From NCBI RefSeq assembly GCF_020092905.1, contig NZ_JAGSGB010000001.1, positions 868,001-932,000 of the forward strand: a stretch of DNA of 64,000 nucleotides, written 5' to 3'. The stretch is from Pacificimonas aurantium (GTDB taxonomy: Bacteria; Pseudomonadota; Alphaproteobacteria; Sphingomonadales; Sphingomonadaceae). Made by a program: the position numbers and the translations under genes. Under the pieces are notes generated by a model. That model searched no databases. It had not been told where the DNA came from and worked only from the letters and a program-made list of their open reading frames with translations. Numbering within the stretch: the stretch's first letter is position 1; each line of letters opens with the position of its first letter. Positions 1 to 64,000 of the stretch are shown piece after piece.

Positions 1-1918
1 GCAGACGCTCCTCGGCCAGCGTGAAGAGATTGCTGATGAGCTGTGCCTTCCAGGCGGTCCATGTGCCCGGCCCAACGGCCCGGATATCGACGACGGTCAG
101 GACGGTAAGCAGGCGCAGCCGTTCCAGACTTTGCACTTCGGCGACGAAATCCTCGATCGTCTTTGCGTCCGAGAGGTCCCGTTTGAAGGCCGTTGCGGAC
201 ATCAGGAGATGATAGCGGACCAGCCAAGACACGGTTTCCGTCTCTGCCGGCCCCAGGCCCAGCCGCGGACATAGCTCCAGCGCAATCTCCGCCCCCAGTT
301 CGGAATGGTCGCCGCCGCGCCCCTTGGCGATGTCGTGTAGCAGCACCGCCGTGTAGATCACCTGACGCGCCCCGACCTTCTGCATGATATCGGTCGAAAT
401 CGGGTGCTCGTCCTTCAGCAGGCCGCGCTCGATCTGCGACAGCAGGCCGACGGCCCTGATGGTATGCTCGTCGACGGTATAGTGGTGGTACATGTCGAAC
501 TGCATACGAGCGACCACGCGGCCGAAGTCGGGTACGAACCGACCGAAGACCCCGGCCTCGTTCATCCAGCGCAGTACGGTTTCCGGATCGCGCGGAGAGG
601 TCAGAACCTGCATGAACAGATCGTTCGCACGCTCGTCGTCCTGAAGGTCGGAGATAAGCTGGGCGTCGCGGCTGGCCTGGCGCATGGCGAGGGGATGGAT
701 TTCGTGCCCATGTTCCTCTGCGAGGGCGAACAACTCCAGCAAACGGCGCGGCTCGTCCTGAAAGAAGCTCTCGTCCGGAATCCCGATACGGCCGCGACTG
801 AGCGTAAAGCCGTTGAGATGTGAAGGCGCGCTGGTGCGCGAGCGGATGCGTTCGCGAAATCCGGCATATTCCTCTTCGATATGTTCGAGGAACAGGCCGG
901 TCAGGTCGCCCACGGACTTCGCGATCAGGAAATAGTGGCGCATGAAGCGCTCGACGGCGGAGGCCCCCGCCCGGTCCTGATAGCCGAGCAGTTCGGCGAT
1001 GCGGCGCTGCATGTCGAACGTCAGCCGTTCCTCAGCACGGCCGTTCAGATGGTGTAGAAGGGTCCGGACCGCGAGCAGGAAGTCTTCGGCGCGGTTGAAG
1101 AGGCGGTATTCCTCGGGTTCGAACAGGCCGGCATCGACAAGTTCCGCGGCCCGCTCGACCCGGTGGCAATATTTGCCGATCCAGAAGAGCGTCTGAAGGT
1201 CCCTCAGGCCGCCCTTTCCTTCCTTCACATTGGGTTCGACGACATAGCGACTGTCGCCCATCCGCTTGTGACGCGCATCGCGTTCGGCGAGCTTTTCGCG
1301 GATGAAATCCCGCTCCGTGCCGTGCACGACCTCGCTACGGTAGACGCGGCCCGCTTCGTCGTAGAGATCCTGGTCGCCGCAGATGAAACGCGTTTCCAGC
1401 ATCGCCGTGCGGATGGTCGTATCCTCGCGGGAAAGGCGGACGATTTCCTGGGGCGAACGGGTCGCATGGCCGACCTTCAGGCTGAGGTCCCAAAGCGTGT
1501 AGAGGACCGATTCGACAACCTGTTCCGACCAGGCGGACAGCTTGCCGGGCACGACGAAGAGCAGGTCTACGTCGCTATAGGGCGCCATTTCCCCCCGGCC
1601 ATAACCCCCCACGGCGCAAATGGTCAGGCGTTCGCCGGAACTGGGAGAGGGGTTGGGAAAGAGGAAACGCGCCGACGCCTCGAAGGCGATGCGGACGATC
1701 TGGTCGATCAGATAGGCGCGGGCATAAGCGTGCGCGCGGCCGTCGCCGGGATCGGCATCGATACGCTTTTGGAGTTCGGCCGCGCCGTCTGCGAGCGCCT
1801 CGCGAAGGATCTCGACATAATATTTTCGCTCGGCCGGGGCCTCTTCCACACGGGAGAAGATGGTGCGGCGATCAATGATCGCGCGGCGGTCGGTGACGGA
1901 ATCGAAGCGGCGCGGCAT
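1..1918 (-). CDS. glnD: Bifunctional PII uridylyltransferase/uridylyl-removing enzyme GlnD (3' end beyond the window)
   Basis: Read on the minus strand from an ATG at 1918; an in-frame TAG lies 12 bases upstream of it, so no earlier start is possible. About 639 residues are present before the frame runs off the left edge. The nucleotidyltransferase domain shows GGYGRGEMAPYSDVDLL and the HD domain shows LLHDIAKGRGGDHSELG, the order expected for GlnD; the C-terminal ACT domains would lie outside the window. GlnD uridylylates PII under nitrogen limitation and removes UMP when glutamine is high, which sets glutamine synthetase activity and nitrogen transcription. The glutamate dehydrogenase gene on the same strand is consistent with a nitrogen neighbourhood. 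No clear Shine-Dalgarno sequence is visible. Confidence 0.95.
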   Translation of the reverse strand, partial: MPRRFDSVTDRRAIIDRRTIFSRVEEAPAERKYYVEILREALADGAAELQKRIDADPGDGRAHAYARAYLIDQIVRIAFEASARFLFPNPSPSSGERLTICAVGGYGRGEMAPYSDVDLLFVVPGKLSAWSEQVVESVLYTLWDLSLKVGHATRSPQEIVRLSREDTTIRTAMLETRFICGDQDLYDEAGRVYRSEVVHGTERDFIREKLAERDARHKRMGDSRYVVEPNVKEGKGGLRDLQTLFWIGKYCHRVERAAELVDAGLFEPEEYRLFNRAEDFLLAVRTLLHHLNGRAEERLTFDMQRRIAELLGYQDRAGASAVERFMRHYFLIAKSVGDLTGLFLEHIEEEYAGFRERIRSRTSAPSHLNGFTLSRGRIGIPDESFFQDEPRRLLELFALAEEHGHEIHPLAMRQASRDAQLISDLQDDERANDLFMQVLTSPRDPETVLRWMNEAGVFGRFVPDFGRVVARMQFDMYHHYTVDEHTIRAVGLLSQIERGLLKDEHPISTDIMQKVGARQVIYTAVLLHDIAKGRGGDHSELGAEIALELCPRLGLGPAETETVSWLVRYHLLMSATAFKRDLSDAKTIEDFVAEVQSLERLRLLTVLTVVDIRAVGPGTWTAWKAQLISNLFTLAEERL

Positions 1919-2000
1919 GACTATGAGCTAGTAAGCGCGCCGCCCGAGCGAAAGAGGGGATCAGGTTCAGCTCGGCCGATAAGGCGCTAGCGGCCGGACC

Positions 2001-2438
2001 TTATTCGGGCTCTTCGGGGGGAAGGACCTTTGCGTCGAGCAGTTCCCGCTCCTCGCGGAAAACTTCATATTGTTCGAACGCGCAGGCGCTGTTTCCCGCG
2101 CCCACGGCGGAACAGCTCGTCGGAAGCTCCGAATTTCCGAGTGTCGACAGCGCGCGGCGTTCTGCCTGAACGTCGAGTTCACGGTCGCCCGGCGTCGGGG
2201 GCGGAGTTTCCTCTTCCTCTTCATAGGGGGCCTCGACGCAAATCTCGTCCTCCGGGCAGCGCAGCGGGACCAGAAACTGGTCGAGAGGGATGCGTTCCTG
2301 CCGCGGCGAGACGAGCACGCCGCTGTCAGTGGGCGGGTCCGCCTGTCCAGCATCGGTAGCGGTCTGTGCGGAGGCGGGAATTGAACAGATGCCGAGCGCG
2401 AAGCCCAGGCCTGTCAGCAAGAGAAAGCGACTGGTCAT
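2001..2438 (-). CDS. Exported hypothetical protein
   Basis: A 145-residue protein. I place the start at 2438 because the residues that follow form a good signal peptide (MTSRFLLLTGLGFALGICS, cleavage after ASA); a longer reading from 2543 would put Arg-rich, non-signal sequence in front. The mature part has an acidic proline-rich stretch (EEEEETPPPTPGD) and four cysteines, at CPEDEIC, at SC and in SACAF, which could form disulfides in the periplasm. It sits between glnD and the glutamate dehydrogenase gene on the same strand, about 100 bases downstream of the latter, so it may be transcribed with it. I recognise no family and propose no function. Confidence 0.6.
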   Translation of the reverse strand: MTSRFLLLTGLGFALGICSIPASAQTATDAGQADPPTDSGVLVSPRQERIPLDQFLVPLRCPEDEICVEAPYEEEEETPPPTPGDRELDVQAERRALSTLGNSELPTSCSAVGAGNSACAFEQYEVFREERELLDAKVLPPEEPE

Positions 2439-2543
2439 ATCTGTCTTTCGAACGAAGGAGGGGGCCTCCGGTTGCAGATGACGCCTGCGCCGCTGAATTG
2501 CCGATGAACATCCGGAATGCCGGCTGCGGCGGCGTGGCTCCAC

Positions 2544-5500
2544 CTAGAACCCGCTGCTTAGCACCGAGCGCGCCTGACTGGCGAGATGTGCAAGCATGGC
2601 GGGCGTCTGCACGCCGGATGCCCGCGCACGGTCGATTGTCGCCGACAGGTTCGCTACCGCGTCCTTGCGGCTTTCGAGCCAGCGTTCAGCCTCCGCCTCT
2701 GCATCTGCGCCATCTTCAGCGGGGAAGCTGCCGACGAGATCGAGACGCATGACTTCGAAATCGCGCGCCAGGCTGGACGCCAGCAGTCGCTCCCAGGGAT
2801 CGGCCGGTTCCAGATAGGCGGCCGTCGCGTGCGCCCAGTCGAGACCGAGCGCGCTCCCGATCCGGGTATAGGCCTTTGCCACACCGGTCGCCGTCATGCC
2901 TTTATCGTGGGCGAGCTTGGCGATGAGAGCGGCGCCGTCGAGCGATTCGATCTCGAGGATTTTCTCGGTCAGCTCCTCAGGCGCGCCTTCGGCCGCGAGG
3001 CTTTGCCGGCCCCGCTCAATGGCGGCACGCGGCTCCACTCCCAAAATGTCGCCGACGCTCTCGCGAAGCTCTTCGAGGCCCGGCCGCAGCATCGCCACTG
3101 TCTCGCTCGGCATCGCCGCCGGTCCAAGCGCGTCGATCAGGTCGGACATATGCGTTCGCAGGCCCTGACCCGACCGGCGGTGAAGGGCGATCTGGATACG
3201 CGGGTCGAGAGCGGCGGCGTCGATGGTGCGCCACAATGTCCGAAAGCGGAACAGCTCACGCGCCGTGACGAACGCGGCGGCCACACGCGCCAGCGGAACG
3301 GAATGCTCTTCGGCCAACTCGAAAGCGATGGCGATGCCGCCGCGGTTGACGATCTGGTTGGCGATTTTCGTAGCGATGATCTCACGCCGGAGTCGGTGAG
3401 CGTGAATCTGGTCGAGAAACTCGGCCTTTAGCCGATCGGGAAAGGCGAATTCCAGATCCTCCACGAGGGCGGGGTCGTCGGGAAGCGGGCTTTCGACGAT
3501 CGCCTCGTAAAGGGCGATCTTGGCATGCGCGAGCAGCACAGCGAGTTCGGGTCGTTCGAGCCCTCGGCCGCCAGCAGCGCGCTGCTGCAACTGGTCGTCG
3601 CCGGGAAGTTGTTCGACCACACGGTCGATGCGCTCCTGCGTCTCCATTTCCTGCAGCACGCGCTGGAAGGAGGGCAGCATATCGGGGCCGCCGGCCTCTG
3701 CCACCGAGAGGGCCTGTGTCTGCATGACATTGTCCCGCAGCACCAGCGCGGCGACTTCCTCGGTCATTTCGGCGAGAAGCGCGTTGCGGTCCTCCTCTTC
3801 CAGCGTGCCGGCGCGCAGCGGGTCCTGCAGCGCCACCTTGATGTTCACCTCATTGTCCGAGCAGTCGACACCTGCGGAATTGTCGATGAAGTCGGTGTTC
3901 ACGCGGCCGCCCGCTGCGGAGAAAGAAATACGGCCCGGCTGGGTGATGCCGAGATTGGCCCCCTCGCCGATCACCCGGACGCGCAGGTCGCGGGCGTTTA
4001 CGCGGATGGGGTCGTTGGCCCGGTCGCCGACATCGGCGTCGCTTTCTCCGGCAGCTTTCACATAGGTGCCGATACCTCCAAACCACAGGAGATCGGCGTC
4101 CGCTTTCAGGATGGCCGACAGAAGGTCGGTGGGGGCAAGGTCGTCCGCGCCGATGCCGAGAAGTTCCTGCATTTCCGGCGTGGGCGAGATAGATTTCTGG
4201 GCGCGCGAGAAGACGCCGCCACCCTTCGAGATGAGCGACTGGTCATAGTCTTCCCAAGAGCTGCGCGGCAGCGCGAACATTCGGCTGCGTTCCGCCCATG
4301 ACGCCGCCGGATCAGGATCGGGGTCGATGAAAATGTGGCGATGGTCGAACGCGGCAACGAGCTTCAGCGTCTTGGACAACAGCATGCCATTGCCGAAGAC
4401 GTCGCCCGACATGTCGCCAACGCCGATCACGCGGACGGGGTCCGATTGAATGTCTATGCCCATCTCGCGGAAATGGCGCTGTACGCTGACCCAGGCGCCG
4501 CGCGCGGTAATGCCCATCTTCTTGTGGTCGTAACCATGCGCGCCTCCCGAAGCGAAGGCATCGCCGAGCCAGAAGCCGTGTTCCTGCGAGATGGAATTGG
4601 CGAGGTCGGAAAAGGTCGCCGTGCCCTTGTCCGCGGCCACTACAAGATAGGGGTCGGGATCGTCGTGGCAGACGACGCCTTCCGGTGGGACCGTCTCATT
4701 GCCTTTCACATTGTCCGTCAGCGACAGGAGTGCCTCGATGAAAATCCGGTAGGCAGCCTGACCTTCGGTCAGCCAGGCGTCGCGGTCGGACATGGGCGGC
4801 AGTTGCTTGGGATAAAAGCCGCCCTTGGCCCCCGTCGGCACGATGACGGCATTCTTGACCATCTGTGCTTTCACGAGGCCGAGTATCTCCGTGCGGAAGT
4901 CGTCGCGCCGGTCCGACCAGCGCAGGCCGCCGCGGGCAATGGGGCCACCACGCAGGTGTACGCCTTCGACGCGGGGGCTGTAGACCCAGATTTCCCGGTA
5001 GGGCACGGGAGCGGGCAGGCCGGGAACGGCGCCCGAATCGATCTTGAAGGCCAGGGTGCGCGAAGCGGCGCAGAAGGCCGTGGTGCGCAGCGTGGCGCCG
5101 ATAACCGCTGCATAGCGACGAAGAATGCGGTCCTCGTCGATGGCTTCGACGTCGCGAAGACCTGCCGTCACCGCGTCCTGCGCGGCCCCGATCGCCGCCG
5201 CCCGGTCTTCGACATCCAGTGCGAAGCGGGCGCAGAACAGTTGTACCAGCGCGCGAGTCGTCACCGGATTGCGGGCAAGCGCTTCGACCACGGTGGCAAG
5301 GCCGTAGGGGAGGACAGACTGGCGCAGGTAGCGGAAATAGGCGCGCAGCCATGCGACCTCCTCCACACCGAGTTCCACCGCCGTGACGAGCGAGTTGAAG
5401 GCGTCGTTTTCCTGTTCGCCCAGAAGAACGGCGCGTAGCGCCCCGGCCGCGGTGGTTTTCAGGAAGTCGAGGTCGAGCGCTTCTCCGTCGGAACGGTGAA

Positions 5501-7295
5501 CGAGGAAGTCGTGGATCCACCCGCCGCCATCGCCCGCCGGAGCATCGAACGGAAATTCCTCGATGACCTGGAAGCCAAAGGCTTCGAGCACCGGGACCAT
5601 TTCGCTGAGCGGGATAATATTACCGCGGCGGTAGATCTTGATGCGGAGGTCGTGGCCCTCGTCGCCCGACTTGCGGTAGAACTGAACTTCCCGGTCTTCA
5701 GGGCCCTCGAGCGCCTCCAGATGTTCGATGTCCTTCACCGCCTCGGCCGGACTGAACTGGTCTCGGTAGCTGGTCGACAGCGCCGCTTCGTAGACGCGTG
5801 CGAGCGTCTCGCCGCGTTCGTCGCCGAAGCGGGCAATCGCTTCCGTCTCCAGCTGCTCGTTCCAGCCGCGCACCAGCTCGCCGAGACGACGGTCGAGGTC
5901 TTTTTCGGCAATGTCGGGCACCTGCCCGGGGTCGGTGCCCAGATAGAATTGTACGCGCGCGAGGCCCTGCGCGCGAAGTTCCACGTCGAAACGCGCAAGC
6001 CGGGCGTTGAACGTCTCGGCAAGCATGTCGCCGACCTTTCGCCGCAACTCGCTGGTGTAGATTTCTCGTGGGATGAAGACGACGGCGGAGACGAAGCGCT
6101 CGAACGGGTCGACGCGGGTAAAGACCTTTGGACGCGGGCGGTCGAGCAGCGAGAGCATGCCGCGCGCCATTTCCGTCAGGCGGTCCTCATCGGTCAGGAA
6201 GAGCTCACCGCGCGGCAAGGTTTCCAGGACATGGTTGAGCGCCTTGCCGGAATGGCCGCTGGGGTCGAAGCCGAGGCGCTCGCGCACCGCCGCCACCTTG
6301 CGGCGGATGATAGGGACGGAATTCGGGGGCGATGAGAGGGCGGCGGAGGTGAACAGGCCGATGAAGCGATATTCGCCGCAGACCTGCCCCTGGTCATCGA
6401 AGCGCTTCACGCTGACGGCGTCGAAATAGACATTGCGGTGAACGCGGCTGACGGCGTTCGATTTCGTGATCAGCAGCGGCTGCGGGGTGGCCATGAACTC
6501 GCGTAGGGCCGGCGGCAGGCGCTCATATCCCTTGGCGCCGCGAAATAGTGGAAAATCGGGGTCGCGGAGCAATCCCAGCCCGTCCTCGAATTCCGGTTCC
6601 GCGTCATGGTCGGTCAGCGCCGAAGCGAAGCTGAAGGCCGCAAAGCCCAGAAAGGTGAAATTGTCGTCGCCGAGCCATTCCAGAAACGCCTTGGCTTCCA
6701 CGACTTCGTCAGCCGGAACGGCAATGCGCGCGGCGCCCAGAGACTCCGATGCGCGCGCGAGCCGCGAAAGCATGGTGCGCCAGTCCGCCACCGCGAGGCG
6801 CACGTCCACGAGAACCTCGGTGAGTTCCCGTTCGAGATCCTGACGCTCTTCCTCGGTAAGGTGAGTCATTTCCAGGTAGATCAGCGACTCGCGGTTCGTT
6901 CCTTCGGGGAGAATTTCGCGGTCGGCCGGAGCGAGGCCGCGGATATCGCCATGAGCGTCGCGAGCCACGTCCAGAATTGGGTGGAGCAGGCGGTTGATCG
7001 CAAAGCCCCGCGCGCTGATCGCGTTGGTTACGGAGTCCACCAGGAAGGGCATGTCGTCGTTTGAAATAGCGATCGACGTGGAGCGCCTCGGGCGTTCGCC
7101 CGGCGTCTCGGCGATGACGAGCTTTGCCTCACCCGGCTTGCGCCCGCGAGCCGCCTCGAGCGCGAAGTCGGCAATTTCGTTCGCCAGCTGCTCGTCCAGA
7201 TCGTCGGCTTCGCCGGGTAGCGCACCCGCAACGAGCGCGCCTTTCAGGTCGATTCGAGTAGATTGCGGCGTTGAGGGGGCATGATCTGCCGCCAT
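2544..7295 (-). CDS. NAD-specific glutamate dehydrogenase, large (180 kDa) type
   Basis: A 1583-residue cytoplasmic enzyme of the Bac_GDH family (PF05088) that converts glutamate to 2-oxoglutarate and ammonia with NAD+. The length is right for this class. The N-terminal half is the long regulatory region. The catalytic core starts near residue 785 with GGLRWSDRRDDFRTEILGL and PTGAKGGFYPKQLP, followed by IGVGDMSGDVFGNG and VIGEGANLG, typical of the dehydrogenase and nucleotide-binding parts. In proteobacteria this form is generally catabolic and used when glutamate or other amino acids are carbon sources. It is followed downstream by the exported hypothetical gene and glnD. The ATG at 7295 lacks a strong ribosome binding site, so the exact start is less certain than the identity. 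Confidence 0.95.
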   Translation of the reverse strand: MAADHAPSTPQSTRIDLKGALVAGALPGEADDLDEQLANEIADFALEAARGRKPGEAKLVIAETPGERPRRSTSIAISNDDMPFLVDSVTNAISARGFAINRLLHPILDVARDAHGDIRGLAPADREILPEGTNRESLIYLEMTHLTEEERQDLERELTEVLVDVRLAVADWRTMLSRLARASESLGAARIAVPADEVVEAKAFLEWLGDDNFTFLGFAAFSFASALTDHDAEPEFEDGLGLLRDPDFPLFRGAKGYERLPPALREFMATPQPLLITKSNAVSRVHRNVYFDAVSVKRFDDQGQVCGEYRFIGLFTSAALSSPPNSVPIIRRKVAAVRERLGFDPSGHSGKALNHVLETLPRGELFLTDEDRLTEMARGMLSLLDRPRPKVFTRVDPFERFVSAVVFIPREIYTSELRRKVGDMLAETFNARLARFDVELRAQGLARVQFYLGTDPGQVPDIAEKDLDRRLGELVRGWNEQLETEAIARFGDERGETLARVYEAALSTSYRDQFSPAEAVKDIEHLEALEGPEDREVQFYRKSGDEGHDLRIKIYRRGNIIPLSEMVPVLEAFGFQVIEEFPFDAPAGDGGGWIHDFLVHRSDGEALDLDFLKTTAAGALRAVLLGEQENDAFNSLVTAVELGVEEVAWLRAYFRYLRQSVLPYGLATVVEALARNPVTTRALVQLFCARFALDVEDRAAAIGAAQDAVTAGLRDVEAIDEDRILRRYAAVIGATLRTTAFCAASRTLAFKIDSGAVPGLPAPVPYREIWVYSPRVEGVHLRGGPIARGGLRWSDRRDDFRTEILGLVKAQMVKNAVIVPTGAKGGFYPKQLPPMSDRDAWLTEGQAAYRIFIEALLSLTDNVKGNETVPPEGVVCHDDPDPYLVVAADKGTATFSDLANSISQEHGFWLGDAFASGGAHGYDHKKMGITARGAWVSVQRHFREMGIDIQSDPVRVIGVGDMSGDVFGNGMLLSKTLKLVAAFDHRHIFIDPDPDPAASWAERSRMFALPRSSWEDYDQSLISKGGGVFSRAQKSISPTPEMQELLGIGADDLAPTDLLSAILKADADLLWFGGIGTYVKAAGESDADVGDRANDPIRVNARDLRVRVIGEGANLGITQPGRISFSAAGGRVNTDFIDNSAGVDCSDNEVNIKVALQDPLRAGTLEEEDRNALLAEMTEEVAALVLRDNVMQTQALSVAEAGGPDMLPSFQRVLQEMETQERIDRVVEQLPGDDQLQQRAAGGRGLERPELAVLLAHAKIALYEAIVESPLPDDPALVEDLEFAFPDRLKAEFLDQIHAHRLRREIIATKIANQIVNRGGIAIAFELAEEHSVPLARVAAAFVTARELFRFRTLWRTIDAAALDPRIQIALHRRSGQGLRTHMSDLIDALGPAAMPSETVAMLRPGLEELRESVGDILGVEPRAAIERGRQSLAAEGAPEELTEKILEIESLDGAALIAKLAHDKGMTATGVAKAYTRIGSALGLDWAHATAAYLEPADPWERLLASSLARDFEVMRLDLVGSFPAEDGADAEAEAERWLESRKDAVANLSATIDRARASGVQTPAMLAHLASQARSVLSSGF

Positions 7296-7351
7296 AAGCG
7301 GGCCTTTTTTGCGCGAAGGGCGTTGAATTGCACGCTTATCGCCTTCGCGGT

Positions 7352-7969
7352 TCAGTCCGCAAGCCGAGTGCGACGATGGCGCGCCAAGACCGCATCACCC
7401 CGCCGGGCGTCATCACCGGCGATCCTTTCCGTTTCCCGGCGCAGGTCGCCGATCATTTCATCGCCAGCAACCTCTTTCCAGTTCACCACTATGAGAACGC
7501 TATCCGCCTCTTTCCCACGTTCCGATAGGGGCAGCAGGACGCCGCGGTAGAGTAGCCGGCCGCCTTGATCAGTATCTATCTCTTCCTCGACATCGACGGG
7601 ATGGGGGAATGATGGAGGGGGCGGGCAGGCGGAGAGCAGCCGGACGACGAGGCACTCCTCGGGAAGCTTCGTGACATCCAGTTCCCCGTGGGGAAGACGG
7701 CCCTGTTCGCGCAGGCGTGCGCCCACATATTCTATGCGGACCTTGCCGGTTTCCGCCGCTCGTTGGATCAGACAGGCATTTTCGGCGATGTCCGCATTCG
7801 GCCAGGGGGCCAGATCTGCAAGGGCAGGCGCGACCTTTGACCCCCGCGCCTGCTCCCAGTACCGGCGTGCGCGGACATGCATGCGCCGCTCGCGCTCCTC
7901 CCGGAATTGCGGCGGTGCGTCGAAGTCGGGTTCGAGATCCAGGAAGGTCCTGCCTCGCACGCTATTCAT
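7352..7969 (-). CDS. PAS-domain-like protein (PAS_5 / DUF1457 type)
   Basis: A 205-residue protein read from an ATG at 7969 preceded by GGAGG at good spacing. The segment RRYWEQARGSKVAPALADLAPW resembles the start of the alphaproteobacterial PAS_5 family (PF07310), a single PAS-like fold of unknown ligand; the later segment LLYRGVLLPLSERGKEADSVL fits the final strands of such a domain. There is no output domain, no membrane segment and no signal peptide, so it is probably a soluble sensor or adaptor. It lies 56 bases upstream of the glutamate dehydrogenase gene on the same strand. The family call comes from pattern memory only. Confidence 0.65.
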   Translation of the reverse strand: MNSVRGRTFLDLEPDFDAPPQFREERERRMHVRARRYWEQARGSKVAPALADLAPWPNADIAENACLIQRAAETGKVRIEYVGARLREQGRLPHGELDVTKLPEECLVVRLLSACPPPPSFPHPVDVEEEIDTDQGGRLLYRGVLLPLSERGKEADSVLIVVNWKEVAGDEMIGDLRRETERIAGDDARRGDAVLARHRRTRLAD

Positions 7970-8141
7970 GACCCTCCGATCTGTCCGCCTTTTCCGACCC
8001 GTCTGGCAGAGGGGAGTTGATGGAGCGTTAAGCGCGCGTGGGAGCTGAGCGAGCGTCTTGCGAAGCCAGTGCGCTTTTGATAGGGGCGCGCCTTCCCACG
8101 GTGGAAGCGTCTCTCAAGATAGAGGTCGCAGCGTCGGGTTT

Positions 8142-8217
8142 GCCGCTTTAGCTCAGTTGGTAGAGCACATCATTCGTAATGATGGGGTCAGGTGTTCGAG
8201 TCACCTAAGCGGCACCA
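8142..8217 (+). tRNA. tRNA-Thr (anticodon CGT)
   Basis: 76 bases including an encoded CCA. The acceptor stem pairs GCCGCTT with AAGCGGC, the D arm is TAGCTCAGTTGGTAGAGC, the anticodon arm pairs CATCA with TGATG around TTCGTAA (anticodon CGT), and the T arm contains GTTCGAGTC. All arms are intact. Confidence 0.97.
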
Positions 8218-8334
8218 CCCGCCCTTCAGACCCGCCTTCATACTCTTCCCGAATCTTTCCCGAAGCCGACGCTATGCCCCTGTCCGTTTATCCGGGGCCA
8301 GCCTGCGAGCACCGGTCCTTTTGGCATCGGCCTC

Positions 8335-8367
8335 AAAAAGAAAAGGGGCCCGATCGGACCCCTTTTC
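8335..8367 (-). terminator. Rho-independent terminator of the first poly-Asp small-protein gene
   Basis: On the minus strand, AAAAGGGGTCC, a GATC loop and GGGCCCCTTTT form an 11-pair stem with one G-T pair, followed by CTTTTT. It begins about 20 bases after the stop codon at 8388. Confidence 0.85.
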
Positions 8368-8387
8368 AGTTGATATGTCGGCTCAGG

Positions 8388-8570
8388 TCAGCCGTTCGAC
8401 ACAGCATCATCGTCGTCATCATCATCGTCGGTTACGGCGATCACGCCGCCGATAACGCCCGCAATGGCAACAACGCCCACGATAACGGGCGCTACCGCCG
8501 AGCGGGCCGGAGCCGTCGTAACGGCTGCCATGGACAGGGCGGCCGTCAGAGCCAGAATAAGTTTAGTCAT
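8388..8570 (-). CDS. Small membrane or exported protein with poly-Asp tail (copy A)
   Basis: A 60-residue protein from the ATG at 8570. A short basic N-terminus (MTK) and a hydrophobic segment with an ALA-type stretch are followed by TAPARSAVAP, a second Gly/Val/Ile-rich hydrophobic segment, eight consecutive aspartates and the end AVSNG. The gene ends at a strong terminator. Copy B at 8935-9120 shares most of the second half at protein and DNA level, so the two are tandem paralogs. The layout suggests either a cleaved signal peptide plus a membrane anchor, or two membrane segments with an acidic tail. The function is unknown. Confidence is raised by the duplication and the two terminators. 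Confidence 0.7.
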   Translation of the reverse strand: MTKLILALTAALSMAAVTTAPARSAVAPVIVGVVAIAGVIGGVIAVTDDDDDDDDAVSNG

Positions 8571-8881
8571 ATACTCAGTCCCAAAGGTTTGCCCCCTCGC
8601 CAAGGCTAGCACAGCCAAGGTTTACAGCTGATTAACAAGGTAAGGAGCCGGCGGTTCCGTGGCGGAATGAAAAAATTGCGAGGCCCCTTTCTCTAGAAGG
8701 CTCTCGCAGGTCTTGCCTTTGCGACGAAATCTCATTCTTATTATTGTCACCCAGCATGATTGCGGCGGTGATGTCCGGGGGCGCCGCTACGGCGGCCACC
8801 AGTGTCGTGGCCGATGCTGGGCGAGCGATTCGGGTGCGAAGGCGCGACAATGGAGAGGATCGCGCGCTGAGTTTATCTCGG
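8571..8881. other. Intergenic stretch between the two paralogous small genes
   Basis: Just over 300 bases with no gene I can support. A plus-strand frame around 8758-8930 would encode an Ala/Gly-rich peptide (SMIAAVMSGGAATAATS) but has no ribosome binding site and runs through the terminator of copy B. The upstream regions of copies A and B are not obviously alike, so the two promoters appear to differ. Confidence 0.5.
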
Positions 8882-8882
8882 C

Positions 8883-8910
8883 AAAAGAAAAGGGCCCCGG
8901 ACGGGGCCCC
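8883..8910 (-). terminator. Rho-independent terminator of the second poly-Asp small-protein gene
   Basis: On the minus strand GGGCCCC, a GTCC loop and GGGGCCC are followed by TTTTCTTTT. It lies about 25 bases beyond the stop codon of copy B at 8935. Confidence 0.85.
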
Positions 8911-8934
8911 ATCGAACAGTCATTTTCTCAGCGT

Positions 8935-9120
8935 TTAGCCGTTGGAGACGGCGTCGTCGTCATCGTCATCATTATTGTCGGTTACGGCGATCACGCCGCC
9001 GACCACGCCAGCGACGGCAATAACGCCGACGATGATGGGCGCTACCGCCGAGCGGGCCGGAGCCGTCGTCACGGCTGCCATGGTCAAAGCGGCCACAAGC
9101 GCGCCAGTCAGTTTCAGCAT
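8935..9120 (-). CDS. Small membrane or exported protein with poly-Asp tail (copy B)
   Basis: A 61-residue paralog of the gene at 8388-8570. The start is the ATG at 9120, because GGAGGG lies 4 bases upstream; an ATG 12 bases further upstream would overlap that binding site. The protein has a basic start (MLKL), a hydrophobic Ala-rich segment, the shared TAPARSAVAP stretch, a Gly/Ile/Val segment, the tail TDNNDDDDDD and the identical end AVSNG. The conserved N-terminal half, acidic run and last five residues argue that both copies are under selection. No known family is recognised. Confidence 0.72.
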   Translation of the reverse strand: MLKLTGALVAALTMAAVTTAPARSAVAPIIVGVIAVAGVVGGVIAVTDNNDDDDDDAVSNG

Positions 9121-9352
9121 TAAACCCTCCAAAGAAAACTGTCGCCGTGGAGCCCTCGTCGCTCCCGACTGGGCGTGGCCATAACATGAGATTTATTACA
9201 TTTCCAAGACCCGTAGGCCTGACAAATTCTTAAGGGGCAATCGCCTCTCGGGGAAATGAGGAAAAAGGGAAATGATACCAGAGGCTTGTGCAGGAAATCC
9301 TTCGAGGTAAAAAGTTAGGCTACCGCGAAGAAAGATGCGCGGCCGCCCCGAA

Positions 9353-11200
9353 TCATTCCCCGGGGAGGCGCCGAACCGCCCCTTGGGACGCATTTGACGC
9401 CATGAGGGCATATGCCCTGAGCGCACGTGAAACCTCCCGTTTGCGGCCCTTCGGCGTATAGGCACGGTCTCCACGTTCTTCCTGCGCAGCCTTGCGACGG
9501 GCGAGTTCTTCGGCGTCCACGAGAAGCTCGATCGTCCGCCCGGGAATGTCGATATCGATCGGATCGCCATGTTCGACGAGCGCAATCAGGCCGCCCTCGG
9601 CCGCTTCGGGGGAGACGTGACCGATAGAAAGCCCCGACGTGCCACCGGAAAACCGGCCGTCGGTTACAAGCGCGCAGGCTGCGCCGAGCCCCTTCGCCTT
9701 CAGATATGAGGTAGGGTAGAGCATTTCCTGCATGCCGGGACCCCCGCGGGGGCCTTCATAGCGGATAATGACGACGTCGCCTTCCACGACTTCGCCGCCT
9801 AGGATCCCGGCGACGGCTGCGTCCTGACTCTCGTAGACACGTGCCTTGCCCGAAAAGGTGAGGATGCTGTCGTCGACGCCGGCGGTCTTCACGATACATC
9901 CCTCCGGCGCGAGATTTCCGAACAGGACAGCCAGACCGCCATCCTGCGAATAGGCATGAGCCTGGTCCCGGATCACGCCGCCCTCGCGGTCGATATCGAG
10001 TTCTTCCCACCGACGGTCCTGACTGAATGCAGTCTGCGTCGGGACCCCTCCGGGCGCCGCGCGGTAGAACCGCACCACGTCGGGACTTTCGGTCTGCATG
10101 ACGTCCCACTCCGCCAGCGCGGCCTTCATGGTGGGGGCGTGCACGGTCGGAACCTCATCCTGCAGCAGGCCGGCGCGCTGCAGCTCGCCTAGGATCGCCA
10201 TAACGCCGCCGGCGCGGTGCACATCCTCCATGTGAACATCTCCCCGAGCGGGGGCTACCTTCGACAGACACGGCACGCGGCGGGACAGCCGGTCGATATC
10301 GGAAATATCGAAGTCGATCTCTCCTTCGCGGGCGGCCGCCAGGAGATGAAGCACGGTGTTGGTCGAGCCCCCCATGGCGATATCGAGCGACATCGCGTTT
10401 TCGAACGCGGTGCGGCTGGCGACCTGGCGCGGCAGGACGCTCTCGTCCTCGCGCTCATAGTGCCGGCGCGCCACATCGACGATCAGACGGCCCGCACGCC
10501 GGAACAGCGCCTCGCGGTCAGAATGTGTCGCGAGCACCGAGCCGTTGCCGGGAAGGGACAGGCCCAGCGCCTCCGTCAGGCAGTTCATGCTGTTGGCGGT
10601 GAACATTCCCGAGCAGCTGCCGCAGGTCGGGCAGGCCGAACGCTCGATGGTCTGTACTTCCTCGTCGGTGCGGCTGTCGTCGGCTGCCGCGACCATGGCA
10701 TCAACGAGGTCGAGCGCCTGTGCGCGGCCATCCGCCCACACCACCTTGCCGGCCTCCATCGGCCCGCCGGAGACGAAGACGGCCGGAATGTTGAGACGCA
10801 TGGCCGCCATCAGCATGCCGGGCGTGATCTTGTCGCAATTGGAAATGCAGACGAGCGCGTCTGCGCAGTGGGCATTCGCCATATATTCGACGGCGTCGGC
10901 GATGAGTTCCCGGCTCGGCAGAGAATAGAGCATGCCGGCGTGACCCATGGCGATGCCGTCGTCGACAGCAATGGTATTGAATTCCCGGCCGACACCGCCC
11001 GCCTCAGCGATCTCCTCGCAAACGAGCTGGCCGAGATCCTTCAGGTGAACATGTCCCGGGACGAACTGGGTGAAGCTGTTGGCAACGGCGATGATGGGCT
11101 TGCCGAAATCCTCTTCGGCCATGCCTGTGGCGCGCCACAGGCCGCGCGCACCAGCCATGTTGCGGCCATGAGTGGTCGTGCGGGAGCGATAGGCGGGCAT
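9353..11200 (-). CDS. ilvD: Dihydroxy-acid dehydratase
   Basis: A 615-residue enzyme that dehydrates 2,3-dihydroxy-3-methylbutanoate and its ethyl homologue in valine, leucine and isoleucine synthesis. The start is set at 11200 because [20 protein letters not shown] aligns with the usual IlvD N-terminus; the open frame runs 48 codons further upstream without similarity. Iron-sulfur cluster cysteines are seen in [11 protein letters not shown] and [11 protein letters not shown], and the C-terminal swivel domain contains [16 protein letters not shown]. The length matches the E. coli enzyme. It stands alone on the minus strand, divergent from the flavin monooxygenase operon. Confidence 0.97.
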
Positions 11201-11394
11201 GAATGTGTCTTTCGAAGCGGTAATTTCGGCAATCTTACTACTACCTGAGGCCGCCCCGCGTCCACCCGAGCGCCCGGGACAGGTCAAAATCGGCAGGTAG
11301 GCTTTCCGCGCGATTGGCGGGAAATAGCAAGCCGACGTCCGCACAGAAACGGACGCGAAACCAAATCGAACTCGAATGAGGACTTGGGGAATTT

Positions 11395-12627
11395 ATGGCG
11401 TACGATCTGATCGTCGTCGGCGGCGGCATCGGCGGTTCCGCGCTGGCGGCCACGATGGCCGGGGCCGGATGGTCCGTGCTGCTGCTGGAAAAATCAGCCG
11501 AGTATGAAGACCGCGTGCGCGGAGAGTGGATCTCTCCCTGGGGCGTTGCGGAAACCCAACGCCTGGGTCTGTATGACCTTCTGAAGGGTGCTGGCGGCCA
11601 TCACCTGACCTCGCACGTCACATATGACGAGAGCATTCCGCCGGAGCTCGCCGAGGAGGCTGTCATGCCGCTCGCTCTGCTTCCCGGCGTACCCGGACCG
11701 CTATGCATCCGCCATCCGGTGCATTGCCAGACCCTCTTCGACGAAGCCGGGCGCCGCGGCGCCGAAGCGCTGCGTCCGGTGAAAGTGACAGGCATCGAAC
11801 TCGGCGCCTCGCCGTCGGTTACCTACGAGCATGACGGGCGCACCATCACCGCTTCCGCGCCGCTTGTGGTCGGAGCCGAGGGGCGGCAGTCGAAGGTCCG
11901 CAAGGCTGCGGGGATCGCGCTGAACCAGGACAAGCCGCATCACTGGTTTGCCGGACTGCTGGTGGACGACGTTCATGGCATCGACGAAACGCGTCAGTCC
12001 ATCGGAACGGAGGGTGACTTCGGCTTCCTCGCTTTTCCCCAGGGCGGCAGCCGGGTGCGCGTCTATGGCGGTTATGCGCTCGACGAAATGAAGCGCTTCG
12101 CGGCGAAGGACGGAACCAAAAAATTCCTGGAATCCTTTCGCTTTCGCTCCGCCCCCGCCAACGACGCCATTGCGGAGGGCACTCCGGCAGGTCCGCTATT
12201 TTCCTACTACAACAATGACAGCTGGACCGATGAACCCTTCGCGGAAGGGGCCGTGCTGATCGGCGATGCGGCTGGCTGGAACGATCCGATAAACGGGCTG
12301 GGCCTGTCGATCACCTATCGCGATGTGCGCATCGTGTCGGACCTGCTGAAGGATGCAGGAGCGGGACAGGTCCCGGATTTCCGCCCCTTCGCCGAAGAGC
12401 GTGCCGAACGTATGCGGCGCCTGCGGTTCGCGGGGCAGCTCCAGGCCTCGCTGGATATGGAGTTCGGTGAGGAGGCGAAGGCGCGCAGGCTATCCTATCA
12501 CCAACGCCGCGCGGCCGATCCGGAAGTCGGCATGCATGGTATCGCCATCATGGCCGGCCCGGAAAGCGTTCCCGAAGATTTCTACACCGAGACGCACCGC
12601 AACCGGGTCCTGGGGAGGGCAAGCTGA
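11395..12627 (+). CDS. FAD-dependent monooxygenase (PHBH/UbiH-like)
   Basis: A 410-residue flavoprotein. The N-terminal Rossmann motif is IVVGGGIGGSALAATMAGAG with the ribose-binding acid in LLLEKSAEYE; the second FAD motif is GDAAGWNDPINGLGLS near residue 291. This is the single-component aromatic hydroxylase/UbiH fold, which uses NAD(P)H and oxygen to hydroxylate an activated ring or similar substrate. A GGGGAA sequence sits just before the ATG. Its stop overlaps the start of the SnoaL-like gene (TGATG), and that gene overlaps the kinase gene, so the three are probably translated together. The substrate cannot be told from sequence; a halogenase-like or desaturase-like role is also possible for this superfamily. 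Confidence 0.85.
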   Translation: MAYDLIVVGGGIGGSALAATMAGAGWSVLLLEKSAEYEDRVRGEWISPWGVAETQRLGLYDLLKGAGGHHLTSHVTYDESIPPELAEEAVMPLALLPGVPGPLCIRHPVHCQTLFDEAGRRGAEALRPVKVTGIELGASPSVTYEHDGRTITASAPLVVGAEGRQSKVRKAAGIALNQDKPHHWFAGLLVDDVHGIDETRQSIGTEGDFGFLAFPQGGSRVRVYGGYALDEMKRFAAKDGTKKFLESFRFRSAPANDAIAEGTPAGPLFSYYNNDSWTDEPFAEGAVLIGDAAGWNDPINGLGLSITYRDVRIVSDLLKDAGAGQVPDFRPFAEERAERMRRLRFAGQLQASLDMEFGEEAKARRLSYHQRRAADPEVGMHGIAIMAGPESVPEDFYTETHRNRVLGRAS

Positions 12628-12977
12628 TGGATATCGAACGCTTCAATGCCGACTGGCTGCAAGCCTGGACCGACAAGGATGTCGAACGCCTGCTCGGCTT
12701 TTACCATCCGGAGGCCTATTATGCCGACCCGCAGACCGCAGGCGGAATTACGGGTCATGAGGCCCTTCGCAGCTATCTGACGGCACTGTTCGGGGGAACT
12801 CCCGACATGGAATATCGCCCCGAGACGGTCTGGGCGATCGAGAATGGCTTCTGCGGGCGCTGGTATTGCCATGTCGGTGGAGTAGCGGCTCTGCGCGGCT
12901 TCGACCTCGTCCTCTTCGAGGGAGACAGGATCGGGCATAACGAAGTCTATGTTCACGAACTGGGCGCCGCATCGTGA
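12627..12977 (+). CDS. SnoaL-like / NTF2-fold small protein
   Basis: A 116-residue cone-barrel protein, with the start ATG overlapping the preceding stop by one base. The opening FNADWLQAWTDKDVERLLGF followed by YYADPQTAGGITGHEALRSY is the standard SnoaL/NTF2 arrangement of helix, strand and substrate pocket, and WYCHVGGVAALRGFDLV fits the later strands. Members act as small hydroxylases, isomerases, cyclases or hydratases without cofactor, often next to flavin monooxygenases. Here it lies between a flavin monooxygenase and a kinase-like gene, suggesting it processes the monooxygenase product. The catalytic residues cannot be assigned. Confidence 0.75.
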   Translation: MDIERFNADWLQAWTDKDVERLLGFYHPEAYYADPQTAGGITGHEALRSYLTALFGGTPDMEYRPETVWAIENGFCGRWYCHVGGVAALRGFDLVLFEGDRIGHNEVYVHELGAAS

Positions 12978-14044
12978 TCCCGGACATCCGCGAATGGAAG
13001 CAGATCGACGAAGCCTGGCTGACGGCTGCTCTGAAGGCCGATGGCCTGGATGCCGACGTAGCGGGCTTTGTGGCGCAAAGGGTCGGTACGGGCCAGATCG
13101 GCGACTGCGTACGGTTCGAGCTCGACTATGCGTCCGCTCCTGAGGGGGCGCCGCGGACTCTGGTCGGTAAATTCCCGTCGGAGGGCGAAGAGAGCCGCAG
13201 CACGGGGGTGGCGCTGGGCAATTATCACCGCGAAGTGAAATTCTACCAGATTCTGCGCGACCGGGCGCGGATATCGACGCCGTACAGCTATTTTGCGGAA
13301 GTCGACGAAAACACGCATGACTTCGTTCTGCTGATGTCCGACGCCTCGCCGGCTGAGCAGGGCGATCAGTTGGCGGGCGTCTCGATCGCCGAAGCGATGA
13401 CCGTGATGGGCGAAGCCGCCAAACTGCATGCGGCATTCTGGAACGACGCTACCCTCGACCAGTATCCGTGGGTTTCGGGAACCAGCAACGCCCCGGAACT
13501 CCTGGCGCCGGAGATGTTCGTGCAGCTGTGGGAAGGCTTCAAGCAGCGCTATAGTGATCGCCTGACCGAAAGGGCGCAGCGCGTCGGCGACAGCTATACG
13601 GCCGATATGGAAGCCCATGAGCCGATGAGGGCGGGAAACCGCAGCCTGATCCATACCGACTTCCGACCCGACAATATGCTGTTTGCTACGCCGGCTGGCG
13701 GGGACCCGCTCACGGTCGTGGACTGGCAGTCCTTCGCCTATGGGCCGCCGGCCTCCGACATCGGCTATTTCATTGCCGGGGCGCTGACTCCCGACGAGCG
13801 CAAACAGCATGAAGACAGTCTGATCGGTGCCTATCTGGCGGAGTTGGAACGGCAGGGAGCAGGGCCGTATCGGCGCGAAGAGCTGACCCGGCATTATATT
13901 GCAGGCGCTTACCAGCTGTTTACCACCGCCTATGTGGCGGCCATGCTGGTTACGCAAACGGCGCGCGGCGATGATATGTTCTTCCGCATGCTGAACGGCG
14001 CGGTGGACCTGATCTTCGATCACGGCGCCGATTCGGTCGACTAA
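12974..14044 (+). CDS. Phosphotransferase of the ecdysteroid-kinase-like / APH superfamily
   Basis: A 356-residue protein with a GTG start at 12974 that overlaps the preceding stop (GTGA). The catalytic loop is LIHTDFRPDNMLF near residue 226 and the metal-binding aspartate is in VVDWQSFAYGPPASDIGYF near residue 249. The N-terminal lobe has GQIGDCVRFELDY and TLVGKFPS with the candidate ATP-binding lysine, and YHREVKFYQIL with the helix glutamate. This pattern (CHK/EcKL kinases) phosphorylates hydroxyl groups of small lipophilic molecules. Coupling with a hydroxylase and a SnoaL-like protein suggests that a freshly introduced hydroxyl is the target. It is more distant from the APH kinases at 31855 and 35087 than those are from each other. 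Confidence 0.8.
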   Translation: MIPDIREWKQIDEAWLTAALKADGLDADVAGFVAQRVGTGQIGDCVRFELDYASAPEGAPRTLVGKFPSEGEESRSTGVALGNYHREVKFYQILRDRARISTPYSYFAEVDENTHDFVLLMSDASPAEQGDQLAGVSIAEAMTVMGEAAKLHAAFWNDATLDQYPWVSGTSNAPELLAPEMFVQLWEGFKQRYSDRLTERAQRVGDSYTADMEAHEPMRAGNRSLIHTDFRPDNMLFATPAGGDPLTVVDWQSFAYGPPASDIGYFIAGALTPDERKQHEDSLIGAYLAELERQGAGPYRREELTRHYIAGAYQLFTTAYVAAMLVTQTARGDDMFFRMLNGAVDLIFDHGADSVD

Positions 14045-14202
14045 CTCGGTCGACTAGGGCATCCCGCGAACCCGTAGTGACGCAGTCAGCGGCAATTGCT
14101 AGCTGCGCGGAAGCGTGGCGGCAGCCGCGCTGATCGTTTTGGGAAGGCGGGCGGCTATGGGGGTGGCGCGCACCGGCGAAGGCGGAGTGGCGGATCAGCG
14201 AC

Positions 14203-14718
14203 ATGGCGGACGGTCTGGTTTCCGTATTTGCCGCCGAGCGCGACGCGCTGCTTCGGTTCCTGCGCGCACGCGGAGCAGGCGACGAGGCGGAGGACCTGCT
14301 TCAGGATCTGTGGCTGAAACTGCGCCGTGCGCCGCCGCGCGGCCCGGTCTCCGACCCGCGCGCTTATCTGTTCCGCGCTGCCAACAACCTGATGCTGGAT
14401 CGCGCCAGAGCCGGCCGCGACCGGCGCCGGCGCGAGCGGGAGTGGAGCAGGCCGCTCGACGATGCGGTGCCGGACCGGTCCGATGAGCCGTCTCCGGAAC
14501 AGGCGCTGCTCGCGCGGCGTGAGCTCGAGGCGGTGCAGCGGATGCTCGAGGAGCTGGGCGAGCCGACAATGACGATCTTTCGCAGCTATCGTCTGGACGG
14601 CATGCCGCAGAAGCGGATCGCCGAACGGCAGGGCCTTAGCCTCAGTGCCGTCGAGAAGCACCTGCAGAAGGCGTACCGTGCCCTGATCGCCTTTAAGAGG
14701 AGGCGGGATGCGGAATAA
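14203..14718 (+). CDS. ECF-type RNA polymerase sigma factor (FecI-like)
   Basis: A 171-residue sigma factor. Region 2 includes AERDALLRFLRARGAGDEAE, DLLQDLWLKL and RAYLFRAANNLMLDRAR; region 4 includes LEELGEPTMTIFRSYRLDG and QKRIAERQGLSLSAVEKHLQ, the helix-turn-helix that contacts the -35 element. It is followed after 36 bases by the FecR gene and then by an STN-domain TonB receptor. That order is the classic cell-surface signalling set, in which ligand binding by the receptor releases the sigma factor through FecR. No strong ribosome binding site is seen before the ATG, so a start a few codons away cannot be excluded. Confidence 0.92.
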   Translation: MADGLVSVFAAERDALLRFLRARGAGDEAEDLLQDLWLKLRRAPPRGPVSDPRAYLFRAANNLMLDRARAGRDRRRREREWSRPLDDAVPDRSDEPSPEQALLARRELEAVQRMLEELGEPTMTIFRSYRLDGMPQKRIAERQGLSLSAVEKHLQKAYRALIAFKRRRDAE

Positions 14719-14754
14719 AGCCAACGAGTCCGTCTTCTCTGTGGGGACTAGGAC

Positions 14755-15693
14755 ATGACCGACGTGACACACAGAGAAGACGAAGCCCTGATTTGGATCA
14801 TCCGCATGCGGGACCCCGCCTTTGCGGACTGGGACGGTTTTACCGCGTGGCTGGAAGGAAGTCCCCGCAACGCGTCGACCTTCGACGAGATGGCGCTGGC
14901 GGAAGAGGAGGCGGTCGGCCTGCTCGAAACTTGGAATGCAGGGCGACCTGCCAATGACGAGGGTCAAGCGGCAGCTTTGCGGACGACAATGCCGCGCCGC
15001 GCGTTTTTCGGCGCCGCCGTCGCGGCAGCCGTGCTGGCGTCCATCGGCGGCTATTCGCTGATCGAGAGCGAGCCAGAGCTGTCGCGGGTCGAAGTGGCTG
15101 CCGGGGCGCGCCAGAGCGTGACGTTGGAGGATGGTAGCCGCATCGAACTGAACGGACCGGCGCAGCTGGCCTATGTGCCAGACGGGCGGTCCGCCACGCT
15201 GTTGTCCGGGGAGGCGCATTTCGAAGTCGTTCACGATGAGAGCCAGCCGTTCGTGGTCGAAGTCAAGGGGCGGCGCGTGGTCGATATGGGAACGGCGTTC
15301 AACATAGCGGTCGGTCAGTCCATTCTGGATATCGAGGTATCGGAGGGGCGGGTCAGTGTCGATCCGGCTGACAGCGCGATCGAACTTGAGGCCGGAGAGG
15401 CGCTGACGATCAGCGGAAGCCGCGCCGTGCGCCGCAAGGTATCGCCGCAGAATGTCGCGAGTTGGCGCAGCGGCCGACTGGTCTATGCGAACGCGCCGCT
15501 CAGCCTGGTGGCGCGCGATGTCGGTCGCAACCTCGGCACGGACATTCGCCTGGATGCCAGTCTTGCGGGGTCCAGTTTCACCGGTACGATCCAGCTGGAG
15601 GGTAAGGCGGAGGACCTCGTGCCCGTCATCGGGCGGCTTGCCGGTGGCCAAGCGCGCCGCGAAGGCGCGGTCTGGATCCTTTCAAAGGACTGA
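14755..15693 (+). CDS. FecR-family anti-sigma factor / sensor
   Basis: A 312-residue inner-membrane protein. The cytoplasmic N-terminal region (DUF4880-like) shows DPAFADWDGFTAWLEGSPRN. A membrane segment begins after the Arg pair in MPRRAFFGAAVAAAVLAS near residue 80. The periplasmic FecR domain has SVTLEDGSRIELN and GEAHFEVVHDESQPFVVEVK, and the C-terminal part resembles the STN-interacting region. It should hold the sigma factor at 14203 inactive until signalled by the receptor encoded directly downstream, whose start codon follows this stop by a single base. Confidence 0.92.
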   Translation: MTDVTHREDEALIWIIRMRDPAFADWDGFTAWLEGSPRNASTFDEMALAEEEAVGLLETWNAGRPANDEGQAAALRTTMPRRAFFGAAVAAAVLASIGGYSLIESEPELSRVEVAAGARQSVTLEDGSRIELNGPAQLAYVPDGRSATLLSGEAHFEVVHDESQPFVVEVKGRRVVDMGTAFNIAVGQSILDIEVSEGRVSVDPADSAIELEAGEALTISGSRAVRRKVSPQNVASWRSGRLVYANAPLSLVARDVGRNLGTDIRLDASLAGSSFTGTIQLEGKAEDLVPVIGRLAGGQARREGAVWILSKD

Positions 15694-15694
15694 C

Positions 15695-18061
15695 GTGCGA
15701 AGATGGTCGATTGCCATTGCGGGCGCTGCGCTTCTGGCGTCCTCGCCTCTCATCGCGAGGGAGCGGCCTTCTGCGGCGCCTTATGTTGATGTGCCGGCAG
15801 GGCCTCTGGCCGAATCGCTGACCCGCCTGTCCGAGCAGGCTGGCCTAAGCATCTCCGTTGCGGACAGATCGGTTGCGCGCCTTGCAGCCTCGGCCGTGCG
15901 AGGAAGGATGGCGGGTAGCAAGGCATTGGTCCGTCTGCTCGCGGGCCTGCCTGTGCGTATCGTTCAGGTGGGCGAACGCGCCTGGCGGATCGAGGCCGAT
16001 CCCGGGACTCTCAACCGAAGCCCTGTTGCTCGCCAGATGCAGATCGAGACAGCCAGCCAGATTCAGCTCGCCTCCGCTGCGCCGATAACGATCACGGCCA
16101 GCAAACGCGGACTCACCTTTGCCAATTACGCGGGGCCTGCCGTCGTCCTTGGCGAAAGCGAGACCGAGTTCTTCAATGCCGGGACGGGGACCGATGCGAT
16201 CGTCGACCGGGTTGCGACAATCGCCTCCACCCATGGAGGATCGGGCCGAAATAAGCTTTTCATCCGCGGCATCGCGGATTCGAGCTTTCTCGGGCCGACA
16301 CAGGCGACAGTGGGTCAGTATCTTGGCGATACGAGGCTGAACTATAACGCGCCCGACCCCGACCTGATGCTGTACGACATCAGCCGGATCGAGATTCTCG
16401 AGGGGCCGCAAGGCACGCTCTATGGTGCAGGCTCGCTGGGCGGCGTCATTCGCGTTGTACCGAACGCGCCCGATCCCGGCGAACTCGCCCTGAAAGCGAA
16501 TGGCGGCGCATCGCTGACGCAGCATGGCGATCCGGGGGGCGACCTCGGAGCGGCATTCAATCTGCCGATTGCCACAGGCGGCGCAGCGGTACGGGTGGTT
16601 GGCTACGGTGCAATCGAAGGCGGGTATATCGACGATACCGGCCGCCAGCTCGAAGACATCAACCGGGTGGAAACCTATGGCGGGCGGGCGTCCCTCCGCT
16701 GGACGCCGAGCGCGAATTGGGTCGTCGATGTCAGCGGCGCCTTTCAGACGCTCGATGCCCGTGACAGTCAGTTTGCCGACCGTGACGCGCCGCCCTGGAC
16801 GAGGGAAAGCGCAGTTTCACAGGGCTATTCGAGCGATTTCGTGCTTGCCGACCTGACCATTACCGGAAACTGGGGCGACATCAGTCTCGTCTCCTCGACC
16901 GGTGTGGTCAGGCAGAACCGCGACGAACAATATGATGCCTCGCCGCCGGACGGGCCGAGTGCCGTCTTCCTGCAATCGAGCGAGTCGCTGCTGCTCACCA
17001 CCGAGAACCGAATATCAAAGGATATGAACGGCGGTTTCGGCTGGGTCGCCGGGCTGAGCCTGCTGCGCAACGAGGTGAGTACCACGCGGTCGTCCTTTGC
17101 GGCGAACCTCAGCAGCTCGTTGACAGGCGTTGAGAATGACGTCGAGGAGGCCACATTGTTCGCAGAAGGCTCGGTCGAGCCTGCGGATGGCCTGGTGCTG
17201 ACTGCGGGCGGGCGAGCCACCTATGCGCGGCTGACGGGTAGGGGCCGCAATGTGGCCTCCCAGTTCATTGTCGAGGCTGCGGAGGCCGCCGCAGCGCGTG
17301 AGGAAACGACCTTCCTTCCCTCGGTCGGGCTGCTGTACCGCGCGACCGGCGACGTCAGTCTGTTCGCCAGGTACCAGGAGGGGTTCCGGCCCGGGGGGCT
17401 GGCGGTACGCAACCAATTCGTACAGCGTTTCAAGAACGATCGTGTCGCCACGGTGGAAGCGGGGCTGCGCGTTTCCGCGCCGCACCTCTCCTTCTCTGCC
17501 ACGCTGGCACATACCGACTGGGACGATATCCAGGCCGACATCATTCTGGTGGGCGGTTTTCCGACGACCGCCAATATCGGCGACGGTCGCCTAGACAGCC
17601 TGGACCTGCGCGGCGAATGGCAACCCCTTCGGGGTTTGTCGCTCAGCGGCGGCCTGTTCCTCAACGATAGCGAGGTGACCGAGCCCGCCGCGGACCTTCG
17701 CCTCGCGAACGATGCCAGGCTTCCCAACGTCGCGGATCTGGGCGCTCAGGCCCGTGTCGCCTATGAAGCGCCCCTTCGGGACGGCGTGCGGCTGAACGCG
17801 GCGCTGGCCGCTCACTATGTCGGCAGTTCGCAGGTCGGGCTTCCGGGCATGGCCGATCAGCCGCAGGGCGACTATGCCGAAGCAGAAATCCATATCCGGC
17901 TCGGCACCGACAACCACGGCATTTCTCTGGGCGTTACAAACCTGTTCGACACCGCAGCAAACCGGTTTTCCGTGGGTACGCCCTTCACGCTAGACCATCG
18001 GGCCCAGGTCACGCCCCTGCGACCGCGCACCGTCCGTCTGGGCTTCGACGCCAGTTTCTGA
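15695..18061 (+). CDS. TonB-dependent receptor with N-terminal STN signalling domain (FecA-like)
   Basis: A 788-residue outer-membrane receptor. I choose the GTG at 15695 because AAAGGA lies 5 bases upstream and the next residues (RRWSIAIAGAALLASSPLIA) form a signal peptide; the frame extends upstream only inside the FecR gene. The STN domain covers about residues 30-105 (VPAGPLAESLTRLSEQAGLS). A TonB box is at ITITASKRG near residue 130, the plug contains FIRGIADSS and RIEILEGPQGTLYGAGSLGG, and the barrel ends with RTVRLGFDASF. The STN domain and neighbours identify a transducer that imports a ligand and signals through FecR. The ligand (siderophore, heme or another compound) is not evident; no iron genes are adjacent. 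Confidence 0.92.
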   Translation: MRRWSIAIAGAALLASSPLIARERPSAAPYVDVPAGPLAESLTRLSEQAGLSISVADRSVARLAASAVRGRMAGSKALVRLLAGLPVRIVQVGERAWRIEADPGTLNRSPVARQMQIETASQIQLASAAPITITASKRGLTFANYAGPAVVLGESETEFFNAGTGTDAIVDRVATIASTHGGSGRNKLFIRGIADSSFLGPTQATVGQYLGDTRLNYNAPDPDLMLYDISRIEILEGPQGTLYGAGSLGGVIRVVPNAPDPGELALKANGGASLTQHGDPGGDLGAAFNLPIATGGAAVRVVGYGAIEGGYIDDTGRQLEDINRVETYGGRASLRWTPSANWVVDVSGAFQTLDARDSQFADRDAPPWTRESAVSQGYSSDFVLADLTITGNWGDISLVSSTGVVRQNRDEQYDASPPDGPSAVFLQSSESLLLTTENRISKDMNGGFGWVAGLSLLRNEVSTTRSSFAANLSSSLTGVENDVEEATLFAEGSVEPADGLVLTAGGRATYARLTGRGRNVASQFIVEAAEAAAAREETTFLPSVGLLYRATGDVSLFARYQEGFRPGGLAVRNQFVQRFKNDRVATVEAGLRVSAPHLSFSATLAHTDWDDIQADIILVGGFPTTANIGDGRLDSLDLRGEWQPLRGLSLSGGLFLNDSEVTEPAADLRLANDARLPNVADLGAQARVAYEAPLRDGVRLNAALAAHYVGSSQVGLPGMADQPQGDYAEAEIHIRLGTDNHGISLGVTNLFDTAANRFSVGTPFTLDHRAQVTPLRPRTVRLGFDASF

Positions 18062-18192
18062 AGGCGCGCTTTCCCGCAACGGCGTCATGGGTTGAAAAAA
18101 ATCTCGGCTGAGCTTGCGGGTCTGGGACGTCGACAACGTCCTTGTTCTCGAGGGCCGCCGTCTCACGAGCGTTCCGAAAGAAAAGGGAAGTT

Positions 18193-21100
18193 ATGCGTAG
18201 ACTGCTTTGCTGCACCTGCCTCACGCCGATCGCGGTGCTTGGGCTGGTCGTTCCGGCGCAGGCCGAAACCGTTATCGACGATGAAGTGACGACGCCGCTC
18301 CTCACCTCTGAACTGGCGGATGGTGCGGGCGACGACCTGCTGATCGACGGGGACGGCGCGGTCACCCTGACGGGCGGTGTCGCCGTGACGCTCGACAGCG
18401 ACAACGATGTGACGAACGAGGGCGATATTACCGTCAGCGATGCCGATGGCGGCGCGGGAATTCTCGCCGAGGCAGGTCGTACGGGCGACATCATCAACAG
18501 TGGCACGATCCTGATCGACGAGGATTATGAGGCAGAAGATGACGACGACGACGGCGACGCAGACGGGCCGTTCGCAGAAGGCTCGGACCGGTACGCCATC
18601 CGCATCGCGGAGGGCGGAACGTTCACGGGCACAGTCGACAACAGCGGAACTATAGATGTCTTCGGCAACGATTCCGCCGGCATCGCCATCGACAGCGCTC
18701 TCGATGGGTCGCTGCTGAGCAGCGGAAGCATCGACCTGGTCGGCGACGACGGCCAAGGCATCCGCGCAGGCGATGTCAGCGGAGATGTCAGTGTGACGGG
18801 TGCGGTGATCGCGCGCGGCGAGAATTCGGTGGCTGTCGACCTGTCCGGCGACATCGGCGGTCAGCTGGTTATCCAGAACACGGTAGCGGCCAGTGGCTAT
18901 CGCAGCCTGACCGCGCCTTCGGATACCGAGGACCTCGACGAAGACGACCTGCTGCAGGGCGGGCCGGCCATCCGCATCGCTGGCAATGTTGCCGGCGGCA
19001 TTCTGCTCGACGTGGCTCCCGACGACGAAGACGAGGACGAAGACGACGAGGACGGCGACGGCGTCGATGACAGCGCGGAAAGCGATGCCGACGTTACGTC
19101 CTTCGGCGAGGCGGCTGCCATAGAGATCGGCGCTGCCGAGGATATTGTTATCGGCGCCCCCGCTGGCGACGAGCCAAGCTACGGGCTGGACCTGAACGGC
19201 CGGGTTCGCGGACTGGGTGTCTATGACGGCGCGACCGCAACGGCCATCGAGATCGGCGGTGCTGGCGGTGCCGTCGAGATTGCAGGCGGCATCCGCAATG
19301 CGGGAACGATTTCTGCGGTCTCGACAGACTCGAACGCGCAGGCCGTAATGCTGTCGGCGGGAGCCGCCTCCCCCACATTCGTGAACTCGGGAATCGTTCG
19401 CGCTTCAGGCGGCGCGGAAGAAGACAGCCGGGCGGTCGCTCTCCTTATTGAGGAAGGAGCAGTCCTGGAGAGCGTCGTGAACAGCGGCGAGCTTGAGGCG
19501 GTTACCGACGAGGATGGCACGGCCTACGCGATTTACGATCGCTCAGGTTCGCTCGACCTGATCGTTAACAGCGGTGAACTCGAGGCACGCGGAGGCGAAG
19601 ATGGCCGGAACGTCGCTATCGACCTGTCCGCAAACCAGACCGGCGCCGTGGTGCGCCAGACGGAAACGGAGGACGGCGGCGTTGCGGCGGAGCTGAACGG
19701 CGATGTCCGCTTCGGCACGGGCGGCGACCTGTTCGAGGTCCTTGGCGGGACCGTGACGGGAGATGCCAGTTTCGGTGACGGCGCGAACCGGCTTGTACTC
19801 GGAAACGACGCTGGCTTCACCGGGAATGCGGTTTTCGGTGCCGACGACGACGAAGTCAGCATCTCGGGCAGTGCCCGGTTCATCGGAGATATCGACTTCG
19901 GTACCGGGGCGGGCACGCTGGTCATAGGAGAGGACGCGCTGCTGCGCGGCGGTCTGGCTCACAGCGGCACGTTGGACGTAACCGTGAACGGCGGCACGCT
20001 CGATGCAGCCAATGTCGGGACGATAACGCTCTCTTCTCTTTCTCTGAACGAGGGCTCTACCCTGGGCGTGACGGTCAATCCCGAGACGGCCGAACAAAGC
20101 CTGTTCGACGTCGGCGGGACCGCCAGCTTCGCCGAGGGGTCCGCCCTCTCCGTGCGTCTGACGGGTGCGGCTGCATCCGAGGGCGAATTTCTGGTTCTGA
20201 CGGCGGACACGCTGGTCGGCGCCGACAATCTGGCCCAGAATACCGCGAGCCTGCCCTTCCTGTTCGACGGCAGCGTTTCTGTCGACGAGACCGCAGGTGA
20301 AGTCAGCGTGACGCTCGCGCGGAAGTCCGCCGAGGCTCTGGGTCTGACGACGTCTCAGTCTCGGGCTTATGACGCGGTTTTCGAGGCGCTAGACAATGAC
20401 GAGGACGTCGCAGGCGTTTTCCTGAACCTCGCCGATGGCAATGGCGTCCGCGGGTCGCTCCAGCAGATGCTGCCCGACCATGCAGGCGGAACCTTCGAGG
20501 CGGTCAGTCTCGCTTCGCGCCAGATAGCACGTGTGCTGGAGGATCCATCGGCTCACTATGTCGATCTGGGCGGCTGGGGATACTGGCTGCAGCAGGCGGC
20601 CTGGGGCACGTCGTCCGACTCGGACGATACCGCGTCCTACGACATCGGCGGTTGGGGGGCCGGAGGCGGCTTCGAATTCGGCGATACCGGCTTTGGCGGG
20701 GTCGGTCTGTCCTTCTCATATCTGAGCAGCGACATTGAGGATGACGGCACCGGCAACGAAGTGATCGCTGATCAGTTCGAAGGAGCGGTTCACTGGCGCG
20801 GCGACTGGAACGGCGTGCAGGCGCACCTGCGCGGCTCCGCGGCTTATGTGTCCTACGACAGTGAGCGCGGGTTCACCGGAGATTTGGACGGCGAGACGAT
20901 CAGCCGGACGGCGGACGGCGAATGGGACGGCTGGCTCTATTCGGCGTCCGGCGGCCTCAGCTACGACTTCAGGGCAGGACGCTTCAGCCTGCGCCCCGCA
21001 GCGACGCTCGACTATTACCGCCTCGACGAGAGCGGCTATTCCGAGGCCGGTGGCGGCGATGCCTTCAATCTGACCGTCGAAGACCGCTCCAGCGACGAAC

Positions 21101-21411
21101 TTGCTGCGACCGGGCGTTTGGTCGCCGGCCTGATGTTCGGCGGCGACCGGCCGGGCGGCGGATGGATGCGCGTCGAGGCCGAAGGCGGCCGCCGACAGAT
21201 CCTCTCCGGATCGCTGGGCGATACCGTCGCGAGCTTCGAAGGCGGCGACGAGTTCACGCTGGCTGCCGAGGAGCGGACCGACGGCTGGGTCGGCGGACTG
21301 CGGCTGGTCGGCGGCGACGACCTTTTCACCCTGGGCGGTGAAATCAACGCAGAGGAACAGCAAGGCCGGTACGCGATTGCGGGCCGAGTCTCGTTGCGGG
21401 TCGGGTTCTAG
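18193..21411 (+). CDS. Autotransporter with acidic repeat-rich passenger
   Basis: A 1072-residue protein. The ATG at 18193 is preceded by AAGGGAAG and followed by a signal peptide (RRLLCCTCLTPIAVLGLV, ending AQA). Residues up to about 780 form a passenger with repeated beta-helix-like elements of the type VxNSGxI (INSGTI, VDNSGTI, VNSGEL twice). Acidic clusters occur at EAEDDDDDGDADG and DEDEDDEDGDGVDD. From about residue 790 to the end is an autotransporter beta-barrel (YVDLGGWGYWLQQAAWG) ending GRVSLRVGF with the terminal phenylalanine needed by the BAM complex. No protease catalytic triad was recognised, so adhesion or surface structure is the likely role. It follows the STN receptor with 131 bases between. 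Confidence 0.85.
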   Translation: MRRLLCCTCLTPIAVLGLVVPAQAETVIDDEVTTPLLTSELADGAGDDLLIDGDGAVTLTGGVAVTLDSDNDVTNEGDITVSDADGGAGILAEAGRTGDIINSGTILIDEDYEAEDDDDDGDADGPFAEGSDRYAIRIAEGGTFTGTVDNSGTIDVFGNDSAGIAIDSALDGSLLSSGSIDLVGDDGQGIRAGDVSGDVSVTGAVIARGENSVAVDLSGDIGGQLVIQNTVAASGYRSLTAPSDTEDLDEDDLLQGGPAIRIAGNVAGGILLDVAPDDEDEDEDDEDGDGVDDSAESDADVTSFGEAAAIEIGAAEDIVIGAPAGDEPSYGLDLNGRVRGLGVYDGATATAIEIGGAGGAVEIAGGIRNAGTISAVSTDSNAQAVMLSAGAASPTFVNSGIVRASGGAEEDSRAVALLIEEGAVLESVVNSGELEAVTDEDGTAYAIYDRSGSLDLIVNSGELEARGGEDGRNVAIDLSANQTGAVVRQTETEDGGVAAELNGDVRFGTGGDLFEVLGGTVTGDASFGDGANRLVLGNDAGFTGNAVFGADDDEVSISGSARFIGDIDFGTGAGTLVIGEDALLRGGLAHSGTLDVTVNGGTLDAANVGTITLSSLSLNEGSTLGVTVNPETAEQSLFDVGGTASFAEGSALSVRLTGAAASEGEFLVLTADTLVGADNLAQNTASLPFLFDGSVSVDETAGEVSVTLARKSAEALGLTTSQSRAYDAVFEALDNDEDVAGVFLNLADGNGVRGSLQQMLPDHAGGTFEAVSLASRQIARVLEDPSAHYVDLGGWGYWLQQAAWGTSSDSDDTASYDIGGWGAGGGFEFGDTGFGGVGLSFSYLSSDIEDDGTGNEVIADQFEGAVHWRGDWNGVQAHLRGSAAYVSYDSERGFTGDLDGETISRTADGEWDGWLYSASGGLSYDFRAGRFSLRPAATLDYYRLDESGYSEAGGGDAFNLTVEDRSSDELAATGRLVAGLMFGGDRPGGGWMRVEAEGGRRQILSGSLGDTVASFEGGDEFTLAAEERTDGWVGGLRLVGGDDLFTLGGEINAEEQQGRYAIAGRVSLRVGF

Positions 21412-21733
21412 TTCACCCCCTCCATGGGCCCGACGCCGGTGGTTGGCCGTGCGGTTCCAAGACCGTGCGGCCAATTGCCGTTTCGTCAGGTAGGAATGAC
21501 CGCGCAGAACGGAGAGCTCTGCGCTTGTAGATGATGCAACCAGCGTATGTGAGCAACGTCCTCTGGCCCCTAGTGATCGATTTTCGGCGGTGGTTCGAAC
21601 GCACCATAAGGGCTCTTCGCGCCGTATTTAATTGATTGACCTAGTAAGGGAAGTGATTAACGTGCCGCGACATCAGACAGCAGGCGGCGGTAAAGGGGCT
21701 CGAGCCTTTGGCTCTGAAAAGCAACATGCGGAA
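21412..21733. other. Intergenic region before the TetR gene, with an imperfect stem-loop
   Basis: 322 bases. GGCCG-TG-CGGT and ACCG-TG-CGGCC at 21445-21472 can form a stem interrupted by TG/TG, about 30 bases after the autotransporter stop; it lacks a T-run, so it is only a possible terminator. A 34-codon frame at 21531-21635 has no convincing ribosome binding site and is not called. A candidate operator lies at 21651-21661. Non-ATG starts at 21632, 21653 and 21662 would lengthen TetR but overlap that operator. Confidence 0.45.
21651..21661 (-). promoter_or_regulatory. Candidate TetR operator upstream of the tetR gene
   Basis: On the minus strand this reads GTTAATCACTT, identical over 11 bases to the sequence at 24224-24234 between the divergent crotonase and acyl-CoA dehydrogenase genes. 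It lies about 75 bases before the TetR start, suiting autoregulation. A match at GYTARTCAC also occurs at 41699-41707 before the TonB receptor. Confidence 0.45.
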
Positions 21734-22423
21734 ATGAGTACCGAAAATCTGGCGGACAGTGTCAATGCTGCCGAGCCGGTAGCGCAGGCGCCAGAACAGA
21801 AACGCTCTACGCGTGACCAGCTTCTCGATGCCACAGGCGCCTTGATGACGGAGAACAATACTACATCGGTCAGTTTCGGCGAGATTTCGGCCAAATCCGG
21901 CGTCAACGCTGCCCTCATACGTTACCATTTCGGCAGCAAGCAAGGCCTGCTTGAAGCCCTGTTGGAGCGCGATGCTGGCGACAATTACGAAGCGATGCAC
22001 AAACTGGTCCATACGGACTGGGATCCGGTGCAGAAGATGCGGCTGCATATTCACGGCGTCATTCGCCTTTATCAGCGCGTTCCTTATTTGAACCGGCTCC
22101 TCATCGCGCTCCAGAGCGAGAGCGATACCGACATCGCCCGGTACATCATGGATAGGTTCACCACGCCAGTAGTGGAAGCGGAGAGGGCCATTCTGGAGCA
22201 AGGGGTAGCTGCGGGCGTTTTCCGTCCGACCGATCCCATCCTGTTTCATTTTTCGCTGATCGGGGCGTGCGACAGTATCTTTCATTCCCGCTCTGCTCTG
22301 CTGGAACTCGTCGGCGTCGATATGATCGATGACAAGCTGCGCGATCGCTACGCCGAGCATGTTGCGAACCTGCTCATGAACGGTCTGCGGAGCGAGCCTG
22401 AAGAAGCTAAGCCGGCCGGCTGA
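21734..22423 (+). CDS. TetR-family transcriptional regulator
   Basis: About 229 residues from the ATG at 21734. Earlier non-ATG starts would add an unstructured, non-conserved lead. The DNA-binding domain reads TRDQLLDATGALMTE, then SFGEISAKSGVNAALIRYHF, the helix-turn-helix, then GSKQGLLEALLERD. The C-terminal ligand domain includes RVPYLNRLLIALQSESD. It stands at the head of a fatty-acid-type catabolic cluster and is followed by the SDR gene on the same strand, so it is the obvious local repressor, probably responding to an acyl-CoA or pathway intermediate. The shared GTTAATCACTT motif before this gene and at 24224 is a candidate binding site. Confidence 0.88.
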   Translation: MSTENLADSVNAAEPVAQAPEQKRSTRDQLLDATGALMTENNTTSVSFGEISAKSGVNAALIRYHFGSKQGLLEALLERDAGDNYEAMHKLVHTDWDPVQKMRLHIHGVIRLYQRVPYLNRLLIALQSESDTDIARYIMDRFTTPVVEAERAILEQGVAAGVFRPTDPILFHFSLIGACDSIFHSRSALLELVGVDMIDDKLRDRYAEHVANLLMNGLRSEPEEAKPAG

Positions 22424-22456
22424 GGCACGGCTTCTCAGTCACACAGGAGAATAGCC

Positions 22457-23230
22457 ATGGACTTGGAGCTAGCCGGCAAGGTGATCGTTATCGCTGGCGC
22501 CAGCCGCGGCATCGGTCTTGGAATTGTCGAGGCCTGTATTGCCGAGGGCGCGAAAGTGGCGCTGGCGGCGCGAGGCGAAGACGCGCTCCGGAACGTCCAT
22601 GACCGTCTCGCCCGGGAATATGGGGGCGACAGGATCTGGTCGATGGCCGGGGACCTTCGAGACACGGCTACGATCGAGACCTTCGTGCACCGAACGGAGG
22701 AAGAGCTCGGACCCATCTGGGGCGGCGTTGCCAATGTCGGCCTTTATCCGTGCCCGCCGGGTTATGATGTCGACGACGAAACGTGGTCGGGCGGCTTTAG
22801 CCAGAATCTCGACAGTGCCTATCGCCTGTCGCGCGCGCTACTGAAGCGATTGGAGCCGCGGGGCGAGGGGGTGCTGCTTCTCATAAGCTCGATTGCCGGT
22901 CTTGCGGCGCTCGGTAGCCCGCTGACCTACGGCACATCGAAAGCGGCAATGAATCACATGACCAAGGAATTGGCGCGTCTATCCGGTCCCTTCGGGGTTC
23001 GAGTTAACGCGATCGCTCCGGGCAATATCATCTTTCCAGGGGGCGATTGGGAAGAGCGTTCTACCGGAGAGCGAGGCGACCTTTGGTGGCGCTGGATCCG
23101 GCGGGAGGTTCCCCTGCAGCGCTTCGGCAGGCCGGAGGAAATTGGCAGTGCCGCGGCATATCTTCTCAGTCCGAAGGCCAGCTTCGTGACGGGTGCCATC
23201 GTGCCGGTCGATGGAGGCCAGACCCGCTAA
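22457..23230 (+). CDS. Short-chain dehydrogenase/reductase
   Basis: A 257-residue classical SDR. The cofactor motif is IAGASRGIGLGIVEA, the active-site serine is in LLLISSIAGLAALG, and the catalytic YxxxK is YGTSK in SPLTYGTSKAAMNHM; the C-terminus has VTGAIVPVDGGQTR. It oxidises or reduces a secondary alcohol/ketone with NAD(P)(H). It lies 33 bases after tetR and probably shares its transcript, with CACAGGAGAATAGCC before the ATG. In the cluster it could act on a hydroxyacyl-CoA, or interconvert a 4-oxo and 4-hydroxy acid as LvaD does in levulinate catabolism; the substrate is inferred only from context. Confidence 0.9.
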   Translation: MDLELAGKVIVIAGASRGIGLGIVEACIAEGAKVALAARGEDALRNVHDRLAREYGGDRIWSMAGDLRDTATIETFVHRTEEELGPIWGGVANVGLYPCPPGYDVDDETWSGGFSQNLDSAYRLSRALLKRLEPRGEGVLLLISSIAGLAALGSPLTYGTSKAAMNHMTKELARLSGPFGVRVNAIAPGNIIFPGGDWEERSTGERGDLWWRWIRREVPLQRFGRPEEIGSAAAYLLSPKASFVTGAIVPVDGGQTR

Positions 23231-23260
23231 TTCGTGCATCGCGCGTCTCGCACGCCCCGA

Positions 23261-24064
23261 TCAATCCGAAAATACCGGTGCCCGCTTTTCCATACGAGCA
23301 TTGACCGCTTCGATCTGGTTCGGAGAGCCGATCAGTGCGCTCATCTCTTCGCTCTCCGCCTCTAGAATATCGCGATGTTCCGCTTCGGCCGAGAGATTGA
23401 GCAGCCGCTTCGCCGCCCGGATCGCATCCGGGCTCGAATTGGCAATGGCGCGCGCATACTCCAACGCCTCAGCGCGTGGGTCGTCGCACAGCCGCGTTGC
23501 AAGCCCGATCTCGACGGCTTCGCCGCCCTCCACCATGCGGCCGGTATAGACGAGGTCGCGAACGACATCGGCGCGCATCAATTCCTTCATCAGGGGGAAA
23601 GCGCCCATGTCGGGAACGAGGCCCCAGTTCATTTCGAACGCGGACAGCCGCGCGCTATGCGCAACGAAACGCAGATCGGCTCCCAGGGCGAGCTGGAAAC
23701 CTGCGCCGAGCGCTACTCCATGTACCGCGGCTACAACCGGAACGGGAAGGTCGCGCCATCCAAAGGAGACCTGCTGCGCGCGGTTTGCCCCGTTGGCGTA
23801 GCGCGGCGTATCGACAATGCCCGACCCTCCCTTGCGTTCGCCAGATGCCATTTTGCCGAAGTTCGACAGATCGAGACCGGCGCAGAAGCCGCGTCCTTCT
23901 CCCGACAGTACGACGCACCGCAGGGCGGTCATCTTGGAGAGCTCATCGATTGCGCTGTTCACGGCATCAAACATGGCGTCGTCGAAGGCGTTCATCTTAT
24001 CTGGACGCGCCAGACGGACGTCGGCCACGCCGCTCTCGACGGCCAAGGATACGCGCTCGCTCAT
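23261..24064 (-). CDS. Enoyl-CoA hydratase/isomerase family protein (crotonase) 1
   Basis: A 267-residue crotonase. The start at 24064 follows GGGAGAGACGAA; the frame continues upstream without similarity. Oxyanion-hole segments are GRGFCAGLDLSNF and HGVALGAGFQLALGADLRF, and the second catalytic region is MNWGLVPDMGAFPLMKEL. The position usually held by the first catalytic glutamate (ELA in classic hydratases) is glutamine here (FQLA), while an aspartate is present in LVPDMG. That makes an ordinary hydratase less certain than an isomerase or other CoA reaction. It is convergent with the SDR gene and divergent from the acyl-CoA dehydrogenase genes across a candidate operator at 24224. Confidence 0.88.
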   Translation of the reverse strand: MSERVSLAVESGVADVRLARPDKMNAFDDAMFDAVNSAIDELSKMTALRCVVLSGEGRGFCAGLDLSNFGKMASGERKGGSGIVDTPRYANGANRAQQVSFGWRDLPVPVVAAVHGVALGAGFQLALGADLRFVAHSARLSAFEMNWGLVPDMGAFPLMKELMRADVVRDLVYTGRMVEGGEAVEIGLATRLCDDPRAEALEYARAIANSSPDAIRAAKRLLNLSAEAEHRDILEAESEEMSALIGSPNQIEAVNARMEKRAPVFSD

Positions 24065-24223
24065 TTCGTCTCTCCCGTTGATCGACGTCAAGGCTCCGTG
24101 GACGGCGGCCTCTACTCGCTCCTTTAGACGGGATCGAACCTCGTCGCCGCCCCTCAAATCGGCAGGAGAGCCTCGACAAAAAGCTAGCAATCCCGCGCTT
24201 GCCTCGCTCGGCACAGCCTTATA

Positions 24224-24234
24224 GTTAATCACTT
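24224..24234 (+). promoter_or_regulatory. Candidate operator in the divergent crotonase / acyl-CoA dehydrogenase region
   Basis: GTTAATCACTT, the same 11 bases as upstream of tetR at 21651-21661 in opposite orientation. The following bases extend it to ACTT-AATA-AAGT, a small palindrome. It lies 160 bases from the crotonase start and 56 bases before a small frame that precedes the acyl-CoA dehydrogenase, so one bound repressor could control both directions. Confidence 0.45.
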
Positions 24235-24289
24235 AATAAAGTAGCGAGTCGGGTAATCGACTACGCAGAATTGGGGGAAGGGCCGAGCG

Positions 24290-24409
24290 ATGAGTACCGA
24301 AGGGTATGATCTCTTCCCCGCCGCCATGCGCGCTCAGAACACAGCCGCACAGTCCGGTCCCGCTGCAAGCGCCGCCTTTGCAGCGACGCCCGAGCGCATG
24401 ACCGAATAA
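24290..24409 (+). CDS. Possible 39-residue small protein upstream of acyl-CoA dehydrogenase
   Basis: A short frame from the ATG at 24290 to TAA at 24407-24409. It is preceded by GGGGGAAGGG at 6 to 15 bases, a strong ribosome binding site, and lies between the candidate operator and the acyl-CoA dehydrogenase start at 24428. It begins MSTEGYDLFPAAM and is then rich in Ala, Thr and Gln, with no cysteine or membrane segment. The spacing of 18 bases to the next gene suits translational coupling or a leader peptide. No family is recognised; it could also be a chance frame. Confidence 0.4.
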   Translation: MSTEGYDLFPAAMRAQNTAAQSGPAASAAFAATPERMTE

Positions 24410-24427
24410 TTCAGACGGAGGACGATC

Positions 24428-25813
24428 ATGGACTACAGCTTGCCCCAGGAGCTTCTCGATTATCTCAATGAACTCGACAGTTTTATCGAGAAAGAGATCA
24501 AGCCTCTTGAGGAGCAGGACGACAACGTCCGGTTCTTCGATCATCGCCGCGAATGGGCGCGGACCGACTTCGAGAATGACGGCCTACCGCGGCCCGAGTG
24601 GGAAGATTTGATGCGCGAGGCGAAGCGCCGCGCCGACGACGCGGGCTACCTGCGCTTTGCCATGGATCCGAAATTCGGCGGCAAGGGTGGGTCCAACCTT
24701 TGGATGACCGTCATCCGCGAATATCTGGCTGCGAAGGGCCTCGGCCTTCACTATGATCAGCAGAATGAACATTCGATCGTGGCGAACAATCCGTTCGCGA
24801 AGATGTTCGACGACTTCGGGACCGACGAGCAGCGCGCAGAATTCATTCAGGGCATGTTCGACGGGACTCGCCGGATTACCTTTGGCCTGACCGAACCCTA
24901 TCACGGCTCCGATGCCACTCACATGGAAACGCGTGCCGTGCCAGAGACACGGGACGGGGTCGATGGCTGGCTGATCAATGGCGAAAAGATGTGGACGACG
25001 GGCATGCACGTCGCAACGCACTGCGCGCTGTTCGCCCGCACTTCAGGCGAAGACGGTGCGGCGAAGGGGATCACCTGCTTCCTTGTGCCTGCCGACGATC
25101 CGGGCGTGAAGGTGGAGCAGTATCTGTGGACGTTCAACATGCCGACGGACCATCCGCGCGTGTCGTTCACCGATGTCTGGGTGCCCGATAGCGCGATTTT
25201 CGGCCCGCCCGACAACGGCTTGCCTCTCGCTCAGTCGTTCGTGCACGAGAACCGCATCCGGCAGGCGGCCGGTTCGCTCGGCTCCGCCGTCTACTGTATC
25301 GAGGAGAGCGTGCGCTATGCGCGCCTGCGGAAGCCGTTCGGTGAGGAACTGTCCCGCAACCAGGCAATCCAGTTCCCGCTGGTTGAACTGCATACCCAGT
25401 GCGAGATGGTGCGCCAGCTAATCCGCAAGACCGCCTGGGAAATGGATCAGATGTCTCACCCTGAGGTCGAGAAGCGCATCTCCGACAAGGTATCGATGTG
25501 CAATTACTGGGCGAACCGGCTGTGCTGCGAGGCTGCCGACCGGGCCATCCAAGTGCATGGAGGCGTGGGCTATTCGCGGCACAAACCCTTCGAGCACATC
25601 TACCGGCATCATCGCCGTTACCGCATCACCGAGGGCACCGAGGAAATCCAGATGCGCAAGGTGGGCGCGTTCCTGTTCGGCTATCTGGGTCCGAAACGGA
25701 AAGAGTTCTCCGAACTCACCTACGACGACGTCGACTACCGCAAGGAGCCGCAGATCCGTCCTCGTAGTGGATGGCAGGCCATCGAGACGACGCGGCCCCC
25801 CGCCGACTCCTGA
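24428..25813 (+). CDS. Acyl-CoA dehydrogenase 1
   Basis: A 461-residue flavoprotein, longer than the usual 380-400 residues. GGAGGACGATC precedes the ATG. The FAD/substrate region is FGLTEPYHGSDATHMETR with GWLINGEKMWTTGMHVATH. The C-terminal part has the cofactor-binding segment QVHGGVGYSRHKPFEHIYR and RYRITEGTEEIQMRKVGAFL. It introduces an alpha-beta double bond into an acyl-CoA and passes electrons to ETF. It is the first enzyme gene of a plus-strand run that continues with the ACAD11-like gene, the SMP-30 protein and a crotonase. The chain length or ring system of the substrate is not visible from sequence. Confidence 0.93.
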   Translation: MDYSLPQELLDYLNELDSFIEKEIKPLEEQDDNVRFFDHRREWARTDFENDGLPRPEWEDLMREAKRRADDAGYLRFAMDPKFGGKGGSNLWMTVIREYLAAKGLGLHYDQQNEHSIVANNPFAKMFDDFGTDEQRAEFIQGMFDGTRRITFGLTEPYHGSDATHMETRAVPETRDGVDGWLINGEKMWTTGMHVATHCALFARTSGEDGAAKGITCFLVPADDPGVKVEQYLWTFNMPTDHPRVSFTDVWVPDSAIFGPPDNGLPLAQSFVHENRIRQAAGSLGSAVYCIEESVRYARLRKPFGEELSRNQAIQFPLVELHTQCEMVRQLIRKTAWEMDQMSHPEVEKRISDKVSMCNYWANRLCCEAADRAIQVHGGVGYSRHKPFEHIYRHHRRYRITEGTEEIQMRKVGAFLFGYLGPKRKEFSELTYDDVDYRKEPQIRPRSGWQAIETTRPPADS

Positions 25814-25891
25814 AGGTCCGCCGAGGGGCCCTTACGCGAATGAGAGAGTGGCCGGTGCCGGGTGGCAGCGGTCCAGCCGAAGGAAGCAGCG

Positions 25892-27193
25892 ATGGATTTC
25901 ACTTACAGCGACAGGCAGCAATACTGGATCGACCGCGTATCCGCTTTCATGGACGAACATATCTACCCAGCGGTCGAGATCTACGAGCGGCAGGAGGCGG
26001 AAGGCGAGCGCTGGAAGGTCATTCCCGTAGTCGAAGAGCTGAAGCAGAAGGCGCGCGAGGCGGGCCTGTGGAATTTGTTCATGCCGCCGCATTCGGGGCA
26101 CCCGCCGGTCGACGACACCTTCGCGTTCGAGGGGGAGCAGCTGACCAATCTGGAATATGCGCCCGTGGCCGAACTGATGGGCCGCGTCGGCTTCGCCTCC
26201 GAGGTGTTCAATTGCTCCGCGCCCGACACGGGCAACATGGAGGTCCTGGCCCGCTACGGCACGCGTGAACAGAAAGAGAAATGGCTTGGCCCGCTCATGC
26301 GCGGCGAAATCCGGTCTGCCTTCCTGATGACCGAGCCGGCCGTGGCCAGCTCCGATGCCACGAATATTGAGACCCGGATCGAGCGCGATGGCGACCATTA
26401 TGTCATCAATGGTCGTAAATGGTGGTCGTCCGGTGTGGGCGATCCGCGCTGCAAGGTTGCGATCCTGATGGGCAAGACCGACCCGGAGGCCGGCAGTTAT
26501 ACTCAGCAGTCGCAGATTCTCGTCCCGCTCGACACGCAGGGCATCAAGATTCTGCGCATGCTTCCGGTGTTTGGCTATGATGACGCACCGCACGGGCATG
26601 CCGAGGTGCTGCTGGAGAATGTTCGCGTGCCCGCGGAAAACCTGATCTGGGGCGAGGGGCGCGGCTTCGAGATTGCGCAGGGCCGTCTCGGCCCCGGGCG
26701 GATTCACCATTGCATGCGCTCCGTCGGTGTTGCCGAAGTGGCGCTGGAGAAGATGGCGCGGCGGCTGCAGTCGCGTGTCGCCTTCGGCAAGACCATTGCT
26801 TCCCATTCGGTCTGGGAGCAGCGCATCGCGAGGGCGCGCATCGACATCGAAACGACGCGCCTTTTGTGTCTGAAAGCTGCCGACATGATGGACCGCGCGG
26901 GCAACAAGTTCGCTCGCCTGGAAATCGCGATGATCAAGGTCCAGGCCCCGAACATTGCGCTGCAGATCATCGATGATGCCATCCAGGCCTTTGGCGGGGC
27001 CGGTGTCAGTAGCGATCCGGGACTCGCCCGCGCCTATGCCGGCCAACGATCCCTGCGCATCGCCGACGGTCCGGACGAGGTCCATGCCCGTACCATCGCC
27101 CGCATGGAGCTTAGCAAATACGGAGCGGACCCGGCGAAGAGCCGAGCGAAAACAGAAGAAGAAGGCAAGCTGCACGTACCCGGCATTCGCTGA
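25892..27193 (+). CDS. Acyl-CoA dehydrogenase 2, ACAD10/ACAD11-like
   Basis: A 433-residue dehydrogenase with its start at 25892 after AAGGA. Distinctive stretches are [58 protein letters not shown] and [19 protein letters not shown]. These match the dehydrogenase half of human ACAD11 as I remember it, much more closely than ordinary short- or medium-chain enzymes. ACAD10/11 and bacterial LvaC act on 4-phosphoacyl-CoA esters made by an APH-fold kinase, eliminating phosphate. Two such kinases are encoded downstream at 31855 and 35087. The reaction is inferred from family and context, not proven. It may be co-transcribed with the gene at 24428 (78-base gap). Confidence 0.9.
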
Positions 27194-27253
27194 CATCTTG
27201 CGGCCGGGAACTGGCCGGATTCGGCGGCGGCGACAATATTGGGGAGACAATCA

Positions 27254-28168
27254 ATGGACATGGAACTGGTAACCGAGGGGCTGGAGTTTCCCGAAGGTCC
27301 CATCGCGATGGCGGACGGGTCAATCATTCTCGTTGAAATCAAGCGCCAGACACTAACCCGCGTGAAGCCTGACGGTAGCCAGGAAATCATTGCCGAACTC
27401 GGCGGCGGCCCCAATGGCGCGGCAGTTGGACCCGACGGCGCAGTTTACGTCTGCAACAATGGCGGCTTCGAATGGATCGAAAATGAGGGAATGCTGATTC
27501 CCCATGGCACACCGGACTTTTATGAGACTGGCAAGATCCAGCGTATCGACTTGTCGGACGGCTCGGTCACGACGCTCTACGACGAATGCGACGGCACTAA
27601 ACTGCGAGGCCCCAACGATATCGTCTTCGATACCGATGGCGGCTTCTGGTTCACCGATCTGGGTAAGAGCGACGGCGATGTCAGCCATGTCGGTCACTTG
27701 CTTTATGCCAAACCGGACGGCTCGAAGATCGTCCGTGCGAACGACAGCATGGTCACACCGAACGGCGTGGGCCTGTCGCCCGATGGTACGAAGGTCCACG
27801 TCGCGGAAACCCAGACTGGCCGCCTCTGGTCCTTCGCGATCGAGGCTCCGGGACAGATCGCGGCGCCGGGCAATCTGTTCGAACCCGGCGACGTGATGGG
27901 CCCGCTACCCGGCTATCAGATGTTCGACAGCCTAGCGGTGGAAGCGGACGGTCATGTCTGCGTAGCCACGCTCGTTAATGGGGGCATCACCGCCTTCGAC
28001 CCGAAGGATGGCAGCTACGAGCATTTTGCGTTTCCCGATCCGATCACCACTAACATTTGCTTCGGTGGTGAAGACATGCAGACCGCCTTCGTGACCTGCT
28101 CGGCGACCGGCAAGCTTTACAAGTGCCGGTGGCCACGACCGGGCCTGAAGCTGAACTACAACGCGTGA
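27254..28168 (+). CDS. SMP-30/gluconolactonase/LRE family protein
   Basis: A 304-residue six-bladed propeller protein. The ATG at 27254 follows GGGGAGAC; a TTG 15 bases earlier is inside that site. Blade and metal-ligand regions are GLEFPEGPIAMADGS (metal glutamate), GPNDIVFDTDGGFWFTDLG (asparagine) and MVTPNGVGLSPDGTKVHVAE (asparagine and aspartate). The family hydrolyses lactones or phosphotriesters with a divalent metal. In this cluster a plausible role is opening a gamma-lactone to a 4-hydroxy acid, the substrate type used by ACAD10/11-like pathways, but family members vary widely. It is followed after 14 bases by a crotonase gene. Confidence 0.88.
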   Translation: MDMELVTEGLEFPEGPIAMADGSIILVEIKRQTLTRVKPDGSQEIIAELGGGPNGAAVGPDGAVYVCNNGGFEWIENEGMLIPHGTPDFYETGKIQRIDLSDGSVTTLYDECDGTKLRGPNDIVFDTDGGFWFTDLGKSDGDVSHVGHLLYAKPDGSKIVRANDSMVTPNGVGLSPDGTKVHVAETQTGRLWSFAIEAPGQIAAPGNLFEPGDVMGPLPGYQMFDSLAVEADGHVCVATLVNGGITAFDPKDGSYEHFAFPDPITTNICFGGEDMQTAFVTCSATGKLYKCRWPRPGLKLNYNA

Positions 28169-28182
28169 GGAGGCCCGCTGCC

Positions 28183-29040
28183 ATGACTTACGAGGATATT
28201 CTCTACGAGGTCGACGGTCCGGTTCTTACGGTCACGCTCAACCGGCCAGACAAGCTCAACGCCTTTACCAATCTGATGGGGCGCGAACTGGCCGATGCGC
28301 TGCAGCGGGCTGACCGGGACGACGACATTCGCGTGGTAATCCTGACGGGGGCCGGCCGCGGTTTTTGCGCTGGCGCCGATATCTCTGCCGGCGCCGGCAG
28401 CTTCGATACGAAGTCCGGGGAGGGCGCGAAGAATTTCGGCGACGGCCAAGATAGGGGGGAGGGGTCGAGCTTCGTCCACGCCCTGTTCAATTCGAAGAAA
28501 CCGACTATTGCGGCGTTCAACGGCCCGGCTGTCGGCGTCGGCGCCACCATGGCACTTCCGACGGACATCAAGATCGCTTCGGACACCGCACGCTTTGGCT
28601 TTGTGTTCGCACGCCGGGGCCTCGTTCCGGAAGCCGCCAGCGCATGGTTCCTCCCGCAACTCGTCGGAATGGCGCAGGCGCTTCGCTGGGCGATCAGCGG
28701 AAATGTATTCGACGCGCAGGAGGCGCTGCAGGGAGGGCTCGTCAGCGAGGTGGTTCCAGCCGAGATGTTGCTGAACCGTGCCCGCGAGATCGCCATGGAC
28801 ATTGCGGACAACACCGCGCCGGTGTCCGTCGCCCTTACCCGACAGTTGATCTGGCGTTTCGGATCGGATGGCGGGCCTTTCGACCTGATGAAGATCGATG
28901 GCGCCTATGCGCTCGAACGCGGCTCTACGGACGATGTGAAGGAAGGGGTCGCCAGCTTCCTCGAGAAACGCAAACCCGACTTTCCAGGCAAAGTCTCGAC
29001 CGACATGCCGCCTAATTATCCGTGGTGGACGTCCGAATAG
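28183..29040 (+). CDS. Enoyl-CoA hydratase/isomerase family protein (crotonase) 2
   Basis: A 285-residue crotonase from the ATG at 28183 with GAGGAGGCC upstream. Oxyanion-hole regions are GRGFCAGADISAG and NGPAVGVGATMALPTDIKIA; the second region is GLVPEAASAWFLPQLVG. The first catalytic position is threonine (ATMA) instead of glutamate, while a glutamate is present at LVPEAA. This pattern resembles crotonases with a single acid, including isomerases. The protein has an insertion rich in Gly, Ser and charged residues after the first oxyanion loop (residues about 75-105). It is 14 bases downstream of the SMP-30 gene. Confidence 0.88.
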   Translation: MTYEDILYEVDGPVLTVTLNRPDKLNAFTNLMGRELADALQRADRDDDIRVVILTGAGRGFCAGADISAGAGSFDTKSGEGAKNFGDGQDRGEGSSFVHALFNSKKPTIAAFNGPAVGVGATMALPTDIKIASDTARFGFVFARRGLVPEAASAWFLPQLVGMAQALRWAISGNVFDAQEALQGGLVSEVVPAEMLLNRAREIAMDIADNTAPVSVALTRQLIWRFGSDGGPFDLMKIDGAYALERGSTDDVKEGVASFLEKRKPDFPGKVSTDMPPNYPWWTSE

Positions 29041-29055
29041 TCGCGGAGCAGGTCC

Positions 29056-30612
29056 TCAGCGTAGCAATTCCAGAGAGCCATCGGCGATCATGTCGCGCAG
29101 CTCGCGCTTCAGCACCTTTCCGGAGGCGTTTTTCGGCAGTTCCTGAATGAAGGCGACCGCGCGCGGCTTCTTGTAGCTGGCGATATTCTCGCGGCAGTAT
29201 GCGATGATCTCGGTCGGCTCGACGCGTTCGTTTGCGCGGCACGACAGGACGGCGACGACTTCCTCGCCCCAAGTGTCGTGTTCCGCTCCGACGACTGCGG
29301 CTTCCAGTACGGCGGGGTGTTTGTAGAGAACTTCCTCGACCTCGCGCGGATAGACATTTTCCCCGCCCGTAACGATCATGTCCTTCTTTCGGTCGACGAT
29401 CCACAGATAGCCTTCGTCGTTCCAGCGGGCGACGTCGCCAGTCTGGAACCAGCCATCGGCGAAACTCTTCTCCGTCGCCTCCGGATCGCGCCAATAGCCG
29501 ATGAGCACCTGGTCGCCCTTTACCCACATCTCTCCTTCCTCGCCTGGGGCGGCGTCGGTACCGTCCTCCCGGACGACGCGCACGCGAGAGAGCGCCATCT
29601 GCTGGCCGACCGAATTCAGAATCGGCAGCCCTTCGTCTAATGCGCGATCATGCTCTTCCGCCGTCAGGAACATGACGTTGCCGGCCAGCTCGGTCATGCC
29701 GAAGCCGGTTCCGAACTCGACTTGCGGCCATTTCTCTCGCGCGCGTAGCAGTACCGCCGCCGGCATGGCCGAGGCGCCGTAGCCGACATTCGTAAGAGAG
29801 CTAAGGTCGAAATTCTCCATCTCCGGATGGTCGAGCAGCATGGCAATCATCGTTGGCGCCGCTGCCGTCGCGGTCACCTGATATTGTTCGATGGTTGAGA
29901 AAAAGCCCACCGGATCGAAGTTCTGCATGATGACGACCGGCACGCTGCGGAGATGCTGAACGAGCATGCCGTAGCCAGCGACATGATACATGGGGAAGGT
30001 GAGAAGATAGACGGGATCGTCGTCTGTCGACCGGTCCCAGCTAACCAGCGCATTGAGAACGGCGGCGAGGACATTCTTGTGGCTGAGCATCGCTCCCTTC
30101 GGCAGCCCCGTGGTGCCCGAAGTGTATAACAGCCAGGCCAGATCGTCGTCCTTCGCCTCTACGCCGGGCTCGCTGGCATCGCCGCGCGACAGGAAGTCGA
30201 CGAAGGAGGTCGTTCCGGGCTGCGTTTCCCCGACCGATATGATCGTCTTCACTGAGGGAATTTCCTCGCGGATCTTATCGATCAGGGAGAAATACTTGTC
30301 CTCCACGATCAGCACGGTCGGCTCGGCATCGCCGATGATATAGGCAAGTTCGCGCGGCGACAGGCGGTAGTTCAGGAAATTCAGGGCCATACCGGCGGAA
30401 GGTACGCCGTAATAGCATAGCGCATATTCGATGCAGTTTTCGGCCAGCATCGCGACCCGGTCGCCTGGCTTCGCCACTTCCAGCAGGGCGTTGCCGAGGC
30501 GCCAGCAATCGTCGCGAAGTTCGGCGAAGCTGATTGCCTGCTTACCGAGCCGTACTGCGATCCTGTCAGGTGCGTGATGAGCGGCTACGGCCGGGATCTC
30601 GCCAACCAGCAT
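29056..30612 (-). CDS. Acyl-CoA synthetase (class I adenylate-forming) 1
   Basis: A 518-residue ATP-dependent acid-CoA ligase. The P-loop is LLYTSGTTGLPKGAMLSHKN, the second core motif is TGFGMTELAGNV, the hinge region is GDVARWNDEGYLWIVDRKKD with TGGENVYPREVEE, and the C-terminal catalytic lysine is in NASGKVLKREL. It activates a carboxylic acid to its CoA thioester through an acyl-adenylate. It is on the opposite strand and convergent with crotonase 2 (15-base gap), and divergent from the cyclase-family gene across a 217-base control region. The cluster holds two such ligases, so two acid substrates or two stages are possible. Confidence 0.92.
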   Translation of the reverse strand: MLVGEIPAVAAHHAPDRIAVRLGKQAISFAELRDDCWRLGNALLEVAKPGDRVAMLAENCIEYALCYYGVPSAGMALNFLNYRLSPRELAYIIGDAEPTVLIVEDKYFSLIDKIREEIPSVKTIISVGETQPGTTSFVDFLSRGDASEPGVEAKDDDLAWLLYTSGTTGLPKGAMLSHKNVLAAVLNALVSWDRSTDDDPVYLLTFPMYHVAGYGMLVQHLRSVPVVIMQNFDPVGFFSTIEQYQVTATAAAPTMIAMLLDHPEMENFDLSSLTNVGYGASAMPAAVLLRAREKWPQVEFGTGFGMTELAGNVMFLTAEEHDRALDEGLPILNSVGQQMALSRVRVVREDGTDAAPGEEGEMWVKGDQVLIGYWRDPEATEKSFADGWFQTGDVARWNDEGYLWIVDRKKDMIVTGGENVYPREVEEVLYKHPAVLEAAVVGAEHDTWGEEVVAVLSCRANERVEPTEIIAYCRENIASYKKPRAVAFIQELPKNASGKVLKRELRDMIADGSLELLR

Positions 30613-30750
30613 GGTCTGTTCTCCTCACGGGCCCGCCGCCGCGCTGTGGACGACGAACCGCTCCCCAAGTTTGCGGCACCGTCACGGTTCATCCGGCTTT
30701 TCGGTGTCGCTCGGTCTGTCCCTAACTGTCTTAGCGGCTATCTCACAATG

Positions 30751-30770
30751 TTTGACTGGTTAACTAACGA
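30751..30770. promoter_or_regulatory. Candidate operator in the divergent ligase / cyclase region
   Basis: TTTGACTGGTTAACTAACGA lies in the 217-base region between divergent starts at 30612 and 30830. GGTTAACTAA (30758-30767) resembles GGTTAGCTAA at 41827-41836 before the TonB receptor (9 of 10). It is more distant from the GTTAATCACTT pair, so it may belong to the same regulator or a second one. Confidence 0.3.
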
Positions 30771-30829
30771 GTGGCAAAGCCATCGCTCGTTCCCCAGGAG
30801 AGGGAAGGCATTTTTGGGGAGGTGCTGTC

Positions 30830-31840
30830 ATGGGTAGGACGGCTGGCGGACAATGGGCAGGCGGATGGTCGCCGCCCGATTTCGTAGTCGACGACAATGG
30901 GAAGGTCGTTGGCGCGGTTTGCCCGAACGTACCGAACAATTGGGGGCGCTGGGGCGAACTCGATCAGCGCGGTACAGTCAATTTCGTGACGACTGCTAAG
31001 GTCGCTGCCGCGGCGGCACTGGTGAAGACGGGGCGTGTCGTCAGCTGCGCCATTCCGCTCGACGCCACCGGCCCTGTGCACCCTGCGCGCTCCAACATCG
31101 TCCACCTGCATTCCGCCACCGGCGCGGACCACGCGACATGGAATTCGACCGGGCAGAGCTATGCCGGGCTGCAGGGCACCGACGACTATATCATGATGCC
31201 GCTGCAGGGCAGTACGCAGTGGGACGGTCTCGCTCATATCGGCGCCGACGACTGCTTCTATAACGGGTTCTGGATCGGGGTCGTCGAGGCTTCCGGCGGT
31301 GCGACCCGGCTTGGCATCGAGAACATGAAGGACAGTCTGACATCGCGGGGCGTCCTGATCGACCTGCCCCGCCACCAGGAGGTTGACCGGCTTCAGCAGG
31401 GCCACGCGATTTCGCCTGGCCAGGTCGAGGAGGCGGCCGCCGCACAAGGCGTTGCCATCGGTACCGGCGATATCCTCGTCATTCGCACGGGGCATGTACC
31501 CTGGTTCTATTCACTGGAGAACAAATCATCGTTCTGGTCCGGCGCGCCAGGGCTTTCGATGGAGATGGTGGAATGGCTGCACCGGAAGGAGGTCGCCGCC
31601 GTCGCGATGGACAATATCGCCATTGAGGTGGAGCCGTTCGAAGAGCCCTTCGACAAGCCCTATCCGGTGCATGTGCGTCTGATCCGCGACCTCGGCCTTT
31701 CGCTGGGTGAAATTTGGTGGCTGGAAGATCTTGCAGCGGTCTGCGCGGAAGAACAGCGCTGGGAATTTATGCTGGTCGCGCCGCCGCTCAATGTCACAAA
31801 CGCGTCGGGTTCGCCTCTGAATCCGACAGCGATTTTCTGA
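30830..31840 (+). CDS. Cyclase-family (kynurenine-formamidase-like) metal-dependent hydrolase
   Basis: A 336-residue protein; GGGGAGGTGCTGTC precedes the ATG. The fold is suggested by WGELDQRGTVNFVTTAKVA, STQWDGLAHIGADDCFYNG, RGVLIDLPRHQEVD and GDILVIRTGH. The usual zinc motif HxGTHxD is replaced by STQWDGLAHIG, as in the larger cyclase subgroup of catabolic clusters, so metal binding is probable but different in detail. Known relatives cleave amide, ester or lactone bonds, or open rings. It starts a plus-strand run of cyclase, kinase, DUF6285 protein, ligase, kinase and crotonase with short gaps or overlaps. Its substrate is unknown. Confidence 0.8.
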   Translation: MGRTAGGQWAGGWSPPDFVVDDNGKVVGAVCPNVPNNWGRWGELDQRGTVNFVTTAKVAAAAALVKTGRVVSCAIPLDATGPVHPARSNIVHLHSATGADHATWNSTGQSYAGLQGTDDYIMMPLQGSTQWDGLAHIGADDCFYNGFWIGVVEASGGATRLGIENMKDSLTSRGVLIDLPRHQEVDRLQQGHAISPGQVEEAAAAQGVAIGTGDILVIRTGHVPWFYSLENKSSFWSGAPGLSMEMVEWLHRKEVAAVAMDNIAIEVEPFEEPFDKPYPVHVRLIRDLGLSLGEIWWLEDLAAVCAEEQRWEFMLVAPPLNVTNASGSPLNPTAIF

Positions 31841-31854
31841 GGACGGCCGCGGAG

Positions 31855-32898
31855 GTGGCGAGCGCACCCGAGCCAGCCGAGAGCGATTTGCCAAGCGACT
31901 CTCCGCCAGAGGACGATGAACGGACCTTCGCCGCCAAGCTTGCAGCGATGGCAAGACGCGTCGATCCGCGCATTACCGGGGTCTCAGGCATCGGCCGCAT
32001 CACGGCCGGCGCAACGCTGCAAACATTCGCACTCGACCTCGAAGCTCCCAACGAGACGATTCCGCTGATCCTGCGCCGCTCTCCAGGCGGCCGGGCGAAT
32101 GCCTCGCTTTCCCTTCCCGATGAGGCCGCTGTCATCCGCGCGGTTGGTGAGCACGGTCTTGCCGTGCCGAGCATTTGGCACGTCCTGACATCCGAGGACG
32201 AACTCGGTGATGGCTTCCTGATGCAGCGCATCGATGGCGAGACGCTGCCGCGCAGGATTATCCGCATGACCGAGACCTCGGGAAACGGTCCCGAATTGAC
32301 CCGCCAGCTTGGCCGTGCGCTCGCCCGAGTTCACTCTCTTCCGCTCGAAGGGCTTCCCCCGCTGCCGCAAACCGAAATCGCGACGCAGCTGACCCGTCTC
32401 GAAGAAGAACTTCGCAAAGAGGGCGCGCAGCCCCGCCCGGTTTTCGAACTGGCGTTGAAATGGCTGCGACGCCGCATACCCGTCCCGGCAGAGCCGCGCC
32501 TGCTTCATGGCGACTTCCGCATCGGCAATGTCATCGTCGGGCCCGAGGGCCTGCGCGCCGTGCTCGACTGGGAGATCGCGCATATCGGCGATCCGGCCGA
32601 GGACCTTGCCTGGATGCAGGTTCCGCCCTGGCGTTTTGGCAATCTTGAGAAACCGGTCGGAGGCATCGGCCGTCCAGAGACGCTTTACGAAGCCTATTCC
32701 GAAGAAACGGGCTGGCCTGTCGATCCCGAGCGCGTGCGCTTTTTCCGGGTCCTCGGATCGCTCCGCTGGGGGGTTTCGACTGCCGGCATGGTCAACTGGC
32801 TGCGCGGGCATGATCCATCTGTGGAGCGGGCGATGATCGCCCGCCGTGCTTCTGAAAACGAAATCGATCTGCTGCGCGCGATCGCGGGGCAGGAGTAG
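31855..32898 (+). CDS. APH-fold phosphotransferase 1 (LvaA / ACAD10-11 kinase-like)
   Basis: About 347 residues. I choose a GTG at 31855, 14 bases after the cyclase stop, with GAGGA 11 bases upstream; the frame is open further back inside the cyclase gene, and an ATG at 31948 is the next conservative start. The catalytic loop is LLHGDFRIGNVIV near residue 217, the metal-binding site is VLDWEIAHIGDPAEDLAW near 237, and LILRRSPGG in the N-lobe carries the candidate nucleotide-contacting Arg. It is followed after 3 bases by a DUF6285 gene, as lvaA is followed by a small lvaB gene in levulinate operons. The proposed role is phosphorylating the 4-hydroxyl of a hydroxyacyl-CoA. Antibiotic resistance is unlikely given the context. 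Confidence 0.82.
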   Translation: MASAPEPAESDLPSDSPPEDDERTFAAKLAAMARRVDPRITGVSGIGRITAGATLQTFALDLEAPNETIPLILRRSPGGRANASLSLPDEAAVIRAVGEHGLAVPSIWHVLTSEDELGDGFLMQRIDGETLPRRIIRMTETSGNGPELTRQLGRALARVHSLPLEGLPPLPQTEIATQLTRLEEELRKEGAQPRPVFELALKWLRRRIPVPAEPRLLHGDFRIGNVIVGPEGLRAVLDWEIAHIGDPAEDLAWMQVPPWRFGNLEKPVGGIGRPETLYEAYSEETGWPVDPERVRFFRVLGSLRWGVSTAGMVNWLRGHDPSVERAMIARRASENEIDLLRAIAGQE

Positions 32899-32901
32899 GC
32901 A

Positions 32902-33285
32902 ATGCAGGAACAACCCACGTCCCCGGAAATCCTGGAAACGGTTGCCGCTTATCTGCGCGACGTTGCGATGCCGCAGCTGGAAGGCCACGCCGCCTTCACT
33001 GCGCGAGTGGCAGCGAACGCCGTGGATCTTGTGCGCCGTGAAATCGAGCTGCGCGAAGCTTCCGACTGCGCCGAAAAGGAGAGGCTCGTTGCTCTTCTCG
33101 GCCATGACGGTGAGCTGGAGAAGCTGAACGCGGACCTTGCCGCCGCGATCCGAGAGGACCGGATGGACATAGAGGCGCCAAAGCTTCTCAGCCATCTTTG
33201 GCAGACGTCTCTGGAAAAGCTCGCAATCGACCAGCCCCGCTACGCGTCATACCGGGCGGCGCTGGAGGAGACGCCGGAATGGTGA
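32902..33285 (+). CDS. DUF6285 domain protein (LvaB-like)
   Basis: A 127-residue helical protein whose ATG follows the kinase stop by three bases. It begins PTSPEILETVAAYLRDVAMP, continues FTARVAANAVDLVRREIELR and contains LNADLAAAIREDRMD. I recognise this as the DUF6285 type, which in many actinobacteria and proteobacteria sits beside APH-fold kinases. In the levulinate pathway the small LvaB protein is needed together with LvaA for kinase activity; whether LvaB belongs to this family is my recollection and should be checked. The tight spacing suggests a stoichiometric partner of the kinase. Confidence 0.75.
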   Translation: MQEQPTSPEILETVAAYLRDVAMPQLEGHAAFTARVAANAVDLVRREIELREASDCAEKERLVALLGHDGELEKLNADLAAAIREDRMDIEAPKLLSHLWQTSLEKLAIDQPRYASYRAALEETPEW

Positions 33286-33315
33286 GGAACGGTGCGAACG
33301 ACAGCGGAGGAGTGA

Positions 33316-35094
33316 ATGGCTAGCCAAGCTCAAAGGACGCCGCCGGCGGACTGGCCGAAGGTGGATATTCCGGAGACCTACAGGATCCTCACCGCCCCCG
33401 GGGCGCCCTTCGAAATGGAGGAGGCGACCGTCCAGGGCCGCTCCTACCGCGTCTACAAGAACGCGCTCGGCACGCTTCGCGAGGTGTTCGACCAAGCCCG
33501 CGAATGGGGAGAGCGGGACTATATGGTCTTCGAGAACGAGCGGCAGACCTACGGTCAGCATTTCCGCGCTGCAGGGCGGCTGGGGCGCATCCTTTCTGAA
33601 CGCTATGGCGTGAAGAAGGGCGACCGCGTGGTCATTGCAATGCGCAACTTGCCGGAATTCTCACTGGCGTTCTGGGCGGCTGCCTCGATCGGAGCGATCA
33701 TTACCCCTCTCAATGGCTGGGGTAGCGGTGAAGAGCTTGCGTATGGCGTCTTGGATTCGGGAGCTAAGGTCGTATTTGTCGACGGTGAACGTCTGGACAG
33801 GCTGCGTCCTCATCTGCCCGGACTCCAGACCTCTGCAGTGATCGTTACCCGCCCGGGGCCCGATGGGACGGCCGGTGCAACGCCGCTCGAAGATCTGGTG
33901 GGCACGCCCTCAGGCTACGACGACCTCCCGGACGACCCGCCGCCCGATCCTGGTCTCCAAACCGACGACTACGCGACCATCCTTTACACGTCGGGGACCA
34001 CGGGGCGGCCCAAGGGCGCTCTCGGCACCCATCGCAATATCATGACGAACCTCGTCAGCATTACGTTCAACGGGGCCCGTGCGGCCGTGCGGCGGGGAGA
34101 AGGCATCCCGGAAACGCCGGAGCCGGATCCCGACGACCCACAGCCAGCAACGCTGATCCCGGTACCGCTTTTCCACGTGACCGGCATTAATTCGATGATG
34201 GTCCCGGCCGTCGTCGGCGGAGCCAAGATCGTGCTGATGTACAAGTGGAATCCGGAACGCTTCCTGGAACTGATCGAGCGCGAGCGGGTCACCGGCACGA
34301 CCGGTGTTCCCGCCATGGTGTGGCAAGTTCTGGAATCGCCCGATTTCGATAAGTACGATCTCTCCAGTCTACAGGGCTATGGGTATGGCGGGGCAGCCAT
34401 CGCGCCGGAGCTCACCATGCGCTTCGTCGAACAATTCCCCTGGTTTCCCGTCGGTCAGGGCTATGGCGCGACTGAGACTAGTTCCGTCTCTGTCGCACAC
34501 AGCGCAGAGGATTACCTCCTGCACCCCGACAGCGTGGGCTTGCCGGTCCCGTGCGTTGACCTGAAGGTCGTGGACGAGAAGGGCGACGAAGTTCCTGCCG
34601 GCATGTCGGGCGAGCTGTGCATACGCGGACCGAATGTCGTTCACGGCTATTGGAACAACCCGGAGCAGACTGCCGCCGCCTTCCCGGACGGCTGGTACCA
34701 TACGGGAGACGTCTGCCGGATCGATCCGGATGGCTTCGTCTATCTGCTCGACCGCAAGAAGGACATGCTGATCCGCGGCGGCGAGAATATCTACTGCGTA
34801 GAGGTCGAGAGCGTGTTGGTCGCGCATCGCAACGTGATCGACGCTGCGGTTGTCGGCCTGCCGGACCGGGTCCTGGGGGAAGAGGTCGGTGCTGTCGTCC
34901 AGCTGAAACCGGGGACCGACGTCGGCGAGGAAGAGCTGCGCGCCTATGTCGCCGACCATCTCGCGCCGTTTAAGGTGCCGATCCACATCGATATTCGTAC
35001 CGAGGAGTTTCCGCGCAATGCGAGCGGCAAGACGCTGAAGCCGGTGCTGCGCGAGGAACTGCTCGCCAAGCTGGGGCGCGATAAGAATGGCTGA
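33316..35094 (+). CDS. Acyl-CoA synthetase (class I adenylate-forming) 2
   Basis: A 592-residue acid-CoA ligase; GGAGGAGTGA precedes the ATG. The P-loop is ILYTSGTTGRPKGALGTHRN, the second core motif is GQGYGATETSSVSVAH, the hinge region is GDVCRIDPDGFVYLLDRKKD with RGGENIYCVEVES, and the catalytic lysine is in NASGKTLKPVL. The extra length against the ligase at 29056 lies mainly in the N-terminal 50 residues and in a loop of Pro/Asp-rich sequence after the P-loop. It overlaps the next kinase gene by 8 bases. It probably loads the acid that the neighbouring kinases and dehydrogenases then process as a CoA ester, in the position of LvaE. Confidence 0.92.
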   Translation: MASQAQRTPPADWPKVDIPETYRILTAPGAPFEMEEATVQGRSYRVYKNALGTLREVFDQAREWGERDYMVFENERQTYGQHFRAAGRLGRILSERYGVKKGDRVVIAMRNLPEFSLAFWAAASIGAIITPLNGWGSGEELAYGVLDSGAKVVFVDGERLDRLRPHLPGLQTSAVIVTRPGPDGTAGATPLEDLVGTPSGYDDLPDDPPPDPGLQTDDYATILYTSGTTGRPKGALGTHRNIMTNLVSITFNGARAAVRRGEGIPETPEPDPDDPQPATLIPVPLFHVTGINSMMVPAVVGGAKIVLMYKWNPERFLELIERERVTGTTGVPAMVWQVLESPDFDKYDLSSLQGYGYGGAAIAPELTMRFVEQFPWFPVGQGYGATETSSVSVAHSAEDYLLHPDSVGLPVPCVDLKVVDEKGDEVPAGMSGELCIRGPNVVHGYWNNPEQTAAAFPDGWYHTGDVCRIDPDGFVYLLDRKKDMLIRGGENIYCVEVESVLVAHRNVIDAAVVGLPDRVLGEEVGAVVQLKPGTDVGEEELRAYVADHLAPFKVPIHIDIRTEEFPRNASGKTLKPVLREELLAKLGRDKNG

Positions 35095-36160
35095 GGTGGA
35101 AAAGGCAGCGAACGGCGTTGGCCAGCGTCTGGGCCCGGTCAGCGAGAAGCACCGCTTTGACGAATCTGCTCTCGACCGGTGGATGTCGGCAAATGTGGAC
35201 GGCTATGCCGGCAGTCTGGAGGTCCGGCAGTTTGCAGGAGGGGCGTCGAACCCGACATTCCTGTTGACGTCCGGCGACCACCGCTATGTCCTGCGCAAGA
35301 AGCCTCCCGGTCAGCTGTTGCAGAGCGCGCATCAGGTCGACCGCGAATATAGGGTCATGAAAGCGCTCGGCGAAACCGGCGTTCCTGTTCCCGTCATGCG
35401 CGGCATCTGCGATGATCCGGAGGTCATCGGCACCAGCTTCTACGTCATGGACTTCCTGGAGGGGCGCATCTTTCGCGACGCCTCCCTGCCGGGGATGAGC
35501 CCGGACGAACGCGCGGCCATATATGACGAACTGAACGCAACCCTCGCGAAACTGCATGTGGTCGATTGGCGAGCGGTCGGCCTCGAAGGGTTCGGCAAAC
35601 CCGGCAATTATTTCGAGCGTCAGGTTGCGCGCTGGGCGAGACAGTATCGCGATGCACCGCTCGACCCTGTGCCCGCGATGGATCAGTTGATCGAGGAACT
35701 GCCCGACCACATTCCGGATGACGATTCCGTGTCGATCGCGCATGGCGATTACAGGTTGGAAAACGTCATGTTCCATCCGACCGAGCCGAAACTTGTCGCT
35801 GTTCTCGACTGGGAACTTTCGACCATCGGTCATCCCCTAGCCGACCTCGGCTATTCCGGCTTCCTATGGCATTCGCATAGTCCGGTCTGGGGCTCGCTCG
35901 ATGGGGTCGACTTGGAGACGAGCGGCATTCCGACTGAGGCCGAGTGGGTCGAGGCCTATCGCCGCCGAACCGGGCGGGACGAAATCGTAGGCTGGAATTT
36001 CCTCCTTGCCTTTTCGGTCTTCCGCCTCGCCTCCATCAGCCACGGTGTACATGCCCGCGCGCTCGCCGGCATTACGCCGACGGGGGAGGTGGGTGAGAAT
36101 GGCTGCCCGATACTGGCGGAGCAGGCGCTGGAGTTATTGCACAAGGGAGACGCGAGATGA
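35087..36160 (+). CDS. APH-fold phosphotransferase 2 (ACAD10/11 kinase-domain-like)
   Basis: A 357-residue kinase-like protein. FAGGASNPTFLLTSGDHRYV and LRKKPPGQLLQSAHQVDREY form the N-lobe with the candidate ATP lysines and helix glutamate; the catalytic loop is IAHGDYRLENVMF near residue 218 and the metal site is VLDWELSTIGHPLADLGY. These are the hallmarks of the kinase half of ACAD10/11 and its bacterial homologues, clearer here than in the kinase at 31855. Translation is coupled on both sides: it overlaps the ligase gene by 8 bases and the crotonase gene by 4 (ATGA). Together with the ACAD11-like gene at 25892, this makes a split version of the human two-domain protein. Confidence 0.87.
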   Translation: MAEVEKAANGVGQRLGPVSEKHRFDESALDRWMSANVDGYAGSLEVRQFAGGASNPTFLLTSGDHRYVLRKKPPGQLLQSAHQVDREYRVMKALGETGVPVPVMRGICDDPEVIGTSFYVMDFLEGRIFRDASLPGMSPDERAAIYDELNATLAKLHVVDWRAVGLEGFGKPGNYFERQVARWARQYRDAPLDPVPAMDQLIEELPDHIPDDDSVSIAHGDYRLENVMFHPTEPKLVAVLDWELSTIGHPLADLGYSGFLWHSHSPVWGSLDGVDLETSGIPTEAEWVEAYRRRTGRDEIVGWNFLLAFSVFRLASISHGVHARALAGITPTGEVGENGCPILAEQALELLHKGDAR

Positions 36161-36969
36161 GCGACAAGGACGAAGTGCCGCCAGAGGATGTGATCTACGA
36201 GGTCGCAGATCATGTCGCGACCATCACGCTTAACCGGCCGCACCGCCGCAATGCGCTGGGCTGGAACGCGTATGCGCAGCTCGAGAAGGGTCTGAAGGAT
36301 GCGTCCGCCGACAACGAGGTCCGCTGTGTGGTCGTCACGGGCGCGGATCCGGCATTCTGCTCGGGCGACGATGTTCAGGAAATCATGGCCGGCCCGAAAA
36401 GTTTCTCCGCGGAGAACAGGGCCGTCACCGTGAGGCACCAGCCGACACCCGCTGCCATGGCCGCGCTTGAATGTGAGAAGCCAATGATCGCCGCGGTCAA
36501 CGGAGCAGCGATCGGTTGGGGCATGGAACTTGCCCTTTATGCCGACATACGTCTTGCGTCCGAAAAGGCTAAATTCTCGGAGATGTTTATCAAGCGCGGG
36601 CTAGTCTGCGACGTGGGCGGTTTTTACCGTTTGCCGGCCATAGTCGGCCCGGCCAAAGCGGCGGAATTGCTCTATACTGGCGACGTCGTCGATGCTGAGG
36701 AAGCTTTGCGGATCGGCCTCGTTACCGAGGTCGTTCCGCATGCCGGGCTGCTGCCGGCGGCCTATGAACTTGCGGGCCGTATCGCCGCCAATCCGCCATT
36801 GGCACTGCGCTTTATGAAGCAGGGACTGGCTCGCGCGTCCTACGGGGACCCGCATGAGATCGGCGCCTGGGCCATCGCTACCATCCGCCGACTGATGGAT
36901 ACCGAGGATCACAAGGAGGGTGTGGCGAGCTTCCTTGAGAAGCGCGATCCGGTCTTCACGGGGCGCTGA
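36157..36969 (+). CDS. Enoyl-CoA hydratase/isomerase family protein (crotonase) 3
   Basis: A 270-residue crotonase whose ATG overlaps the kinase stop (ATGA). The oxyanion-hole regions are DPAFCSGDDVQEIM and NGAAIGWGMELALYADIRLA; the second active-site region is RGLVCDVGGFYRLPAIVG. The first catalytic glutamate is present (MELA) and the second position is aspartate. It is the last gene of the tightly packed run from 30830 and may hydrate the enoyl-CoA made by the dehydrogenases. The three crotonases of the cluster differ in their catalytic acids, so they probably do different steps. Confidence 0.9.
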   Translation: MSDKDEVPPEDVIYEVADHVATITLNRPHRRNALGWNAYAQLEKGLKDASADNEVRCVVVTGADPAFCSGDDVQEIMAGPKSFSAENRAVTVRHQPTPAAMAALECEKPMIAAVNGAAIGWGMELALYADIRLASEKAKFSEMFIKRGLVCDVGGFYRLPAIVGPAKAAELLYTGDVVDAEEALRIGLVTEVVPHAGLLPAAYELAGRIAANPPLALRFMKQGLARASYGDPHEIGAWAIATIRRLMDTEDHKEGVASFLEKRDPVFTGR

Positions 36970-37034
36970 AAAATGGAGGGTGAGGACACTTCTGGCCTCT
37001 GCGGCACTGCATGCCGCGGCTTCTCTTGAGGCAG

Positions 37035-37063
37035 CCAGGGCGGCGCTTCGGCAAGGGCCCTGG
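37035..37063. other. Short intergenic hairpin before the NUDIX gene
   Basis: CCAGGGC and GCCCTGG, a perfect 7-pair inverted repeat, enclose GGCGCTTCGGCAAGG in the 146-base gap between crotonase 3 and the NUDIX gene. A second small pairing, CGGCA with TGCCG, is about 40 bases upstream. No T-run follows, so this is not a standard terminator; it may be an mRNA element or chance. Confidence 0.25.
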
Positions 37064-37115
37064 AGGCGAACCCTCTTTCCCTGCAACTCGGTATAGCAAG
37101 GAATAGGACCCGAAA

Positions 37116-37862
37116 ATGCCCAGCGAAGCCGTGCTTCCGCGCCTTGCCGCGACCGTGCTGCTGATCCGCGACGATCCGCTCCAAGTCCTGATGGTGCGGC
37201 GCAACGGGCGCGGGATGTTCGCCCATTTGCTGGTATTTCCCGGCGGGCTGCTGGAGGACGAAGACTCGTGTGACAGCTGGCTCGAGCACTGCGTGAATGC
37301 CGATGCATTCTCTGCCGAGGAGCGGGCACATCGCATTGCGGCGCTTCGCGAGACTTGGGAAGAAGCATCCGTACTGATTGTCGACGGTGCGGAAGGGGAT
37401 TTTCTCGGACCACCCTCAAGTTCAACACCCGCCGAGTTCCGCCATGCAGTGATTGCCAGCGGCGGAAAGCTGGACCTCGCCGCGCTCCAGCTTTTCGGCC
37501 ATTGGGTAACCCCGGAGGACGCGCCAAAACGGTACGACACCCAGTTCTTCATCGCGCGTGCTCCCGATGGGCAAGTCGCGGTTTGCGACGGCGGTGAGAC
37601 GGTTGCCCTGGAATGGATCGAGCCGCACCTGGCGCTGCAGCGGGGCCGGGAAGGTAAGGGGGGCGTCATGTTCCCGACCCGCCTGAACCTGCTACGTCTG
37701 AATGAAACGAGTTGCGTAGACGATGCCTTCGCGGCCAGCGAAACCAGACCTATTGTGAAGGTGACGCCGCGGGTAGAGCAGCGCGGAGACGGCTTGGTCG
37801 TTTGTATACCCAGCGATGCTGGCTACAGCGAATGGGAGGAGCCCGCCGTTAAGCGCGACTGA
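37116..37862 (+). CDS. NUDIX hydrolase, NUDT19-like
   Basis: A 248-residue protein. The fold starts with AATVLLIRDDPLQVLMVRRN and VFPGGLLEDED. The Nudix box is split: the GG part is followed by about 30 extra residues before RETWEEASVLI, which supplies the RExxEE metal ligands. This interrupted box is typical of the NUDT19/RP2p group, which hydrolyse CoA and acyl-CoA to 4'-phosphopantetheine and 3',5'-ADP. Placement beside acyl-CoA genes supports a role in trimming CoA esters. The ATG at 37116 has only a weak upstream AGGA at some distance. It is convergent with the PRISE-like gene, 11 bases away. Confidence 0.82.
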   Translation: MPSEAVLPRLAATVLLIRDDPLQVLMVRRNGRGMFAHLLVFPGGLLEDEDSCDSWLEHCVNADAFSAEERAHRIAALRETWEEASVLIVDGAEGDFLGPPSSSTPAEFRHAVIASGGKLDLAALQLFGHWVTPEDAPKRYDTQFFIARAPDGQVAVCDGGETVALEWIEPHLALQRGREGKGGVMFPTRLNLLRLNETSCVDDAFAASETRPIVKVTPRVEQRGDGLVVCIPSDAGYSEWEEPAVKRD

Positions 37863-37873
37863 GACGCTGCCTG

Positions 37874-38974
37874 TCAGGGTGAGGGAACGATGCCGAGGAC
37901 GGCCACCTCGTCCAGCAGCCGAGCGAACATTTTTTCGGTGTCCTCGCAAGCCCCGAATCCAGCCTGACGCAGTTTGATTGTGCTGACCAGAACTGGCGCC
38001 CTGGCGGCATCGGCCGGCGCCTCCACACCGAAGAGCAGGTCAGCATAATGATGCGATTCGCCGACCAGTTCCTTTAGAGATTGGGGGCGCAGTCCGTACT
38101 TTTCGACGACGTCGTCCCAGACATCGGCATGCTGCAGCAGATAGTCTGCCAGCGAGAAGGGTTCACCATAGGCCGGTTCCATCTTCAGCGCGCGCGCAAT
38201 TGCAGGCCAAACGCCTTGCCAGGTAAAGACATCGCCATTGGTAATGTTGAAGATCTGATCGGCCGCTTCCACGGCGTCGGAAGCCCAGAACAAGGCGTCT
38301 GCCACCAGCTCTGCAGACACTGCCTCCGCAACGCCGCCAGGGCGGCCGGGATAGGTCAGCGGCCTTCCGAGTGTCCGTTGGATCGCGGCATAGGCACCGA
38401 GGACGGGAATGATGTTCATCGCCGCGCCTGTCGCCGTCCCGAACACGACTTGGGGCCGCCAGATGGTCAGGCTCCAGGGCGCGCCTGCGCGTTTCTCGCG
38501 CAGATAGTCCTCCTGAAGCCAGTAGAAATTGGCATGCGGGTCGCGCGCCTGGCTTTCCCGAGCCGGGACCGAGATCTCGTGCACATGCGCTCCATAGGCT
38601 TTCGTGCCTTGCAGGGCGCTGACATGTGACAGTTTCGTCGCACTGCTGAGAAGCGGCTCCATCAGGTTCCGCATCATCGCCAGGTTCGTTTGCATCTGGT
38701 CCGCTTCATGCCAACCGGCGACGAGCCCCGGTTTTTCGAACAGAGCAGCGTAAACCAGATGGGTGAGATCGCCGAGTTCGCTAGCTGCGTTCGCGCAAGC
38801 CTCTTCGTCCAGTAGATCGATCGCCAGATGTTCGACATCTAGTTCGGGGGGCAGGTCCGGCGGTCTCCGCGACAGGCCGATCACACGGTCGAACCCGCTC
38901 TTCGCAAAGCGTTCGGCTGCCGCTTGTCCGATGACGCCGCTTGCGCCGACGATTAGCGCGGTTTTCTTGCTCAT
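37874..38974 (-). CDS. SDR-family reductase of the PRISE (progesterone 5-beta-reductase/iridoid synthase) type
   Basis: A 366-residue atypical/extended SDR. The ATG at 38974 follows AAAGGTGAATATA; a GTG nine bases earlier overlaps that site. The cofactor motif is LIVGASGVIGQAAAERF with LSRRPPDLP. A lysine in LQGTKAYGAHVHE and a tyrosine in NFYWLQEDYL occupy the positions of the catalytic Lys and Tyr of plant 5-beta-reductases. These enzymes reduce activated C=C bonds of enones with NADPH. In a catabolic cluster it may reduce an enone of a terpenoid- or steroid-like substrate; this is inference. It is downstream of the TonB receptor gene with a strong hairpin between them. Confidence 0.8.
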   Translation of the reverse strand: MSKKTALIVGASGVIGQAAAERFAKSGFDRVIGLSRRPPDLPPELDVEHLAIDLLDEEACANAASELGDLTHLVYAALFEKPGLVAGWHEADQMQTNLAMMRNLMEPLLSSATKLSHVSALQGTKAYGAHVHEISVPARESQARDPHANFYWLQEDYLREKRAGAPWSLTIWRPQVVFGTATGAAMNIIPVLGAYAAIQRTLGRPLTYPGRPGGVAEAVSAELVADALFWASDAVEAADQIFNITNGDVFTWQGVWPAIARALKMEPAYGEPFSLADYLLQHADVWDDVVEKYGLRPQSLKELVGESHHYADLLFGVEAPADAARAPVLVSTIKLRQAGFGACEDTEKMFARLLDEVAVLGIVPSP

Positions 38975-38992
38975 TATATTCACCTTTCGCGC

Positions 38993-39025
38993 GCCCCTCC
39001 GGTCGGATGTGCCAACCGGAGGGGC
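38993..39025. other. Perfect 11-pair intercistronic hairpin between receptor and reductase genes
   Basis: GCCCCTCCGGT at 38993-39003 and ACCGGAGGGGC at 39015-39025 are exact inverted repeats with an 11-base loop. It lies 16 bases after the receptor stop and 18 bases before the PRISE start. On the minus strand no T-run follows, so it more likely stabilises or processes a shared mRNA than terminates it, though partial termination is possible. Confidence 0.6.
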
Positions 39026-39041
39026 TAGCTGTGAGGTATTC

Positions 39042-41585
39042 CTACATTTCCCAGGTGAAGGTCAGGCCGTAGGTAGCTGGCATTCCGGTATAGCGGACAA
39101 GGACGTCGTTCGTGCGCGCTGCCTGCGTCCAGTACCACTCGTTGAAGACGTTCCGGCCCCAGATTTGCAGCGTCCACGGTCCGCTCTCGATCCCGGCCCG
39201 CAGGTCCACCAGCGTGCGTTCGGTGATCTCGAGAATATCGTCCGGCTGCAGGGCATTGGGACTCTGGTCATAGAAGAACTGCCGTGTGCTCGACTGGTAG
39301 TTCACCGTCGCGCCGACATAGGCGGCGAGCGAACTGCTTAGCGGGAAGTTATACTCAGCATCGCCATATGCCTGCCAAGGCGGGGCGTTTGGAAAGGGCT
39401 CGTCCTTGAAGTTCACCGGTTGCGGCGAGAACGGATCGAAGTTGAAATAATCCCCGATCACCCGGCTGTGGGCATAGCTTACCCCGGCAGACAGGTTGAT
39501 GTTGCTCGTCGGCGCGGCAACCATCGACAGTTCGAAGCCCTTCACCTCCGATTCCGGTACGTTCACCAGAGCCGGAAGGGCGCCGAATACCGGATCGTTC
39601 AGGCTGCCAAGAATCTGCTTGTCCTTGTAATCATAGTAGAACAGCGCGCCGTTCAGCTGCAGCTGGCGATCGAACAACGTGCTCTTCGCGCCGACCTCAT
39701 AGGCCGTCAGCTGCTCTTGGACCGCAGGTTCCAGCTGTTCGAAAGAGCTGGTTGCAACCGTTGGAAATCCGCCTGCTTTGAAGCCCCGGCTGACATTTGC
39801 ATATATGAGCGTATCCGCGACCGGCTTCCAGTCCAGCCCCAGGCGGAACGAGACGTTGTCCTGATCGAGTTCGTTGAAGAAATCGGGGCTCGCGGGATTG
39901 AAAGTCGGTGCCGGTCCCGTCGTAGCGCAAGCCCCGGGTCCGGGGTTGATTCCGGGGCCTTCGCCTGCAGCGTACTGCTCCGGCGTAATCAGCCCATTTA
40001 CGAAAGCCAGAAGGTTCTGGATCTGCAACGAGGCCAACGACCATGTGCCATCGCCCGAATCGTGCGCACAACCCTGATAGTCCTTGTTCACCTTCGTGTA
40101 GCGCAATCCGCCATAGGCCGAGATGGTATCCGTCAGCGGAAGGTTGATGTTGCCGAATACGGCGTAGGTATCGGTTTCCTGCCGGTTCTGCGGATTTGTC
40201 GGGCCGAGAAGGATGCCGAGCGTCGGAACTGCGCCGGAATTTCCGTAACTTTGCAGGAAGTTGTCGTAGGTCTTGTCGTGCTCGTAATTAAGGCCGACGA
40301 TCCAGTTTCCGTCTAGGCCGAATGTCCCGGTTGCCCGAACCTCCTGGTAGAAGGTCTCGATATAGCCTCGCTGCTGCGACTCGTAGTCCTGGTAGATGAT
40401 ACCGTCGCCTTCGACCGGCTGGTCGCGCTCGAAGCGCTCGAACGCAGTCAACGAGATCAGCGAGATTGCGTCGGAGGCGTCATATTCTAGGCGCAGGGCC
40501 CCCTGGTAGAAACTGTTATCCCGGGCCAGGCTGGTACAGTTGTCCGCGGTCGTCGGCCGTAGGGGATCGTATCCGTAGGGCGGCGGAATTGTGTTGAACG
40601 GCTCGTTGAACGGAGACTCGTTGATGCAGATGCTGCGATCTGCCGCGCGGGGGTTCTCGGGCGCACGTGGGTAGGCGTCGATACGCGGATCGACGCCATT
40701 CGTCGGATTTAGTGGCGCGATGCCATATAGCTGCGGCACCTGCGAGTCCGACTTGTCGCGCCAGCCATTGATGTTGAGGAGCGCACGAAAGTTGTCCGAG
40801 GGCTCGTATTCCAGAAGTACGCGACCGATCCATAGGTCGCGCTGTCCAGAGGTAAGCGGCGTCGTGTAACCTTTCTGCCAGTCGTCCATCGTCTGACGGC
40901 GCACGGCGACGCGGGCATTCAGACCATCCGCAAGCGGCCCGGATACGAACCCCTCGGCGTCCAGCTGGTCGAAACGGCCATAGCTGATCTTCGCGCCGGC
41001 GGAAGGAATGTCGGTGGGCTTGTTCGCTATATAGTTGATCGCGCCGCCTGTAGCGTTTTGACCGAACAGAATGCCCTGTGGCCCTTTCAAAACCTCCACG
41101 CGTTGCAGATCGAGCGCCGCGCCTGCGGTCATGACCGAGAAGGGCAGCGGAACCTCGTCGACATAGACGCTGACAGTCGGAGAGGCCGCGAGCGAAGTAT
41201 CCTGGAACCCGACCCCGCGTATGGTGAAGATCGGCGTACCATAAGCGGACGGAGTGAAGTTGAGGCCCGGAGTGACTTTCGAAAGGTCTTCTACGTCGTC
41301 GATACCAAGCCGCGTCAACTGCTCTTCGCCGATCGCATTGATCGACATGCCGATATCGTTGACGAGTTCGGTACGCTTCTGCGCCGTCACGACAATTACG
41401 TCGATCTTGCCCCGATCGGATTCTGTCAAAGCCGAAGCGGCTTCGGGAGGCTGCGCTCGGGCGCCGCTCGCGTCGCTCTGGACATCGGGCGAACCCTGAC
41501 CGTCCTGCGCAAGCGTGGCGGGCGTCAGAACAAGGTTTCCAACCAACAAGGAAGCGCTCGCAAGGAGCGCGCGACGAACACTCAT
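39042..41585 (-). CDS. TonB-dependent receptor (outer-membrane transporter)
   Basis: An 847-residue receptor without STN domain. The N-terminus is a signal peptide (MSVRRALLASASLLVGNLVL, ending LAQ), then an Ala/Ser/Asp-rich linker, a TonB box at IDVIVVTAQKR, and a plug with FTIRGVGFQDTSL and RVEVLKGPQGILFGQNATGG. The long barrel ends RYTGMPATYGLTFTWEM. Sphingomonads use many such receptors for carbon sources as well as iron. Here the gene closes the catabolic cluster and is upstream of the PRISE reductase on the same strand, so uptake of the cluster's substrate is a reasonable guess. Candidate operator motifs lie about 115 and 240 bases before its start. Confidence 0.93.
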   Translation of the reverse strand: MSVRRALLASASLLVGNLVLTPATLAQDGQGSPDVQSDASGARAQPPEAASALTESDRGKIDVIVVTAQKRTELVNDIGMSINAIGEEQLTRLGIDDVEDLSKVTPGLNFTPSAYGTPIFTIRGVGFQDTSLAASPTVSVYVDEVPLPFSVMTAGAALDLQRVEVLKGPQGILFGQNATGGAINYIANKPTDIPSAGAKISYGRFDQLDAEGFVSGPLADGLNARVAVRRQTMDDWQKGYTTPLTSGQRDLWIGRVLLEYEPSDNFRALLNINGWRDKSDSQVPQLYGIAPLNPTNGVDPRIDAYPRAPENPRAADRSICINESPFNEPFNTIPPPYGYDPLRPTTADNCTSLARDNSFYQGALRLEYDASDAISLISLTAFERFERDQPVEGDGIIYQDYESQQRGYIETFYQEVRATGTFGLDGNWIVGLNYEHDKTYDNFLQSYGNSGAVPTLGILLGPTNPQNRQETDTYAVFGNINLPLTDTISAYGGLRYTKVNKDYQGCAHDSGDGTWSLASLQIQNLLAFVNGLITPEQYAAGEGPGINPGPGACATTGPAPTFNPASPDFFNELDQDNVSFRLGLDWKPVADTLIYANVSRGFKAGGFPTVATSSFEQLEPAVQEQLTAYEVGAKSTLFDRQLQLNGALFYYDYKDKQILGSLNDPVFGALPALVNVPESEVKGFELSMVAAPTSNINLSAGVSYAHSRVIGDYFNFDPFSPQPVNFKDEPFPNAPPWQAYGDAEYNFPLSSSLAAYVGATVNYQSSTRQFFYDQSPNALQPDDILEITERTLVDLRAGIESGPWTLQIWGRNVFNEWYWTQAARTNDVLVRYTGMPATYGLTFTWEM

Positions 41586-41694
41586 AAATCCTCCCCATTT
41601 TCGACCGGTTGTCCGGTGCTGTCTTTTGAGGCGGTGCGGCGAAGTTCTCCCTCCACTCGTGAGCCTCGAGCCATGGATATCAGGCCGAAATGAA

Positions 41695-41843
41695 ATTAGC
41701 TAGTCACAAAACTAATTCCCCTCTCCCCATCGCGCCGACGGTGGCGGACGGACGAGCGGTTCGTGGGTTTCCGTCGAAATTGCCGGGACGGCGACGTGGC
41801 AAATGCCGCCAGCGGGCCGGTTAAACGGTTAGCTAAGCAAACC
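41695..41843. promoter_or_regulatory. Candidate operator region before the TonB receptor gene
   Basis: GCTAGTCAC at 41699-41707 matches the GTTAATCAC core of the sites at 21651 and 24224 in 7 of 9 bases, within an inverted arrangement ATTAGC...ACTAAT (41695-41716). A second element at 41819-41843 has ends GGTT and AACC and a centre TTAGCTAA, and shares GGTTARCTAA with 30758-30767. No clear promoter hexamers could be fixed. Confidence 0.35.
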
Positions 41844-41990
41844 CGTTCTGCGGCCAACCTTGGTAACAAGAGAGCCACCGGCTGTTAGCGCGGTTATGTT
41901 CGTGCAACCTATCTGCATGCATGGCTTCTGGATCGCCAAGTCTGGTCCTCGGGATGCTCGCCAGCGATCTTCCATGCGCAGCGCCTTTGT

Positions 41991-42134
41991 TTGGCCGCTA
42001 GGCTCTCGATCCCCGTTTCCGCTGTCAGGGTCCGGCGGGAACGCCAGCTTCGTCTGATCATGTCCAGTGACGAAAGTGCGCCGCCGCCTGCGCGTCGCGA
42101 CAGCAAGCTCATTGCGCTTGTGGCGAAAGCGATG
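41991..42134 (+). pseudogene. Remnant of a serine recombinase C-terminal region
   Basis: Forty-eight codons without a start, in the same orientation as the recombinase at 60209. They read SIPVSAVRVRRERQLRL, then PPPARRDSKLIALVAKAM, against SINIPAARVRRGRQLRL and PKPARRDGKLIALVAEAM in the recombinase, so the two share most residues and much DNA sequence over this stretch. Similarity ends abruptly after AKAM. A second short match, GATCGCGGAGGCGATGG (42168 onward), repeats the DNA for the same VAEAM part, which suggests a rearranged or partly duplicated end. No catalytic domain is present. It marks the left side of the accessory block. Confidence 0.7.
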
Positions 42135-42233
42135 TCCTATCTCTGCGTTGGGCGTGCAGAAAGCGTTGATCGCGGAGGCGATGGGGGACCATGCGCATAT
42201 CGACAACGGAGTCTGTTCGACCCTCGGTAGTCG

Positions 42234-43784
42234 TTACGCAACAATGCCATACAAATCGCGCAATCGTTGGGCGGCCGCCTCTTGCGCTAGTTGACCGACC
42301 CTGTCGGTTGGCAAGCCGCTAAAGTTCAGGTCACCCGAGCGCACTAGCCATGAATGGACTGCGCGCCTGGCGGTCACAGCGAACAGGGTTTCGACATACA
42401 GCTTCGCGCTGATGGAAAGTGAGCGCTCACCATCGCCGAAGCTTTTTATATTGAGCGGGGGGTCGAAACCCGGCCCCTCGAGCGAATCGACTAGGCCAAC
42501 AAATGCTTGCATGTCGTCCTGCAGCGAATGCAGCGGGCTCGCGATGGCCGCGGGGAACTTGCGGCGCAGGGAGGAGAGATTAGTTCCGGCCATTGCGAGG
42601 AACTGTCGCAAACAATCGCTTGGCTGATGGAGGGGGTCGAGTGAGGGCAACTCTGTTGGGTAGAAGGCAGCACTGTGCGGATCGTCGCCCAAACCGACAT
42701 GCGTGACGAGCCGTTCCCTCTCATTCAGCCACCAGCACATTGCCGGGGCGTTCTCTAGTCCGCCGCAAACCGGTTTGAAAGTCGCCAAGCCTGATACGAG
42801 CCGCTCGAACCTGCCGACCGGGTGAAATTCATCCCATGTGCAATCGAGCGGGGAACCATCGCTGGGAATCACCGGATTGAGAGCAATGTCGCATATCAGC
42901 AGGAACAGCTCGAAGAAGTGTGGAACGTCGTCGCCTGGGATGTGCTGCACATAGAAATTGAGCGCTTCGGTGTAGAGCGAATGACGCTTGTCCATGAATC
43001 GTTCGAGCGTTACCGCCAGTGCGCGGGCGCCGAACTCGACCGAACGTTCGTCCGGCAGCTGGCGGGCGAAATCGGCGTGGCAGAGATATTGCTCGACGAG
43101 CGCAGCCGCCTCTTCGATGTGACGGACCGTCAGCCGAGATTGGCGTGGAAAACTGGAAAACTCGTCGCTCGGGCCAAGCGCCAGCGTTGTCTTGAGAAAT
43201 GTCTCGTCGGGCGCATTGAAAACCGAACGCAGGTCCTCGCCTGCTGCCACATAGCGTAGGCCGAGCCCGACCATGAAACGCGGGTCAATGGGGCCGAGCA
43301 GTGGTATCCCATCGTCAATCAGAAAGTGCTCGAGCGCGACGGTCGCCCACCAATGGTCGAACAGGGACTGCACGGTGGTCGAATAGCCAAATGCGTGACG
43401 GAGTTGCCCCTGCCGATCACGCTGGGCAGGCGCAACGCCGCGATTTCTCTGATCCTTCAGCGCAGCGAGTTCCGCCGGAGTGGCTGTGGTCAGGATGGCA
43501 TCGGCGAGGTCGCCAGTGGTCACGCGATTGAAAGCAAGGAAGCGTCCAAAGCTGGTGCCCGCCAATTGTAGCCAGTGCAGCTGCTCATGGGTTCGCGCCG
43601 CGGCGGCGACGAAAATGCTAAGATCCGCTTCCTCAAGCAGTCGCATCTCGTCGTAGTCGAAACTTTGGACCTCGTCCGGGTATGCCGACAGATCGACGAA
43701 GAGGGTGTCTGGCCAGAAGCGGGCGCCAGCGGCGTTCTCGAACCTCGGATGAGGTTCGAAGGGGTCAATCTGCCTGGGCATCAT
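42234..43784 (-). CDS. Unrecognised protein with an HExxH motif
   Basis: A 516-residue protein of no family I can name. Residues 66-70 are HEQLH inside TRTHEQLHWLQLAG-like helical sequence (from RTHEQLHWLQLAGTSFG), the form of a zinc metallopeptidase active site. A third ligand cannot be fixed; a glutamate in LYTEALNFYVQH is one candidate. There are no membrane segments or signal peptide. The start overlaps the end of the 108-residue gene by 20 bases, so the two are translationally coupled. The neighbours (recombinase remnant, RloC-like ATPase) suggest a mobile or defence role, but the motif alone does not prove peptidase activity. Confidence 0.6.
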   Translation of the reverse strand: MMPRQIDPFEPHPRFENAAGARFWPDTLFVDLSAYPDEVQSFDYDEMRLLEEADLSIFVAAAARTHEQLHWLQLAGTSFGRFLAFNRVTTGDLADAILTTATPAELAALKDQRNRGVAPAQRDRQGQLRHAFGYSTTVQSLFDHWWATVALEHFLIDDGIPLLGPIDPRFMVGLGLRYVAAGEDLRSVFNAPDETFLKTTLALGPSDEFSSFPRQSRLTVRHIEEAAALVEQYLCHADFARQLPDERSVEFGARALAVTLERFMDKRHSLYTEALNFYVQHIPGDDVPHFFELFLLICDIALNPVIPSDGSPLDCTWDEFHPVGRFERLVSGLATFKPVCGGLENAPAMCWWLNERERLVTHVGLGDDPHSAAFYPTELPSLDPLHQPSDCLRQFLAMAGTNLSSLRRKFPAAIASPLHSLQDDMQAFVGLVDSLEGPGFDPPLNIKSFGDGERSLSISAKLYVETLFAVTARRAVHSWLVRSGDLNFSGLPTDRVGQLAQEAAAQRLRDLYGIVA

Positions 43785-44091
43785 CTACCATGACGCGTTC
43801 GCTTCCGAACCGCCTGATGAGCGCACTGCCAGCCTTTTTCATCAAGTCATAGGCGATCCCGCCAGCAGCCGCCTGTCCAACCCAGATCACTACGGTGAGG
43901 AAGGTGATGCCTTCTCCACGCTTGCTTGGGTCAAAGGGATCACCCGATGTGTCGATATGGGTTACACCGAGCATCTCCAGTTCGTCCGGCGACAGCTCCT
44001 CTCGAAGAGTTGCCAGCACCTCCTCTTCGCGGGCCTCGACGGAAATCTTCTCAATCAATCGTCCCACTCCCTTGCCGAAAGCGTCAGGCAT
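43765..44091 (-). CDS. Small unrecognised protein coupled to the HExxH protein
   Basis: A 108-residue protein. The first half is charged and helical (VGRLIEKISVEAREEEVL, LSPDELEMLGVTHID); the second half has one hydrophobic Gly/Ala-rich segment (ITFLTVVIWVGQAAAGGIAY) that could cross the membrane, then a basic end (KKAGSALIRRFGSER). Its stop lies inside the start of the downstream HExxH gene. GGACGA is close upstream of the ATG. Possible roles include a membrane effector, an anchor, or a regulator/substrate of the partner; none is supported by recognised homology. Confidence 0.55.
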   Translation of the reverse strand: MPDAFGKGVGRLIEKISVEAREEEVLATLREELSPDELEMLGVTHIDTSGDPFDPSKRGEGITFLTVVIWVGQAAAGGIAYDLMKKAGSALIRRFGSERVMVDDAQAD

Positions 44092-44488
44092 TCGTCCAAT
44101 ATGCCAGTTTATCCGAGGCTTCTATGGGCAAATACCGCCTGTGTGTCACGTCGTCAGCACATAGTTTATGCCTTAAATGGGAGGCAGGGACGTTGCGGTG
44201 TCAAAGAACCATCGGCTTCCCGCTGTGGCCGCGCACTCAATGCTGACTTTCAGGGTCGTCCGATAACATTGCCGCTCAGTCGATATCCTTGTGACTTCCG
44301 CTTTCGGGCGAGCGGTTGATTATCTCGGAAGTCTAAGATTGGGGCGCAATGCGGGCTAACCGCCCTTTCTGAGAGCCGCCGGGCGGCAACTGGGCCGGAT
44401 GCGGAATGGAGGGTTTCAGGCGCGGACACCCGAATTGCGGACCTCTGTATATGCGATGACCGAAACCGTGTTGATCTGCGGTGCGGTT
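44092..44488. other. Intergenic region between the HExxH module and the AAA_13 gene
   Basis: 397 bases with no supportable gene. It contains copy R1 of the dispersed inverted-repeat element at 44296-44356. The rest shows no promoter or terminator I can defend. Both flanking operons are read on the minus strand, so this should hold the promoter of the HExxH module and the end of the ATPase transcript. Confidence 0.5.
44296..44356. repeat. Dispersed inverted-repeat element, copy R1
   Basis: CCGCTTTCGGG (44298-44308), 29 bases, then ATTGGGGCGC (44338-44347), ending AATGCGGGC. The outer parts TTCCGCTTT and AATGCGGGC are partly complementary (6 of 9). The same two blocks with the same 29-base spacing recur at 47682 and 59404. 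Confidence 0.6.
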
Positions 44489-46741
44489 TTAAGCAGCGGA
44501 ACCCAGCTTTTTCAGGCTCTCATAATGCTCTGGGGCGACCGCCTGCACCATCTCGAGCAAATAGGCGACGTTCTTCTGCGTCTCGGCGACCAGCGCTGGA
44601 TCGAAGCCTTTGCCCGTGAAATGGGAAAGGTCGTTGGCGAACTTATAGATTGCAGTCTTTTTGTGCGGATCGAAATTAACCGCTTCCAGCTGAGCGTACA
44701 GCGTCCGCTCATGCGGCCGCTGGAATTCGAGAAAGGTCTCTAGCACTTTCCGCGCGATGTTGGGAATATGGTAGGATGCGACGATGGTGCCGTCCGACTC
44801 AAAGTCGTGAAGCAGTTTGAACAGGTAGCAATATTCGGTCGGATGGTCGCGCAGCAGCGGGTCGAGCGGCTTGAGCACAGCATCGCGGGAAGCGCCACTC
44901 TCGGTGCAGATGACCATATAGAGCGACTTGTCCGCTTTCCTGAAATGGCTGACCCAGTTCAATAGCAGCTTCAGGAAGTCGAAATTGTGGGTCAGGACGA
45001 AGACCTGCCGGGCATCCCTGACCGCGTTCTTGAGGAAGGAGAACGCTTGGTAGATTGACGCCGCGTCCATGCTAGAGATCGGGTCGTCGATCACCACTAT
45101 GCCCTCGGCGAGGTCGAAATCCTGATCGCCAAGCTGGACGATAAAATAGAGGAAGGCGATCGCGGTCTTTTCGCCTTCCGAGAGTCGCTTCGCCGGCCTT
45201 CCCCGGCGCTGCACATGATAGCCGTCAGTGCCGGATTTGAAGTGCAGGTCTGTGCGGCCGAGGAACGTCTTGAGGCGCTCAGTCAGCGCGGCGCCGCCGG
45301 CATGTTCGCTTGAGACCTTTGCCTGCTTCGCCTCGTAGGAGCCTTTGAGCACGGCTAGGCCGCGCGGGTCGGGCAGGTCCACCGCGCCGTCGGTCAAGCG
45401 CATGAAGAGCGCCTGCTGCCCAGCGATCTGGCGCTCGTGCTCGCGGACCTGGTCGACGATGGTCGAAAGATAATGAAGTTCGATGGCCTTGCGGGCTTCG
45501 CTCCGCGCGCGCTCGAATCCGGCGGTCTTGGCATTGTGGCGAGCGACGATCGCGGACACGGTCGTGATCGCAGCGGTCAGCGGCGCCGGATCGAGGGCTA
45601 TGTCGCGCTCATAAGCGGTCGCGCGATGGAGCAGCTTTTCATCAAGCAGCTCCAGCACCGCGTCCATCTCGGCCGCCAATGCCGACCGGCAGCGTTCGAC
45701 CGTCTCGCAGGCGGCGTCGAACTCGATCCGCAGCTCGCCATAGAGCGCGGTCCGCACGGGCAGCGCCAGAACGGCCAAGCCCTCTCCGAGCGCTAGGACC
45801 GTGCGGCGTGCGCTCTCGATGTCGGCTTTGAGTCGCTGGTCCTCGATGCCGAAATGCTGGGCGAGCCGCGCCATGCGCTCGGCCGGAAGCGGCTGATCGC
45901 AAAACTCGCAGCGATCCCAGCCGTGCTGGCCATGGATCGCGACGCCCTCCTCCACCCATCGCGCGACCTCCGGTTCCTCGACCAACCGGCGCAGCGCGCC
46001 TGCCTGCGCGGTGCGGGCGAGCAGCGCCGCGACCTGAGCGGGAAGTGCTTCAGTGACTTCGGCGAAGGCAGCGAACGGGGCATCGGATTTGGGCGGTGGC
46101 AACGGCAACTCGGGCTCCGTGACCGCGTCCAACTGCTCCTGATGGATCGTCGCTCGATGGGCTTCGAGGGAGGCTTCATCGAGCGTGGCGAACGCCTGCA
46201 CCTTGCCGAACGCCTTTTCGGCGTCGGGCTTGCGATAGCTGCGGAGTGTACTCCCGCTGGTCGCTTCGCCTATTGTCTTGGCAATCGCCGAAAAGATCTT
46301 GCCTTTGTCGGCGTCGAGCTTGGCCGCCGCCGCTTGCGCGGCGGTAATCGCGCGCGTCCGCTCATCGTATAGCGCCTTCTCGGTAGCGGCCTCCTCCGCG
46401 AGCGCCTTGTTCTCCTCACCGATGATGAGGATGTGGCGCAGCGGCCCTTGGAACTGTCCGATGTTCGCTTGGACATAGTCGGCGTTGAACACGCGGACCT
46501 TCCGGTCATAAGGCTGGCCCTGGGTCAGCGCACCCAACTGGCTATCGAGCGCATATTCGAGACCGGCGAACTCGGGATGGGTGCCAGTGTCCAGCACGGC
46601 GAACAAGCGCGACAGCGTCGTCTTGCCCGACCCGTTCTCGCCATAGATGATGTTGTAGCGCGCGAAGGGCGGCAAATCACTGGGCGCGGCGAAGTTGCCG
46701 AACACGCCCAAGCCCTTGATCCGCTTGACCCCGGTCAGCAT
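44489..46741 (-). CDS. AAA_13-family ATPase, RloC/PrrC-like candidate anticodon nuclease
   Basis: A 750-residue SMC-like ATPase. The start at 46741 overlaps the upstream regulator stop. Walker A is GENGSGKTT at 34-42, the ABC signature is LSEGEK at 520-525 and Walker B is GIVVIDDPISSMDA near 545-555. The long charged middle carries a zinc-hook-like CEFC (Cys278, Cys281), as in RloC. After the ATPase core, R664-x3-E668 (ARKVLETF) and H707 (FANDLSHFTG) fit the Arg-Glu-His arrangement of the PrrC/RloC tRNA-anticodon nuclease. RloC cleaves tRNA upon DNA damage or phage recovery and blocks translation. The family (PF13166) is clear; nuclease activity is inferred from three residues and needs testing. 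Confidence 0.85.
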   Translation of the reverse strand: MLTGVKRIKGLGVFGNFAAPSDLPPFARYNIIYGENGSGKTTLSRLFAVLDTGTHPEFAGLEYALDSQLGALTQGQPYDRKVRVFNADYVQANIGQFQGPLRHILIIGEENKALAEEAATEKALYDERTRAITAAQAAAAKLDADKGKIFSAIAKTIGEATSGSTLRSYRKPDAEKAFGKVQAFATLDEASLEAHRATIHQEQLDAVTEPELPLPPPKSDAPFAAFAEVTEALPAQVAALLARTAQAGALRRLVEEPEVARWVEEGVAIHGQHGWDRCEFCDQPLPAERMARLAQHFGIEDQRLKADIESARRTVLALGEGLAVLALPVRTALYGELRIEFDAACETVERCRSALAAEMDAVLELLDEKLLHRATAYERDIALDPAPLTAAITTVSAIVARHNAKTAGFERARSEARKAIELHYLSTIVDQVREHERQIAGQQALFMRLTDGAVDLPDPRGLAVLKGSYEAKQAKVSSEHAGGAALTERLKTFLGRTDLHFKSGTDGYHVQRRGRPAKRLSEGEKTAIAFLYFIVQLGDQDFDLAEGIVVIDDPISSMDAASIYQAFSFLKNAVRDARQVFVLTHNFDFLKLLLNWVSHFRKADKSLYMVICTESGASRDAVLKPLDPLLRDHPTEYCYLFKLLHDFESDGTIVASYHIPNIARKVLETFLEFQRPHERTLYAQLEAVNFDPHKKTAIYKFANDLSHFTGKGFDPALVAETQKNVAYLLEMVQAVAPEHYESLKKLGSAA

Positions 46742-47499
46742 GGCGCGCCCTGCTTTTCGACGAAGGCCGACCAAGCGGGCAGTACAAAGGGCTGGCCGTG
46801 GTCGACTGGTACTTTCATGCTCGTCTCGCCGTATTCACAGGGCGGCCCGAACGCGACCGTGAGGCGGAACTCCATTGTAGAAGGCTCGCCAGCTGGCGGG
46901 AGATCGTAGCGCTCGGGCAATCGTCGCAGCACCCTCGCCTGATAAATCCAGATGTCATTGCCGCGCAGCAGGACAATCAATTCACGAAGCCGGCGGCGCG
47001 TAGCGATCTGGTCGGAGGCGGGAATGTCGTGGCGAATATCGCGCTGGGACCAGGTTAGCGCGGTCAGCATGTCGACTATATCCTGAACATAGGTGCCGGT
47101 CTCGGGGTTCAGCGGCACCTCAATTACGCAAGCGAGATCGTGCGCGTTGCTGGCCTCCTTGTAGAGCGCGCCGTCGTCTGATGTTACTTGGGCATATTCC
47201 CAATCATGTCGTGGGATGAGTTTCTCCTTGTCGAAGTCCGTCCGCGGGCCGTCGTCCGTGCGCGCCATGGCGGCCAACGGAGTCGGCAGGGTAAGTGTGA
47301 TGGCTTTCCGATGGACGCCAAGGAGCTTGGCGATACGATCAAGTAACACCGGGGCGATCAGGGCATTTTCATTCTCGATCTTGCGCAACATTCGCACGCT
47401 GACAGCGATTTCGTTCGCCATCTCTTTCTGTGTGGATAGGCGTTCAAGCTCTAGGCGTAAATGCTTGATCAGATCGCCTCTTGGAATGATCTTCTTCAT
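46735..47499 (-). CDS. XRE-like helix-turn-helix regulator coupled to the AAA_13 ATPase
   Basis: A 254-residue protein; the ATG at 47499 follows GGGGAATTCG. Residues 1-65 are an XRE-type helix-turn-helix (LRLELERLSTQKEMANEIAV, SVRMLRKIENENALIAPVLL, DRIAKLLGVHRKAI). The remaining 190 residues are an unrecognised domain with YEASNAHDLACVIEVPLN-like sequence and a strand-rich end (MEFRLTVAFGPPCEYGE). Its stop overlaps the ATPase start by 7 bases, so expression is coupled. Likely it represses its own operon and may sense the condition that activates the ATPase; the C-terminal domain could bind a ligand. This arrangement is not the usual stand-alone rloC. Confidence 0.75.
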   Translation of the reverse strand: MKKIIPRGDLIKHLRLELERLSTQKEMANEIAVSVRMLRKIENENALIAPVLLDRIAKLLGVHRKAITLTLPTPLAAMARTDDGPRTDFDKEKLIPRHDWEYAQVTSDDGALYKEASNAHDLACVIEVPLNPETGTYVQDIVDMLTALTWSQRDIRHDIPASDQIATRRRLRELIVLLRGNDIWIYQARVLRRLPERYDLPPAGEPSTMEFRLTVAFGPPCEYGETSMKVPVDHGQPFVLPAWSAFVEKQGAPC

Positions 47500-47899
47500 C
47501 GAATTCCCCGACATCAGTATTGCGCGTTTCGATCTACACGACAATCCGAATGAACAGGCGGCACGCGACCGGACGGCGAGCGGCACAAGCAGCACCATTG
47601 GACCGTACATACAGATTGGTCAGCAGAGGTTCTTGCCGATTGCCAATGCTCGGGCCGTGAGCCTATCAGATTGGTGATCGTCCGCTTTTGGGTGCCGTCG
47701 CTTCAGGCCAAGATGTCCGACATTGGGGCGCGTAGGGGACCGGCGGTTCGTGGGGCTTCAGCGGACGGTCCGCTATGAGTCTAATGGGGCCGAACCGAGA
47801 CTAAGCGATACCCCCTGGTGTGGACGGCGCCATTTCTGGCAGTTCCCTCTCCGAAACCAAAATGCCGCCCATTCGCTGAATTGGCGAACGGAGGATTAG
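47500..47899. other. Intergenic divergent region between the XRE gene and ku
   Basis: 400 bases between divergent starts. It includes repeat copy R2 (47680-47740) and, just before ku, a small inverted repeat TTCGC (47872-47876) and GCGAA (47884-47888). No protein-coding frame is supported. Promoters for both directions must lie here but I could not fix hexamers. Confidence 0.5.
47680..47740. repeat. Dispersed inverted-repeat element, copy R2
   Basis: CCGCTTTTGGG (47682-47692), 29 bases, then ATTGGGGCGC (47722-47731), ending GTAGGGGAC. The outer arm GTCCGCTTT pairs partly with GTAGGGGAC (6 of 9). Spacing and core are the same as in copy R1. Confidence 0.6.
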
Positions 47900-48739
47900 A
47901 TGGCGGCACGCGCATATTGGCAAGGACAAATCAGGCTCGCCCTCGTTTCAATTCCGGTCGAGATATTCTCGGCTAGCAAATCCGGCGCGAAGATCCGGTT
48001 CAATCAGATTCACGAACCGAGCGGAAAGCGGATCAAGTACGAGAAGAGCGTTCCTGGAGTCGGCCCGGTTGATCGCGATGAGATCATCAAGGGCTACGAG
48101 ATTTCGAAGGGCGAGTACATCTTGCTCGAAGACGAGGAGATCGAAGCGGTGAAGATCGAGAGTCGGAAGACACTCGAACTCGTCCAGTTTGTCGAGGCGT
48201 GCGAGATCGACCCGCTCTACTTCGAGAAACCCTATTATGTCGCGCCGAAGGACGATCTTGCCGAAGAGGCCTTCGTCGTGCTGCGAGAGGCTCTGCGAAA
48301 ATCGAAAAAGGTGGCGCTGGGGCAATTGTCGGTCCGCGGGAGCGAGAAGCTCGTCGCGCTCAAGCCGTGCGGCAAAGGCCTGCTGCTCGAAACGCTGCGT
48401 TACGCCGACGAGGTGCGCAAGGGTCAAGACTTCTTTGAAGATATCGACGAGGCGAAGCCGAAAAAGGAGCTGCTCGATCTCGCGACGACGCTGATCGAAG
48501 AGAAAAGCGCGCCGTTTGATGCGAGCGAGTTCGAGGACCGCTATGTCGATGCACTGAGAGAGCTGATCGACAAGAAGGCGAAATCTAGGAGCAAGAAGGC
48601 GATCGTCACGGACGTCGACGAGCCCGACGGCGGCGACGGTGGAAACGTGATCGACCTGATGGCCGCACTAAAGAAGTCGGTCGGGGAGAAGAAATCGTCG
48701 AGCGGCAAGTCGCGTTCGAAACGCAAAAAGAGCGCGTGA
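47900..48739 (+). CDS. ku: Ku protein for non-homologous end joining
   Basis: A 279-residue bacterial Ku with GGAGGATTAG before the ATG. The core begins YWQGQIRLALVSIPVEIFSA and includes VPGVGPVDRDEIIKGYEISK and ETLRYADEVR, diagnostic of the family. The C-terminus is a Lys/Ser-rich tail (KSVGEKKSSSGKSRSKRKK), typical of bacterial Ku tails that bind DNA and recruit LigD. Ku binds double-strand ends as a homodimer. ligD starts one base after its stop, so the two form a complete minimal end-joining operon. Confidence 0.97.
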   Translation: MAARAYWQGQIRLALVSIPVEIFSASKSGAKIRFNQIHEPSGKRIKYEKSVPGVGPVDRDEIIKGYEISKGEYILLEDEEIEAVKIESRKTLELVQFVEACEIDPLYFEKPYYVAPKDDLAEEAFVVLREALRKSKKVALGQLSVRGSEKLVALKPCGKGLLLETLRYADEVRKGQDFFEDIDEAKPKKELLDLATTLIEEKSAPFDASEFEDRYVDALRELIDKKAKSRSKKAIVTDVDEPDGGDGGNVIDLMAALKKSVGEKKSSSGKSRSKRKKSA

Positions 48740-48740
48740 T

Positions 48741-51269
48741 ATGGCGGCCCAGGGCAAGCCTTTCGATCCGCTTGCGACTTACAATGCCAAGCGCGATTTC
48801 GAGAAGTCGCCCGAACCGCCTGGTGCGGCACGAAGCAGCAAGAGCGGCGATCTCTTCATAGTGCAGAAGCACGACGCCTCTCGGCTACATTGGGACCTGC
48901 GTCTCGAAGTCGACGGCGTGCTCAAGAGCTGGGCGGTAACCAAGGGGCCCTCGCCGGATCCGGACATCAAGCGGCTGGCGGTGCGGACCGAGGACCACCC
49001 GATGTCCTACGCCGAGTTCGAAGGTACGATCCCAACGGGCGAATATGGCGGCGGCACGGTGATGCTTTGGGATCGCGGAAGCTGGGCCCCGATTGAGGGA
49101 AAGAGCGCTAAGGATCTCGATAAGGGGCATTTGCATTTCTGCCTCGAAGGCGAGCGGATGCGGGGCGAGTGGTTGCTCATCAGGCTCAGGAAGAAACCAG
49201 GCGAAAGGCGCGAAAACTGGCTTCTGCGTAAACTGCAGGATGACCACGCCCAGAAAGGCGACATGCTGGTCGAACGCGAACTAACCAGCGTGCTGTCCGG
49301 GCGATCGATGGCCGAGATCGCGGCCGAGAAGAGAGGCGGAAACCCGTTTGCGCGGAAGAAGGGCAAGGCATTCCTCGAACAGATGGAAAAGCCTTCGGCG
49401 CAAAGTGCCAAGAAGGCCAGCGCCTGCAGAAAGCGAAAATCTGCGCCCCTTCCGAAATTTGCCAAGCCCCAGTTGGCGACACTCGTCGACGACGTTCCCG
49501 CCGGTAACGGGTGGATGCACGAGATAAAGTTTGACGGGTACAGGACGATGATCGCGGCCAAGGGCAGCGACGTGCGCGTCTCTACGCGCAGCGGCAAGGA
49601 CTGGACCGACAAGTTTGCACCGCTTGTCGAGGCAATCGCGACGCTCCATCTTCCGGCCTGCCTGATCGACGGCGAGATCGTCGCCTACGACGGAAACGGC
49701 AACCCCGATTTCTCGACCCTGCAGCGCGTCCTGAAGCGCGGCCATGGCAGCCAGTCAAAGAGCAATGAGCTCTCTCTCCACGCCTTCGATCTGTTGTCGC
49801 TCGACGGCGAGGATCTGACCAGGCTGCCCAATATCGAGCGCAAAGAGCATCTCGAAGCGCTGCTATCCACCGCCGAGCCGCCGATCCATGTCGCCGATCA
49901 TCTCATTGGCGCGGGAGAAAAGCTTTACGATTCCATGTGCAGAGCCGGGCAGGAAGGCATCATCGCCAAGAAAATCGATGCGCCCTATCGCCATTCGCGT
50001 AGCAAGGCGTGGGTGAAGGTCAAATGCACCCGGCGGCAGGAATTCGTGATCGTGGGGTGGAAGGCAAGCAAGGCGAAGGGGCGTCCGTTCGCCTCCCTGC
50101 TGATGGCCCAGCATGAAGGCGATGAACTGGTCTACAAGGGCAATGTCGGCACCGGGTTCACCAACGACGACCTCGATGAGCTGGCGGCAAAGATGAAACG
50201 GCTGGAGCGCAAGACGCCGCCGGTGAAGACCGACGAGACGAGCGCGCGCCTCGTCACCTGGCTTACGCCGAAGCTGGTCGCCGAAGTGGCCTTCGCCGAA
50301 TTCACCGCCAACGGGAATATCCGCCATGGCAGCTATCTCGGCCTGAGGAGCGACAAGGACGCGGCATCGGTAACGCCGGAAACGGCCGCACTGGCCCCGA
50401 AGCCAGCCGTCGCCATCAGCATCTCCAGCCGCGACCGCGTGGTCTTTCCCGATACCGGCCAGACCAAGGGCGAGCTTGCCGATTACTATACCGCCATCGC
50501 GCCGCTCATGCTCCCTTTTGCCGGGCGGCGCCCGATCAGCCTGGTGCGCTGCCCGCAGGGACGCGCGAAGAAATGCTTCTTCCAGAAGCACGATAGCGGC
50601 GCCTTCGGCGATGCTGTCCACCTTGTCCCGATCCGCGAGAAGGACGGCGGGACCGAGGACTATCTCTATGTCGCGGACGCGCGCGGCATCCTTCAATGCG
50701 TGCAGATGGGGACGATCGAATTCCACGGCTGGGGCTCGCGCAGCGACGATGTCGAGGCACCAGACCGAATGGTATTCGATCTCGACCCCGACGAAAGTCT
50801 GGATTTCAACGACGTCAAACAAGCGGCGCATGACATTCAGGCTCGGCTGTCCGATATCGGGCTTGTCAGCTTCGCTCTGCTTTCGGGCGGGAAGGGGGTG
50901 CACGTCGTGGTGCCCCTCAAAACCGGTCACTCATGGGGCGAGCACAAGGATTTTGCGCGCCGCTTCGCCCAAGCGCTGAGCATTGCGGAACCCGATCGCT
51001 TCACGGCCACGACGAGCAAGGCGAAGCGCAAGGGAAAGATATTCATCGACTGGCTGCGCAATCAGCGCGGCAGCACTGCCGTCGTCCCCTACTCCGTTCG
51101 CGCCCGCCCTGGCGCACCGGTGGCGGCGCCGATCGCCTGGCACGAGCTGAAATCGATGACGCAGCACCAGTCTTTTTCGATCGATGACGCTAAGCGTCTA
51201 CTTGATCGTGCGCACAGCAAGACCCTGACTGGCTGGGGTTTCGCCGACCAAACACTGCCGGACGTATGA
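48741..51269 (+). CDS. ligD: Multidomain ATP-dependent DNA ligase D
   Basis: An 842-residue protein with domains in the order phosphoesterase, ligase, polymerase. The phosphoesterase (about 35-170) shows QKHDASRLHWDLRLEVDG with His44, Asp45 and His50 and later EYGGGTVMLWDRG. The ligase has the nucleotidyl lysine in EIKFDGYR (Lys263) and ends near residue 545. The polymerase/primase (about 560-842) has SLVRCPQGRAKKCFFQKH and the metal-binding FDLDPDES (Asp680, Asp682). LigD trims, fills and seals ends brought together by Ku. The order is that of Pseudomonas LigD, not the mycobacterial one. Lys-rich linkers separate the domains. Confidence 0.97.
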   Translation: MAAQGKPFDPLATYNAKRDFEKSPEPPGAARSSKSGDLFIVQKHDASRLHWDLRLEVDGVLKSWAVTKGPSPDPDIKRLAVRTEDHPMSYAEFEGTIPTGEYGGGTVMLWDRGSWAPIEGKSAKDLDKGHLHFCLEGERMRGEWLLIRLRKKPGERRENWLLRKLQDDHAQKGDMLVERELTSVLSGRSMAEIAAEKRGGNPFARKKGKAFLEQMEKPSAQSAKKASACRKRKSAPLPKFAKPQLATLVDDVPAGNGWMHEIKFDGYRTMIAAKGSDVRVSTRSGKDWTDKFAPLVEAIATLHLPACLIDGEIVAYDGNGNPDFSTLQRVLKRGHGSQSKSNELSLHAFDLLSLDGEDLTRLPNIERKEHLEALLSTAEPPIHVADHLIGAGEKLYDSMCRAGQEGIIAKKIDAPYRHSRSKAWVKVKCTRRQEFVIVGWKASKAKGRPFASLLMAQHEGDELVYKGNVGTGFTNDDLDELAAKMKRLERKTPPVKTDETSARLVTWLTPKLVAEVAFAEFTANGNIRHGSYLGLRSDKDAASVTPETAALAPKPAVAISISSRDRVVFPDTGQTKGELADYYTAIAPLMLPFAGRRPISLVRCPQGRAKKCFFQKHDSGAFGDAVHLVPIREKDGGTEDYLYVADARGILQCVQMGTIEFHGWGSRSDDVEAPDRMVFDLDPDESLDFNDVKQAAHDIQARLSDIGLVSFALLSGGKGVHVVVPLKTGHSWGEHKDFARRFAQALSIAEPDRFTATTSKAKRKGKIFIDWLRNQRGSTAVVPYSVRARPGAPVAAPIAWHELKSMTQHQSFSIDDAKRLLDRAHSKTLTGWGFADQTLPDV

Positions 51270-51539
51270 TTGCCGCGATGTCGCTGTCAGTTGAGAGGCT
51301 CAGGTTGTCGCTTTTTGGGCCGGAAGCGGAAAGGCAGCTTTTATATCTTTGAGCGGATTAAGCGGACAGCGACTGCTGACCGAATCGCAAGCCGGTGCAT
51401 TAGAGAATGGTCTGGAGAAACCCCTCTTGGCATAGACTTTTGCCGTCGTTGAAACGCCCCTGCAGGACAGCCAACACGGAGCCGAGAGCCACAAACTAAA
51501 TTGGTTTACTATTTAGCGCGCCTTTCCTACCATCCGGAG

Positions 51540-52445
51540 ATGGCGAGAGAAACCTTTACGATTGAGGGCGCAGGCGCGATTTCTCTTACAGCCGAGGCTG
51601 AGGGGGATGCCTACGCTAAACCCGTCCTTCTTGCGCACGGCGGCGGGCAGACACGGCGCGCGTGGAGAAGGGTGGTCAGCGAGCTGGCTCAAGCCGGCTT
51701 TCGCGCAATCGCCTTCGACATGCGCGGTCACGGAGACAGCGATTGGTCGCCATGCGGAGCTTATGAAATGCGCGACTTCGCGGCGGATCTGGTCGCTGCA
51801 GCGTCGCGCCTGGACCAGAAGCCAGCGCTGGTTGGCGCTTCACTGGGCGGGCTCGCTGGACTGATTGCCGCAGGGGAGCTTGCTCCAGGTAGCTTTGCTT
51901 CACTCACATTGGTCGACATTGCCCCGCGCATGGAGCCCAGCGGTGTGATGCGCGTGGTTGGTTTCATGGAAGAGCATGTCGATAGCGGCTTCGCCTCACC
52001 AGAGGAGGCGGCCGACGTGATCGCTCGCTACATGCCGCATCGTCCCAAGCGGGGCGCGAGCGATGGTCTGAAAAACTATCTGCGGCAGAAGTCGGATGGG
52101 CGCTTCTATTGGCACTGGGACCCGGTGTTTATCCGTAATATAATGTCAGCCAGACAAGGCGACCCAGACAGCCAAGAACGTCAATCGGCAATGCTGAGCC
52201 AAGCTGCGGCGAATCTCACGCTTCCGCTTCACCTCATCCGAGGCGGCTCTAGCGATCTTGTTTCCGAAGAGGCCGTTTTGCATCTGCGACAACTCGCCCC
52301 CCATGCAGAATACACCGATATTGCCGATGCCACGCACATGGTCGTGGGCGATGCGAACGATGCCTTCTCCGCCGCTATCGTCGATTTCCTACGAACCCAT
52401 CACTCTTGCGATACGGCTCAACCACAGGGGACGAGGGAGCTATGA
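51540..52445 (+). CDS. Alpha/beta hydrolase
   Basis: About 301 residues from the ATG at 51540; a TTG at 51501 would add 13 residues with no support. The oxyanion region is LLAHGGGQTRRAWRRVV, the nucleophile elbow is LVGASLGGLAGL, and the catalytic histidine is in DATHMVVGDANDAF. It belongs to the esterase/epoxide-hydrolase-like group with a helical lid around residues 140-200. The stop overlaps the start of a thioesterase gene (ATGA), so the two act together, perhaps on acyl esters or thioesters. The substrate is not identifiable. Confidence 0.88.
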   Translation: MARETFTIEGAGAISLTAEAEGDAYAKPVLLAHGGGQTRRAWRRVVSELAQAGFRAIAFDMRGHGDSDWSPCGAYEMRDFAADLVAAASRLDQKPALVGASLGGLAGLIAAGELAPGSFASLTLVDIAPRMEPSGVMRVVGFMEEHVDSGFASPEEAADVIARYMPHRPKRGASDGLKNYLRQKSDGRFYWHWDPVFIRNIMSARQGDPDSQERQSAMLSQAAANLTLPLHLIRGGSSDLVSEEAVLHLRQLAPHAEYTDIADATHMVVGDANDAFSAAIVDFLRTHHSCDTAQPQGTREL

Positions 52446-52936
52446 TCGATCGAGAGCGCTTGCAGGAAATGCTGAATATCGCGCCGTTTCATCGATGGCT
52501 TGGGCTGGAGATTGCAACATGCTCCGACCAGGGAATCGCGATCACCATGCCATGGCGCGAAGAGATCGTGTCGAACCCTATGATTGGGTCGGCGCATGGA
52601 GGGATCCTGGCTTCACTGGTCGACCTCACCGGGCTTTATACTCTGCTTGCCGGGGGCGTCGCGGCGAGAGCGACGGCCGATCTGCATGTCGATTACCACC
52701 GTCCTGCAACCTCAGGACCTCTCACTGCTCACGGACAGATCGTGAAGATCGGGCGACAGATTTCGGTGGCGGAAACCCGGGTTCTCGAGCCCGACGACAA
52801 GTTGGTCGCCAGCGGCAGGGGCGCCTACTTCTCGTCAACCGGATCACTTGATCAGCGCGGCGGGACTATTGATCTCGAACAGGCTCTTGCCACCCAAGGC
52901 CCAGCGACTTCTGCAGCGCGATCCACGCCAGCGTAA
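52442..52936 (+). CDS. PaaI-like hotdog-fold thioesterase
   Basis: About 164 residues. The start at 52442 overlaps the hydrolase stop. The hotdog signature is NPMIGSAHGGILASLVDLTG, where the His-Gly-Gly-x-x and Asp residues fit PaaI-type acyl-CoA thioesterases; TADLHVDYHRPATSGPLTAH is the central strand region. It would release acids from CoA esters in the cytoplasm. Its 3' end runs 71 bases into the 3' end of the oppositely oriented efflux lipoprotein gene, an unusual convergent coding overlap, and the last 25 residues look non-conserved. Confidence 0.87.
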   Translation: MIDRERLQEMLNIAPFHRWLGLEIATCSDQGIAITMPWREEIVSNPMIGSAHGGILASLVDLTGLYTLLAGGVAARATADLHVDYHRPATSGPLTAHGQIVKIGRQISVAETRVLEPDDKLVASGRGAYFSSTGSLDQRGGTIDLEQALATQGPATSAARSTPA

Positions 52937-54326
52937 GGGCACCTTTTGCCCGGACGAGGTCTGCTGAGGCCTGCTGCTGTTCTCGCAGGGCCCGGTTGAG
53001 GTCAGCCTTCGAGATCGCTCCTGCGGCAAAACGTTGGCGGTTCAGGTCCGCCGCGCCGTCAGCCTGCTTCTTGATTTGCATACTGGCAGCGAGCGCCACA
53101 CGCTGCTGGCCGAAGCGAGCCAAGGCACGTTCGGCGTCTTGCAGTGCCAGAAGCACCGTCTGCTGGTAATTGGCGACTGCTTCGTTGCGCGCCGCCCCGG
53201 CTTGGTCGATCGCAGCGTCTACCCTGCCGAAATCCAGAAAATTCCACTGGAGGCGTGGGATCGCGAGTGCGGAGAAATCGCCGACATCGACAACGTCGTC
53301 CAACGAGGATCCGCCGAGGCCCAGGATCCCCGTGAAGGACAATTTCGGGAACCGCGCCGCCTCGGCCACCCCGATCCGCGCCGTCGACGCGGCAAGAGAC
53401 CGTTCGGCCGCCCTTATGTCAGGCCGACGCGCCACCAGGCTTGCCGGATCGCCGATCGCGACCTGCTCTGGCGGCATGGGAATGGAATGCGCAGTCGTGA
53501 GCGCTGCATCAACTGATCCCGGCACCTGTCCGGTCAGTATAGCGAGTGCATCAGACAGGACTGCGATATCCGCTTCAGCTTCGGCAAGTTGTGACTTGAG
53601 CATCTCCAGTTCGGCATTCGCGGTGCCTACCGGGAAAAGCGGCAATGCACCGCGCTGATAGCGTTGGTATGTCAGCGCCAGGATCTCTTCCTGCAACGAA
53701 ATCTGCGCCTCAAATTGCTCTGCGCGGAATTGGGCCTCCCGCAAATTGACGTAGGTGCTGGCCACTTGGGCAGTCAACTGGACCTTTGCGTCCTCTGCAT
53801 TGGCCACCGTTGCAGCAGCTTGGGCATTGCTGGCTTCAATGCGCCTGCGCGAGCCACCGGCGAACTCCAGCTCCCAGTTGGCGTTAAGGCCCACATTGAA
53901 AAAGCTGAGCGAGTCATCGGTTTCTGCGTCGGAATTGGTTTGCTCTGACGGGGGGGGCGCCCCGCCTTGAATGTCGAGACCACGAAGCCGGCCCTGCACG
54001 GTGGTGGCCTGTGCCCCAAGCGATGGCATTCGACCCGCACGGTCTTGCCTGATGGATGCCCGTGCCTGGGCAATGCGCGCCTGCGCTGCGGCGAGCGAAG
54101 GGTTGCCGGACAGCGCAGCCTCCACCAGCCGCGTCAACTCGGGATCGCCGAGCAGCAGCCACCATTGAGCGACAACCGGATCAGATGCGCTCACATCACT
54201 GCCAGCGCGCACAAAGCGAGTGCCCGTGTCTGCTGACACAACTTCCGGGGGGCCTGCATAATCGGGCCCAGCCGTGCATCCAGCTAGCAAGGCGATAGTG
54301 ATAATCGGAGGTAGCAAGTGGCGCAT
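52866..54326 (-). CDS. NodT-family outer-membrane efflux lipoprotein (TolC-like)
   Basis: A 486-residue lipoprotein from the ATG at 54326; an in-frame start 21 codons upstream would hide the signal. The signal peptide ends in LLAGC with Cys17 as the lipidated residue. Two outer-membrane efflux repeats are seen: PVVAQWWLLLGDPELTRLVE with NPSLAAAQARIAQARA, and later SLVARRPDIRAAERSLAAST with AARFPKLSFTG. It forms the outer-membrane channel of the tripartite pump encoded with the MFS and HlyD genes just upstream, 10 bases after the MFS stop. Confidence 0.93.
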   Translation of the reverse strand: MRHLLPPIITIALLAGCTAGPDYAGPPEVVSADTGTRFVRAGSDVSASDPVVAQWWLLLGDPELTRLVEAALSGNPSLAAAQARIAQARASIRQDRAGRMPSLGAQATTVQGRLRGLDIQGGAPPPSEQTNSDAETDDSLSFFNVGLNANWELEFAGGSRRRIEASNAQAAATVANAEDAKVQLTAQVASTYVNLREAQFRAEQFEAQISLQEEILALTYQRYQRGALPLFPVGTANAELEMLKSQLAEAEADIAVLSDALAILTGQVPGSVDAALTTAHSIPMPPEQVAIGDPASLVARRPDIRAAERSLAASTARIGVAEAARFPKLSFTGILGLGGSSLDDVVDVGDFSALAIPRLQWNFLDFGRVDAAIDQAGAARNEAVANYQQTVLLALQDAERALARFGQQRVALAASMQIKKQADGAADLNRQRFAAGAISKADLNRALREQQQASADLVRAKGALTLAWIALQKSLGLGWQEPVRDQ

Positions 54327-54336
54327 AATCTCGGGC

Positions 54337-55908
54337 TCAGTGCATCGAAAGGGAGACATTTTCCGGAAGCGGCTTGAGGAACAGAACAAGCGGGACTGTC
54401 GCGAGTGTGAGAAGTCCCATCACCAGAAAGACATCATTGTAGGTCATGATGAACGCTTCGCGCTGGAGAGTGCCGCCGAGTGCCGCCATCGCTCGTTCCA
54501 TATCGCCCAAGCTTCGCGCCAGTCCGTCGAGATAGGTCTGCAGCGAAACGCTGTTCGCATTCAGCGTTTCTTCCATGCGCCTCGTATGGTGCCAAATTCG
54601 CTGGTCCTGGAACGAAGCGAGGGCCGAGAGGGCGAATGATCCGCCAAGATTGCGGGCCGCGTTGAAAATGCCCGAGGCATCGCCCGCGTCTTCCTTGGCC
54701 ACCGACGCAACCGTTGCCTGATTCAGGAACATCATCGCAAGTATCATTCCGGCCCCGCGGATAAGCTGACTTTCAGTGAAGACAGCGCCGCCGGATTCGG
54801 CGGTCAGACTCGTGCTGACAAAGCAGCTGATCGCCATCAGCAGCATTCCGGTGCCGACGGCAATGCGGATGTCCACCTTGCGGATCATCAGGGGCAGAAC
54901 CGGCATCAGGAGAAAGGCCGGGACACCCATCCAGAAGATGACCAGTCCCGTCTGAAAAGCATTATAGTCAGAGATGATCGCCAGAAACTGCGGAATGACA
55001 TAGGTCGAACCATACATCACCATGCCCAGGGCGAGCGCCATGATCGCGACGCTGGCGAACTGTCGATTGAACAGGAGCTGCAACTTCAAGACTGGCTTGC
55101 GTGCCTTCACCTGTCCGTAAATCAAACAGGCAAAGCCGATAATGGTCACCACCGTTAGCCAGCGAATGAGTGAGGACTCGAACCATTCCTCACGGTGCCC
55201 TTCCTCGAGTACAACAGTCAGACCGCCCAGTCCGAGGATCAGCCCGAGAATGCCAGCCCAATCGGCGTCCGTGAGATATTCCCACTTGGGCTTCTCGTGA
55301 GGCAGCCCGATAAACAGCAAGAGCAGCAGGATTGCGCAGACTGGCACATTGACGAAAAAGGCATAGTGCCAGCTCAGGTTCTCGGTCAGCCAGCCGCCGA
55401 TCAATGGCCCCATCACGGGGCCAAGAACCACAGTCATGCCGAACAGGGCCATTCCGATTGGCTGTTGGTGCGGCGGTAATCGTTTAGCCACAATAGTCAT
55501 TGCGGTCGGAATGAGGACTCCGCCCGTGAATCCCTGACCCGTTCGGCCGATGATCATGGTCGTAAGGTCGGTTGCAATCCCGCATAGCACCGAAAATGCG
55601 GTGAACGCGCTAACCGCGATGATGAGGAGGGTTCGCAGACCGAACAGCCGTTCGAGCCAAGCGCTCAGCGGAATGACGACGATTTCAGCAACGAGAAATG
55701 ACGTAGCAATCCAGGTGCCTTCGGCGCCTGTGGCACCGATCTCGCCCTGAATGACGGGGAGTGCGGAATTGACGATTGATATGTCCAGCGTCGCGAGCAT
55801 GGCGCCAAGCGCGCCCGCGGCCACAGCGACCCAGGCAGTCACGTCTGCGTTCTTTCGGCCCCCGGCCGGCCCGATCGAAGTGTCCTGCGCTGCCAGTATC
55901 TCGGTCAT
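54337..55908 (-). CDS. MFS multidrug transporter, DHA2 family (EmrB-like)
   Basis: A 523-residue inner-membrane protein with about 14 hydrophobic segments, the DHA2 count. Characteristic regions are GALGAMLATLDISIVNSALP (first helix with Asp), the motif around GRTGQGFTGGVLIPTAM, and the proline-rich helix GMTVVLGPVMGPLIGGWLTE. It exports drugs or toxic metabolites by proton antiport. The start overlaps the stop of the HlyD gene (ATGA), and the outer-membrane channel gene follows, so the three genes encode a complete EmrAB-TolC-like pump. Confidence 0.93.
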   Translation of the reverse strand: MTEILAAQDTSIGPAGGRKNADVTAWVAVAAGALGAMLATLDISIVNSALPVIQGEIGATGAEGTWIATSFLVAEIVVIPLSAWLERLFGLRTLLIIAVSAFTAFSVLCGIATDLTTMIIGRTGQGFTGGVLIPTAMTIVAKRLPPHQQPIGMALFGMTVVLGPVMGPLIGGWLTENLSWHYAFFVNVPVCAILLLLLFIGLPHEKPKWEYLTDADWAGILGLILGLGGLTVVLEEGHREEWFESSLIRWLTVVTIIGFACLIYGQVKARKPVLKLQLLFNRQFASVAIMALALGMVMYGSTYVIPQFLAIISDYNAFQTGLVIFWMGVPAFLLMPVLPLMIRKVDIRIAVGTGMLLMAISCFVSTSLTAESGGAVFTESQLIRGAGMILAMMFLNQATVASVAKEDAGDASGIFNAARNLGGSFALSALASFQDQRIWHHTRRMEETLNANSVSLQTYLDGLARSLGDMERAMAALGGTLQREAFIMTYNDVFLVMGLLTLATVPLVLFLKPLPENVSLSMH

Positions 55909-57032
55909 TGAGTCCGACTCGAGATCTCTTCCAATTCGCCGGCAGCATTCCGGGTGTCGACGGTAGCCACTACCGACATGCCGGGAACGAGCAGACGCCG
56001 CACTTCAGGGGGAGCATCGATACCGATGCGGACGGGTATCCGTTGAACGATCTTGGTAAAGTTGCCGGTGGCATTTTCGGGGGGGAGGATGGAAAATTCC
56101 GCGCCCGTTCCCGGCGATATGCTGACCACTCGTCCCGCGATCTCAAGGTCGGGTAGGGCGTCAACTTCGAGCCTGACGCTTTGGCCGGCCCGGATCAGGC
56201 CGACCTGCGTTTCCTTGAAGTTTGCCGTCACGTAGATCGCCCTCACCGGAACCACCGTCATCAAACGTTGACCCGGTTGCACGAACTGGCCCACCCTCAC
56301 CGAGAGATCGCCGACGCGGCCGGCCTTGCTGGCGCGCAGCAAGGTCGATTCAACCGTAAGGTCGGCTGTTTCCAGCTGAGCGCGAGCAGCGTCCGCCTGC
56401 GCCTGGGTCTGGTTGATCTGCTCGAACAGGGTCCCTCGGCGCGCGGTCGCGGCAGCCACCGCCGCCTGCGCGGCGACGAGTTCGGCCCGCGCTTGCCGCG
56501 CCTGCGCCTCATACTGGTCTAGCTTTTCCCGCGGTTCGGCTCCTGTCGCGGCAAGGGGCCGATATCGCGCCACCTGGTCGTTCGCGAGGTCCAGTGCTGC
56601 GCGCGCGGCGGCGAGTTGGCCCCGCGCCTGGCGAATGGCTGCATCCTGTTCGGCTACCTGAGAACGGATTGTGTCGGCACCGGCCAGGGTCGCAGCGATC
56701 TGTGCGCGCGCCTGTTGCGCTTGCGCCTGATAATCCCGCAGATCCAGTTGTACGAGGGCTCCGCCGCGAGCAACCTGCTCGTTCTCCCCCACGAAGACCT
56801 CTTCGACGTATCCCGCTACCTTGGAAGAGATAACGACGCTGTCGGCAGCGACATAGGCGTTATCGGTCGTCTGCATGTACTGTCCGTAGGTTACGTGCCG
56901 GTAGTACCACCAGATCCCGCCAAGCAGCACGGCAAGACCAACGATGATTAGCACGATGCGCAAGCCACGCCGCGATTGCGGTTTCGTTGGGGTTGTGCCC
57001 TCCTGCTCCGGTTGGTTGGAGTTATCGGTCAT
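55905..57032 (-). CDS. HlyD/EmrA-family periplasmic adaptor
   Basis: A 375-residue membrane-fusion protein. One N-terminal membrane anchor (IVLIIVGLAVLLGGIWWYY, near residues 27-45) is followed by the lipoyl-like half-motif SKVAGYVEEVFVGENEQVAR, a long Ala/Gln-rich coiled-coil hairpin (residues about 100-220) and the second half-motif ASKAGRVGDLSVRVGQFVQP. It links the MFS pump to the outer-membrane channel. It is the first gene of the operon, 125 bases from the divergent MarR gene that probably represses it. Confidence 0.93.
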   Translation of the reverse strand: MTDNSNQPEQEGTTPTKPQSRRGLRIVLIIVGLAVLLGGIWWYYRHVTYGQYMQTTDNAYVAADSVVISSKVAGYVEEVFVGENEQVARGGALVQLDLRDYQAQAQQARAQIAATLAGADTIRSQVAEQDAAIRQARGQLAAARAALDLANDQVARYRPLAATGAEPREKLDQYEAQARQARAELVAAQAAVAAATARRGTLFEQINQTQAQADAARAQLETADLTVESTLLRASKAGRVGDLSVRVGQFVQPGQRLMTVVPVRAIYVTANFKETQVGLIRAGQSVRLEVDALPDLEIAGRVVSISPGTGAEFSILPPENATGNFTKIVQRIPVRIGIDAPPEVRRLLVPGMSVVATVDTRNAAGELEEISSRTQ

Positions 57033-57091
57033 CTGACTCTTTCGGCAGCCTCAGTAAAAGGTGAACGCGTCTCGCGCCCTATGAGCCGTGA

Positions 57092-57146
57092 GTCAGATAG
57101 TAAAGGCATTTAGCAGTTTGCATTTGGGCATCCGAGGCTATCCGAC
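57092..57146. promoter_or_regulatory. Candidate MarR operator region between marR and the efflux operon
   Basis: In the 125-base divergent region, GTCAGATAG (57092-57100) and CTATCCGAC (57138-57146) are inverted repeats with 8 of 9 matches, separated by AT-rich sequence in which GCATTTAG and GCATTTGG recur. Their placement between the two start codons suits a shared operator, but the 37-base separation is long for one dimer. Confidence 0.3.
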
Positions 57147-57157
57147 TACACAGCGCT

Positions 57158-57649
57158 ATGGATGAAAAACCAGATACCATGTCACGGTCTCAGCGTCGGC
57201 AGAAGGTCATCACCGATGATGACCGCATTCTCTATCTTATGGACGAGATCAGTCGCGGCGCGCGCAGAGTGTACGATGCGAGGGTCGCCAGGATCGGTCT
57301 CAATCAGACACAGTGGAGGATCATCGGACAACTTCTTCGCGATCCTGCCCTTACGCAGGCTGAAATCGCCAAGAAACTGGAACTGGAATCGGCGACCATC
57401 GGCCAGGCGGTTGCAGGTCTTTGCGCACGCGGGCTGATGAAAAGGCTTCGAGCTGAGACGGATCGGCGAGCGTGGCAGCTCATCCTCACGGAGCAGCTTG
57501 ACGATCTGCTGCCCGAACTGAGAGGCTCCGCGGATAGGCTTCATGGTCTGCTTTGGCGCGACATTGCCGCCGACGAGAAGCAAACGTTGCAGCAGACTCT
57601 TGAAAGGGTATCGGAAAATCTGGACCAACTCCGGGCCGAGGCTGAGTAA
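57158..57649 (+). CDS. MarR-family transcriptional regulator
   Basis: A 163-residue winged-helix regulator. The DNA-binding domain reads GLNQTQWRIIGQLLRDPALT, TQAEIAKKLELESATIGQAV and GLCARGLMKRLRAETDRRAW, with the wing Asp-Arg-Arg typical of MarR proteins. It is divergent from the HlyD-MFS-NodT operon, the usual layout for an EmrR-like repressor relieved by pump substrates. The ABC1-type kinase gene follows after 4 bases and so shares its transcript. Confidence 0.92.
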   Translation: MDEKPDTMSRSQRRQKVITDDDRILYLMDEISRGARRVYDARVARIGLNQTQWRIIGQLLRDPALTQAEIAKKLELESATIGQAVAGLCARGLMKRLRAETDRRAWQLILTEQLDDLLPELRGSADRLHGLLWRDIAADEKQTLQQTLERVSENLDQLRAEAE

Positions 57650-57653
57650 AATC

Positions 57654-59240
57654 ATGGCATCGCCCCCGGAAAAGCCTATCAGCAGCATCGCTCGCGCCGC
57701 GGAGATCGGCCAAATCCTAGTGAGGCACGGCGCGAAGAATCTCGCCGGAGCCCTCGGATTTATTCCCTCTTCGAGCAATGTCATCGATCCTCGCGAATTT
57801 CATCCGGCTGCAGTTGTGGCGTTCCTCCGTGACATCGGGCCAGTCGGCATAAAGCTGGGGCAACTCCTCGCCACCCGAAGCGATCTGTTTACCGAACACT
57901 GGATCACGGCATTCTCAACCCTGCACGATCAGGTGTCGTCAGTGCCCTTCGCAGATATCGAGCCCGTACTTGCTTCAAGCTGGGGTGAGGACTGGCGGAG
58001 CGACTTTGCGCAGTTCGACGAAAAGCCTTTGGCCTCTGCCTCCATAGCGCAAACCTATTCCGCCAGACTGCGGGACGGAAGCGAGGTCATCGTGAAGGTT
58101 CGGCGGCCAGGCACTGCCGCTCGGATGGAGGCTGATGTGCGCCTCCTTATACGCCTTGCCGGGATCGTGGAAGCACGGTCGCCGGACATCGCGCGTTACC
58201 GGCCAGTCGAGTTTCTGCGGACCTTCGGCCGCAATCTTGCCTGGGAGATGGACCTCGCTGCGGAATCCCGAGCCTGCGAGCGGATCGGCGCATATCTCGA
58301 TACCATCGGCGTCAGGTCCCCGGCCATCCATTGGGAACTGACCGGGCTGCGGGTGAACGTTCAGGAACGCCTGTACGGCAGGCCCGCGTCTTCGCTGGGC
58401 AGCCCATCGGGCGACCCGCGGGTGGCGGCTTTCGCTAAAAGCTATGCCAACGCTGTCCTGCGGATGATCATCCTGAACGGCGAATTTCACGGCGACCCCC
58501 ATCCCGGTAACGTCTTCATGATCGGCGAGCAGGATGTCGGCTTCATCGACTTTGGATCGGTCGGGACGCTCACCAAGGCCAGGCGCGACGAGATCGTCCG
58601 CCTCGTCCTTGCGATCGCTGGTGAGGAAACCAGCGATGTCGCGAATGTCCTGCTCGCATGGGCGGGGGAGCCGAAGGTGGATCGCGATGCGCTCGCGGTG
58701 GATCTGGATCAGTTGATCGGAGAGTTCAGGGGGACCGTGCTATCTGGCATCGAGTTCTCGCAGATTTTTTCCCGCGCTTTCGACCTGTTGCGGGATTATC
58801 GACTGGTTCTGCCACCTGATCTGGCCATTCTTCTGCGTACCTTGTTGACTGCAGAGGGCTTCGTCCGATCGCTGGCACCGGACTACAACATCGCCGAAGA
58901 GACCCGGCCGATCATCACGGAGCTTCTCGCCGAGCGGTTCTCGCTCGGCAGCGCTCGGTCGGGTTTGAAGAGACTTCGCGGTCAGCTGCTGGGTTTGTCG
59001 GCGTCCTTGCCCGACATACTTGCCACTGCGAACTCGATCGCAAAGTCAGGATATGTGCCGGTTCAGCTCGATCCGCTCAGTATCGAGCAGCTCGCTGGAC
59101 TTCGCAATGAGCGTCAGTCCTTGAAAGGCCCTCTAGCTGCCGCATTGATCATAGCTAGCGCGTTGCTTGTCGATCAATCCTGGCTTCTGGCTGGCGGCGC
59201 GCTTGTGATTGCTGGGGTGGTGCTCATCCGAAAGTCATAA
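57654..59240 (+). CDS. ABC1/AarF (UbiB-like) atypical kinase family protein
   Basis: A 528-residue protein with its ATG at 57654, four bases after marR. The family motifs are GPVGIKLGQLLATRSDLF (KxGQ helix), PLASASIAQTYSARLRDG (Ala-rich loop replacing the P-loop), VIVKVRRPG (lysine), FHGDPHPGNVF near residue 280 and VGFIDFGSVGTL near 298. Two hydrophobic segments at the C-terminus (IIASALLVDQSWLLAGGALV) anchor it to the membrane. UbiB members support ubiquinone synthesis as ATPases. Its place behind an efflux regulator in an accessory block suggests a paralog with another role, not the housekeeping ubiB. Confidence 0.88.
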   Translation: MASPPEKPISSIARAAEIGQILVRHGAKNLAGALGFIPSSSNVIDPREFHPAAVVAFLRDIGPVGIKLGQLLATRSDLFTEHWITAFSTLHDQVSSVPFADIEPVLASSWGEDWRSDFAQFDEKPLASASIAQTYSARLRDGSEVIVKVRRPGTAARMEADVRLLIRLAGIVEARSPDIARYRPVEFLRTFGRNLAWEMDLAAESRACERIGAYLDTIGVRSPAIHWELTGLRVNVQERLYGRPASSLGSPSGDPRVAAFAKSYANAVLRMIILNGEFHGDPHPGNVFMIGEQDVGFIDFGSVGTLTKARRDEIVRLVLAIAGEETSDVANVLLAWAGEPKVDRDALAVDLDQLIGEFRGTVLSGIEFSQIFSRAFDLLRDYRLVLPPDLAILLRTLLTAEGFVRSLAPDYNIAEETRPIITELLAERFSLGSARSGLKRLRGQLLGLSASLPDILATANSIAKSGYVPVQLDPLSIEQLAGLRNERQSLKGPLAAALIIASALLVDQSWLLAGGALVIAGVVLIRKS

Positions 59241-59400
59241 TGAAGGAGCAACTTAATTCGTGCACGGTCACGATACGGCAAAGCCGAACTTAACGAGGAT
59301 TTCATGCGCCTCACTTCAGCGACCAAGACGCATCGCGAAGAAAATTTTTCGACCTATTGCGATTGAAGGCTTATTTTCCTCAATCAGACGAAACTTTGGA

Positions 59401-59464
59401 ACGGCAGCTTTCAAGCGTGTCCTCGCCTGACTTTATGGCCGCTATTGGGGCGCATAGCTGCCAT
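59401..59464. repeat. Dispersed inverted-repeat element, copy R3
   Basis: GCAGCTTTCAA (59404-59414), 29 bases, then ATTGGGGCGC (59444-59453). The outer arms ACGGCAGCTTT and ATAGCTGCCAT pair at 9 of 11 positions. The arms differ from R1 and R2 but still pair with each other. Confidence 0.65.
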
Positions 59465-59482
59465 CGACGCTAGTCTGAACCA

Positions 59483-59546
59483 ACGGCAGCTTTTGGGCGA
59501 AAATCGTGACTACTCGAATGACCGGGATGGGGCGCAAAGCGGCCAT
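59483..59546. repeat. Dispersed inverted-repeat element, copy R4
   Basis: ACGGCAGCTTTTGGG (59483-59497), 29 bases, then ATGGGGCGC (59527-59535), one base shorter than the other copies. The outer arms ACGGCAGCTTT and AAAGCGGCCAT pair at 9 of 11 positions. Confidence 0.65.
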
Positions 59547-59932
59547 TCAGTCAGCATGAGCACATGTCGGCTCAAAGCCGCTGTAGCACTTCTGCTTCCT
59601 GTTGGTGACAGACCGGACTCCTAACCCGGTAACGCTCCCACAATGAGCGCGGTCTCTCATTCATCCACTATCGCCATCTCCACTTGGGGGAAGACCAGGA
59701 TGGCCAGCTTGCTGAGGGCGTTGTCCACGGCTCGACAGACGCTTTCGCTGTTCGCGACGTCCTGAAGCAGCTTTGACGGGTCACTTTCCATTCGACTTCG
59801 CCGCCAAAGCGAGCCTTGCTGTGCGCACCCGATCGCGACCGATGAGCGGTCGCTGCCCCGGCGCTTTGCGCGACACGGGGCCTCCGGTGGTGGGAGCCGC
59901 AATCCGCTGCACCACGATCCGGAGAACGAACC

Positions 59933-60190
59933 ATGACAACCAGAACGACGGCAAAGAGCGCTGCCAAGGATACGGGCAAACCGAAGATCGCGACAGTGAT
60001 CGAATTGCTTGAGCGCAAGAACGGCGCTGATATCGACGAGATCGGCAGGGCAACCGGCTGGCAGAAGCATACCGTTCGCGCCGCGCTGACAGGCCTGAGG
60101 AAGAAAGGGCATGTGATCGAGCGAACGAAGGTCGACGGTGCCAGTCGCTACTCGATCACGAAAGTGGCGCCCGGGGGTTCGGGCAAGTGA
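59933..60190 (+). CDS. DUF3489 domain protein
   Basis: An 85-residue protein with GGAGAACGAACC before the ATG. After a Thr/Lys-rich start it has IATVIELLERKNGADIDEIG, RATGWQKHTVRAALTGLRKK and GHVIERTKVDGASRYSI, a winged-helix-like DNA-binding domain of the DUF3489 type. In alphaproteobacterial mobile modules this gene is commonly followed by a DUF2924 gene and a large serine recombinase. Here its stop overlaps a GTG (GTGA) that begins a 21-codon remnant, and the recombinase follows directly. It may be a DNA-binding accessory of the element. Confidence 0.85.
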   Translation: MTTRTTAKSAAKDTGKPKIATVIELLERKNGADIDEIGRATGWQKHTVRAALTGLRKKGHVIERTKVDGASRYSITKVAPGGSGK

Positions 60191-60252
60191 GCAAACTCGA
60201 TACCGATCTTGCCACGCTGCCCGGCATGGGTGCTGGCAAAGGAGCGGTATGA
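60187..60252 (+). pseudogene. Truncated start of a DUF2924-like gene
   Basis: A GTG at 60187 overlapping the DUF3489 stop opens a frame reading SKLDTDLATLPGMGAGKGAV before TGA at 60250-60252. The first 13 residues resemble the start of DUF2924 proteins, which usually sit between DUF3489 and recombinase genes. After about residue 14 the DNA belongs to the interior of the recombinase in another frame. I read this as the upstream side of a deletion junction near 60225. The family assignment rests on few residues. Confidence 0.5.
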
Positions 60253-61777
60253 CGATGGCGGCTTTTCCGGCGGCAATATCGATCGCCCCGGCCTGAAGCG
60301 CCTGCTTGCCGATATCGAGGCGGGCCGGGTCGACATCGTGTTGCTCTACAAGATCGATCGCCTCACCCGAAGTCTTGCTGACTTCGCGAAGATCGTCGAG
60401 GTCATGGATGCCGCCGGGGCAAGCTTCGTCAGCATCACCCAGAGCTTCAACACCACGACCAGCATGGGGCGGCTGACGCTCAACATGCTGTTGAGCTTCG
60501 CGCAGTTCGAGCGCGAGGTCACCGGGGAACGCATCCGCGACAAGATCGCGGCATCGAAGAAGAAAGGCATCTGGATGGGCGGACCGGTTCCGCTCGGCTA
60601 CGACGTTCGCGATCGCAAGCTCGTCGTGAACGACGCCGAAGCGGAACAGGTCCGGCATATCATGCAGCGCTACCGCGCGCTCGGTAGCGTGCCAGCGCTT
60701 GCCGAGGAGCTGAACGAGCAGGGCTACCGCACGAAGGTCCAGCGTCGCGCAAGCGGTCCTCACAAGGGCGGCTGCATCTTTCGACGCGGCACGCTCTATC
60801 ACATGCTCTCGAACCGCATCTATCGCGGAATGATCGTCCACAAGGGCGAGGCCTATGCTGGCGAGCACGAGGCCATCGTGGATCAGGATCTATGGGATCG
60901 GGTGCAGGCACAGCTCGCCGAGAACGCCTGCGGGTCGTCCCGTCGCAAACGGCACCAGCATCCGAGCCTACTCATCGGAAAGGTGTTCGATGGCGAGGGC
61001 AGGAGAATGACCCCGAGCCATGCGCAGCGAGGCAGGAAACGCTACCGCTATTATGTGACCCGGCCCGAAGAAGTGGATGGTAGCGAGGCTTGCCGGGTCA
61101 ACGCTCACGATCTCGAACAGCTTGTATGCGAGCAACTGGCCGAGCGAATCGAGACCGATCGGTTCATCCTCGATAATCTAGGGAAGACTGCCGATCTGCA
61201 GGCAGATCGATTGCAGCGTTGCCGGAAGGCTGCAGTCGTCATGGCGTCACGGCTGCGACGCAGAGACATCAGCCTGAGGGCGGACCTGCTCGACCGAGTT
61301 ATTGCCCGAGTAAATCTGAAAGACGCTGGCGTAAATGTCCGCCTCGATGAAGCCGGCCTTGCCTCGGAACTCGATCTGTCGCCCGAGCTGATCCGGGTCG
61401 ATGGAATATCAATCAACATTCCCGCGGCCAGAGTCCGGCGCGGACGCCAGCTGCGACTGGTCGTTCCCGGGGATGGAAGCGCGCAGCCCAAGCCTGCGCG
61501 TCGCGACGGCAAGCTCATCGCGCTGGTCGCGGAGGCGATGGCCGCGCGCGAGCTGGTCGAGAACACGCCCGATCGCTCGATCGCCAGCATCGCAAAGGAG
61601 CACGGTCGTTGCCGGACCCGGCTCGGAAAGCTGGTTCGGCTCTCTTGCCTGGCTCCCGATATCGTTCAGTCCATCATTGAAGGCCGGCAGCCTGATACGC
61701 TCAACGCGGGATCGCTTGGTCGAAAGACGCTGCCGCTCGACTGGGCCGGTCAGCGCACAATGTTCGGATTCTCCTGA
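60209..61777 (+). pseudogene. Large serine recombinase lacking its catalytic N-terminus
   Basis: Recombinase similarity begins at about 60224 with WVLAKERYDDGGFSGGNIDR and continues through VLLYKIDRLTRSLADFAKIV, TTTSMGRLTLNMLLSFAQFE and EREVTGERIRDKIAASKKKG, then the recombinase domain (FRRGTLYHMLSNRIYRG) and a long C-terminus to TMFGFS. About 60-70 residues with the expected YxRVS catalytic serine and first strand are missing; the only upstream start in frame is a TTG at 60209. The lost part and the body of a DUF2924 gene appear to have been removed by one deletion. Without the serine it cannot cleave DNA, though it might still bind. Confidence 0.8.
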
Positions 61778-61782
61778 GCTGC

Positions 61783-61919
61783 GAAATCATATTGCAGTCG
61801 GAATTCCGGGCGCCTGAGACCGACGCTCCTTCCTGCGTCAGAAGTCCATCGGTACGAGCCGTCTCCGACTGCATGTAGCGTCTCTGGACTGGAGGAACGG
61901 CGCGTAACTGCGCCATTCC
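61783..61919. repeat. Structured intergenic repeat, unit 1
   Basis: It begins GAAATCATATTGCAGTC (61783-61799), with GAGAC about 20 bases later, and ends with the hairpin GGAACGGCGC-GTAACT-GCGCCATTCC (61894-61919). Unit 2 at 62206 starts with the same 17-mer (16 of 17) and has a comparable hairpin at nearly the same distance (110 against 111 bases). Confidence 0.55.
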
Positions 61920-62205
61920 TGTCGGCAATCCTCAGCCCGTATCTAAAGGGCCCAGGAGACAAGGACTGTATGGTGCTCTCGAGAGAAGACACGAATTCGC
62001 CCAATTTCCGCAACAACTTCGAATTCGCCCTCAAAGAAACGGCGTGTTTCTCGTAGGTTGTTCAGGTCAACGAATTGAACCGTCTCGAAGAGACGATTTC
62101 AGCTTTGGACTGGATAGACGAGCGTCGAGTCTGAAATAAACGCTTCGCCAGCCATTACGACCACCTCCGCACCGATGCGATCGGCTGCGACTCACAAAGA
62201 ATCTA

Positions 62206-62342
62206 GAAATCAAATTGCAGTCATGATTTCGGCCACCAGAGACAGCGGCCGAGTTCTCGGCGAGATGCGGCTCATTCAGAGACAAAACGCCCTGCAATTG
62301 AAAATCGGCCTTCCGGAAACGCCGCAGAACTGCGGGCGTTTC
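62206..62342. repeat. Structured intergenic repeat, unit 2
   Basis: It begins GAAATCAAATTGCAGTC (62206-62222), with GAGAC downstream, and ends with a hairpin made of GAAACGCCGCA and TGCGGGCGTTTC (62316-62342). The stem differs in sequence from unit 1 but keeps the pairing and the central AACTGCG. Confidence 0.55.
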
Positions 62343-62352
62343 GCCGCGCGAC

Positions 62353-62384
62353 AGAAATAAAAGCCAAGCCTAACAAGGGCTTGG
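62353..62384 (-). terminator. Terminator downstream of tRNA-Leu
   Basis: On the minus strand CCAAGCC (from 62384), a 7-base loop and GGCTTGG form a perfect 7-pair stem followed by CTTTTATTT. It lies just after the tRNA 3' end. Confidence 0.8.
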
Positions 62385-62391
62385 GACTGTT

Positions 62392-62478
62392 TGGTGCGGT
62401 CGAGAAGACTCGAACTTCCACGGGCTCTCGCCCACAACGACCTCAACGTTGCGCGTCTACCAATTCCGCCACGACCGC
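62392..62478 (-). tRNA. tRNA-Leu (anticodon GAG)
   Basis: 87 bases including an encoded CCA. The acceptor stem pairs GCGGTCG with CGACCGC; the anticodon arm pairs CAACG with CGTTG around TTGAGGT (anticodon GAG). A long variable arm (TGGGCGAGAGCCCGT), typical of a class II tRNA, is present, and the T loop contains TTCGAGTC. Confidence 0.97.
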
Positions 62479-62597
62479 ACGCCGCGATTCGCCGGGGTTT
62501 TGCACGCCCGGCGGGAAAGGAGCGGCGCTGTTAGCAGACGACTCGCATGGCTGCAAGCAGGTGCGTCCAGCTCCTGGCAAAGACATATTGGGGCAAC

Positions 62598-62636
62598 AAA
62601 AAGGGGCGGGCCGCCAATGACGAACCGCCCCCTTTT
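62598..62636 (-). terminator. Terminator of the carD gene
   Basis: AAAAGGGGCGG and CCGCCCCCTTTT flank a 15-base loop; on the minus strand the stem is followed by the T-run complementary to the A-run at 62598. It is about 20 bases after the CarD stop. Confidence 0.75.
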
Positions 62637-62656
62637 GCGTACCGGTACGGGTGGTG

Positions 62657-63202
62657 TCAGGCGGCTTCGGCCTGCTCCTCCGACCCCTTGCCTGCGGCCT
62701 TGGCCTTGCGGACCAGAACGGTCTCGATCTTTTCCTGCGCCTCGCTTTCCTCGGTGCCTTCGAGAGCGGCGAGTTCACGTGCGAGGCGGCCGATGGCGGC
62801 CTCGTAAATCTGTCGTTCGGAGTAGCTCTGCTCGGGCTGGTCTTCAGCGCGGTGCAGATCGCGTACGACTTCGGCAATAGAGACGAGGTCGCCGGAATTG
62901 ATCTTTGCTTCATATTCCTGGGCACGGCGCGACCACATGGTGCGCTTGACCTTCGGCTTGCCCTTCAGCGTGGACATGGCGTCGGCCAGCGTGGCCTGAC
63001 TGGACAGCTTGCGCATGCCGACCTGGTCGATCTTGTGGGTCGGAACCCTGAGCGTCATTTTCTCCTTCTCGAACCGGAGGACGTAGAGTTCGAGGCTGGC
63101 GCCGGCGATCTCCGTCTTCTGAATTTCCATGACCCGGCCGACACCGTGCTTCGGATACACGACGAAGTCGCCCGGCGAGAAACTCAGCTTCTTGGCTGCC
63201 AT
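62657..63202 (-). CDS. carD: CarD-family transcriptional regulator
   Basis: A 181-residue protein; ACAGGAGCAGTAT precedes the ATG. The N-terminal RNA-polymerase-interacting domain begins FSPGDFVVYPKHGVGRVMEI and includes LELYVLRFEKEKMTLRVPTH; the helical DNA-binding part has MWSRRAQEYEAKINSGDL and AEVVRDLHRAED. CarD binds the beta subunit and stabilises open complexes at many promoters, including rRNA. An Ala/Glu/Lys-rich tail of about 20 residues extends the usual domain. It lies downstream of fdxA on the same strand, the common alphaproteobacterial order. Confidence 0.95.
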   Translation of the reverse strand: MAAKKLSFSPGDFVVYPKHGVGRVMEIQKTEIAGASLELYVLRFEKEKMTLRVPTHKIDQVGMRKLSSQATLADAMSTLKGKPKVKRTMWSRRAQEYEAKINSGDLVSIAEVVRDLHRAEDQPEQSYSERQIYEAAIGRLARELAALEGTEESEAQEKIETVLVRKAKAAGKGSEEQAEAA

Positions 63203-63538
63203 ATACTGCTCCTGTTAGGCTCGCAGCACGTGACACGACCCGTCGGGTCTCCCCAGAACCATTGGGAAAATCAGGCCGGTCATGTGCAAGTCGAGGCGTC
63301 CGCTTACCCAGTCTCCGGAACCGGCGGCGCGCGGACGACGCCGCGGCGATTCCCTGTCGGAAAGATACGCTCCGCTCCATGCGCCGACTCGGGCGAAGGA
63401 TCAAACCGTACCGTCGATGACAGGATTATAACATAAATGCGCAGGCTTCGCTACGGGCAGTGGTATACCATCCGCAACGGCCGTCAGAAGGCGCTATCAG
63501 GCGCCTATATCCGGTAGCTTGTGCCCAGACGCCGGGGC
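63203..63538. other. Intergenic region between fdxA and carD
   Basis: 336 bases with no gene. On the minus strand a perfect TATAAT (63430-63425) lies about 220 bases before carD, with no good -35 hexamer at 17 bases (TAGCGA). It may be a carD promoter; the length suggests that carD is not simply read through from fdxA. Confidence 0.4.
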
Positions 63539-63874
63539 TCAGCCCTCGCCGGGTTCTGCCGAGAAGTACTTTTCGAACTTGCCCTCTTCGCCCTTATGCT
63601 CCTCTGCTTCGGGCAGCTCGTCCTTCTTCGTCGTGATGTTCGGCCATTCGGCGGAATAGGTCGTGTTCAATTCGAGCCATTTCTCGAGCCCGTCCTCGGT
63701 ATCGGGAAGGATCGCCTCCGCCGGGCACTCGGGCTCGCACACGCCGCAGTCGATGCACTCGCTGGGGTTGATGACGAGCATGTTCTCGCCCTCGTAGAAG
63801 CAGTCGACCGGGCACACCTCGACGCAGTCGGTATATTTGCACTTAATGCAGGCATCGGTGACGACGTAGGTCAT
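63539..63874 (-). CDS. fdxA: Ferredoxin FdxA, 7Fe-8S type
   Basis: A 111-residue small electron carrier with GGGGAAG ten bases before the ATG. Cysteines 9, 12, 17, 21 and 25 ([17 protein letters not shown]) and 40, 43, 46 and 50 ([11 protein letters not shown]) supply one [3Fe-4S] and one [4Fe-4S] cluster as in the Azotobacter-type ferredoxin. The C-terminal extension of about 50 residues ([20 protein letters not shown]) is characteristic of this group. It transfers electrons in the cytoplasm; partners are not given by context. It is upstream of carD, as in many alphaproteobacteria. Confidence 0.96.
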
Positions 63875-64000
63875 AAACTGAAACTTCCCCGTGGGATTCG
63901 AAGCGAATTTTCGTCTCCGTAAGCGCGCTCCGAGGTCGAGGTCAATCCTGCGTAAGGTCTGAATAAAGTAACTGAGAATCAGTAGCGGAGCCGCGCCGCG
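63875..64000. other. Right edge of the window
   Basis: 126 bases upstream of fdxA on the minus strand with no complete gene. The 3' end of another minus-strand gene could lie in the last 22 bases before a TGA complement at 63979, but too little is present to support it. Confidence 0.3.

Follow-up and report, generated by a model that had tools for sequence, protein, structure and literature searches.

Tandem genes for small acidic-tailed membrane peptides in Pacificimonas aurantium belong to a widespread and apparently undescribed sphingomonad family

RESULTS

Two paralogous genes between a tRNA gene and ilvD

The window, by which we mean the whole stretch of 64,000 nucleotides of Pacificimonas aurantium DNA that was analysed, contains two small genes in tandem, here called A and B (Table 1). 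A previous sequence-only reading had described their products, of 60 and 61 residues, as paralogs that share the segment TAPARSAVAP, an acidic run and the C-terminal end AVSNG. The open reading frames and their translations agree with this description, and the two proteins are 83% identical. Judged by eye, both start with a signal peptide. For protein B, AlphaFold2 predicted two helices (residues 4-14 and 27-48) followed by a loose tail, at a low pLDDT of 64.7. No PDB entry matched this low-confidence model at E<=10 in a Foldseek search.

Table 1. Positions of the features of the gene pair within the window
Feature	Position	Strand	Description and basis
Gene A	8388..8570 (including stop)	minus	ORF list: 60 aa; signal peptide, hydrophobic helix, eight Asp, AVSNG
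A, hydrophobic segment	8430..8486	minus	residues 29-47; mean Kyte-Doolittle 2.66
A, acidic run and AVSNG end	8391..8429	minus	translation, codon comparison, Ser count in the family
EcfG-type promoter match GGAAC-N17-GTT	8634..8658	minus	perfect match; starts 88 bases before the ATG of A
Terminator-like hairpin behind A	8340..8367	minus	12 pairs; 68-nt fold, z -2.95; T-run
Gene B	8935..9120	minus	ORF list: 61 aa; plan as in A, D-N-N and six Asp, AVSNG
B, hydrophobic segment	8980..9036	minus	residues 29-47; mean Kyte-Doolittle 2.66; within the AlphaFold2 helix
B, acidic run and AVSNG end	8938..8979	minus	translation, codon comparison, Ser count in the family
Terminator-like hairpin behind B	8891..8910	minus	8 pairs; 69-nt fold, z only -1.37; T-run

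The pair is flanked by a tRNA-Thr gene (8142-8217, plus strand) on one side and by ilvD on the other. Comparison of positions 7352-9353 with three other genomes of the genus (L159, L160 and L161) showed that the tRNA-Thr gene and the gene preceding it, which has no Pfam match, are kept in all four genomes. Inspection by eye showed that the genes after the tRNA differ from genome to genome and that the A/B pair and ilvD are found there only in the window genome, so that the pair occupies a variable spot. Of four genomes of the genus that were searched for ilvD itself, two (G005 and G099) gave no match at E<=1e-100. The tRNA-Thr gene was considered as an integration site and rejected, the 3′ end of the tRNA having no second copy in the window. 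No convincing third copy of A or B was found in the window genome at E<=10.

A strong terminator had been assigned to each gene. This assignment holds better for A, behind which a strong hairpin is located, than for B, whose hairpin is only moderately above shuffled sequences. A scan for terminator-like hairpins found 2 sites, against a shuffle mean of 1.8. The DNA between the genes had been described as not duplicated. Similarity of A and B at the DNA level (8382-8544 against 8927-9094) covers the genes and a few bases past the stop, and over the 250 bases upstream of each gene it does not rise above background, as had been claimed. The exception is a 17-base match with one mismatch in the terminator regions (8336-8352 and 8883-8899), at equal distance from both stops, which is either a remnant of the duplication or shared by function. 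Within the genes, a stretch of 45 bases (8487-8531, ATGGCAGCCGT to GCGCCC) carries a single difference between A and B, and the remainder is far more divergent. This stretch represents either a gene-conversion tract or a constrained sequence.

The coding sequences were compared codon by codon, a check that the sequence-only reading had proposed. The comparison of A with B gave a dS of 0.556 and a dN of 0.109, and thus a dN/dS of 0.196. Relatives showed a median dN/dS of 0.17 over 134 pairs that are not independent of each other. The Asp codons of the tails mix GAT and GAC, and within AVSNG three codons out of five show a silent difference between the genes, so that the tail is not a recent triplet expansion. 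Together with a dN/dS of about 0.2, the differing codons within AVSNG indicate that selection acts on the protein. On this codon evidence, A and B are real genes under selection whose differences are mostly silent. The earlier interpretation is supported in so far as the products are paralogous peptides, exported and membrane-bound by their sequence, whose acidic tail is under selection.

A large family with a conserved serine near the C-terminus

Neither Pfam nor NCBIfam contains a model that fits A or B, and literature searches within the limited open literature returned no description of the family, in line with the earlier remark that such a pair had not been described. Searches with single proteins were nearly blank. 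With B as query, no relative was found in a scan of genome contigs and only 8 of 298 genomes matched in the search of the window's taxonomic family, so that the peptide family becomes visible only with a profile. A 7-row profile gave matches in 169 of these 298 genomes (E<=0.1), and a 49-row profile (E<=0.01) in 91 of 196 genomes of the order and in 249 of 295 genomes of one genus. The homologs on which the sequence-only reading had depended are thus present in relatives. The 49-row profile scores A at 2.2e-7 and B at 1.3e-5, both proteins being among its own rows. Named loci with members come from Erythrobacter, Pontixanthobacter, Parerythrobacter, Blastomonas, Sphingorhabdus and Sphingomonas. 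A and B therefore belong to a large sphingomonad family that is apparently undescribed.

Class-wide, the same profile at E<=0.01 matched 13 of 385 genomes, four from the window's own family, including the window genome, and nine outside it with weak matches. Ten matches outside the family were read individually. The two of genome G572 show the full plan, in the one of G546 a longer end follows the helix and the Asp run, and the others are seemingly unrelated. The two copies in G572 (L172 and L173), which belongs to another alphaproteobacterial family, carry the tail DDDSESD. A plasmid search with one relative as query gave no match.

The common plan of the family consists of a signal peptide, a linker, a helix rich in Gly, Ala and Ile, an acidic run and a Ser near the C-terminus, and both A and B conform to it. 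In 222 of 233 members the Ser is the penultimate residue, in 10 it is third from the end, and one member lacks it. Members were picked by requiring a hydrophobic stretch and an acidic tail, the Ser not being a criterion. Three of 145 rows (L005, L059 and L216), all of them without the Ser, were dropped as non-members, so that the Ser at the second- or third-last position amounts to 232/233 after this step and 232/236 before it. Elsewhere in the members, Ser makes up about 9% of residues. Thr does not occur at the second-last position in any of the 233 members. This absence of Thr in place of Ser fits a specific role of the Ser, without amounting to proof of a modification. The last residue is more variable (Asn 96, Pro 91, Ala 17, Gly 10 and Val 6 among the 233 members) and is Gly in A and B.

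The sequence-only reading had suggested that the acidic run could bind cations, act as a DNA mimic or be a sorting tail. All 233 members carry 3 to 8 Asp or Glu in their last 14 residues, a count to be read with the acidic tail being partly a picking criterion, and this is consistent with peptides that buffer cations or bind metals at the membrane. However, such a role gives no account of a Ser that is kept near the C-terminus while the number of Asp residues varies, and we regard it as improbable. A DNA mimic or a protein sorting tail is very improbable. Both ideas draw on the acidic run, and we found no evidence in favour of the former; known DNA mimics are longer than such tails. With regard to sorting, 20 stretches were fetched, of which 16 had matches in long frames and were inspected: the clear members among these are small genes with upstream read-through and not large proteins bearing the tail. 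Three larger exported proteins from other families of the order (L211, L212 and L213) show a looser resemblance, with a hydrophobic helix and a stretch of Asp residues at the C-terminus. The family resembles PEP-CTERM and LPXTG sorting signals in having a hydrophobic helix near the C-terminus. Those signals carry a basic cluster after the helix, whereas the cluster of A and B is acidic and the mature proteins contain little beyond helix and tail. The members were picked with at most one Lys or Arg in the last 16 residues, and their number is therefore no test of a basic cluster.

The arrangement of the window pair is not unique. At least two members lie within 1.5 kb of each other in 22 of 116 loci, including the window, a count made before the three rows were dropped; in L072, a genome of the window's own genus, they are located on opposite strands. 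Tandem members of two helix types, distinguished by eye, recur across genera (L063, L089, L104, L105, L116 and L214), which hints at a heteromeric pair. No clear helical periodicity of small residues was seen. Since several loci elsewhere pair a member with an AAAAVIAGII-type helix with one of a different helix (by eye), the 83% identical pair of the window looks like a more recent duplicate of an arrangement that occurs repeatedly.

An EcfG-type promoter motif upstream of A and of other members

The motif GGAAC-N17-GTT was first spotted upstream of A, and spaced word pairs were then searched upstream of 49 family members. In this search it ranked first by count and second by ratio (8/49 members against 2/307). 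In a pool of 127 non-redundant members, which includes these 49, the motif was found upstream of 19, compared to 5 of 1106 control upstreams and none on the reverse strand. A held-out set gave a similar picture, with 11 of 83 members against 1 of 287 controls and one match on the reverse strand, and random regions provided a background of 4 in 977 ORF upstreams. Combining the two sets, 30 of 210 members carry the exact motif and 180 do not. With the looser end [AG]TT, no excess was observed at spacings of 15, 16, 19 and 21 and a slight one at 13 and 18 (3/127 against 3/1106 each). In the held-out set, spacing 18 gave 4/83 against 1/287. Upstream of B, the motif is lacking, and the best site has two mismatches at spacing 18. 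The motif is not in excess in the window (one match against a chance mean of 1.28) or in the window genome (56 matches against 72 for a reversed control pattern), so that the assignment of the site of A rests on the enrichment in the family.

The motif agrees with the EcfG motif of Sphingomonas melonis, GGAAC-N17-20-GTT (PMC6599016). Motif and spacing of the EcfG (PhyR-NepR-EcfG) regulon of Alphaproteobacteria are thus present upstream of A and, in total, of 30 of the 210 members, whereas B and the remaining members are without the exact motif. The window genome contains two adjoining matches over the cut-off to PhyR_sigma2 (PF22029), with PhyR at 1.7e-28; by eye, one of the ORFs is PhyR-like and the other ECF-sigma-like. 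The NepR model (PF18557) gave no match at E<=0.001, and a NepR-like stretch was seen by eye before the sigma factor. In this region of the window genome (L219 1303-2052, C1 near 1377200), the EcfG-like sigma ORF carries the NepR-like stretch in frame at its N-terminus, as if fused (by eye). Taken together, a stress promoter on A is likely, judging by the motif.

For 15 of the 50 genes of table 1 in PMC6599016, the motif sequences were sought in the fetched loci with <=4 mismatches. One hit with 4 mismatches was obtained (L164), and none of the 15 was found in the newly fetched loci.

Phosphatase, protease and nucleotide-sugar genes near relatives

Many Erythrobacter-type members share a single conserved housekeeping block, which also contains an amidohydrolase gene and tatC (62/114 loci) and mostly lacks phosphatase and protease genes, and this placement says little on function. 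A role as leader peptide for tatC was ruled out by L056, in which the member and tatC are convergent. To survey neighbours, 72 chosen proteins (68 of 131 listed and four added from L066 and L100) were scanned with Pfam. The recurring families included calcineurin-like phosphoesterases, M48 peptidases and UDP-sugar dehydrogenases, with three proteins each; the first and the last of these counts are raised by the hand-added proteins, which supply one of the phosphoesterases and two of the dehydrogenases. Among NCBIfam models, those closest to the phosphatase are ApaH/PrpE, a polynucleotide kinase-phosphatase and protein Ser/Thr phosphatases. The protease came closest to BepA in the cases that gave a reasonable match, and all of these scores are far below the cut-offs. 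Among five proteases scanned, M48 exceeded the Pfam cut-off in all and PDZ in two (L078 and L170). By eye, no signal peptide was seen in the phosphatase, and one is present in the protease of L136 and L170.

Among 109 held-out loci of one genus, a phosphatase gene was found in 72, a protease gene in 15 and both in 10. As a control, 40 random 20-kb stretches, of which few come from that genus, contained neither gene. The partner queries were taken from family loci, and the 109 loci are the best-scoring matches of their genus. In the 139 older member loci, overlapping ones included, the phosphatase was found in only 5 (L066, L072, L078, L136 and L173) and the protease in 9, which correspond to 7 distinct places. 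L136 is a Sphingomonas, and L173, the locus of the other alphaproteobacterial family with a tail ending in ESD, has both phosphatase and M48-PDZ genes nearby. M48 matches to the first 300 residues of a long ORF in L072 are antisense shadows of the phosphatase gene and were excluded from the counts. The phosphatase gene lies upstream on the same strand for 61 member genes and downstream on the opposite strand for 10, and the protease gene is found in three arrangements relative to members. That these partners are kept together across genera and yet are rearranged suggests a functional connection, to the extent that the choice of queries and loci allows. The A/B pair in the window has neither a phosphatase nor an M48-PDZ protease as neighbour.

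These neighbours bear on the side of the membrane on which the tail lies. From a signal peptide that is cleaved and a strongly hydrophobic stop-transfer helix after it, a cytoplasmic tail is predicted, and this would fit the cytoplasmic phosphatase as a partner. On the other hand, an acidic tail on the cytoplasmic side contradicts the positive-inside rule. If the tail were periplasmic, the M48 protease encoded nearby could recognise the C-terminus through its PDZ-like domain, as a ligand or as a tag for degradation, much as DegS recognises misfolded porin ends. The position of the protease beside members in 15 of the new loci and in 7 other places in several orientations, its domain order of PDZ followed by M48 and the conserved C-terminal Ser are consistent with this idea. 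However, classical PDZ ligands (class I/II) end in a hydrophobic residue, whereas most members end in Asn or Pro and A and B in Gly. Moreover, PDZ was under the cut-off in three of the five proteases, and the prediction of a cytoplasmic tail speaks against it as well. We consider such a PDZ ligand unlikely.

The sugar genes raise a further alternative, in which the peptides are accessories of surface polysaccharide export or attachment, similar to GfcA/YjbE, and the tail Ser is a site of attachment or docking. Of 31 distinct non-housekeeping contexts, 5 have nucleotide-sugar genes within 3.5 kb of a member, as does 1 of 2 housekeeping contexts, compared to 0 of 80 random pieces, and a sugar transferase and a nucleotidyl transferase are among the neighbours. 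This association is weaker than that with the phosphatase and protease genes; the category was picked post hoc after viewing the loci, and the query proteins came from the same loci. According to PMC6599016, the top EcfG-dependent genes of S. melonis include glycosyltransferases and an exopolysaccharide protein, which would fit this alternative. The GfcA/YjbE small proteins are described, in PMC8592465, as short and as inner-membrane or secreted, and the likeness lies in short proteins of polysaccharide operons and in some relatives of A and B being near nucleotide-sugar genes. In the same source, GfcA is Thr-rich (30%) with an undefined role. It belongs to a gfcABCD operon, whereas the A/B family is rich in Asp, has a fixed end with Ser and contains only 2.8% Thr outside signal peptide and tail, and is thus not Thr-rich. 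No gfcBCD-type genes were found among the 25 of 90 neighbour families listed or among the six window neighbours scanned, and the latter include no nucleotide-sugar genes either. A role in polysaccharide export or attachment also appears unlikely to us.

DISCUSSION

Our preferred reading, which we hold tentatively and at somewhat less than even confidence, is that A and B are tandem duplicates of sphingomonad-wide, Sec-exported single-helix membrane peptides that act in the general or envelope stress response and use the acidic Ser tail as a handle for a partner. Stress signalling or docking is suggested by the EcfG-type promoter on A and by the phosphatase and PDZ-protease genes next to some relatives. 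According to this reading, the signal peptide would be cleaved and the Gly/Ala/Ile helix of 19-20 residues retained in the inner membrane. The handle for a partner to bind or modify would be the acidic tail, in which the Ser is nearly invariant (x-Ser-[Asn/Pro], or x-Ser-x-Gly in A and B). The likeliest partners would be the PPP-type phosphatase, predicted to be cytoplasmic, and the exported M48 protease with a PDZ-like domain, both of them neighbours of some members elsewhere. A tail pointing inward would meet the phosphatase, and a tail pointing outward the protease. Gene A would be activated by EcfG, the general stress sigma factor, a control that we infer from the promoter motif, and gene B would use another promoter. 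With separate promoters, the duplicates would supply one protein in two forms, of which one is induced by stress. Overall, the interpretation given in the sequence-only reading is partly supported.

The family can be compared to EMRE, a subunit of the mitochondrial calcium uniporter, since EMRE as well as A, B and their relatives are small one-helix membrane proteins with a C-terminal poly-Asp tail. Unlike the family, EMRE presumably carries neither a bacterial signal peptide nor a Ser-ending motif, and the likeness may be taken as an analogy of working, not of kinship. As described in PMC7442490, the poly-Asp tail of EMRE docks to basic residues of MICU1.

One specific form of the stress-response reading would be a transmembrane phospho-switch. 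In this form, the Ser of a cytoplasmic tail would be phosphorylated, and dephosphorylated by the PPP-type phosphatase, while the M48-PDZ protease would read or remove the other end of the peptide and EcfG would set the dose. The PrpA/PrpB phosphatases of E. coli have a tie to htrA. We regard the phospho-switch as quite unlikely. If true, it would represent a novel type of relay, in which a small peptide acts across the inner membrane.

In S. melonis, approximately 40% of the EcfG-dependent genes are without an assignable specific function (PMC6599016). The peptides described here are a candidate family for part of these genes, with no member matched to that list so far. Although present in 249 of the 295 genomes of one genus, the family has neither a Pfam nor an NCBIfam model, and it brings together a general stress sigma factor, a near-universal C-terminal Ser and phosphatase and PDZ-protease neighbours.

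Follow-up and report, generated by a model that had tools for sequence, protein, structure and literature searches.

The window, a stretch of 64,000 nucleotides of Pacificimonas aurantium, carries two overlapping genes on its minus strand. The upstream gene (46735..47499) encodes an XRE-type regulator of 254 aa, and the downstream gene (44489..46741) an RloC-like ABC ATPase of 750 aa. The ATG of the ATPase gene lies at 46741 and the stop codon of the XRE gene ends at 46735, so that the two genes have seven bases in common (46735..46741, minus strand; ATGCTGA). After the ATPase gene, on the same strand (42234-44091), a 108-aa gene overlaps one of 516 aa whose product has an HEQLH (HExxH) motif. 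Neither of these gave a match in Pfam, PADLOC or NCBIfam, and they possibly form a second two-gene unit. On the plus strand, divergent to the XRE gene, lie Ku- and LigD-like (NHEJ) genes (47900-51269). Ku-LigD was considered as a functional partner of the pair and dropped, as no match was found near the other XRE loci searched.

The ATPase matched Pfam AAA_13 (E 1.7e-119) and, over its full length, PADLOC PDC-S06 (E 6.7e-276), a candidate defence class listed as a single gene; its residues 520-725 also matched the PADLOC profile for PrrC (E 6.6e-11). The ABC head contains a Walker A motif with K40 as its lysine, the ABC signature around S521 (LSEGE), Walker B residues D552/D553, and H585. A zinc-hook-like pair, Cys278-x2-Cys281, is encoded at 45899..45910 (minus strand). 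At the C-terminal end, the alignments and the PrrC profile comparison placed a triad, N661..R664-x3-E668-x38-S706-H707, with the codons for Arg664-x3-Glu668 at 44738..44752 and those for Ser706-His707 at 44621..44626 (both minus strand). This lies inside the rule published for RloC, R-x3-E-x36-52-H with Ser often preceding His (PMC2610378); the corresponding residues of the Geobacillus kaustophilus protein, R692/E696/H737, were confirmed by mutation (PMC2610378). The Walker A motif, ABC signature, cysteine pair and R-E-H residues named in an earlier note on this DNA are thus all present, and their residue numbers are exact.

Conservation of these positions was examined in 35 diverse relatives, with identity down to 17%. 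The cysteine pair and the ABC residues were invariant throughout, R664 was kept in 33 of the 35 and E668 in 31 (E or D in 34), while S706 was kept in 27 and H707 in 24; the exceptions in the triad and the Ser fall in distant rows (<20% identity). In the eight nearest relatives N661, R664, E668, S706, H707 and C278/C281 were all invariant.

For a direct comparison with PrrC, proteins were collected by the PADLOC profile, and four clear PrrC ORFs were aligned. In hhalign the AAA_13 family matched these with a probability of 94% (E 1.4e-7), and the columns holding R664/E668/S706-H707 were paired with the R-x3-E and SH of PrrC. The AF2 model of the ATPase (mean pLDDT 85) predicted long helices on both sides of the CxxC pair (109-162 before it; 299-323, 335-371 and 386-477 after it), and the CxxC would be the apex of a putative zinc hook that splits the ABC head. 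The C-terminal helices (637-650, 659-674, 692-704, 715-735 and 737-748) are compatible with a HEPN fold, the class to which PrrC and RloC have been assigned (PMC3710099). In the model R664 and E668 lie one turn apart in helix 659-674, and H707 directly after helix 692-704, positions that would allow the triad to assemble. With this model Foldseek returned SMC, cohesin and Rad50 heads as the best PDB matches, the C-terminal domain not being picked out, and a PDB sequence search found no solved relative of RloC or PrrC. The RloC-like architecture proposed earlier, an ABC ATPase with an anticodon-nuclease (HEPN) domain, is therefore supported by the sequence, by the profile-profile comparison with PrrC and by the predicted all-helical C-terminal domain.

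The ATPase resembles the RloC proteins of G. kaustophilus and Acinetobacter baylyi (PMC2610378, PMC3874168) in its split ABC head, its helical insert with CxxC, its triad (here with x38 and Ser before His) and the lack of a link to restriction-modification. It differs in its setting: descriptions of the studied RloCs give an internal switch but no transcription factor coupled to the gene, whereas here the gene is coupled to an XRE gene preceded by an operator-like array. The ABC motifs and the R/E/SH nuclease residues also align with PrrC; however, in PrrC there is no zinc-hook coiled coil, and the protein is held by a type I R-M enzyme (PMC2610378). Among the neighbours of the ATPase gene that were examined, no hsd genes of such an enzyme were recognised, and this, together with the CxxC pair, argues against identifying the ATPase as PrrC.

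These data also bear on whether the ATPase is a tRNase at all. It could instead be an ABC effector that senses DNA ends, with a C-terminal domain that cuts other RNA or is inactive. HEPN domains cut varied RNAs (PMC3710099), His707 is not kept in the most distant AAA_13 rows, and PDC-S06 is a candidate class only. On the other hand, the near family keeps the complete triad, its RloC spacing and the Ser before His without exception, and these residues align with PrrC; we consider this explanation rather unlikely.

The regulator matched HTH_3 in residues 15-63 (E 1.1e-4), just below the cut-off (22.7 vs 23 bits). HTH matches were confined to the region near the N-terminus, and residues ~70-254 had no family match among the Pfam, PADLOC and NCBIfam profiles, in agreement with the earlier description of the C-terminal domain as unrecognised. 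This domain is rare, and it contains many residues (GNDIWIY, LPER, E-x-GE, D-x-GQP) that are invariant regardless of the partner gene. The MKK start is kept in most XRE homologues, and M-K/R-K/Q/R in all of them. An AF2 model built from 13 sequences was unusable (pLDDT 47).

To place the regulator more widely, 84,980 species genomes were scanned for exact matches to two conserved XRE peptides; because exact peptides are required, distant XREs are missed. The scan gave 17 loci, and with one from G787 and the window the total was 19, some of them near-identical. Full-length matches occurred in two of 398 genomes of the same family (window included); in the class sample matches were found in two of 385 genomes, and in the phylum sample in one of 398. 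No relative of the XRE was found in a single-protein scan of viral contigs, no relative of the ATPase in the first A2 scan, and tblastn of three XREs against plasmids gave no match.

In eight of these loci (the window, L011, L116, L022, L023, L024, L026 and L027) an RloC-like gene directly follows the XRE gene, and in all eight the junction is -7, 0 or +6 nt. Although PDC-S06 is listed as a single-gene class, the XRE leads it throughout this subset. Junctions equivalent to the seven-base overlap of the window were found in L011 (-7 nt), L024 (0) and L022 (+6 nt). The locus of G787 belongs to another taxonomic family and adjoins apparent conjugation genes. The independent lineages number about four, which is a small sample. 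The recurrence of this tight coupling across all eight XRE-RloC loci found is new here, as are the operator-like array, the variety of ABC partners and the close relatives without an XRE that are described below; the matches of a literature search for RloC with XRE concerned other subjects, as judged by title and abstract. Rarity of the XRE, with its two matches per 398 genomes of the family, would suit a chance neighbourhood of the two genes, but the conserved junctions contradict this idea, as do the eight coupled loci, which span about four lineages and include one in another family; it is left extremely improbable.

Upstream of the XRE gene, TGCCG-type half-sites spaced by about 11 bp form an array (47559..47596, minus strand; from 60 to 97 nt ahead of the XRE start), with a perfect core match at 47560-47585. 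In all six lineages compared, TGCCG half-sites recur between 60 and 100 nt ahead of the XRE start, in steps of about 10-11 nt (about one helical turn). They lie at -94, -83, -73 and -62 in L022 and L024, at -100, -89 and -78 in L025, and at -86, (-75) and -64 in the window, where the first half-site is degenerate (TGCTG, spacing 9). The six lineages contain 20 TGCCG copies, compared with a mean of 1.06 and a maximum of 7 in 2000 Markov shuffles. Since the loci are related, the flanks are a better control than the shuffles: mean pairwise identity was 0.52 in the array and 0.25-0.28 in the flanks on either side, which are unalignable. In a pattern scan of its own 3.35-Mb genome the core pattern had no other perfect copy, and weaker matches were close to background, with 34 against 15 in the reversed control. 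The single perfect copy suggests that the XRE is probably dedicated to its own locus. We infer from its sequence features that the array is an operator footprint, the putative XRE site. Together with the close junction in every XRE-RloC locus found, the operator-like array upstream supports the proposal that the regulator is dedicated to the ATPase gene and translationally coupled to it.

The direction of control may be asked. Small autoregulated XREs of defence and toxin-antitoxin loci mostly repress, which argues against the XRE being an activator, or a phage- or damage-responsive switch that turns the operon on, with the C-terminal domain sensing the signal. Such a role would fit the large conserved C-terminal domain with its invariant residues whatever the partner, and the position of the array, as activators too may sit 60-100 nt ahead of a start codon. 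The XRE has no family or structural match that would favour it, however, and activation appears quite unlikely.

A Rad50/SMC-like ABC ATPase lies downstream of the XRE in 19 of 19 loci, and the array is present whichever ABC gene comes after the XRE. These ATPases are of three kinds, and the suggestion that the XRE domain might always travel with AAA_13 genes did not hold, as the same XRE family precedes two other types of ABC ATPase besides the RloC-like one. In ten loci (L012-L021) the XRE gene is followed by a 74-aa gene and then by a gene for an 829-aa LmuB-like ABC ATPase; these loci also contain a 192-aa gene in divergent orientation and, if the contig extends far enough, the Hachiman genes HamA/HamB. 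In L025, genes for SbcD-like and AAA_27 proteins lie downstream, and MzaB/MzaC upstream.

The 829-aa protein shares with the ATPase of the window the upstream XRE family and array, and its C-terminal end has an invariant R-x3-E and N-x2-SH. It differs in its distant ATPase, in the extra 74-aa gene and in a spacing of 71 residues from E to H, and in hhalign against AAA_13 the ATPase part alone was aligned. That the 829-aa protein may be an ABC-nuclease too is a lead taken from these motifs. L012-L021 are adjoined by ORFs resembling integrase and RadC, and L142 contains a small gene and an ABC gene of the 829-aa type without this XRE. The deep branching among the XRE groups was not resolved by the tree.

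Some RloC-like genes (L006, L007, L008 and L029) lack the XRE; they are 53-65% identical and come from Sphingobium plasmids and from G342. The gene of L006, on a Sphingobium plasmid, is 65% identical; in the tree it groups with the branch of the window and L011 (support 100/99; position inside the branch 83/89). Three further plasmid AAA_13 genes had no annotated HTH gene coupled to them. The RloC-like gene of L006 (1-4561) has YhaN-family and DNA repair exonuclease genes as neighbours, a pair of the kind found after the XRE in L025. On two viral contigs (L034:642-1391 and L036:2584-3576) the RloC-like gene has a 4-nt overlap with another upstream ORF, of 249 and 330 aa respectively, apparently unlike the XRE. 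In two genomes of the family (L117, L118), an epimerase-like ORF and the gene next to it are found near the RloC-like gene whether the XRE is present or not, and this site is a possible insertion hotspot. A copy of the RloC-like gene on a Neorhizobium galegae plasmid (L009:5001-7183) is split into several frames.

The earlier note had suggested a toxin-antitoxin-like pair. By this account, the XRE would bind and neutralise the nuclease as in type II systems, and its loss or degradation would free the toxin. Type II operons with XRE antitoxins typically place a small DNA-binding gene first and the toxin second, couple the two in translation and have a conserved operator, and the locus resembles them in gene order, coupling and operator. 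It differs from them in that the XRE is absent from close relatives, L006 in the branch of the window as well as L007, L008 and L029, which favours a regulator over an obligatory antitoxin. Moreover, the same XRE precedes unrelated ABC partners, an ill fit for a specific neutraliser, and the studied RloC has an internal switch (PMC3874168). The suggestion is weakened by these results, and we now regard it as unlikely.

We therefore favour, with a probability of about two in three, the interpretation that the pair is an anti-phage unit in which an RloC-type suicide nuclease stands under an autoregulating XRE. In the ATPase, a coiled coil with CxxC at its apex would split the Rad50-like ABC head, and a C-terminal HEPN-type nuclease would carry the R-E-H triad. 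If the analogy with studied RloCs holds, the protein would be silenced by its own coiled coil and switched on by DNA ends, upon which it would cut tRNA anticodon loops and translation would stop. The XRE would bind the phased half-sites upstream of its own gene and repress the bicistronic message, and the overlapping or abutting stop and start codons would tie nuclease synthesis to repressor synthesis. Nuclease levels would thus be kept low, with release when the XRE is titrated or its C-terminal domain, the presumed receiver of the signal, is signalled.

A broader reading, which we offer as tentative, treats the XRE together with its phased half-site operator as a control cassette that is portable and serves three kinds of DNA-sensing ABC ATPase (the RloC-type nuclease, the Hachiman-linked ABC protein and the SbcD-like/AAA_27 proteins beside Mza); the C-terminal domain of the XRE would respond to an infection or damage signal common to them. 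The safe carriage of RloC-type suicide nucleases has so far been explained by the internal coiled-coil switch, and a coupled regulator acting at its own defined operator would add control at the level of transcription. Should the cassette prove common to the RloC-, Hachiman- and Mza-linked ABC genes, this would point to shared control over the expression of DNA-damage-sensing immunity, with the XRE gene as a marker for new systems.
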